NCBI GenBank assembly: GCA_016782835.1
Contig: JADHXS010000009.1
Coordinates: 1 to 34,187, forward strand
DNA: 34,187 nt
Reading direction: 5' to 3'
DNA from: Phycisphaerae bacterium
GTDB lineage: Bacteria > Planctomycetota > Phycisphaerae > Sedimentisphaerales > Anaerohalosphaeraceae
Of this stretch, positions 1-34,187 are shown piece after piece; positions within the stretch are counted from its first letter, which is position 1; each line of letters opens with the position of its first letter. Under the pieces are notes generated by a model. It ran no database searches and was not told the DNA's origin. It saw only the letters and a program-made list of their open reading frames with translations. The position numbers and the translations under genes were made by a program.

Positions 1-1
1 G

Positions 2-175
2 ATCAAACGAAACTTCGGCGATACGATCAGAGCACGCACCTATTGGTCGCAGTGCCGCGAAATGATGCTGCTCGTAATCACACACAACATCGCTATCATC
101 CTACTTGTCAAAGAGCTTTTCTACAGAGCAGGTCAGACATGCTCTGTAGAAAAGGTAATCCCGAAGGGATGGTAG
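2..175 (+). CDS. C-terminal fragment of an IS4/IS5-type DDE transposase, truncated by the window edge
   Basis: Frame 2 reads IKRNFGDTIRARTYWSQCREMMLLVITHNIAIILLVKEL..., resembling the K-FG--(I/L)R-K-----------HNI C-terminal signature of DDE_Tnp_1 transposases. The stop is TAG at 173-175, inside the repeat element. Confidence 0.6.
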   Translation: MKRNFGDTIRARTYWSQCREMMLLVITHNIAIILLVKELFYRAGQTCSVEKVIPKGW

Positions 176-247
176 TATAGTAGCCGGGGGTGTAAACCCC
201 CGGAAAAGAGGAATTCTCCATTCTTCAAGCCCCGAAGGGGCGACACA
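140..247 (+). repeat. Dispersed palindromic repeat element, copy 1
   Basis: TGCTCTGTAGAAAAGGTAATCCCGAAGGGATGGTAGTATAGTAGCCGGGGGTGTAAACCCCCGG...AGCCCCGAAGGGGCGACA. It contains three short palindromes and is nearly the same as 20657-20766. Confidence 0.85.
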
Positions 248-966
248 AGTTAGGCTTTTCTACAGAGCAGGTCAGACACCTTTTTTGGAAATCAACTCAA
301 TTTCTGCCCTGAGAAATGCCGTAAAAACTTCGTCAAAATTTAGTTTATGTTTGACATTTATCTAACTTCTGATATAATACACAAAATTGAATACTAAAAA
401 TATAAAATAAATTCGTGTTAATTCGCGTGCATTCGCGGTTAAAAAGTAAAGATGAGTGCGAAACCCCATCGCCCGGTTAATAAACCAGCCATCCGGAGGA
501 ATTCCACATTCTGAGTTCCGAGTTCTGAGTTCTTGAATTCTTAAAGTCGAAGGGGCCATGCCCCGAAGGCTTTTTATGACAAACGAACCCATTTTGAATT
601 TCAGCAAAATCACGCTAAGTGATTTTTCCACAACTGCTTACTGATAACTGCCGACTGCTGACTGACCAAAAAACGAACCCAAACGAACCCAATCCCGCAC
701 CGTCATTCCGACCGAAGCGGAGGAATCTATTGAAACAGCCATCCGGACCAAGTCTATATTTTTGATATTTTATATTCAATATTTGGCCCCTTTTCGCCCA
801 AAATGCCCCATAATACGGCTGATATTTGTATTTTTTTGCGATTTGTCCGATAAAAATCTAAAGAAATCTGAATCTACCGACCGATACTAAACAGTGTATA
901 TTAGTAGTGATAATCCATATTATTAACTAAATATGAAGCACTCCTCAGGAGCTAAAAGGTGGAAAA

Positions 967-2160
967 ATGAGAACGATTGCGATTATTAACCAAAAAGGCG
1001 GCTGCGGCAAGACAACCGTCTCCATCAACCTGGCGGCTGCCCTGGCCGCAAAAGGCTATCGGACGTTGCTGGTGGATATGGACCCGCAAACCCATTGTGC
1101 CGTCGGGCTTGCGGTCCCTGAAGAACAAATCGAGCAGAGTATTTATGATGTGTTGATCGGCACCGGCCGCGGTGAACCGATGCGCATCAATGAGATTCTC
1201 TGGCAAATCTGCGAACGATTTGAGTTGGCGCCTTCCAGTATCGATCTGGCGGCATTCGAACAGCAGATGACCGGTATTGTAAACCGCGAAAACTGCCTGC
1301 AAAAAGTGCTTAACAGTATTAAAGACGACTACGACTATGTCATTATCGACTGCCCGCCTTCGGTCGGTCTGCTGACATTCAATGCCCTGCGCGCCGCCAG
1401 CGATGTCGTTGTGCCGGTGGAAATGGGATATTTCTCCCTGCACGGACTCAGCAAACAGTTGGAAACACTGAGTATTCTGTGCAAACAGTGCGAACAGAAA
1501 ATTAATGTCATGGTGCTGGCCAGCATGTATGATATTCGAACCAAGATGGGGCGGGAGATTCTGGCCGAGCTTAAAAAGCATTTCTCCGAAAAAATGTTCA
1601 AAACTATCGTCAATTTCAATACCAAGCTCAAAGAGGCCGCCAGTCTTGGTCAGCCGATCAGCGAATACGATCCCGCCAGCAAAGGCTATAAGGACTTTTT
1701 GACACTGGCCGACGAATTGATCGGTACCAATACATTGGCACACCGAGCGGATTTGGTGAATTCACTGCAGGCCAAGCTGAACATTATCAGCGCCAGTGCA
1801 GAGGAATTGTTAGCGAAAGCCGAATCCAAGACGAAAGCGGAGGATAAACCGCCGGTAACGCTGGACGAAAAACTGGCTGATTTCTACGGCGTCAAGCAGC
1901 TCGACGGCCATATTATCTTCAGTACACTGTACCCGCGTGCTTCGGTGGTTCAGGTGGCCGGCGACTTTAATGGCTGGAATCCCGAAGAAGCCGCCTTTGA
2001 AAAGGTGGACGATTCCGGCAAATGGATGCTGAAATTACCGCTTGAGCCGGGAACGTACCGCTATCGTCTGGTGGTGGACGGCCAATGGCAGCAGGACCCG
2101 TATAATCGCATGACGGAAATAAATCCGTACGGCGAGATGAATTCCGTCCTGCAGGTTTAG
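967..2160 (+). CDS. ParA/MinD-family ATPase with C-terminal AMPK1-CBM/CBM48-like glycogen-binding domain
   Basis: Deviant Walker A NQKGGCGKTTVSINLAAALA, DYVIIDCPPSVGLLTFNAL and VPVEMGYFSLHGL. C-terminal VVQVAGDFNGWNPEEAAFEKVDDSGKWMLKLPLEPGTYRYRLVVDGQWQQDP is a classic glycogen-binding-domain signature. Confidence 0.9.
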   Translation: MRTIAIINQKGGCGKTTVSINLAAALAAKGYRTLLVDMDPQTHCAVGLAVPEEQIEQSIYDVLIGTGRGEPMRINEILWQICERFELAPSSIDLAAFEQQMTGIVNRENCLQKVLNSIKDDYDYVIIDCPPSVGLLTFNALRAASDVVVPVEMGYFSLHGLSKQLETLSILCKQCEQKINVMVLASMYDIRTKMGREILAELKKHFSEKMFKTIVNFNTKLKEAASLGQPISEYDPASKGYKDFLTLADELIGTNTLAHRADLVNSLQAKLNIISASAEELLAKAESKTKAEDKPPVTLDEKLADFYGVKQLDGHIIFSTLYPRASVVQVAGDFNGWNPEEAAFEKVDDSGKWMLKLPLEPGTYRYRLVVDGQWQQDPYNRMTEINPYGEMNSVLQV

Positions 2161-2197
2161 AGCATCTTAATCATATCAGCTTGAGTGGGATGAGGAG

Positions 2198-2226
2198 AAC
2201 GCCGGGTTTTAACTCCCGGCGTTTTT
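2198..2226 (+). terminator. Rho-independent terminator downstream of the parA-like gene
   Basis: Stem AACGCCGGG / CCCGGCGTT (9 bp), loop TTTTAACT, then a T-tract. Confidence 0.75.
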
Positions 2227-2239
2227 ATGCGCCACTATT

Positions 2240-2746
2240 TCAGCTATTCAGTTCAGCGTCTTTTTGGAGGGCTTTTTCGGTCTGGGCTTTACGGAAATCG
2301 GCGAGGGTTTTGGCCAGCGTTTTATCACTCAACGCCAGAATCTGCAATGCGAAGACGGCCGCGTTTTTGGCACCCGCTTTGCCAATCGCCATCGTGCCGA
2401 CCGGCATTCCGGGAGGCATCTGGACGGTGCTGAGCAATGCATCCAAACCGCCGGGGCCTTCTTTGGCCTGTATGGGGACACCAATAATCGGCAATTGGGA
2501 ATGAGCGGCCATCGCCCCGGCCAAGTGGGCGGCCATGCCCGCGGCGGCGATAATTATCTTAATCCCGTTATCGGCCGCGCCCGCTGCAAAGTCACAGGCC
2601 GCCTGCGGCGTACGATGGGCCGACAAAATCCGCACAACCGGATTGATCCCAAATTCTTTGAGCTGTTTAATACAGCTTTCCATCACGGGCAAATCGCTGT
2701 CGGAGCCCATTAAAACCGCTACGGATGACTGGATTTTCTTAGTCAT
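2240..2746 (-). CDS. purE: 5-(carboxyamino)imidazole ribonucleotide mutase (PurE class I)
   Basis: VAVLMGSDSDLPVME..., RILSAHRTP, IIAAAGMAAHLAGAMAAHSQLPIIGVP; diagnostic PurE motifs. Confidence 0.95.
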   Translation of the reverse strand: MTKKIQSSVAVLMGSDSDLPVMESCIKQLKEFGINPVVRILSAHRTPQAACDFAAGAADNGIKIIIAAAGMAAHLAGAMAAHSQLPIIGVPIQAKEGPGGLDALLSTVQMPPGMPVGTMAIGKAGAKNAAVFALQILALSDKTLAKTLADFRKAQTEKALQKDAELNS

Positions 2747-2884
2747 TGTATTTTCCCTGTTTAACGATATAATAGAATATGCATCGCCGAAGGCGAATTC
2801 TCAATTTTAATATTTACATTTTGATATTTAACTTAACAGTGTACCCGCTCCGTCGGGTGTTTTCAAGTTTGGAGATATAATAAA

Positions 2885-3757
2885 ATGAACATACGAAAAC
2901 CAGCCGTTGCAGGCCAATTTTACGGAGGAACCCGGGCCGAATGCCTGGCGGAAATCGAAGAATGCATGCCCCCCCGGCCCATACAGGGCGAACTGCCTGA
3001 CCCCATCGTCGCCGCAGTCGTGCCCCATGCGGGCTGGATGTTCAGCGGAAATCTGGCAGCGACCGCTTTCAAGGCAATCCAACAGGTCAACGGCGATGTG
3101 GATACATTTGTCATTTTCGGAGCCGCACACCGCTATTTTAATGGGGGGGCGGTCGTTTATGACAGCGGCCGTTGGGAAACCCCGCTGGGACAAATCGAAA
3201 TTAACGCCTCGTTAGCCGCCCAAATCATCGCCAAAGGCGCAGTCGCCGACCCCGACGCCCACCGCGGCGAACACAGTATCGAAGTCCAGGTCCCCTTCAT
3301 CCAATACCTGTTCCCGAATGCCAAAATCGTCCCTGTCATCGTGCCGGTTTCCGGATTTGACCATTCGTTCGGCACGCATATCGGTGAACTGATTCACGGC
3401 AAACAGGACCGGCATATTGTCTGCATCGCTTCGACCGACCTGACGCATTATGGCCCGCGCTACGGCTTTTGTCCGGAAGGCACGGGGCCGAAGGCTTTAA
3501 AATGGGCACGCGAAGTCAACGACATGGAATTTATCGATCTGGCGCTGCGAATGGAGGCCGACACACTGGTTGAAACAGCCATCGAAAAAGGCAATGCCTG
3601 CGGACCGGCCGCGGTCGCGACTGTTGTATCCGCGGCCAAGGCCATGGGGCGAATTTGCGGCGTCCTGCTGGGGCACACCACCAGCAGCGAGATTATGCTT
3701 CGTAAATTTAACGAACCCAGCGAAGAATCCGTCGGCTACACCGCCATTGTATTTTAA
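2885..3757 (+). CDS. MEMO1 family protein (AmmeMemoRadiSam system protein B)
   Basis: Starts IRKPAVAGQFYGG; VVPHAGWMFSG, FVIFGAAHR, GEHSIEVQVPFIQYLFP, CIASTDLTHYGPRYGF, ACGPAAVA. Confidence 0.92.
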   Translation: MNIRKPAVAGQFYGGTRAECLAEIEECMPPRPIQGELPDPIVAAVVPHAGWMFSGNLAATAFKAIQQVNGDVDTFVIFGAAHRYFNGGAVVYDSGRWETPLGQIEINASLAAQIIAKGAVADPDAHRGEHSIEVQVPFIQYLFPNAKIVPVIVPVSGFDHSFGTHIGELIHGKQDRHIVCIASTDLTHYGPRYGFCPEGTGPKALKWAREVNDMEFIDLALRMEADTLVETAIEKGNACGPAAVATVVSAAKAMGRICGVLLGHTTSSEIMLRKFNEPSEESVGYTAIVF

Positions 3758-3811
3758 GGCCTACCGATTATTGACGACCGACTACTGCCAACTGAAAACA
3801 CTGCCCGTACC

Positions 3812-4042
3812 TTACTCAGGGTAATCGCCGCCGCCAATCAAAAAACTGATATAATCGCGTTCAATCTTAAAAACCGGCGATGTAAGCGTCCCGGTTGTCC
3901 CGTCGCCCTGATAAAAACTATTAACGAGTCGGCTGCCTTCAAAACCCGACACCAACATTTGGTCGGGCAGTGTGCCCTTGGCCGGCCCTGAATCAAACGC
4001 CTGTCCGGTTACAGTTCGGTCATCGTAATCATTGCCTTCCTT
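3812..4042 (-). pseudogene. Truncated remnant of a GH32/levanase-like N-terminal region
   Basis: The minus strand between in-frame TAG (rc of 4043-4045) and TAA (rc of 3812-3814) reads KEGNDYDDRTVTGQAFDSGPAKGTLPDQMLVSGFEGSRLVNSFYQGDGTTGTLTSPVFKIERDYISFLIGGGDYPE. The VSGF-G-RLVNSF--GDG-TGTLTSP-F-I-R-YI-FLIGGG pattern is typical of bacterial GH32 levanase-like proteins. It has no proper start and no catalytic domain. Confidence 0.7.
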
Positions 4043-4075
4043 CTATCACTTTATTCTTTATCCGGTTTCGCTAAA

Positions 4076-4654
4076 CTACCGGCTATTAAGGTCGGCGTCA
4101 AGGTCGTATTGACCTGCCGGGTTGGCAGGAATGCAATTACCAATGAAATTGACCGCCGATTGAGCATCATTAGCCAGTTTTCGCATTTCCGTTTGAATCG
4201 ATTGTTCCGGAATCCGCGCCAATAATGACATTCGGTTCTGAAATGTTGTTGAATTGCTGACAAACCAAGCCATCGGGTCGTCTTGCACTGTCGATCTAAT
4301 ATGCTGTAAATAATACAGACCTATCAGGGAAACCAAAACGATCGCTGCGGCTGCGGGAATTGCATATCGCATGCGAAAATATGTTTGCGGTTGAAAAACA
4401 GTGAAGTTGGTTTGTGTCGGCGTCGTCTCGGATAACCGCTGCCGAACGGCATCTCGAATCCTTTCTAATTGCTCATCCGATACGTCACAAGACGGCGATG
4501 CCCGCAGTTGACGTTCCAACTGTGTCATTCGGTGATAAAAGACGCGACAACGTGAACACTTCCGCAGGTGAGACACTAAAGACGGACGCTGAACGCTGCC
4601 GAAGGTATCTAAATCTTTTTCAATCGCCGATTGGTAGATACGACAAAACATCAT
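4076..4654 (-). CDS. Membrane-anchored anti-sigma factor with zf-HC2-like N-terminus
   Basis: HLRKCSRCRVFYHRM (HxxxCxxC) near the N-terminus and one TM segment YAIPAAAAIVLVSLIGLYYL. It overlaps the sigma gene by 4 nt. Confidence 0.75.
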   Translation of the reverse strand: MMFCRIYQSAIEKDLDTFGSVQRPSLVSHLRKCSRCRVFYHRMTQLERQLRASPSCDVSDEQLERIRDAVRQRLSETTPTQTNFTVFQPQTYFRMRYAIPAAAAIVLVSLIGLYYLQHIRSTVQDDPMAWFVSNSTTFQNRMSLLARIPEQSIQTEMRKLANDAQSAVNFIGNCIPANPAGQYDLDADLNSR

Positions 4655-5247
4655 TCTGTCCTTTCAATAAAGACTTCACCGTTTAGATCATACCCGCACA
4701 CGGAAGCTGATTCAGGACTGACACAGATGCGTTTGGCAAGTCGATTTCGTGCCCGATGCAGATGCACCCGAACGCTGGTTTCTGTTTTCTTCATGATTTT
4801 CGCAATTTCATCTATGTCCATATCCTGCTTATAGCGCAGCCACAGAACAGTATGATCCTCGGGTTTCATGTCCCGGACAAGAGACCAAATCCCGTCACCG
4901 GTTGGCTCTGCTTTTGTTGACGTGTCGCTCATCTGCCGAATCGCTTCCTGCGAAAGCGGTATAGGACGTTTTTTGCGATAAGCGGACACGCACGTTCGAT
5001 ACGCAATGGTATAGAGCCAGCTTTTCAGGGAATAGTGATTATCAAAAGAGCCGATATTCCGGTAATACCGTAAAAATGTTTCCTGTACAATATCTTCAGC
5101 ATCCTGAAATACGGCTGTTCGACCCGCAACAAACTGAACCAGCGGGCGGCAATACCGCCGGACAATCTCATCAAAGGCAGCCCGGTCTCCCTCAGCCGCC
5201 AGTTGGGCTAATTCTTCATCCGTTATCGTGTCAAGTTTATAATCCAT
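4651..5247 (-). CDS. ECF RNA polymerase sigma factor (sigma-70 family)
   Basis: RAAFDEIVRRYCRPLVQFVAGRTAVFQDAEDIVQETFLRYYRNIGSFDNHYSLKSWLYTIAYRTCVSAYRKKR (region 2) and VLWLRYKQDMDIDEIAKIMKKTETSVRVHLHRARNRL (region 4). Confidence 0.93.
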   Translation of the reverse strand: MDYKLDTITDEELAQLAAEGDRAAFDEIVRRYCRPLVQFVAGRTAVFQDAEDIVQETFLRYYRNIGSFDNHYSLKSWLYTIAYRTCVSAYRKKRPIPLSQEAIRQMSDTSTKAEPTGDGIWSLVRDMKPEDHTVLWLRYKQDMDIDEIAKIMKKTETSVRVHLHRARNRLAKRICVSPESASVCGYDLNGEVFIERTE

Positions 5248-5289
5248 CCATCAACAAAAACAAATCCAGCTTGTATTCAAATCTTCTTT

Positions 5290-6225
5290 CTATTTTTCGT
5301 TAACAGCTTTTATATCGGCATGGGCCTTAATAATCTCATACAGTTCGGCGGAAGGATATATGAATGTGCAATCAAGCGCATTCTTGTCTCGCGAGAGGTC
5401 GATTGACTGGAGCAGTTTTCCAAATTGCGGATATTGTTGGTTCTGGAGCATGGCAAAAGCCAGGATTCCACGAACGACTTGTTCAATCTGCATCGCGGCA
5501 TCTTCGTTCTGCGCTTCCAGATGAATATCCACCTTCATATCGCCGGCTTTTTCAGCTACCAGTGCTGCCAACAGCCGGGAGTTTTTCAGAGTGGCTGCAT
5601 GTTGATTGTTTTCGGCCAACTCCGATAATTCTTCCGCCGCTGCCAGAGCAATCGCATCGTCTCGCCCCTGGCAAAGGGAATAAAGCGTCGCGTCCTTTTG
5701 CTGAGCCAGTGATGGAACCTTGCCCGAAAGCACATCCAGCGTAGCAATAACCGATTCTTCCGTTTGTGCAATGACAATCAAATCATCGGCCGCGAATACG
5801 CCGTACTGGTCTTTCTGACGCTTTTCATCCATCCAGTGATGAAGCGTCTTACCGTTATATTCACTTTTGGAGTAGGCCTCATTCAGTACTAAAAGAGTCA
5901 GCAGCTTTTCCTTATTGTAGTTGCCATAGAACAGCGCCGAGGCATTCTCCTCGCCCGCTGAAGCACCGTACAGCGTAACCGCATGAAGATCCTCTGTCAG
6001 GTCGCTGCCCAGAAGCTGCGCCATCGCATCGATTTTCTCCTGATGCTGTGTTTGAATGTCATTCTGAATCAACTTTCCGATTTCGCTGCTCCGTAAAGCA
6101 TCTAAATCGACGTGCAACAACCATTTGGCATCACCCCGAACATGCTCTTTTTGTAAGGAACCGCCCGGAGCCACACTCGAGATCATCAGCGTTGTCAAAT
6201 ACACAAAAAAAAGAGCCTTTTTCAT
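5290..6225 (-). CDS. Secreted hypothetical protein co-directional with the sigma/anti-sigma pair
   Basis: ORF 5290..6267. The likely start is the internal MKKALFFVYLTTLMISSVAPGG signal peptide, with an AGGAAA-like RBS. Family not recognised. Confidence 0.7.
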   Translation of the reverse strand: MKKALFFVYLTTLMISSVAPGGSLQKEHVRGDAKWLLHVDLDALRSSEIGKLIQNDIQTQHQEKIDAMAQLLGSDLTEDLHAVTLYGASAGEENASALFYGNYNKEKLLTLLVLNEAYSKSEYNGKTLHHWMDEKRQKDQYGVFAADDLIVIAQTEESVIATLDVLSGKVPSLAQQKDATLYSLCQGRDDAIALAAAEELSELAENNQHAATLKNSRLLAALVAEKAGDMKVDIHLEAQNEDAAMQIEQVVRGILAFAMLQNQQYPQFGKLLQSIDLSRDKNALDCTFIYPSAELYEIIKAHADIKAVNEK

Positions 6226-6503
6226 CGTCTTTTCCTTTCCATGAGAAATAAACTGATTTTGAGTCATTTTAAGTTACGAAGTGCTGTACAGCAATCTTTT
6301 ACCGTCCCTTATACGCACAACCGGCCCGAAAAGTTACAGGAGATGCTGTAGGATTTTACATTTGAATGCATAAAAATAAAGCCGACCGGAAAAACCGATC
6401 GGCTCATTTTCCCTGTTAAAGGAGGAGGAGGTGGGAAGTTTGTTATTATTTCAATTTTATAAGAGCGTTTTTTTTATTTTCTTTTTAATTTAGGGACCTT
6501 TGT

Positions 6504-6590
6504 TTATCGCCCCGGCGGACCGCGTTCTTTCGCATTCCAGCACAGCTGGTAATAATGAATAAGTCCGTCTTCTTTGAACCTCGGCGGCAT
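6504..6590 (-). CDS. Candidate 28-aa small ORF with C-terminal RGPPGR
   Basis: MPPRFKEDGLIHYYQLCWNAKERGPPGR*, not in the supplied ORF list. It shares the N...RGPP motif with the ORF at 6681-6788. Confidence 0.3.
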   Translation of the reverse strand: MPPRFKEDGLIHYYQLCWNAKERGPPGR

Positions 6591-6680
6591 AAACTATAAT
6601 TCCGTAAATCAGGACATTGCTTGCCTTTTCGCCTTTCCGTATAAATCATACATAATAAATTCGACCTCGGCAGATTCAGT

Positions 6681-6788
6681 TCAGAAAAAAGGCTCATCTT
6701 TTTGATGAGCCGGCGGACCTCTGCCATTCAACGCAAACACCGGTGGATTTTTGAAACCCTTCTTATTGTGGACACGGAAAGTTGGCAT
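6681..6788 (-). CDS. Candidate 35-aa small protein
   Basis: MPTFRVHNKKGFKNPPVFALNGRGPPAHQKDEPFF*. AAAGGACGAAAAA precedes the ATG, a TATAAT lies upstream and a hairpin plus T-tract overlaps the 3' end. Confidence 0.45.
   Translation of the reverse strand: MPTFRVHNKKGFKNPPVFALNGRGPPAHQKDEPFF
6685..6711 (-). terminator. Rho-independent-like hairpin on the minus strand
   Basis: Minus strand GGCTCATC-AAAAA-GATGAGCC-TTTTTT: an 8-bp perfect stem followed by T6. Confidence 0.7.
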
Positions 6789-6838
6789 TTTTTCGTCCTT
6801 TCAATTTCGGATGATTTCATATGTTTCAAATATGTTGG

Positions 6839-6865
6839 ATTATAGCGGTTTTCAAAGAGCGTCAA
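6839..6865 (-). promoter_or_regulatory. Sigma70-like promoter for the small ORF at 6681-6788
   Basis: Minus strand TTGACG (6860-6865), 15-nt spacer, TATAAT (6839-6844). Confidence 0.45.
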
Positions 6866-7179
6866 AAAGAGTCGTCGTTTATGATGTCGGTGGTCCTCTG
6901 GCTCCTTCAACGGCCAATGTCATTTCTGATTTGTGTTTAAAAGCAGTCATCTGTTTTCGCCCCCGGATTATTGCTCTTGTTTACTTTTCTTTCTCGTTCA
7001 ATGACAAGCGTTAGTATACTTCATTGCAAGAACAATTTCAAGGGAACATTAAGGATATATGAATAAAAGTGAAGGCCGAAGTGTAAATATGCGATTAGAT
7101 GCGATATTAACGCGAATTATAGGCCTTTTAGGTTGTTTTTTTTCTTTACATCCGTTATTTTTTTTGTCCCTTGCTTCAA

Positions 7180-7641
7180 CTATTCGGACGGATACATGAA
7201 TTTCGGCATGCGGCGGGGTTTGCCCTGTCGGTCTACACAAGCCAGGATGCTGCTGCCTTCGGCCAGAATAACGCCGGTCTGGGCACGTTTCAGGATGTAG
7301 GTATGTTCAACGCGGGCATTGGTCACTCGCGTGCAGATAGTCGTCAATTCCAGTTGTTCGTCGTAAAAACAGGGCCTGCGATACTTGGCGGTCAATTCCG
7401 AAACAACAAAGAATATACCGGTTTTTTCGAGCTGGCTGTAGGCCAGACCATTGACGCGCAGCAGTTCGGTGCGGCCCATCTCGAACCAGATTGAGTAAAC
7501 CGTATGATGCACCACACCCGCCTGATCCGTCTCGCAATATCGCGGGACGATTGTAATGGTATGCTCTTTTATCGTCGTGCAATCAGGAAAATCGATTGCC
7601 GGTTCATGGTCGTAATCGGTACTTCTGGGTTCTACGCGCAT
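7180..7641 (-). CDS. Acyl-CoA thioesterase, YbgC/4-hydroxybenzoyl-CoA thioesterase (hotdog) family
   Basis: IVPRYCETDQAGVVHHTVYSIWFEMGRTELLRVNGLAYSQLEKTGIFFVVSELTAKYRRPCFYDEQLEL; hotdog thioesterase signature. Confidence 0.88.
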   Translation of the reverse strand: MRVEPRSTDYDHEPAIDFPDCTTIKEHTITIVPRYCETDQAGVVHHTVYSIWFEMGRTELLRVNGLAYSQLEKTGIFFVVSELTAKYRRPCFYDEQLELTTICTRVTNARVEHTYILKRAQTGVILAEGSSILACVDRQGKPRRMPKFMYPSE

Positions 7642-7779
7642 ATTTTCAGTCCTTAGTTTTAGTCTTCGTTCTTTCGCTTATCGAATACTACCGCAAACCG
7701 CGTCTTTTTTCAACCTGGGGGAAAAAAGTTGTTTCCGCACGGCTGATGTCTATAATAAACCCATAAGGAAGGACTTCGC

Positions 7780-8661
7780 ATGGCATTGGAAATCTGGACA
7801 ATCAAAAAACTGCTGGAGTGGATTAGCGAATACTTTGAGACCAACGGGGTGGATTCGCCGCGGCTCAGCGCCGAGCTTTTGCTGTGCCATATACTCAAGC
7901 TGGAGCGCATCCAGCTTTATACGCTGTATGACCGCGTGGTGCAGGCCGACCAGCTTACGGCGTTGCGGGCGCTGGTCAAACGCGGCGCCGAGCATGAACC
8001 GATTGCCTATCTGGTCGGGCGGTGCGAGTTTTATTCATTACCGTTGAAGATTACGCCAGACTGTTTGATTCCCCGTCCCGAAACCGAGCATCTGGTCGAG
8101 CGATCCGTTGACTTTCTGCGAAATCGTCCTTCGCCACAGTACGTACTGGACTTGTGTACAGGGTCGGGATGCATTGCCGCGGCGATTGCCAAAAACGTCA
8201 AGGATGTGCGGATCGTCGCTACGGATATTTGCGACAATGCGCTGAAGGTCGCGGCCGAAAATATCCACCGGCATAAACTGGAGGACAAGGTCACGCTGCT
8301 TTGCGGGGATTTGTTTGATGCCATCATCGAGGGACTGGACCAAACGCGGTTTGACCTGATTGTGTCCAATCCGCCGTATGTCAGCGATTTGGAATACGAA
8401 AAACTCGACCACAATGTGAAAAAATACGAGCCAAAACTGGCATTATACGCCGGCATTGACGGGCTGGACATTTACAAACGCATTATGGAAAAAGTGGACC
8501 AGTTTTTAAAACCGGACGGGGCGTTGATGATGGAGATTGGCTACGCTCAAGGCCCGGCCATTCAGCAAATGCTCGAACAATCCGGCATCTTCAAAGAAAT
8601 AAATATCGAAAAAGATTTTGCCAACAACGACCGCATCGCCATCGCTAAAAAGTTATTATAG
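7780..8661 (+). CDS. prmC: Peptide chain release factor N(5)-glutamine methyltransferase
   Basis: LIPRPETEHLVE, VLDLCTGSGCIAAAIA, FDLIVSNPPYVS, MMEIGYAQG. Confidence 0.95.
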   Translation: MALEIWTIKKLLEWISEYFETNGVDSPRLSAELLLCHILKLERIQLYTLYDRVVQADQLTALRALVKRGAEHEPIAYLVGRCEFYSLPLKITPDCLIPRPETEHLVERSVDFLRNRPSPQYVLDLCTGSGCIAAAIAKNVKDVRIVATDICDNALKVAAENIHRHKLEDKVTLLCGDLFDAIIEGLDQTRFDLIVSNPPYVSDLEYEKLDHNVKKYEPKLALYAGIDGLDIYKRIMEKVDQFLKPDGALMMEIGYAQGPAIQQMLEQSGIFKEINIEKDFANNDRIAIAKKLL

Positions 8662-8712
8662 TTAATGGATTACACAGATTTTTATATTCTAAATGTTTTG
8701 GTTATTTTTTCA

Positions 8713-9510
8713 TTACGGTGGAAGGTCTGTGTCTGGCGATTTATACCGCCAAGGGATATTGTCGCGGTTTTTGTACACGGATTCATCTTTGGGAAGCGAG
8801 TGTAGGCCCCCAACACCCCAGCCGATGCTGATTTTCATTTGCGACAAGGGCTGATTGGCCCACATCGAGGCTTCGCAGAGGAATTGGATATAGCCGATGA
8901 AGGGGATGTGCTTTTTGAAGAAATCTGGTTCTTTCGTCAACATCCATTTAACCATTGCTTCTTCATCTGATTGCCACGGGACATCCATTTTCAAGTATTG
9001 AGAAAAATAGTCGTTGTATTTCTGTCGTTCTTTATGAGGGACTTGGAGCTGGATATAGAATTGATGTATGCCTGCTTTTTTTCTTGCTTGCCAGTCCGGA
9101 TGTTTGTCCTGCAGGGCATGCCATGAAGACCAGTTTTTTAAGTCCGGTGAGTAACGGACATAAACCGAATAAAATGACGGATGTAACGTGCCCCCACTGA
9201 ATTTAGTTTCTTCTCCAAGGGGTGTTAATTCAACACCCAAAGTGGCGCCATAAGTCGGCCGCCACGAAAGACCGATGGCATAAGGTTTTGTCAGTAATCC
9301 AAAATCAACGGACGTGGCATTGCTCGGATTCGGAAAAACAAGACCTTCATCAGTCTGTTGGACTTTTTTCTGTGGCGTCCAGGTAACGGTATGTTCTCGA
9401 ATGGCGTTCGGGTCCGTAAAATCAACCGTGAATTCATCACTGATGATAATGACCCCTTGTGCAGAAAAGATTATTACCAGCACAAAGACAAATAGCATGC
9501 GACTTTTCAT
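8713..9510 (-). CDS. Secreted hypothetical protein
   Basis: N-terminal signal-peptide-like MKSRMLFVFVLVIIFSAQG; 265 codons; family not recognised. Confidence 0.6.
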   Translation of the reverse strand: MKSRMLFVFVLVIIFSAQGVIIISDEFTVDFTDPNAIREHTVTWTPQKKVQQTDEGLVFPNPSNATSVDFGLLTKPYAIGLSWRPTYGATLGVELTPLGEETKFSGGTLHPSFYSVYVRYSPDLKNWSSWHALQDKHPDWQARKKAGIHQFYIQLQVPHKERQKYNDYFSQYLKMDVPWQSDEEAMVKWMLTKEPDFFKKHIPFIGYIQFLCEASMWANQPLSQMKISIGWGVGGLHSLPKDESVYKNRDNIPWRYKSPDTDLPP

Positions 9511-9592
9511 AACAGGCTTCCTTCAGAAAAAGTAGTCTGTGGTTATCGTATCAGGGAGCCAACGATATAAACAAGTAAAAAGTTTGTAACAT

Positions 9593-9805
9593 TTACGGGG
9601 CCTGTACGGAGTCAGAGGACGCCGGACTATCTTGCTGTTCGAGCTTTTTTTGGATGGCTTCGACGGTGCTGCGGATTTTGACCAGGTAGATAGCCACAAA
9701 GACCGCGAAGGCTATCGGCAAAATATAGGCGAAACATCCGACAAACACAATAACGAGCCATTCCATTGCACCGGGGATTGTAGTACACATAATTATTCCT
9801 TTCAT
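9593..9805 (-). CDS. Small single-TM membrane protein
   Basis: WLVIVFVGCFAYILPIAFAVFVAIYLVKIRSTVEAIQKKLEQQ; AGGAATAA upstream of the internal ATG (MCTT...). Confidence 0.5.
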   Translation of the reverse strand: MKGIIMCTTIPGAMEWLVIVFVGCFAYILPIAFAVFVAIYLVKIRSTVEAIQKKLEQQDSPASSDSVQAP

Positions 9806-9809
9806 TCTT

Positions 9810-9893
9810 TCGCCCCTTCGGGGCTTGTTTTTATTTTTCCTGATACCGGAGGCTGACGCCTCCGGCTACTATCTTTCATCCCTTCGGGATTAT
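9810..9893 (-). repeat. Dispersed palindromic repeat element, copy 2 (inverted, variant)
   Basis: Minus strand ATAATCCCGAAGGGATGAAAGATAGTAGCCGGAGGCGTCAGCCTCCGG...AGCCCCGAAGGGGCGAAAG. Same module order as copies 1 and 3. Confidence 0.8.
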
Positions 9894-10681
9894 AGACGCT
9901 CCAAGCCGAAAAATGTTTCACTTGTTTTTGTGATTTTTTGGGCGAAGTCTTCTAAGGAGATTCCATGAACATCGGCCAGGCATTGGGCGGTGTGGACGAG
10001 CAGGGCCGGTTCGTTGGGACGGATGTTGCGTACCGGATGCGGCGAGATATAGGGACAGTCGGTTTCGAGCATCAGCCGTTCCAGGGGAATCATTTTGGCG
10101 ACTTCGCGGAGGTATTCACTGCGGTTAAACGTCACCGTTCCAGTGAAGGAAATGTAAAAGTCATTCTCCAATACACGGGCGGTTTGCTCAGCGTCGCCGC
10201 CGTAGCAGTGAATGACCACATTCTTGAGTTTGCCCGCATAGTCGTCAAGAATAGCCATTGTTTCATCGAATGCTTCGCGGGTATGGATAATCACCGGCTT
10301 TTGCAGGTCGGCGGCGATGTCCAGATGCGCCCGAAAGATGCGTTGTTGATTGGCTTTCGTCGAGTACATGTAGTGGTAGTCCAGGCCGCACTCTCCGATG
10401 GCAACCATTTTGGCGTGATGAAGCTGCCTGGCCAACAATTCCATATCCGCATCGGTAACATCGTCAGCATCGTGCGGATGATAGCCCAAAGCGCCAACCA
10501 TATTTTCCTGCTCGCTGACAAGATGCAGCACTTTTTCATTGTCCGCTGGATTGGTCCCCACCGTAACCCATCGCGTTACGCCCGCTTCGATGCTGCGGGT
10601 TAATACTTCGTCGAGTTGGCTCGCCAATTCGTCAAAGGTTAAATGGGCATGAGTATCAATTAAATTCATATCAAACATCAA
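9890..10681 (-). CDS. tatD: TatD family hydrolase (metal-dependent DNase)
   Basis: LIDTHAHLTFDE, GYHPHDADD, AIGECGLDYHYM, PVIIHTREAFDE, LMLETDCPYISPHPVR. Confidence 0.92.
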   Translation of the reverse strand: MMFDMNLIDTHAHLTFDELASQLDEVLTRSIEAGVTRWVTVGTNPADNEKVLHLVSEQENMVGALGYHPHDADDVTDADMELLARQLHHAKMVAIGECGLDYHYMYSTKANQQRIFRAHLDIAADLQKPVIIHTREAFDETMAILDDYAGKLKNVVIHCYGGDAEQTARVLENDFYISFTGTVTFNRSEYLREVAKMIPLERLMLETDCPYISPHPVRNIRPNEPALLVHTAQCLADVHGISLEDFAQKITKTSETFFGLERL

Positions 10682-10739
10682 ATATCAAAATTAAGGATTC
10701 AATCTGCGATTGAAGCTATTTTATTTTTTCGCTTTTATT

Positions 10740-11873
10740 TTACAGGACAAAGTCCTGTGCGACGGCATCAGCAAATGACAAGCCGACATCGGACAGGCAG
10801 ATGTGCGACTCGGAACACTGCAAAAAACCGACTTGCCAATTTTTTTCAATCGCATCGGGAAACAATGCTTCCACATCAAAACCGGTTTGATGCCTATATT
10901 CCGCAATGTCGATGCCTTCGGGCAGTCTAAGATTCAACACGGCCGTTTCTGAGGCAATCTGTTCGGGGGTGGGTGTCTGGACTTCAATATGCGCGAATTG
11001 GCCGTTTTCAATCGCTTCGATATAAACATCGATATCGTGAACATTCATGGTTCGCCGGTTACGGTACCAGCTTGCCGCAGCGGGACCGATTCCAACAACG
11101 GGGCGGTTTTTCCAGTAGTGCATATTATGGCAACATTCAAAGCCGGGGCGGCCAAAATTGGAAATTTCATAATGCCTAAACCCATCGGATGGAAGCTGGA
11201 TACGGGCCAGTTCATACATGGTGCGTTCAACGACTTCGTCGATCATCGTCAGGTCCCCCTGTTGGGCCGCTCGTTCGAAAGGCGTATCCCTTTCGAGCGT
11301 CAGGCTGTAGGCGGAAATGTGCTGAACGCCAAGCTGCATCGCTTTGTCCAGCGTGTTTTGCCAGACAATCAGCTTTGAACGAGGCAATCCGAAAATCAAA
11401 TCCAATCCGATATTCTCAATCCCCGCACTTTGAGCGGCCTTTACCGCCTCGGTGATTTGTCCGGGACCATGAAGACGCCCAAGGATTTTTAATTCGTCCG
11501 CATCGAAAGATTGTGCCCCGATGGAAAGGCGGTTGACCCCGGCAGCCAAAAGCTGTTCGAAAAGCGACCGGTTCACCTGGGCGGGATTGCATTCAACGGT
11601 AAACTCCTCGACATCACCAAAACGATTTTTTAAAAAAACAATCAGCCCGATCAATATCTCCGGCGGCAAACAGGTGGGTGAGCCGCCGCCGATATAAATC
11701 GTCTCGACCGGCTCGGTGATTTCATACAGGTCGATCTCTTCCAGCAATGCACCCACAAGTCTGTTCGGCGATTGACCGGCCATCGGCACGGAATAAAAGG
11801 CACAATATGGGCATTTCCGCTGACAGAACGGAATGTGAACATAAAGGCCGATACCGGTTAATAGATGTATCAT
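10740..11873 (-). CDS. hemW: Radical SAM heme chaperone HemW-like protein
   Basis: GLYVHIPFCQRKCPYCAFYS (CxxxCxxC), ETIYIGGGSPTCLP, FTVECNP, RLSIGAQSF, GLDLIFGLP, HISAYSLTLERDTPF, HYEISNFGRPGFECCHNMHYW. Confidence 0.93.
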   Translation of the reverse strand: MIHLLTGIGLYVHIPFCQRKCPYCAFYSVPMAGQSPNRLVGALLEEIDLYEITEPVETIYIGGGSPTCLPPEILIGLIVFLKNRFGDVEEFTVECNPAQVNRSLFEQLLAAGVNRLSIGAQSFDADELKILGRLHGPGQITEAVKAAQSAGIENIGLDLIFGLPRSKLIVWQNTLDKAMQLGVQHISAYSLTLERDTPFERAAQQGDLTMIDEVVERTMYELARIQLPSDGFRHYEISNFGRPGFECCHNMHYWKNRPVVGIGPAAASWYRNRRTMNVHDIDVYIEAIENGQFAHIEVQTPTPEQIASETAVLNLRLPEGIDIAEYRHQTGFDVEALFPDAIEKNWQVGFLQCSESHICLSDVGLSFADAVAQDFVL

Positions 11874-11874
11874 T

Positions 11875-12792
11875 TTACTGGTTGGATACGGGCTGTTGGG
11901 AAATTCCGTCTGAGGTTAATTTTCGATGCAACAGTTTTGCGAGAATAATTTTTCGATAAAACCATCGGACAACCCCGCTCATGGCAAATCCGCCGAAGCT
12001 GATGACCAGGGCCAACTGAAGGCGGCAGACGTAAATCATGCCGAAAACAAAACCGGCTCCGTATAGATAGGTAATCGGTTTTTTGCCTCGAAAAATCTGA
12101 TTAAACAGATGCGGATAACGAATTCGGCTAACCATCAGCAACGCACAGCCCAGTGTGACAAAGGGCAGCGAGTATAAAACACTCCACTGGAGTATCCTGA
12201 AAAATGCCGTATCGGCCGCCACATCGGTCAGTACATGCTGATGAAACATCACCAAACTGGCCACAACGCCGGCCGCGGCAGGCGACGGCAACCCGATAAA
12301 ACTCATGTGCGCACTTTCATCTTCTTCATTCTCAACATTGAAGCGGGCCAGGCGGATTAGCGTACAACTCAGATAGGCAATCGCAACGGCCCAGACAAAA
12401 CGTTCGAATAAATCCCCCAGGAAAAGTTCGGCGTCTCCTACAATGGCACGGTGATGGTTCAGCATCAGATTAAGCATCAAAAATGCCGGGGCGGCTCCAA
12501 AGCTCAATGCATCGCACAGCGAATCCAACTGTCCACCGAAACTGGAGGTGGCCTTGCTTATCCGCGCCACCCGACCATCCAGAGCATCGGCGATCATGGC
12601 ATAGAAAATCACATAACCAGCCATTCCGTAATACTGGGGGCCTTTGGCAATCAGCCCGATCGCGGCAAATCCGAAAATGCCGTTAGCCAGTGTAATCATC
12701 GACGGCAGCAGCGCAATTGTCCGCAGGCGGGTCCGCCTGACACGGCCTAATAAACGGCGTGAACGAGTTTTATCCGGGTTGAGGTTAAGCAT
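11875..12792 (-). CDS. pssA: CDP-diacylglycerol--serine O-phosphatidyltransferase
   Basis: CDP-alcohol phosphatidyltransferase motif DALDGRVARISKATSSFGGQLDSLCDALSFGAAPAFL; multiple TM segments; adjacent to psd. Confidence 0.93.
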   Translation of the reverse strand: MLNLNPDKTRSRRLLGRVRRTRLRTIALLPSMITLANGIFGFAAIGLIAKGPQYYGMAGYVIFYAMIADALDGRVARISKATSSFGGQLDSLCDALSFGAAPAFLMLNLMLNHHRAIVGDAELFLGDLFERFVWAVAIAYLSCTLIRLARFNVENEEDESAHMSFIGLPSPAAAGVVASLVMFHQHVLTDVAADTAFFRILQWSVLYSLPFVTLGCALLMVSRIRYPHLFNQIFRGKKPITYLYGAGFVFGMIYVCRLQLALVISFGGFAMSGVVRWFYRKIILAKLLHRKLTSDGISQQPVSNQ

Positions 12793-13499
12793 TATTCGTA
12801 TTTCGCCAAGATGGTTAGTCCTGCTTTAACAGCATCGCCTTTTTGGACACAGCATTTAACGTTTTCACGAACAGGAACATACAACTCGGTACAGGAGCCG
12901 AATTTTATCATCCCGAACCGCTGACCTGCTGAAAATTCTTCGCCGGTTTTTGCCTCGCAGACAATCCGTCGGGCAATGGCACCGGAAATCTGACGCACCA
13001 GCAGACGGTCTTTCGGGGCATCCAGACGAAACATTTCAACTTCGTTGGCCTCATTGACCTTGCTGCACTGTGGATTACGGGCATCGAGAAATTGACCGGG
13101 TTTATAGGTAATCTGCCCAATCTTCACCGGACATGGTACACGATTGATATGGACATTAAAAATGTTGAGAAAAATCTCGACTCGCCAAACCGCCCCTTCA
13201 ACGCCTTCGCAATTGTCCAGTTTTTCAACGGCGGCAATCGTCCCATCGGCCGGGGCGAGTAAAAGATTCGCGTCCTGAACAATTTGTCGATCGGGGTCTC
13301 TGAAAAAGGAAAACACCCAAACCAACATGATGAACAAAATCAGTTCGGGCAGCCAGACCAAGAGCGTGCTAAAGGGACAGGCACACACCGGCTGTAAAAA
13401 CCGGTGGGCGATAAAATAATAAACCACCATTATCGCCAATAAACCTGCCGGAAACAATGCCACTTGCGGCCATCCATATTTCGTCAATGGTATTCTCAT
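12792..13499 (-). CDS. psd: Phosphatidylserine decarboxylase family protein
   Basis: FRDPDRQIVQDANLLLAPADGTI, FLNIFNVHINRVPCPVKIGQ, CEAKTGEEFSAGQRFGMIKFGSCTELYVP (GS cleavage site in FGS). The start is probably internal MRIPL. The stop overlaps the pssA start by 1 nt. Confidence 0.9.
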   Translation of the reverse strand: MRIPLTKYGWPQVALFPAGLLAIMVVYYFIAHRFLQPVCACPFSTLLVWLPELILFIMLVWVFSFFRDPDRQIVQDANLLLAPADGTIAAVEKLDNCEGVEGAVWRVEIFLNIFNVHINRVPCPVKIGQITYKPGQFLDARNPQCSKVNEANEVEMFRLDAPKDRLLVRQISGAIARRIVCEAKTGEEFSAGQRFGMIKFGSCTELYVPVRENVKCCVQKGDAVKAGLTILAKYE

Positions 13500-13712
13500 C
13501 GTCCATAGTATACGGCATGGGCCCATAAAAAGCAAGGATCAAGATTCCGGCACATATTTGAGGTTTTTTCTATAATTAATTGAAATCAACTTGTGTTATT
13601 CATTTCGAGGGTCGTTTTGCCGATTTTGTGCTATGCATTTTGGCTGGCTGACGGTATGCTGGCAAACAGAAAATAAAGACGAAATTAATCATTTCAAACG
13701 AAAGGAGCCGCG

Positions 13713-14018
13713 ATGGGCTGGGGACGAACGTTTTTGCTGGGGGACATAGGCAATCGGCTGGATATTAAGGATTGCGAACAGGATATCCGTATCCTCAAAG
13801 AATCGCTGATGGAAATGTACCAGGAAGAGCATGAGGTGGATACCGAATTGCGAGCGGTTCAAATGGAAAATAATCAGTTCAAGCTGTATCTGGCAGCGAT
13901 TATACGCCTTCTCACGAGTAAGGGAGTTATTTCCAGAGACGATATTCAAAAGATGGTTGAGATCATTGACGCTGAGGACGGAGCCATGGACGGGAAGGCC
14001 CGTGGAGATGTATTATAA
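13713..14018 (+). CDS. Small hypothetical protein with a predicted coiled coil
   Basis: AAAGGAG RBS upstream; heptad-rich DIKDCEQDIRILKESLMEMYQEEHEVDTELRAVQMENNQFKLYLAAIIRLL. Confidence 0.6.
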   Translation: MGWGRTFLLGDIGNRLDIKDCEQDIRILKESLMEMYQEEHEVDTELRAVQMENNQFKLYLAAIIRLLTSKGVISRDDIQKMVEIIDAEDGAMDGKARGDVL

Positions 14019-14307
14019 TATCACCGCCTTTTTGAATTCGATTTCTACCAATTCTCGTCAGGTTAATATTTTCGGTGTGCATTTATTTTGAGAAAGCGCT
14101 GCCCTCCTTATAAATCACTTCCCTGCTATCAAACATCCGGCTTTTTAAAATGACGCCGGATGCAGCACCTCTGCCGCAATCTAAAAATAGCCCTTTTCAT
14201 CACATTTCGTCTCCTCTGCAATCACTTATATTATAAAGTTGCGCCACAAATGGGTCATATTGATAAAAAATTTAAAAAATCATCAATCCCCACGACCACT
14301 TTTACAT

Positions 14308-14337
14308 CTTACATATTGTAAATTTTAATATTGTAAG
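14308..14337. promoter_or_regulatory. AT-rich imperfect palindrome upstream of the C39/dockerin cluster (operator candidate)
   Basis: CTTACATATTGTAAATTTTAATATTGTAAG; outer arms CTTACA/TTGTAAG. Confidence 0.3.
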
Positions 14338-14402
14338 CTCGCCAAGGAGGGAGGGTTTTAACGAACATTCGGAATTTTCCATTTATGATTAGTGAGGCAG
14401 CC

Positions 14403-15671
14403 ATGAAATGGGTATTGTGTATATTTATTTGTCTGTTATCGGTTCCGCTGTTTGCTTCCGTACAGGTACGCATCTGTGATCCTAACACATTTGAAGCCAT
14501 CAATTTGACGGAAGTCATGGTCGGCAGCCGTATATCGCTCGTTGTAAATTCTGATGCAAACGATTTCTGGAGCGGAGGACTCTTTATTGAAGGACAGGAC
14601 CGTGCCATTGGGCGATTACAAGCCAAAGACAAGGATCCTAACTCACGCGACTGGTCCGGAAGCCATTTTGGGTCTTCGGGTGAAGGAGCTTATGTGATCG
14701 GATGGAAAGACTCCATGATGTGGGGATTTGACCTGTATCCTGACAACTTCGAGAGAGAAAGCGGCAACTGGTTTGTCATTGATTATTACGCACAGGATGA
14801 AGGGTCATGCAATGTCGGCTTTTATGACCACAGCTATTCCTGGACGATTCCGGATCCGAATGTATCGCTCACTTTTCTAAACACACCCACTCGTGATTTG
14901 CATTCCGACGGTTTTGTCAATTATGCTGATTTTGTGGTTTTTTCCTCTTATTGGCAGGCTGAAAACTGTGCCGATCCCAACAACAGTTGTTATCAGGCGG
15001 ATTTTAGTCGAAACGGCTCGGTTGGCCTGGAAGATGTTGTGATGTTCGCCGATTTCTGGCTGTATGGGAATCCCGGCTGGAAGCCGGCTGAAACATCCAC
15101 CACCACCACAACAACAGCATACGTGGCAGAACCCAATATCGTATATGACGTGACTTACGCAATTGTCGATGTGAATTCACTGTCTGAAATCACGCTGGAA
15201 GTGGGCCAGAGCGTTGTGCTTTATATCGTGAAATCCAGTACCTACGAAGATACTTATGTCTTTAATACCGAAGTTAATATCTCAGATCCAAATTTAGGCT
15301 CAATCGACAATTCCTTCTTCGGTACCGCTGAAATTCTGGCAACGCCGCGAAGTGACATGTTTGACTATATTGGCCCCGGCTCTAATCAAAGCGACGGCAT
15401 TGAGTTCTTTGCTGCCAGTCTCGGCGCAATTATGCTGGACGGTGACATGGCGAGCTTTGTCTACACGGCAACAGAACCGGGGGATGTGACGCTGAATTTG
15501 ATGAACTATTCCTCAGGAGCCAAATTGGAGCCGATTATAATCCACCAGTTTGAGTCTGTCGTGGAAAAGCTCCAGCAAATCTATGAGGAAAGTCCGACAC
15601 TTCAGGAAAAAATTCCGGAGCCTGAGTGGAATGAATTTATCGAGAGCGTAGAACAATCCGAATCAAATTAA
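14403..15671 (+). CDS. Secreted protein with an internal dockerin-like region flanked by two cohesin-like beta domains
   Basis: Signal peptide MKWVLCIFICLLSVPLFAS. Dockerin-like repeats DLHSDGFVNYADFVVFSSYW and ADFSRNGSVGLEDVVMFADFWLYG. T-rich linker STTTTTT. ASFVYTATEPGDVTLNLM resembles a cohesin-type C-terminus. Confidence 0.65.
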   Translation: MKWVLCIFICLLSVPLFASVQVRICDPNTFEAINLTEVMVGSRISLVVNSDANDFWSGGLFIEGQDRAIGRLQAKDKDPNSRDWSGSHFGSSGEGAYVIGWKDSMMWGFDLYPDNFERESGNWFVIDYYAQDEGSCNVGFYDHSYSWTIPDPNVSLTFLNTPTRDLHSDGFVNYADFVVFSSYWQAENCADPNNSCYQADFSRNGSVGLEDVVMFADFWLYGNPGWKPAETSTTTTTTAYVAEPNIVYDVTYAIVDVNSLSEITLEVGQSVVLYIVKSSTYEDTYVFNTEVNISDPNLGSIDNSFFGTAEILATPRSDMFDYIGPGSNQSDGIEFFAASLGAIMLDGDMASFVYTATEPGDVTLNLMNYSSGAKLEPIIIHQFESVVEKLQQIYEESPTLQEKIPEPEWNEFIESVEQSESN

Positions 15672-15723
15672 ATAACACAATTGAACTGAAGATTCAGGTT
15701 TAATGATGATATAGGAGATTTTT

Positions 15724-17409
15724 ATGAAACGCATAATCATGTATTCATTACTTGTCCTGTCGCTGATCAGCAGTTTACGGGCTGACCGATTGATGGACCC
15801 GAATGAAACAGAAACATTGGTTAGGCATCTGACCAATAACCCCCGGATGGGCTGGATCCCCCAAGGCATGATTCAGGCTCGGCACATGGAGTACTACGGA
15901 TACGACAATTCCCTGAAAGAAGCAACCGAAACGATTTATCGCGACAATTCCCGGTTCCGTCTGGAAATGCACCTGGAAGACGGATTATCCATCGACAGTC
16001 CATCGAATCAAAACATAGCACGGCAATTTCAGCAGGATTTTAAATTAAACCGCAATCGCATCTTTGTCTGGGATGGTCAAAAATATGTGCAGTACTATCA
16101 ATCTGCCGATTATGCCGTGGTGGTCACCGATTCTCAAAATGTGCCAACAGATACCTGCGGGCCCATAAGCGCAGGAATCATTCCCTGGGGACACGGAGAC
16201 TTTACGTTTTGGGTCATTATGTCTCAAGATCCGACGGCTTCCGTAATAAGCCAGAGCAATCACGACACAATCCTGTTCGAATATATCAGTGATACAATTT
16301 CGCCTGAGGCTCACATTTCTTTTGTGCTGGACCCCTCAAAAGACTATGCTGTTTTGTCTTACAGTATCGAAAATGACCAGGCATTGCTGCAGCAAACATA
16401 CGAGGAGTATATTCAGGCCGGTAACCAATGGGTCCCTTCAAAAGTCCTGATTGAACGATTCGATAAACGTTCCGGAACGCCGCAGTTATTGTCTTATGAA
16501 GACTGGCAATTTGAAACCATTGATTCGGCAATGCCTTCAGATGATGTATTCTCCGTCAACTTCAAAGACGGAACGATGGTTGAGCTAAAACCTGGAGGCA
16601 ATCTCAAGACTTTTTTGTATAATGCCTCGGATAGTGTTGATATTTCGGAAATTCTTGAGGATAAAATTTCGATGCTGCAAACACAGGACCCGGATTCTGT
16701 AAATTGTGCCACTGCGGCTATTCAACATATTATGAAACGATTTTCAAAAACCATTTCACCGTCCGAATTGGCAAGTCTTGTCTCCGGAGAGACTAAAACA
16801 ACCGCCCTGTCGGACATAAAAGAAACCTTCGAAGACGCAGGTCTGACCTGTATGGCCATTGAGACCGATCTTCAAACGCTGGAAAAAATACCGGACTGTA
16901 CAAAAATTCTGCATCTGGCATTAAGCAATCACTATGTGATTCTCGATCACATCGATCAGGATTCAATATGGGTGATTGACTTGACGAACCGAAAATTTTA
17001 TGCCAAAAGAAAGATTGACGAATTTCTGCAGGAATGGAACAACGGTGCCGCATTGCTTATCTCCAACGAACCGATCACTCCCCCTCTGGACGCCAGTTTC
17101 CGCTACCTTCAGGCGGAGGAGATCTCACAGATTCATGGAGGGGACTTCGGAACATACTCATGCACAGACATGATACAGGGCAATTACCATATTCTTTGTC
17201 CTCAGCCAACCGGAGGCTTCCTTTGTTATGGAGCTTATTATATTTTCTACGAACGATATGGTTGCATCGAAGATGAAAACGGCGGTACCTGTACGGGCCA
17301 AAAAATGCCCTGCTACGATTATTATCATTGCCTAAATGACCCTTTTAGGCCAGGAAACTGCATTCTCCCAAACCCACCGATTACCCGGTATATCAGGGCC
17401 TGTCAGTAG
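15724..17409 (+). CDS. Secreted protein: N-terminal beta-rich domain, C39-like peptidase domain, double-glycine-like site, Cys-rich C-terminal tail
   Basis: Signal peptide MKRIIMYSLLVLSLISSLRA. NCATAAIQHIMKRF (Cys328), NHYVILDHID (His403) and WVIDLTN (Asp419) in C39 order. LQAEEISQIHGG ends at residue 473, then an 88-aa tail with 9 Cys. Confidence 0.7.
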   Translation: MKRIIMYSLLVLSLISSLRADRLMDPNETETLVRHLTNNPRMGWIPQGMIQARHMEYYGYDNSLKEATETIYRDNSRFRLEMHLEDGLSIDSPSNQNIARQFQQDFKLNRNRIFVWDGQKYVQYYQSADYAVVVTDSQNVPTDTCGPISAGIIPWGHGDFTFWVIMSQDPTASVISQSNHDTILFEYISDTISPEAHISFVLDPSKDYAVLSYSIENDQALLQQTYEEYIQAGNQWVPSKVLIERFDKRSGTPQLLSYEDWQFETIDSAMPSDDVFSVNFKDGTMVELKPGGNLKTFLYNASDSVDISEILEDKISMLQTQDPDSVNCATAAIQHIMKRFSKTISPSELASLVSGETKTTALSDIKETFEDAGLTCMAIETDLQTLEKIPDCTKILHLALSNHYVILDHIDQDSIWVIDLTNRKFYAKRKIDEFLQEWNNGAALLISNEPITPPLDASFRYLQAEEISQIHGGDFGTYSCTDMIQGNYHILCPQPTGGFLCYGAYYIFYERYGCIEDENGGTCTGQKMPCYDYYHCLNDPFRPGNCILPNPPITRYIRACQ

Positions 17410-17472
17410 GCGACATTGGGAGTCCGATTATTTACTTGAATCGAAAGCTTCAAGTTGTTATAATTTCTCTTT

Positions 17473-18294
17473 ATGAGAGATAAGGGACTAACCTTAATAG
17501 AAATGCTGATTGTCGTCGCAATCATCGCGGTTTTGTCAACGATGGCAATCCCTGTTCTAAAAAAGAGTAAAGAACAGGGCAAAGATGTATTTTGCACCAA
17601 TAATCTACGACAGTTGGCTTTTGCCGTCTCAATTTACTCCCATGAAAATCCGGATTATCCGCAAGGGTTTTGTGGTGACCCGGACTGCCATCCCAGTATT
17701 CCTTACGACAAATATATAAAATTGGGCACAGATACGAATGACTGGCAAAACAGTTGGTGGTGGTTCCATTTTCTAAAAGACGTTATTGAAGATAATTTCT
17801 CGAAAGAAGGACCGCTTTGGTGTCCGTCAAGACATTTTTCTGACGCTGAACTCTCAAGAAATATCTTATGCGGGAACTATGGCATCAATTACTCTATCTG
17901 CAAAATATCAACCACTTCCCCTGTCGATCAATTTTCCGGAAAGCCGCTTCGGTCAGAACAGGTTTGTTCTCCTGCCTCCAAGCTGCTTTTGATGGATTCA
18001 GGTTATGCGCTAATCAGTTGGAAAGCGTTTGCTTTGGACAGTACTATTTATGCCTTTGAAAACCCCAGCCGACAGGATTCCTACTACTTACCGGGGGCAA
18101 CCGTAAATAAGCAACGCTTTGAGAACGGTTCGATCAATAAATTCCAGCAAGAGGATGCCATCAGCGGGCGTCACTCCGGGAAATTTAACGCGGCCTTTGC
18201 AGACGGCCATGTGGACAAAAAAAGCCCTTCTTCGGTGGAACCTGATTGGGATACTGATAGAAATATATCGGGAAGTTCATTCTGGTCCCCATAA
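17473..18294 (+). CDS. Type II secretion pseudopilin-like protein with H-X9-DG motif
   Basis: N-terminal prepilin-like GLTLIEMLIVVAIIAVLSTMAIPVLKKSKEQGK; C-terminal GRHSGKFNAAFADGHV (H-X9-DG). Confidence 0.85.
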   Translation: MRDKGLTLIEMLIVVAIIAVLSTMAIPVLKKSKEQGKDVFCTNNLRQLAFAVSIYSHENPDYPQGFCGDPDCHPSIPYDKYIKLGTDTNDWQNSWWWFHFLKDVIEDNFSKEGPLWCPSRHFSDAELSRNILCGNYGINYSICKISTTSPVDQFSGKPLRSEQVCSPASKLLLMDSGYALISWKAFALDSTIYAFENPSRQDSYYLPGATVNKQRFENGSINKFQQEDAISGRHSGKFNAAFADGHVDKKSPSSVEPDWDTDRNISGSSFWSP

Positions 18295-18318
18295 GTCATT
18301 TCCCGGAACCCATGATTT

Positions 18319-19335
18319 TCAGGTGACTTCGCCTTTTCGTTTGAGGGTCTGGCGGATGATGAAGTCGATGAGAGTATTGTAATCGATGCCGGCGCGCTGG
18401 GCGGCTTCGGCGACTTCCTCGCCCCAGGCCAGATCCGGATTCGGGTTGGCTTCGAGTATTACAATTCTGCCGTCAGGTTTTAGCCGCAGGTCGATGCGTG
18501 CGTAATCCCGCAAATGCAGGACGCGAAAGGCCCGCTTGCAAATTTGGCCGGTGCGTTTGATTGTCTCCGCTTCAAGGTCGGCAAACCCGAAGTTGATACC
18601 CCATTTTTCGCGGTAGTCATCATTCCACTTGACGCGATAGGTTGCCAAATTAGGGCCTTCGTCCTTGTCGAAGTCAAAAACGCATTCACGCGCCGGACAC
18701 ACGTTGAGCCGTTTGTTGCCCAGCACGGTCACATAAAGCTCCCGGCCTTCAATATATTCTTCGGCGATGGCATCCTGATGCCAGCGGTCGTGGATAAATT
18801 CGGCTCGTTCGCGAAGGGCCTCAACATGATTGACCAGTGAGGCGTTGGAAATTCCTTCGGAACCATCGCCGAGAGCCGGTTTAACGACCAGCGGGAATTG
18901 GATGGATTTATTCACATGAATGGTTTTGCCCCACGGCAGCGACAAAAAGTTCGGAACGCGGATTTTGTGAAGTCCCAGCAGTTCTTTACACAGCCGCTTG
19001 TCTCGACAGAGCATCATCCCCATCGGCCCGGAGCCGGTGTAGGGAATTTGAAGCATATCCAGAACGCCCGCAATGTTTTTGTCCCACAACCGTTCGCCGC
19101 AGTACTGCTCGGTCAGGTTGAACACAAGGTCACGCTTGTGTTCTTTGAGTTCGGCAATCATCTCTTCGAGGTTATCAAAGATTCCAATCACTGAAACGTC
19201 ATGATGCAGATGCCGCAGGGCTTCGATGACGTGATATTCGGTGATGGCTTTTTCGGTCGGGTCATGAAATTGCGGATCGTCAGCCGGAATGGTGGAAGCA
19301 TCAACGAGAACCGTGATGTTCAGGCTTTGAGTCAT
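18319..19335 (-). CDS. ATP-grasp ligase, D-alanine--D-alanine ligase-like
   Basis: YTGSGPMGMMLCRDKRLCKELLGLHKIRVPNFL, PLVVKPALGDGSEGIS, AEEYIEGRELYVTVLGN, RIDLRLKPDGRIVILEANPNPDL. Confidence 0.85.
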   Translation of the reverse strand: MTQSLNITVLVDASTIPADDPQFHDPTEKAITEYHVIEALRHLHHDVSVIGIFDNLEEMIAELKEHKRDLVFNLTEQYCGERLWDKNIAGVLDMLQIPYTGSGPMGMMLCRDKRLCKELLGLHKIRVPNFLSLPWGKTIHVNKSIQFPLVVKPALGDGSEGISNASLVNHVEALRERAEFIHDRWHQDAIAEEYIEGRELYVTVLGNKRLNVCPARECVFDFDKDEGPNLATYRVKWNDDYREKWGINFGFADLEAETIKRTGQICKRAFRVLHLRDYARIDLRLKPDGRIVILEANPNPDLAWGEEVAEAAQRAGIDYNTLIDFIIRQTLKRKGEVT

Positions 19336-20357
19336 ATTTTCCCTCGTGTATCAATGCGATGGGTTCCGCTGGCGATGGCGGTTAAAAGCGTGGTAATGCC
19401 GATCAGTCCGTCCAGATTGTCTTTGGTATACAAATCCAGCGCGTCACATCGCTGAATCATCCGATGGATGAGTTGATGGATGTCAAATTTTCGGTGGCCG
19501 GTCCATCGGGCCGCGTGAGTAGTCAACAGTCGGCGGTGCTGGCGCAGCATTTTAGACGCCCTGATAGACGATTCACTGGTTGAACTTGCCGAGAAAACGA
19601 CCTTCAGGCTGTCGTCGTAATACCCCTTGAATTCGGTGCCGAGTTGATTGCGTTTTCGATTGTAGTAGGCCAGCAGGGTAGAGGTCATGCGGGCGGCCGA
19701 CCACGGCGGATTCGGCGAAGCGGTCACAACCGGCACCTGTTGGGCAATGCGGTTCATCAGATGGTTGATGTATTCCAGCTTTTGCAGGGCGGGCCATTTT
19801 TGGTATTTTTCACGCCAGTTGCTGTCAGGGTTCAGCCAAACGGCAAATGTTTCAGCAAAGTCTTCATCCGGGTGGCATTGAGCGTAATAATCGTCCAGAT
19901 GGACGACGAACCGCCGGGAATAGGGGCGGTACTGATAGATGTCCGAATAGTGTAAGGAAAAGCGGCCGAACAATTCACGCCAGCGGGTGCGGGCATAAAG
20001 CCTGTAGGCGTAGTTAATGGCATGGCCGCATTCGTGGCGCAGCAGTTTGATGCAGTCCTTTTCATGGGCGCCTTCGGCCTCGTACATCATCTTAACTTCC
20101 AGTGCCTTCAGCCGCGGATGCGCCAGGCAGAAGGGAATGCCGATGATCGGCTCCTTATCCGGACACAGCCATTCATCCGCCAAATAGCAGGGCGGCCGAA
20201 ACCCGATGCCTTTATCGGCTAATTCCTCATACAGCCGCTGGACCATCGGCTCCAGCGGCGAATCGGTGATATGCAGGTTGAGGTCTTTAACCCGAATCTC
20301 GAGCAGTTCATCATCGCTGAGGTCTTCCCAGTCCAGGATGTATTTTTTTCCGGCCAC
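19332..20357 (-). CDS. Putative zinc-binding metallopeptidase (Peptidase_Mx-like)
   Basis: KLLRHECGHAINYAYRLY (HExxH) and downstream DEDFAETFAVWLNP; overlaps the ATP-grasp gene by 4 nt. Confidence 0.8.
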   Translation of the reverse strand: MAGKKYILDWEDLSDDELLEIRVKDLNLHITDSPLEPMVQRLYEELADKGIGFRPPCYLADEWLCPDKEPIIGIPFCLAHPRLKALEVKMMYEAEGAHEKDCIKLLRHECGHAINYAYRLYARTRWRELFGRFSLHYSDIYQYRPYSRRFVVHLDDYYAQCHPDEDFAETFAVWLNPDSNWREKYQKWPALQKLEYINHLMNRIAQQVPVVTASPNPPWSAARMTSTLLAYYNRKRNQLGTEFKGYYDDSLKVVFSASSTSESSIRASKMLRQHRRLLTTHAARWTGHRKFDIHQLIHRMIQRCDALDLYTKDNLDGLIGITTLLTAIASGTHRIDTRGKI

Positions 20358-20415
20358 ACACTTAATATCCTCAAAACATGCTTAAAAATCAAGAAAAAAC
20401 CTCGAAAAGTATTTC

Positions 20416-20444
20416 TTGACGATCTTGCGGGCGGCGGATATATT
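20416..20444 (+). promoter_or_regulatory. Sigma70-like promoter
   Basis: TTGACG (20416-20421), 17-nt spacer, TATATT (20439-20444). Confidence 0.6.
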
Positions 20445-20450
20445 CCGTTA

Positions 20451-20642
20451 CATAGTATGAGAGAATTTCAAACTTCCAATTTGTTCAAAGCATCCGTCGG
20501 CATCGCCGCCGCGAAGAATCCCTGTAACATCATCGGCATGATTAACGTCATTACAGGAGACGATAGGCTGCCCTGAGAGAAGTGGAAAAAATCAATTTTC
20601 TTAAGGCCTTCCAGGGCAGTCAGTTCTGGAAGGCCTTTTTTT
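20451..20642 (+). ncRNA. Candidate small RNA or near-leaderless small mRNA
   Basis: Bounded by the promoter at 20416-20444 and the terminator at 20603-20642. Internal hairpin CCTGTAA...TTACAGG with inner ATCAT-CGGC-ATGAT. Also contains ATG at 20457 opening a 39-codon ORF. Confidence 0.45.
20603..20642 (+). terminator. Strong Rho-independent terminator
   Basis: AAGGCCTTCCAG / CTGGAAGGCCTT, a 12-bp perfect stem, followed by a T-tract. Confidence 0.9.
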
Positions 20643-20656
20643 AATGGATAATGGAT

Positions 20657-20766
20657 GTGCTGCAGAAAAGGTAATCCCGAAGGGATGACAGTATAGTAGC
20701 CGGGGGTGTAAACCCCCGGAAAATAAGGACGCCCCGCCTCCCGCGAGCCCCGAAGGGGCGACAGAA
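20657..20766 (+). repeat. Dispersed palindromic repeat element, copy 3
   Basis: GTGCTGCAGAAAAGGTAATCCCGAAGGGATGACAGTATAGTAGCCGGGGGTGTAAACCCCCGGAAAA...AGCCCCGAAGGGGCGACAG. Confidence 0.85.
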
Positions 20767-20767
20767 A

Positions 20768-20968
20768 GTGAAAAATATTGTGAAAGGCAGAAAAGTGGCA
20801 GTGATTGAACCGAAAACAGTGATACTGAGAAACGGCCGGCCAGCCTGCATTCGAACGCGAACACTTGACGATGCTGAAAAAGTGCTGACATGTATCGATT
20901 TGTTAAAGAGGCTCAGGCTTGACAGGAAGGCCCGCGGCAAATACTATAAACCTTTTGTAATTCAATAA
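20768..20968 (+). CDS. Small basic hypothetical ORF between the repeat and ileS
   Basis: GTG-start 66-codon ORF ending 11 nt before ileS; charged/basic composition; no family recognised. Confidence 0.35.
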   Translation: MKNIVKGRKVAVIEPKTVILRNGRPACIRTRTLDDAEKVLTCIDLLKRLRLDRKARGKYYKPFVIQ

Positions 20969-20979
20969 AAGGACACAAA

Positions 20980-23844
20980 ATGTCGGATAAAGACAAGAAA
21001 AAAGGATACCGGGACACACTGAATCTGCCGCAGACCGCGTTTGCGATGAAGGCGAACCTGACCCAGCGCGAACCGCAGATGCGTAAGGCGTGGGAAAAGG
21101 ACGACATATACAGCAAAATTATGACCGCCCGTGAGAATGCGCCGCTGTACATGCTGCACGACGGCCCGCCGTATGCCAACGGCGATATTCACATGGGCCA
21201 CGTCATTAACAAGGTGCTCAAGGATTTTGTCGTTAAGTACAAGACGATGACGGGTTTTAAGGCTCCCTACATTCCCGGCTGGGACTGTCACGGTCTGCCG
21301 ATTGAAGTCAAGGTGATGGCCGAACTCGGCGAAAAAGCCAAGCAGATGAGCAAGCCCGAAATTCGCAAAGAGTGCCAGAAATACGCCTCCAAGTATGTCA
21401 AACTGCAAACCAAACAGTTTAAGGCATTGGGCGTCTTCGGCGATTTTGAAAATCCATATCTAACCCTCAAGCCGCAGTATGAGCAGGGGATTTTGGAAAT
21501 CTTTGCCGAATTGGTCGGCAACGGGCTGGTGTATAAACAACTCAAGCCGATTCATTGGTCGGTCGGCTGTGAAACAGCATTGGCGGATGCAGAACTGGAA
21601 TACAAAGACATCACGTCGTCGAGTGTGTATGTCAATTTTGTGATGGATGAGCCTTCCTCGCAAAAAGTACGCGATATGGGCCTTGCGCCAGCGGGGAGTA
21701 AAGTCTGTTTTATGATATGGACGACAACGCCGTGGACATTGGCAGCAAATCTGGCCGTGGCGCTGCATCCGAGACTGGACTATGTCGGCCTGACCTATGA
21801 CAAAGACGGCACCAAGTTTACTTCGATCATTTGCTCGGAGCGACTGGAAGCAGTTATTAAAGCCGCGGGTCTGCAAGAAGGGCAATATACTGTCAGCAAA
21901 CCGGTCAAAGGTGTCAGGTTTGAAAAGCTTCGCTACATCCATCCGTATGTTGAAAAAAATCCAACCGAGCAGGATGCGTATTTTGCAATTACCGCCGAAT
22001 ACGTTACGACTGAAGACGGCACAGGAATCGTGCATATCGCCCCCGGACACGGTACCGAGGACTATATGGAAGGAATGCGAAACGGGCTGGCGGTTTATTC
22101 ACCGGTGATGGACAACGGCTGTTACGATGACACCGTGCCCGAATGGCTTCAAGGCAAAAACGTGCTGAAAGTGGATAAGGAAATCAACGCCCATCTGGAC
22201 GGCATCGGGCTGCTGGTGCATGAAGATAAAATAATGCACAGTTATCCGCACTGCTGGCGAAGCAAAACGCCGGTGATTTTCCGTGCTACCGAGCAGTGGT
22301 TTATTAATGTTGACAAGGATTATAGTCCGCCAACTTCCGGGTGGCATGAAGGCAAAACTTTACGAAAAGTAGCTCTTGGAGCAATCAAAGATGTTCAATG
22401 GATTCCCGGCTGGGGACAAAAACGTATCCAGGGAATGCTCGAATCGCGCCCGGACTGGTGCATCAGCCGCCAGCGTTCATGGGGACTGCCCATCCCGGCA
22501 TTTATAAACAGCAACGGCGATGTGTTGTTGACAAAGGAGTCGGTTACGGCGGTGGCCAACCATATTGGCCAAAAAGGGTCCAATAGCTGGTTCACCGATT
22601 CGCCGCAGGAAATCCTCGGCGAGGATTTCCAACTGCCGGAAAGATTTAGCTGGGACGACCTGCAAAAGGAAGAAAATATTTTTGATGTGTGGTTTGAGTC
22701 CGGCTGCAGTTGGCACAGCGTGATTGAAATGGCTGGCTATGATGTACCGGTGGACCTGTATCTGGAGGGTTCCGACCAGCATCGCGGCTGGTTCCAGTTA
22801 TCATTGTTGCCGGCGCTGGGCGCTATGGGCAAACCACCGTTTAAAACCGTTCTGACGCATGGATTTACCGTGGACGATAAGGGAATGAAGCAATCCAAGT
22901 CGGCGGGCAACTATGTCAGCGCCTTGGAAGAGGTCGAAAAATACGGCGCCGATATTCTGCGGCTGTGGGTGTCCAGTGTCAACTATCAGGAGGATATGCG
23001 CTGCAGCGATGAACTCATCGGGCGCTTGCAGGATGCCTATCGCAAGATTCGCAATACCCTGCGGTATCTGATGAGCAATATCAATGATTTTGTGCCGGCT
23101 GATATGAGTGTTGATTACAAGGATATGCGGTTGATTGACCAGTGGGCAATGGAAAAACTGCAAGGCCTGATTGCCAAAGTCCACGATGCGTATGAAAATT
23201 TCCTGTTTCATCGCGTCTTCGGCCTGATTTACAATTTCTGCACGGTCGAGATGAGCAGTATTTATATGGATGTGTTGAAAGACCGTATGTATTGTGATGC
23301 AACGAGCAGTCAAAGCCGCCGCAGCGGCCAGACCGTGATGTACAACATCCTTGATGCATTGGTACGGATGCTGACGCCGGTACTGGCGCATACCGCCGAA
23401 GAAGCCTGGGCCGCAATGGCGTATAAAAGAGAACATGTTGACAGTGTGCATCTGGCCTCTATGCCGGTAGCGGACAAAACCATTGATGTCACCGCGAATG
23501 AGAACAAATGGGACAAAGTGATGACCCTTCGTGATGAAGTCTTAAAGGTGCTGGAAGGTCTGCGAGCCGAACAGGTCATTCGCAGTAATCAGGAAGCATC
23601 CGTGCAGATTGAAATTGATGATGATGAACTGCTGGCGATTGTCAATGAGATGGGGGTTGAGACCTTTGCGTCAATTTGTATTGTTAGCGAGGTCAGTATT
23701 CAAAATGGCGATCAGTTGAAAGTCACTGCGCAGAAATGCGCCCACACAAAATGCGAGCGGTGCTGGAATTATTGGCCCAGTGTCGGCCAAAATCCGGACA
23801 AACCCGACCTGTGCAGCCGTTGCAGAAAAGTCGTGACGGATTAA
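20980..23844 (+). CDS. ileS: Isoleucyl-tRNA synthetase
   Basis: MLHDGPPYANGDIHMGHVINKVLKD (HIGH-type), GWDCHGLPIEVKV, DVWFESGCSWHSV, YLEGSDQHRGWFQLS, GMKQSKSAGNYV, C-terminal zinc site CERCWNYW...CSRCRKVV. Confidence 0.97.
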   Translation: MSDKDKKKGYRDTLNLPQTAFAMKANLTQREPQMRKAWEKDDIYSKIMTARENAPLYMLHDGPPYANGDIHMGHVINKVLKDFVVKYKTMTGFKAPYIPGWDCHGLPIEVKVMAELGEKAKQMSKPEIRKECQKYASKYVKLQTKQFKALGVFGDFENPYLTLKPQYEQGILEIFAELVGNGLVYKQLKPIHWSVGCETALADAELEYKDITSSSVYVNFVMDEPSSQKVRDMGLAPAGSKVCFMIWTTTPWTLAANLAVALHPRLDYVGLTYDKDGTKFTSIICSERLEAVIKAAGLQEGQYTVSKPVKGVRFEKLRYIHPYVEKNPTEQDAYFAITAEYVTTEDGTGIVHIAPGHGTEDYMEGMRNGLAVYSPVMDNGCYDDTVPEWLQGKNVLKVDKEINAHLDGIGLLVHEDKIMHSYPHCWRSKTPVIFRATEQWFINVDKDYSPPTSGWHEGKTLRKVALGAIKDVQWIPGWGQKRIQGMLESRPDWCISRQRSWGLPIPAFINSNGDVLLTKESVTAVANHIGQKGSNSWFTDSPQEILGEDFQLPERFSWDDLQKEENIFDVWFESGCSWHSVIEMAGYDVPVDLYLEGSDQHRGWFQLSLLPALGAMGKPPFKTVLTHGFTVDDKGMKQSKSAGNYVSALEEVEKYGADILRLWVSSVNYQEDMRCSDELIGRLQDAYRKIRNTLRYLMSNINDFVPADMSVDYKDMRLIDQWAMEKLQGLIAKVHDAYENFLFHRVFGLIYNFCTVEMSSIYMDVLKDRMYCDATSSQSRRSGQTVMYNILDALVRMLTPVLAHTAEEAWAAMAYKREHVDSVHLASMPVADKTIDVTANENKWDKVMTLRDEVLKVLEGLRAEQVIRSNQEASVQIEIDDDELLAIVNEMGVETFASICIVSEVSIQNGDQLKVTAQKCAHTKCERCWNYWPSVGQNPDKPDLCSRCRKVVTD

Positions 23845-24026
23845 GATATAACCGCGATTGATGGTCCGTTTATATAAAAGGAATGCCTGAAACTGCGAAT
23901 TTCTTTTTTTTATAAATTATCTGCAACATTTCTTAATTTCGGGCGTCTATAAAAACAGGCTTGACGGGACTGTGGCCCGGTTTTAGACTTGTAGGAAATA
24001 ACCGTTAATCACGAAAGGAGATAAAT

Positions 24027-24320
24027 ATGAACACGACGTACCACCCGGATGCGGCGCCAACAGTTTTTAGTTTTTGTTTTATTGGCGTGATTGTTTTGAT
24101 AGCACTGGCGGTCAATATTATTTATGTCATCGCGTTTTGTAAAATTTTCGGAAAAGCCGGTTATCATTGGGCGCTGGGATTATTGATGCTGGTCCCGATT
24201 GCCAACTTCATTATGCCGCTGGTTTTGGGCTTTGGCCAGTGGCCCATTTACCGGGAACTGGAAGCGTATCGACAGGGCCGCTCGGCACCGTCGCAACCGG
24301 GTGCGCCTCCGCAGGGCTGA
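24027..24320 (+). CDS. Small multi-TM hypothetical membrane protein
   Basis: GAAAGGAGATAAAT RBS; two to three hydrophobic segments; KIFGKAGYHWALGLLMLVPIANFI as in DUF5684-like small proteins. Confidence 0.7.
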   Translation: MNTTYHPDAAPTVFSFCFIGVIVLIALAVNIIYVIAFCKIFGKAGYHWALGLLMLVPIANFIMPLVLGFGQWPIYRELEAYRQGRSAPSQPGAPPQG

Positions 24321-24343
24321 TCCTTAAAAGCTTTTAATGGTAT

Positions 24344-24385
24344 CGAAAAAAAAACCGCCGAATCGTTAAAGACCCGGCGGCTTTT
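24344..24385. terminator. Terminator hairpin between convergent genes
   Basis: AAAAAAAAACCGCCG...CGGCGGCTTTT; T-rich on both strands. Confidence 0.65.
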
Positions 24386-24403
24386 GTTGTGTCTGGTTAA
24401 ACG

Positions 24404-25642
24404 TTATTCTTCGGCGGGTTGCGCGGCCGATTCTGTCGCAGTGTCCTGGCTGGCCTGCTGGGCCTGCTGTTGGGCCATTTGAGCCTGAATCTGCTGCATC
24501 ATTTGCTGCTGCATCTGCTGTTGCTGCTGAGCTTTTTGGCGCATGGCCTGTTCGGCTTCGGAATATTCGATGGTTGCATTTTCCCGCATTTGTTTTTGAA
24601 GCAGATATGATGTGATTTTTTCCTGGGCTTCTTCAAAAGGTGTCGTCCCGGCTTCCTGCTTGTCTGTGACCTTGATAATATGGTATCCGAAGCTGGATTC
24701 AACGATTCCGCTTGTTTGTCCGACTTCCAGTTCAAAAGCTGCTTTTTCAAATGCCGGATCCATCAGGCCTTTTCCGAAGAACCCTAAATCCCCGCCTTTT
24801 TCGCTTGAGGGACAGGTGGAATATGCTTTAGCCAAATCTTCAAAATTCTCACCGGCTTTCAATTTGGCCTCGACGTCTTTGATTTTTTCGAGATACTCAG
24901 GTTTTTCTTCCGGCGTGACACCGCGTTTTCCGAGAAGAATATGGCTGGCCTGGACCTGCTCGGGAACTTGGAAATAAGACGGGTTTTCGTCATAGAACTT
25001 TTTCGCCTCGGCCTGCATTTGCGGGTCTTTTTGGCAGGCTTCCGCAAGGGCCATCATTTCAACCTGGGGACGAACCTGCGATTTCAGGTCGTCGAAAGTC
25101 ATGCCGTATTGGGCGATTTCTGCTTTCACCTGATCCAAAGATTGACCGTTAGTCTCGGCAATCTTTACGATTTCTTCCATAACCTTTTCATCGGATATGG
25201 TGATGCTTCGTTTATTAAGTTCCTGTTCCAGAACCATTTTTTGAACCAGCATGTCTTCAACACTCATTCGTACTTGCTGCTTCTGGGCTTCGGGCATTTC
25301 CTGTCCGGCGGGCATCCGTTGTTTCATGACTTCCACGCGTTTATTGACTTCTTCCAAAATGACCGCGTTGGTAATCGGTGTCCCATTGACCGTGACAACG
25401 ACGGCGTCCGGTGCCATGGGTATCGGTGCGGGTTCTTCCGGCTGTACCGAAACTGGTTCTGCACCGGTCGGCTGTACAGGGACCAGTTCGGCAACGGGAA
25501 CGGCCGAGTCTGCTTCCTGTTGTGGGATGGCCTGCTCAGCCGCCGGGGCAGCGGACTGATCCTCAACCTGTGTTTCGTCGTCGCAACCGCTGAATGCGAC
25601 CGTCATGATACAGATGCAAATAAGCCCCAATAAAATTCTCAT
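24404..25642 (-). CDS. Parvulin-type (SurA/PpiC) peptidylprolyl isomerase lipoprotein
   Basis: Lipobox VAFSGC; SurA-N-like NKRVEVMKQRM...; PpiC domain VQASHILLGKRG..., LAKAYSTCPSSEKGGDLGFFGKGLMDPAFEKAAF...GIVESSFGYHIIKV; Gln-rich C-terminus. Confidence 0.92.
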   Translation of the reverse strand: MRILLGLICICIMTVAFSGCDDETQVEDQSAAPAAEQAIPQQEADSAVPVAELVPVQPTGAEPVSVQPEEPAPIPMAPDAVVVTVNGTPITNAVILEEVNKRVEVMKQRMPAGQEMPEAQKQQVRMSVEDMLVQKMVLEQELNKRSITISDEKVMEEIVKIAETNGQSLDQVKAEIAQYGMTFDDLKSQVRPQVEMMALAEACQKDPQMQAEAKKFYDENPSYFQVPEQVQASHILLGKRGVTPEEKPEYLEKIKDVEAKLKAGENFEDLAKAYSTCPSSEKGGDLGFFGKGLMDPAFEKAAFELEVGQTSGIVESSFGYHIIKVTDKQEAGTTPFEEAQEKITSYLLQKQMRENATIEYSEAEQAMRQKAQQQQQMQQQMMQQIQAQMAQQQAQQASQDTATESAAQPAEE

Positions 25643-25870
25643 TTTGTTTCCTTTCTGCTAAGGTCAGTTTTAAAAATTCGCCATAAAACAACAGGCCATT
25701 CTTCAATGGCCCATTATTTTTCTTTTTCAATCATTTTGAGGAAACGCATTCTAAAGGTTTTGCCGGCACAATGCAAAGAATTAAAAAATATCTCTCGTAA
25801 AAACACAAAAAAACCCCCGGAATCACCTGAATACGTCAGTGTCCCCGGAAAGCCCCCCGATTGGGCGTGA

Positions 25871-26776
25871 TTAACTCTTGTTTTCAGAGTGAACAACAAG
25901 ATTCATTGGCGGGGCGCTGCCGTCTTTGTTCTGCCCCAAATACAGCGTTGTGTGCGGGAACGGAATTTCGATGTTCAATTCGTCGAATTTTTTCTTCAGA
26001 CGGCGGTTAAACTCACGCGCCACAGCCCATTGGCGAATCGGTTTGGTCTTGGTGCGCGTTTTAATGATGATAGCCGAGTCGGCGAACTGATCCAGCCCCA
26101 GAATCTCCATAGGTTCCAGAATATCATACTTAAAGCCTATATCGTTCCGCAGGCCTTCGTCAACCTGCTTAATCACCTTGATAACCTCATCCACATCTTC
26201 GCGATAGGCCACACCGATATCGAAGACATATCGGGAATATTCTTTCGTCATATTGGTCACAACACTGATTTCACCGTTTCGGACAAAATGGACATTCCCT
26301 GCCAGGTCACGCAAGGTAATCATCCGCAGGTTAACATTTTCCACGAGCCCGCCTTTGTCGGCAATTTGGACCACATCACCGACACGAATCTGGTCATCCA
26401 GTAAAATGAAAAAACCGTTGATAATATCCTTTACCAATTGCTGGGCGCCAAAACCGACGGCGATGCCCACAACCCCCGCCGCGGCCAGGATCGGCCCGAT
26501 TTCAACGCCGATTTCGTTAAGAATCATCAGCACCGCAACAACGACGATTGTCATGTTCATGATATTGCGAGTAACAGATTTCAGTGTGTCTGAACGTTTT
26601 TTTATTTCGGCATCATCTTTATGGTTTCTAAACAACTTGTGAAAAAGACGGTCCATTAGTATTTGACAGCCTTTAATGGCGACTAAGGTCAAAATTAAAA
26701 TGAGAAAAATTTTAAGCCCGCTGGAAATCAGCCATTCGCCGGCTTTTTGTAAAATCGGCTGGAAATCAAAATTCAT
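25871..26776 (-). CDS. MscS-type small-conductance mechanosensitive channel
   Basis: GPILAAAGVVGIAVGFGAQQLVKDIINGFFILLDDQIRVGDVVQI; MscS TM3/beta-domain signature. Confidence 0.93.
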   Translation of the reverse strand: MNFDFQPILQKAGEWLISSGLKIFLILILTLVAIKGCQILMDRLFHKLFRNHKDDAEIKKRSDTLKSVTRNIMNMTIVVVAVLMILNEIGVEIGPILAAAGVVGIAVGFGAQQLVKDIINGFFILLDDQIRVGDVVQIADKGGLVENVNLRMITLRDLAGNVHFVRNGEISVVTNMTKEYSRYVFDIGVAYREDVDEVIKVIKQVDEGLRNDIGFKYDILEPMEILGLDQFADSAIIIKTRTKTKPIRQWAVAREFNRRLKKKFDELNIEIPFPHTTLYLGQNKDGSAPPMNLVVHSENKS

Positions 26777-26793
26777 TTTTTATTCCTCTCTGA

Positions 26794-28302
26794 TTATAAG
26801 TACACTTTATCCATAAGCCGTGGGAAAGCAATACACTGGCGGATGTGCTTTTCGCCTGCAATCCAGGCAACCGTTCGCTCAACGCCAAGACCGAATCCGC
26901 CATGCGGCACCGAGCCGTATTTCCGCAGGTCCAGGTACCACTGGTATTGTTCGGGATTGTAGCCTTCTTCATGGATACGGGCAAGGAGTCTTTCATGGTC
27001 ATCTTCACGAACCGAACCGCCAATGATTTCCCCAAAGCCCGCAGAAGCCAGCAGGTCAAAATTTTCCACCACGTTTCCATTCTCGCGGTCTTGTTTCATA
27101 TAAAACGCCTTGGCGTCCCTGGGGTAGTGGGTCACAAACACGGGGCGGTCATGCATCAGTGAAATAATCGTTTCATCCGAGCCGCCCAAATCCTTGCCCC
27201 ATCGAAATTCCGCGGCCAGTTTGGCATGTTTCGGATTATTTTCGATTTTTGTATTTAACTCGTCCAATTCCCCACGAATTTCCAGCATCCGGCGGGCGTT
27301 TTTGTCCTGCTGCCATTTTTTCAGACCGCCTTTTGCGTCAGCCGCTTCGATATTCGCCAATTCCTGCTCAAGCGTTTTCTTCTCGCCTTCAAATTCGTCG
27401 AGCTGTTTAGCCATAAATTCTCTGGTTCGGTCACTGGTCAAAATGTCCGCCGCTTCGGTATAAGTCAGCCGGTAAAACGGTTTTTGTATTGCTTCCAGTG
27501 CCGCAATATCCGCTTCCAGTGTTTCCAGTTCCGAACGATTATCTTTCAACACACGTTGAATAATCGAATGAACAAAATCCTCAGCCAGTGACAACAAACC
27601 TTCCATGTCAATATACGCCACCTCCGGCTCGACCATCCAGAACTCCGTCAGGTGCCGGCGGGTCTTGCTTTTTTCCGCACGGAACGTCGGCCCGAAACAA
27701 TACACCTTGCCAAAGCTCATCGCTGCCGATTCCAGGTACAACTGCCCGGTCTGTGCCAGATGCAGCGGCTGGCCAAAATAGTCCACCTCGAACAGCGTTT
27801 GCTCGCCTTCGCCTGCAATCGTCGTAAAAATCGGGGTATCCACCAGCGTAAATCCATTGTCATTGAAAAATCGGCGGATGGCATCAATCACCGTATGCCG
27901 GATCCGGCCGATGCACCACGGCTTCAAACTGCGTAAATGCAGATGCCGGTTTTTCAGCAGAAAATCAATCCCGTGCTCTTTCGGGGTAATTGGATAATCC
28001 ATTGTGCCGCAGTGAATCTCCACAGCCGTAACCGCCAGTTCCACGCCACCGGGCGAACGCGATTCTTCCCGCACCAATCCCGTCACAGACAAAGACGATT
28101 CCTGCCCCAAGTGCTTGATTTGCTCAAACAGCTCTTCGCCGATAGTGTCTTTTTCGATGACACACTGGCATAAACCCGTACCGTCGCGCAGCACCAGAAA
28201 CTGAACCTTGCCGCTGGGCCGGTTATGATACAGCCAGCCGCTTAATGTCACGTTTTTGCCGATAAACACCTGCAATTGGTCAATTGAAGTTTTAGCCTGC
28301 AT
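26794..28302 (-). CDS. asnS: Asparaginyl-tRNA synthetase with an internal coiled-coil insertion
   Basis: OB-fold VTLSGWLYHNRPSGKVQFLVLRDGTG, FGPTFRAEKSKTRRHLTEFWMVEPE, GFGLGVERTVAWIAGEKHIRQCIAFPR. Probable start is the internal MQAKTSI. Confidence 0.95.
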   Translation of the reverse strand: MQAKTSIDQLQVFIGKNVTLSGWLYHNRPSGKVQFLVLRDGTGLCQCVIEKDTIGEELFEQIKHLGQESSLSVTGLVREESRSPGGVELAVTAVEIHCGTMDYPITPKEHGIDFLLKNRHLHLRSLKPWCIGRIRHTVIDAIRRFFNDNGFTLVDTPIFTTIAGEGEQTLFEVDYFGQPLHLAQTGQLYLESAAMSFGKVYCFGPTFRAEKSKTRRHLTEFWMVEPEVAYIDMEGLLSLAEDFVHSIIQRVLKDNRSELETLEADIAALEAIQKPFYRLTYTEAADILTSDRTREFMAKQLDEFEGEKKTLEQELANIEAADAKGGLKKWQQDKNARRMLEIRGELDELNTKIENNPKHAKLAAEFRWGKDLGGSDETIISLMHDRPVFVTHYPRDAKAFYMKQDRENGNVVENFDLLASAGFGEIIGGSVREDDHERLLARIHEEGYNPEQYQWYLDLRKYGSVPHGGFGLGVERTVAWIAGEKHIRQCIAFPRLMDKVYL

Positions 28303-28395
28303 CATTCTTCCTGAAAAAACCGTATTTTTTATCGAGAGCATAGAATACCATGAATAAGTGAAGAAATAAAGGGTTTTGCTGAATGTGTGAATCGA

Positions 28396-30003
28396 CTATT
28401 TCACTGTTTTTTCGGCTCCAATCTCATCATCAAAGCTGTCCGTAATACCCCGCGGCCAGAAGACAATATCATCCTTGTTTTCCGCAGGAATATTCATTCC
28501 GTTATCATCGATGCCGTTCGGCCCGAGACAATACAGCCGAAAGCTCTCTTCGGTCTTTTGATAAACAAAAGGCTTTCCGTGCACCGGATCGATGAGCATG
28601 TGTGTGGCATCGATTTCCAGTTGCTCCATAGAATCCGGCCAAACATTGTGCGCCAGATAATAGCGTTTGATTGCCGTAAAAATGTGGATGCGATTGACAA
28701 GGGCTTCGTGTCGGCGATAGTGACCGTCTAACGCCCAAAAATACCCAACTCGCTGCATCGCCAGCCAGTCAATAACACTTCGGAAGTTCAACCCCATCTT
28801 CCAGATATCCTTCAGTCTGATGGTCGGCAAATGAGCGCCTTTTTGAATTTGCAGTGAGTAATGGTCAAACCGTTCATCGATAAGTTTGGCAATCCTCTCG
28901 GGATTCTTCGGCAATGACAGCCATAATCCCACCACAGCAATTTTCGACATTTCATCTTGATTTAAAAAAAGCCGACGAGGGGGATAGCCCATCGCCTCCT
29001 GAAGGTCAAACATTACATTGTGCGACATCCGAATCTTGCCGTCTTCATTAATTTCATAAAACAGCCCTATAATGTTTTTAGTCAGTAGTTTTTCTCGCTG
29101 CTGAATCGCCGCCCAATTGTTTGCCCATTGAGGATCAACATTTAGGATGGCCTCTTCAATTTGACGTAAAACCTCCGGCTTAGACACATCATTAACAATC
29201 AACGTTTCAAGCCCGCGGGACGCCATCAGTTCAATATGGAAAGCGCCCGCCTGGTCAAACAGTGTTTCCTGCTGATAAAGATGTTGTGCCAAAGAGAGGA
29301 CGGCAAGCTGTTTGGCCAATGCCTTGTCAAAATTACCCAAATATAAATCGCGGTTTGCCGAACGCAGAACCAACCGACTCCAGCCTTTGAGTTGATTCAC
29401 CTGCCGCTGCTGCTGTTGCAGACGTTCCAGATTATACGGAACCGTAAAACGGCAGCCGTCCATGGCTGTCGCTTTCAAGAATATGTCAATGCCCGGCTCA
29501 AAGTCATCCAGTCGTTCGGCCACGTGCGGATAGTCCCGGGGGTTCCATGCGGCGGAAAATGTTTCATACTCTGCCTGGGGTGTAGGGTAGGGAAAGTTAA
29601 AAATGGACTCGCCATATGTCGCAAACAGCTCGCTGTATTCTGTCGATGCATTTTCCTGAATCTCCGTCAGCCAGTTGCTGCGAATCTCAACGATCTCGCT
29701 GTCAAAACGAAAGGGACGCCATCGCTGGTCATTGGAATCCGGCAGTTTCACCCAGACCCAGACCGCGGCGATCATAACCGTCAGGGCCGCCCATACCCAC
29801 GGCTGGATCTTTTTCGGGACAAAAATGCCGACCAGCGGAATAACGGCTAAGCAGACCAGCATTTTCCACGGCAGTTTGACGGCCACACCCGCCAGAAACA
29901 AAACGATGAACACCGCGATACTCAACCAGCGAAGCCCACACAAAAACCATTTCCATGCCGTCGCGGTGCCTTTGGCGAACTTTTTCAGGCGGTCTGTGTT
30001 CAA
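28396..30003 (-). CDS. Hypothetical membrane protein
   Basis: 535 codons with N-terminal TM segments and a large soluble domain; family not recognised. Confidence 0.7.
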   Translation of the reverse strand: MNTDRLKKFAKGTATAWKWFLCGLRWLSIAVFIVLFLAGVAVKLPWKMLVCLAVIPLVGIFVPKKIQPWVWAALTVMIAAVWVWVKLPDSNDQRWRPFRFDSEIVEIRSNWLTEIQENASTEYSELFATYGESIFNFPYPTPQAEYETFSAAWNPRDYPHVAERLDDFEPGIDIFLKATAMDGCRFTVPYNLERLQQQQRQVNQLKGWSRLVLRSANRDLYLGNFDKALAKQLAVLSLAQHLYQQETLFDQAGAFHIELMASRGLETLIVNDVSKPEVLRQIEEAILNVDPQWANNWAAIQQREKLLTKNIIGLFYEINEDGKIRMSHNVMFDLQEAMGYPPRRLFLNQDEMSKIAVVGLWLSLPKNPERIAKLIDERFDHYSLQIQKGAHLPTIRLKDIWKMGLNFRSVIDWLAMQRVGYFWALDGHYRRHEALVNRIHIFTAIKRYYLAHNVWPDSMEQLEIDATHMLIDPVHGKPFVYQKTEESFRLYCLGPNGIDDNGMNIPAENKDDIVFWPRGITDSFDDEIGAEKTVK

Positions 30004-30205
30004 TCTTGTCCTTCGGTAATTAACAGAGCTTTATGGAAAAGCATTCTCTCCGGGCGGCATACCTTCGGCGACAAAGTCGGCAAGGCATGGTTTACTCCGG
30101 CACATCCATCGCTTTCCCGGCGCGCCGGGAGAAACGATGCCACCCGGCGATGCATCGGGAAAGAATCTATTTAATTTGATATTTAAACCGGTAGTACCGG
30201 TTTTG

Positions 30206-30664
30206 TTATTCCATACGAATCTTGACGACGATTTTTTTGACGCGTTCGCTTTTTTCCACGATGCGACACGGCATGTGCGGCTCGTTCGGCCAGAAAATCG
30301 CGAACATGCCGGCCTTTAGAATCAATCGACTCATTGAAGGGGCCGCGTCATAAAAAGCCAGGTCTTTTTCGCCGTTATAAGGGACTTGTTCGACCAATCC
30401 CTCCAGCGGTGCCACAGCGATGCACTCGCAGCCGGAGACGATATACTGAAGGTCCATATATTTGCGATGAATCTCCAGCCGCCCCTCGTCAACCGGCTTG
30501 GTGTCATATTCATCAACGACATAAAAAATATCCTCACCCTGTACCTCATATTTTCCCGGCGCCGCGTCACGAACACTTTCTTCATTCAGCAGCGCCAGCC
30601 CGATTGAGATTCGTTTTCCCAAACCCCCATACAATAATGCATTATCAAGATGATCAAATATCAT
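30206..30664 (-). CDS. YhcH/YjgK/YiaL family protein (DUF386)
   Basis: EGRLEIHRKYMDLQYIVSGCECI, FAIFWPNEPHMPC; cupin-like DUF386 signatures. Confidence 0.9.
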   Translation of the reverse strand: MIFDHLDNALLYGGLGKRISIGLALLNEESVRDAAPGKYEVQGEDIFYVVDEYDTKPVDEGRLEIHRKYMDLQYIVSGCECIAVAPLEGLVEQVPYNGEKDLAFYDAAPSMSRLILKAGMFAIFWPNEPHMPCRIVEKSERVKKIVVKIRME

Positions 30665-30960
30665 TGTGCCTCCTGTTTTAATGCTACCTCGATTTTTTTT
30701 GTTTTCGGTGTGTCAAAAAAAGTTCCGGCATATCCTTCTTTGGCAACAGAAATCCATCTTGCTTGCTGACCGATGAATAAAGGAACATGAGCAATTCCTT
30801 TTTTGTTGGTCAAGTGCGGTTCGCTTGTTATTGATAAAGAAATCGCATACACCTCTGCGTTTTGAATTGGTCTGCCTTCTTCATCTTTTACCATAACTTG
30901 GAGCGGGGAAGAACATCCTGCAAATAACAAACAGAGCATTAATGAAAATATAATTTTCAT
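30661..30960 (-). CDS. Small lipoprotein with carboxypeptidase-regulatory-like fold
   Basis: Lipobox LLFAGC; LQVMVKDEEGRPIQNAEVYAIS...TNKKGIAHV; overlaps the downstream YhcH gene by 4 nt. Confidence 0.7.
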   Translation of the reverse strand: MKIIFSLMLCLLFAGCSSPLQVMVKDEEGRPIQNAEVYAISLSITSEPHLTNKKGIAHVPLFIGQQARWISVAKEGYAGTFFDTPKTKKIEVALKQEAQ

Positions 30961-30999
30961 AACTGTGCCTCATTCCATTCGTACAGAAGGTGCAGGATA

Positions 31000-31178
31000 T
31001 TATAGCCCGGGGCATCGCCCCGGGTATTCGGTTTCCGATTTATGCCTCGCCCTGTAGGGGCAGTATATCAACGCTCATTTTATATTACCCTTTCAGGGCG
31101 TTTATTCTTCTTCGTATCCGTAACCCCAGCCCGCTGGGCTGGGCTATAATATACTGGCCTTTCGGGCCGGTTTGTCAT
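31000..31178. repeat. Palindrome-rich repeat cluster related in style to the dispersed repeat (divergent copy 4)
   Basis: AGCCCGGGGCATCGCCCCGGGT, ACCCTTTCAGGGCG, CCCAGCCCGCTGGGCTGGGCTATAATATACTGGCCTTTCGGGCCGG. Confidence 0.6.
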
Positions 31179-31293
31179 TGCTACACTTGCATCAAACGCA
31201 ATCGGGCGACTTACCTATCCGGCTTTGCTCAGGGCAGGCTCTGCCGCGCTTTTATTCAAAAAACCCGCGTGGTCACGGCCCACCCTACACGGA

Positions 31294-32775
31294 TTAAAGG
31301 TCTAATTTTTCGCGCAGGTAGTTTTTTATCTGGTCGATGTTGACGCGGCTTTGTTCCATGCTGTCGCGCTGGCGCACGGTCACGGTATTATCTTCCTTCG
31401 TCTGGCCGTCAATCGTCAGACAGTAGGGCGTGCCCGCTTCATCCTGACGACGGTAGCGTCGTCCCACCGCGCCCTTTTGGTCATAGAAGCAGGCAAAGCT
31501 GCCCTTCAAATCATCATACAGCTTCGTCGCGATTTCCGGCATCCCGTCTTTTTTCACCAGCGGAAATACCGCCGCCTTGATCGGCGCCAGATGCGGATGG
31601 AAGCGAAGCAGGCTGCGTGTCTCGCCCTTGACCTCTTCCTCGTCATACGCATCGACTAAAAACGCCAGCGTACTGCGGTCCACACCCGCCGACGGCTCAA
31701 TCACATACGGAATATACCGCTCCTTCGCCTCTTCATCGAAAAAGCTCAGCGGCCCCTTGTGATAATCCGGGTCTTCATCCTTGAGCGAAATTTTTAGCAG
31801 ATCGCCCTTATTCTCGTACCAGTCGTTCATCGTCTTCATGCCGCGCTGGTGCTGCCGCAGGTCATAATCGGTTCGGTTAGCGATGCCCTCCAGTTCCTGC
31901 CAGTCACCCTGACCGAACGGAAACTTGTATTCCACATCCACGCACGCCTTGGCATAATGCGCCAATTCGTCCGGGTCATGGTCGCGAAAGCGCAGGTTTT
32001 CTTTCTTGATGCCGAGATTCAGATACCAGTTAAACCGTTGGTCTTTCCAGTGATTATACCAGTCCTCATCCGTTCCCGGCTTGCAGAAAAATTCCAACTC
32101 CGCCTGCTCAAACTCACGCGTGCGGAAGATAAACGCCTTGGTCGTTACCTCGTTACGGAAAGATTTGCCGATCTGCCCGATGCCGAACGGGACTTTGACG
32201 CGGGTCGAATCCAGCACGTTGCGGAAGTTGGCGAAAATCCCCTGTGCCGTTTCCGGCCGCAGATACAATGTCATCTGGTCGTCCGCGTTAGCCCCCATCT
32301 GGGTCTCGAACATCAGCTTAAACGCCATCGGTTCCCCAAACTGGCCGACGGTCTGACAGGCCGGGCACACCTTATTGGAAAGATGGTGTTCCTTGCCTGC
32401 CTCGGTCTCGATGTTGACGTGTTCGGTATGTTCTTCGGCAGGGCCGCCGTCGGATTTATCCTGCAGGTGGTCCACGCGTGTCCGGGTGTTGCACTTTTTG
32501 CACACCGTCACCAAATCCGCGAACTTATCCGCATGCCCCGACGATTTCCAGACCATCGGGTGCATCAAAATCGAGCAGTCTAAGCCCACCACGTCGTCCC
32601 GCATCTGCACGACCGTCTTCCACCACGCATTCCGCACGTTGCGTTTGAGTTCCGCCCCCAGCGGGCCGTAATCGTAGCAGGACGCCAGCCCACCGTAAAT
32701 CTCGCTGGACTGGAAAATAAATCCCCGCCGTTTGCACAGCGACACAATATCGTCAAGTTTCGCCAATTTCGCCAT
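31294..32775 (-). CDS. glyS: Glycyl-tRNA synthetase, single-chain alpha2 type
   Basis: LCKRRGFIFQSSEIYGGLASCYDYGPLGAELKRNVRNAWW, MHPMVWKSSGHADKFADLVTVCKKC, LRPETAQGIFANFRNVLDSTRVKVPFGIGQIGKSFRNEVTTKAFIFRTREFEQAELEFF. Probable start is the internal MAKLAKLDD. Confidence 0.96.
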   Translation of the reverse strand: MAKLAKLDDIVSLCKRRGFIFQSSEIYGGLASCYDYGPLGAELKRNVRNAWWKTVVQMRDDVVGLDCSILMHPMVWKSSGHADKFADLVTVCKKCNTRTRVDHLQDKSDGGPAEEHTEHVNIETEAGKEHHLSNKVCPACQTVGQFGEPMAFKLMFETQMGANADDQMTLYLRPETAQGIFANFRNVLDSTRVKVPFGIGQIGKSFRNEVTTKAFIFRTREFEQAELEFFCKPGTDEDWYNHWKDQRFNWYLNLGIKKENLRFRDHDPDELAHYAKACVDVEYKFPFGQGDWQELEGIANRTDYDLRQHQRGMKTMNDWYENKGDLLKISLKDEDPDYHKGPLSFFDEEAKERYIPYVIEPSAGVDRSTLAFLVDAYDEEEVKGETRSLLRFHPHLAPIKAAVFPLVKKDGMPEIATKLYDDLKGSFACFYDQKGAVGRRYRRQDEAGTPYCLTIDGQTKEDNTVTVRQRDSMEQSRVNIDQIKNYLREKLDL

Positions 32776-32822
32776 CAATCGGTTCCCTATTTTATTGACT
32801 TTTGAATAATTAATCGAACGTT

Positions 32823-33473
32823 TCATATTTTTAATTTTGCACAATGAAAATAAGAACGAAACAAATTTTGTTGCCGCGATTGGACATAAAGGCTGTCTTC
32901 AACGGCCTCGGCCAAGTGTGCCACATTGTCAGGAATAACGTTGGCCAACTGGCTATATTTGCTATGGTTCCAAATCTGCTCAACAGGATTCAAATCAGGC
33001 GAATAGCCCGGAAGAAAATGCAGTTCCAGTCTGCCTTCCAGAGATTGTATATAGGCAACCACAAGCCGCGCCTTATGGGCGGGCAAACCGTCAATCACGA
33101 GAAATACCGGACGGCGACGGTTCCGCATAAATGCTTTCAGGAATTCGACAAATCGTGTTGCATTCAGGCGGCCGGTATAGACCGAATACCAGAACGCCCC
33201 ACGGGCTGTCACTGCGGAAACAGCGCTGACGGATTGACGCTGTCCGCTGGTCCTGACAACCGGCGTCTGTCCCTTAACGCCCCAGGTTCTCTGCAACGGC
33301 GCATCCGAGCGAATTCTGGCTTCGTCCAGAAAGAAAATATCTGCACCACGACGTTTGGCACGCTTCTTCAACTTTGGGTAGTCCTCGTTTTTCCACTTTT
33401 CAACAGCTTGCGGACCTCGTTCATACGCTCTGCGCAGCGGCTTTTGAGGCGTAATCCCAAGTTTTGCCAGCAA
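32823..33473 (-). CDS. IS630-family transposase, DDE catalytic part (orfB)
   Basis: ADIFFLDEARIRSDAPLQRTWGVKGQTPVV, VFLVIDGLPAHKA, LHFLPGYSPDLNPVEQIWNHSK; DDE_3 motifs. Confidence 0.92.
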   Translation of the reverse strand: MLAKLGITPQKPLRRAYERGPQAVEKWKNEDYPKLKKRAKRRGADIFFLDEARIRSDAPLQRTWGVKGQTPVVRTSGQRQSVSAVSAVTARGAFWYSVYTGRLNATRFVEFLKAFMRNRRRPVFLVIDGLPAHKARLVVAYIQSLEGRLELHFLPGYSPDLNPVEQIWNHSKYSQLANVIPDNVAHLAEAVEDSLYVQSRQQNLFRSYFHCAKLKI

Positions 33474-33875
33474 ACGCCCGACCGTAATGAAGGCTCAATT
33501 TCTTTTTGAACTTCCGTTCGATCAGGCTAACGACGATACGGCGAGTCCACAAGCCAAAGTCAAATCCATATTGCCGCGGGTTTTTACCGCATATCCATTG
33601 ACGCACCTGCTGTTTTTGTTTGTCTGTCAGCTTCGGCGTTGGACCCGGATGCCTGTGAGACTTCAGAACCGCCTCGCCTCCGGCTTTTGCTTCACGAAGT
33701 CAGCGGTAAATGGTGGTACGGCAAAGGCCGTAACTTTTTATGACCGCACTGGGAATTTCGCCCTCTTGTACGCGTCGAACAGCCATAATCCGAATTGTTT
33801 CCGACGTTTTGTGATCGAGTGTTCGTCCATCTATCTTCATGGATGCTATTATAACACGGCAAAATGTAAATGTGT
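32827..33875 (-). mobile_element. IS630-type insertion sequence, apparently decayed; boundaries approximate
   Basis: orfB plus upstream HTH orfA on the minus strand, with imperfect ends sharing ATTTTGC...(A/T)AAATA. Sits directly upstream of glyS. Confidence 0.7.
33487..33840 (-). pseudogene. IS630 orfA (HTH part) with in-frame TGA and frameshift relative to orfB
   Basis: MKIDGRTLDHKTSETIRIMAVRRVQEGEIPSAVIKSYGLCRTTIYR*LREAKAGGEAVLKSHRHPGPTPKLTDKQKQQVRQWICGKNPRQYGFDFGLWTRRIVVSLIERKFKKKLSL, then the TVGRLLAKLG continuation lies in another frame. Confidence 0.75.
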
Positions 33876-34187
33876 AGTATAATCTATGTACCGGTTAGTA
33901 AACGTAGAAATTCAACTTTTTCTCGACTACTGTTGTCCATAATGGTTTATTCCTTATCCCTATCATGAATATTTGACATCTTTCTCAAAAAAGTGTATGT
34001 ATAAAATTGTCATTTTCTTAAAATAACAACCAAATCTTATGCCCTAAATAAACCCCTACCCATTGTCAAGACAGAAAACGGGTTCTTTTAAGGTGGACTC
34101 ATCGCCGGTTAATGCCGCCGTTGGAATGGAGGGAACCCGGAGGGCGACCGGAGTGCCAACGGCGACGCCGTACACCTCCGCCGGGCC

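Follow-up and report, generated by a model that had tools for sequence, protein, structure and literature searches.

The locus and the 561-residue protein

The window, meaning the whole stretch of 34,187 nucleotides that was analysed, carries a gene for a 561-aa protein, found once in a 2.25 Mb MAG. From its N-terminus, this protein consists of a Sec signal peptide, a LolA-fold domain, a C39 peptidase domain, a double-glycine leader-like segment and a Cys-rich tail. The features of the locus are as follows.

14385 to 15671, + strand: upstream partner, a secreted protein of 428 aa whose dockerin-type repeats are weak (NF041540 match under the cut-off, E=1.5e-4)
15724 to 17409, + strand: open reading frame of 561 aa, its start preceded by an AGGAG ribosome-binding site
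15724 to 15783, + strand: Sec signal peptide, residues 1-20, from the sequence and the AlphaFold2 model
15784 to 16623, + strand: LolA-fold N-terminal domain, about residues 21-300, from the AlphaFold2 model and Foldseek
16636 to 17064, + strand: C39 peptidase domain, residues 305-447, from Pfam PF03412, Foldseek and profile matches
16705 to 16707, + strand: codon of catalytic Cys328, invariant in 23/23 homologs
16930 to 16932, + strand: codon of catalytic His403, invariant in 23/23 homologs
16978 to 16980, + strand: codon of catalytic Asp419, invariant in 23/23 homologs
17107 to 17142, + strand: double-glycine leader-like segment LQAEEISQIHGG, residues 462-473, from conservation, pLDDT and LahT contacts
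After 17142, + strand: predicted cut, after residue 473
17143 to 17406, + strand: Cys-rich tail, residues 474-561, with eight family-conserved cysteines, from the homolog alignment and Cys counts
17473 to 18294, + strand: downstream partner, a DUF1559 (SBP_bac_10) type-IV-pilin-like pseudopilin (PF07963, PF07596)

The signal peptide is expected to be cleaved after ...SSLRA, ahead of a conserved DR, and the A-D-R junction is kept in homologs. Together with a hydrophobic helix at residues 2-18 of the model, this junction supports the signal peptide proposed in an earlier note on this DNA, and the Sec-type start argues for the secreted location proposed there. When the sequence was read again, the motif, residue numbers and spacings given in that note were all as written.

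A full-length AlphaFold2 model, built from 8 sequences, has a mean pLDDT of 72.9 and contains an N-terminal helix, the LolA-fold domain and the C39 domain. The N-terminal domain has no Pfam match by sequence; against the PDB, Foldseek matches it to several LolA structures, 4ki3 and 1iwl among them, at E about 1e-5. It had previously been described as a beta-rich N-terminal region, which does exist, although its LolA fold went unnamed. The domain thus has the fold of LolA/RseB-fold periplasmic proteins, but differs from them in having no detectable sequence-family match and in being joined to a peptidase. The likeness is one of fold only and does not imply lipoprotein transport.

C39 peptidases are classically cytoplasmic domains of peptide exporters and act on separate precursors. 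In the protein studied here, Peptidase_C39 (PF03412) matches residues 323-448 with E=1.1e-16 and 61.3 bits, against a curated cut-off of 22. The closest solved structure is LahT150 with bound leader, 6mpz (Foldseek against the PDB, TM 0.74, E=4.8e-6), and further matches include PCAT1 and ComA by Foldseek and ComA, PCAT1 and LahT by profile comparison. Pfam and Foldseek thus confirm a papain-like C39 fold. The triad of Cys328, His403 and Asp419, with a His-Asp spacing of 16, is as had been claimed; it is found in 23/23 aligned homologs and is unchanged down to about 30% identity. In LahT, His101 and Asp117 are likewise 16 apart (PMC6363468).

The Gln at Cys-6, the proposed oxyanion residue, lies in a variable column and is present in only 1/23 aligned homologs. 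In the LahT co-crystal this Gln is 4.3 A from the oxygen; the catalytic His was suggested to be able to serve, and the need for the Gln was doubted (PMC6363468). Since the catalytic His of LahT may serve, the missing Gln makes peptidase activity less likely without excluding it. Secreted planctomycetal C39 domains that keep the Cys and lack Gln at Cys-6 were also seen elsewhere (L047, L099, L100, L103, L105, L112), some of them carrying rhodanese or DUF1573-like parts.

The leader-like segment and the Cys-rich tail

Leader columns were compared in 23 homologs aligned gap-free on Gly472 (position -2). Position -12 is [LIV] and position -4 is I or L in 23/23, while position -7 is hydrophobic in 15/23 and Gln, Ala or Thr in 8/23. 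Gly occupies -2 in 23/23, and -1 is G, A or S in 11, 7 and 5 of 23, respectively. The positions between these are variable. When residues are grouped in a reduced alphabet, variability among the twenty columns -20 to -1 is lowest at exactly -12, -7, -4, -2 and -1, which is one of 15,504 possible sets of five, the homologs not being independent. In 79,138 aa of neighbouring proteins, a looser form of the leader pattern occurs 0.5 times and a stricter form 0.13 times per 1000 aa.

These positions are the ones known from LahT150. There, leader residues -4, -7 and -12 occupy a hydrophobic groove, the bound leader forms a two-turn helix from -11 to -4 and is linear from -3 to -1, and the small residues at -2 and -1 serve to fit a narrow active-site cleft; the last two residues of natural leaders are Gly-Gly, Gly-Ala or Gly-Ser (PMC6363468). 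The earlier suggestion of a C39-substrate leader in cis is thus borne out by the recognition positions kept in the 23 homologs (-7 in 15/23).

AlphaFold2 was run on the full length and on residues 300-561, the leader being modelled from just 8 sequences. In both runs residues 461-470 have a pLDDT of 91-94, residues 464-469 form a helix, residues 471-472 form a bridge, and confidence drops to about 30 directly after residue 473. As modelled, the shape of the leader is the bound-substrate shape known from the LahT complex. Judged from model confidence and secondary structure, the leader may therefore dock in the C39 active site. Burial of the GG pair in a folded domain was checked in part: because confidence falls right after it, the site is predicted to lie outside any confidently folded domain.

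The tail had been described as having 9 cysteines. It does contain 9 in 88 residues here; the family framework, however, is one of 8, the ninth being private to the window sequence. Across the family the tail has 81-97 residues, with an even number of cysteines in 17/23 homologs and an odd number in 6/23. The eight cysteines kept across the family argue for a conserved tail of putative disulfide type. Mean pairwise identity among the 23 homologs is 39% in the tail, 37% in the C39 domain and 18% in the linker between them, and by this sequence measure the tail is conserved at least as well as the peptidase. Cys328, His403, Asp419, Gly472 and most tail cysteines are among the invariant residues; in the homolog comparison that the earlier note had called for, the triad, Gly at -2 and tail cysteines were kept.

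The tail has no Pfam match and no PDB-sequence match at E up to 10, and its AlphaFold2 confidence is low (pLDDT about 25-49). With a tail profile, no stand-alone tail was found in 60 genomes, all strong matches lying within a C39 reading frame. Three weak matches in the same genomes, at E 0.001-0.08, are not credible relatives.

In the tail of L023, the equivalents of Cys514 and Cys523 are lost together, and two new cysteines occur just after its GS site. The joint loss suggests that Cys514 and Cys523 are disulfide partners.

Distribution and gene neighbourhood

Among 60 genomes, made up of the window's own and those of 59 relatives, 25 carry the fusion protein, and 23 of these family members were used for the alignment and column counts. 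All 25 carriers belong to one order of Planctomycetota (Sedimentisphaerales-type MAGs); named close relatives of the protein come from MAGs of Sedimentisphaerales and other Phycisphaerae-type Planctomycetota. At the scale of the phylum, full-length matches are confined to the same order, and a few others cover the C39 part only. The GG-Cys tail is absent from all 20 planctomycetal C39 proteins surveyed in other genomes of the phylum. In the open-access literature, no relevant report of a secreted or self-processing C39 fusion was found.

The C39 matches of the 60 related genomes reach E 1e-20 at best, and their odd-sized frames were read; none is a C39-ABC exporter, an absence that is not absolute because the genomes are drafts. 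In other parts of the phylum, C39 frames of exporter size that match at E below 1e-28 are common. Besides the fusion, the window's genome encodes a single other C39 protein, which has 276 aa and crosses the membrane several times.

The neighbourhood of the gene is conserved, often with spacings of <100 bases. A relative of the 428-aa dockerin-like protein is the same-strand upstream neighbour in 20 homologous loci, and the DUF1559 pseudopilin lies downstream in 19, one of them with an intervening gene. Following these, in 20 loci (L118-L139), is a convergent pair of genes, one for an anti-sigma-like membrane protein of the zf-HC2 kind and one for a sigma factor of the ECF type. Matches to zf-HC2 and to sigma region 4 are weak; that of L119 to sigma region 2 exceeds the cut-off. 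The pair of the window's genome is intact but lies on another contig (G000:C84; L147:5739-7552). No exporter or immunity gene was recognised next to the fusion gene.

The presence of the C39 protein agrees with that of the anti-sigma protein in 56/60 genomes: 23 have both, 33 have neither, and 2+2 have only one (Fisher p 3e-12, relatedness ignored and two weak C-terminal-only anti-sigma matches left out). The complete relative G016 lacks the C39 protein but keeps pseudopilin, anti-sigma and sigma; the C39 protein is thus a partner of this core and not essential to it. At the G016 locus (L148:7072-9410), pseudopilin and anti-sigma genes are found, with a sigma-sized gene before the latter.

The leader motif occurs in neither operon partner; among 40 proteins there is one unconserved match, within a pilin N-terminal helix. 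The periplasmic region of the anti-sigma protein was considered as a LolA relative of the N-terminal domain and gave no profile match.

In another planctomycete (L111), a C39 domain and a DUF1559 pilin-like protein occur in a single reading frame, echoing the C39-pseudopilin neighbourhood of the window family. Within the window, 19332-20357 (- strand) has a weak, below cut-off match to Peptidase_Mx (zincin-type), and a D-Ala-D-Ala ligase-like ATP-grasp gene (18319-19335) adjoins it.

A second, distant family with a similar plan can be found in four related genomes (L048, L050, L051, L067; loci with context L142-L145). Its proteins consist of TPR, C39, GG and Cys-rich tail, two of the four running off contig ends. 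Their leaders are ...LSRQQMQAIRGG, IADQKLANLKGG, LDERLWLLKGG and LSRQQREAIRGG, each with the presumed cut site at its end, with another Cys-rich tail behind. In three loci with context, the gene next to that for the TPR-C39 protein encodes a LolA-like protein. A profile comparison based on these finds it homologous to the N-terminal domain that is fused in the window family (hhalign probability 93.7, E 1.9e-7). The window C39 family and the TPR-C39 family each form one clade. An independent origin of the two is unsupported: the AU test does not reject a single clade (p 0.70), and independent recurrence of the C39-GG-Cys plan is therefore not claimed. A very Cys-rich fragment, phospholipase-A2-like by eye, lies near one second-family locus (L142:8577-9257, - strand).

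Possible mechanism and related systems

Because a peptidase, a matching cut signal and a Cys-rich end share one chain, autoproteolysis outside the cytoplasm is likely. The best reading, and a fairly probable one, is a secreted self-processing C39 peptidase-precursor fusion that releases a four-disulfide peptide. A fusion of enzyme and substrate had been proposed before; its C39 domain, cis leader, conserved tail and secreted location are now supported, whereas cleavage is still deduced from them.

HlyB is a known example of a C39-like domain that only binds, and it occurs with 3zua among the fold matches of this C39 domain. By analogy, the domain may be inactive and hold its own leader as a latch, so that the tail stays on and the whole protein has a structural or binding role at the surface. 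Only one aligned homolog has the Gln at Cys-6, and many further secreted C39 domains of planctomycetes lack it as well. Such a latch is nonetheless unlikely: the triad does not vary even among homologs of about 30% identity, the small residues retained at -2 and -1 are fit for a narrow cleft (PMC6363468), and the catalytic Cys that degenerate exporter C39 domains lose (PMC10986499) is kept here. It is quite improbable that the main targets of the peptidase are other secreted proteins, cut in trans, with leader and tail as a C-terminal pro-piece blocking the active site until it is taken off. Genes for other secreted proteins nearly always accompany the C39 gene, and a cis leader would fill the active site by mass action; yet the two operon partners lack the leader motif, no other leader-bearing substrate was found among operon partners, and it would be unusual for a mere pro-piece to be conserved no less than the enzyme, as the tail is. 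Single-sequence matches to the loose motif are common enough (0.5 per 1000 aa) for the GG motif to be thought incidental, in an ordinary secreted enzyme whose Cys-rich C-terminal domain serves for anchoring or sorting. This is hardly credible, given that, of twenty columns in an otherwise loose linker, those five of the leader vary least, and that only G, A or S occurs at -1.

The fusion protein shares the C39 fold, triad and 16-residue His-Asp spacing with LahT150 and PCAT/AMS exporters such as ComA and PCAT1, and the -12/-7/-4 leader contacts and GG/GA/GS site with their substrates. Unlike those exporters, it has no transmembrane and ATPase domains, and has a signal peptide and LolA-fold domain instead. 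Its putative substrate is C-terminal in the same chain, the oxyanion Gln is missing, and the site of action would be outside the cytoplasm. Double-glycine precursors (class II bacteriocins, competence pheromones) likewise have a leader pattern followed by a small product, Cys-rich in this case. Their leader, however, is N-terminal on a separate precursor, whereas here it is internal, behind the peptidase, in every homolog, and the predicted product of about 88 aa would be Sec-exported together with its protease.

LapG is a Cys protease outside the cytoplasm that cuts the LapA adhesin at a small-residue pair, freeing a surface protein. The likeness would lie in that location and that type of site; LapG belongs to another peptidase family, and its target is a separate protein.

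Polymorphic toxins with papain-like, HINT or caspase-like releasing peptidases also place the peptidase directly ahead of a C-terminal domain that it would set free, and the available part of the account lists C39-like domains as toxin domains, not as the releasing peptidase (PMC3482391). In comparison with the toxins described there, the fusion has a tail of one conserved family without swapped toxin domains, and its conserved neighbours are pilin-like, dockerin-like and sigma/anti-sigma proteins, with no immunity gene seen. A polymorphic-toxin reading was dropped on the grounds that the tails form one conserved family (mean identity 39%).

In the self-processing reading, Sec export would come first, after which the tail would form up to four disulfides. 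The leader helix, with its hydrophobic residues at -12, -7 and -4, would sit in the C39 groove of its own chain or of a neighbouring copy, putting Gly-Gly, Gly-Ala or Gly-Ser into the active site. Cys328 would then cut after residue 473 and so set free, in the periplasm or outside, a disulfide-rich peptide of 81-97 residues (88 in the window protein). The role of the LolA-fold part may be to keep the enzyme in place or to carry a greasy ligand. Expression is probably linked to the ECF sigma/anti-sigma pair that most loci have close by; at the cell surface, the product probably works together with the pseudopilin and the dockerin-like protein of the same gene cluster. As a long shot, the peptide could be an autocrine envelope signal: an ECF sigma factor would switch on the self-cutting protease, and the co-encoded transmembrane anti-sigma factor would sense whether the peptide is there or not, and thereby govern a surface structure built on a pseudopilus.

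If confirmed, the family would represent a double-glycine system moved outside the cytoplasm and self-contained in one Sec-exported chain. It would define a family of Cys-rich peptides without a relative found in Pfam or PDB, and would tie this peptide to a sigma/anti-sigma and pseudopilin module in Planctomycetota.
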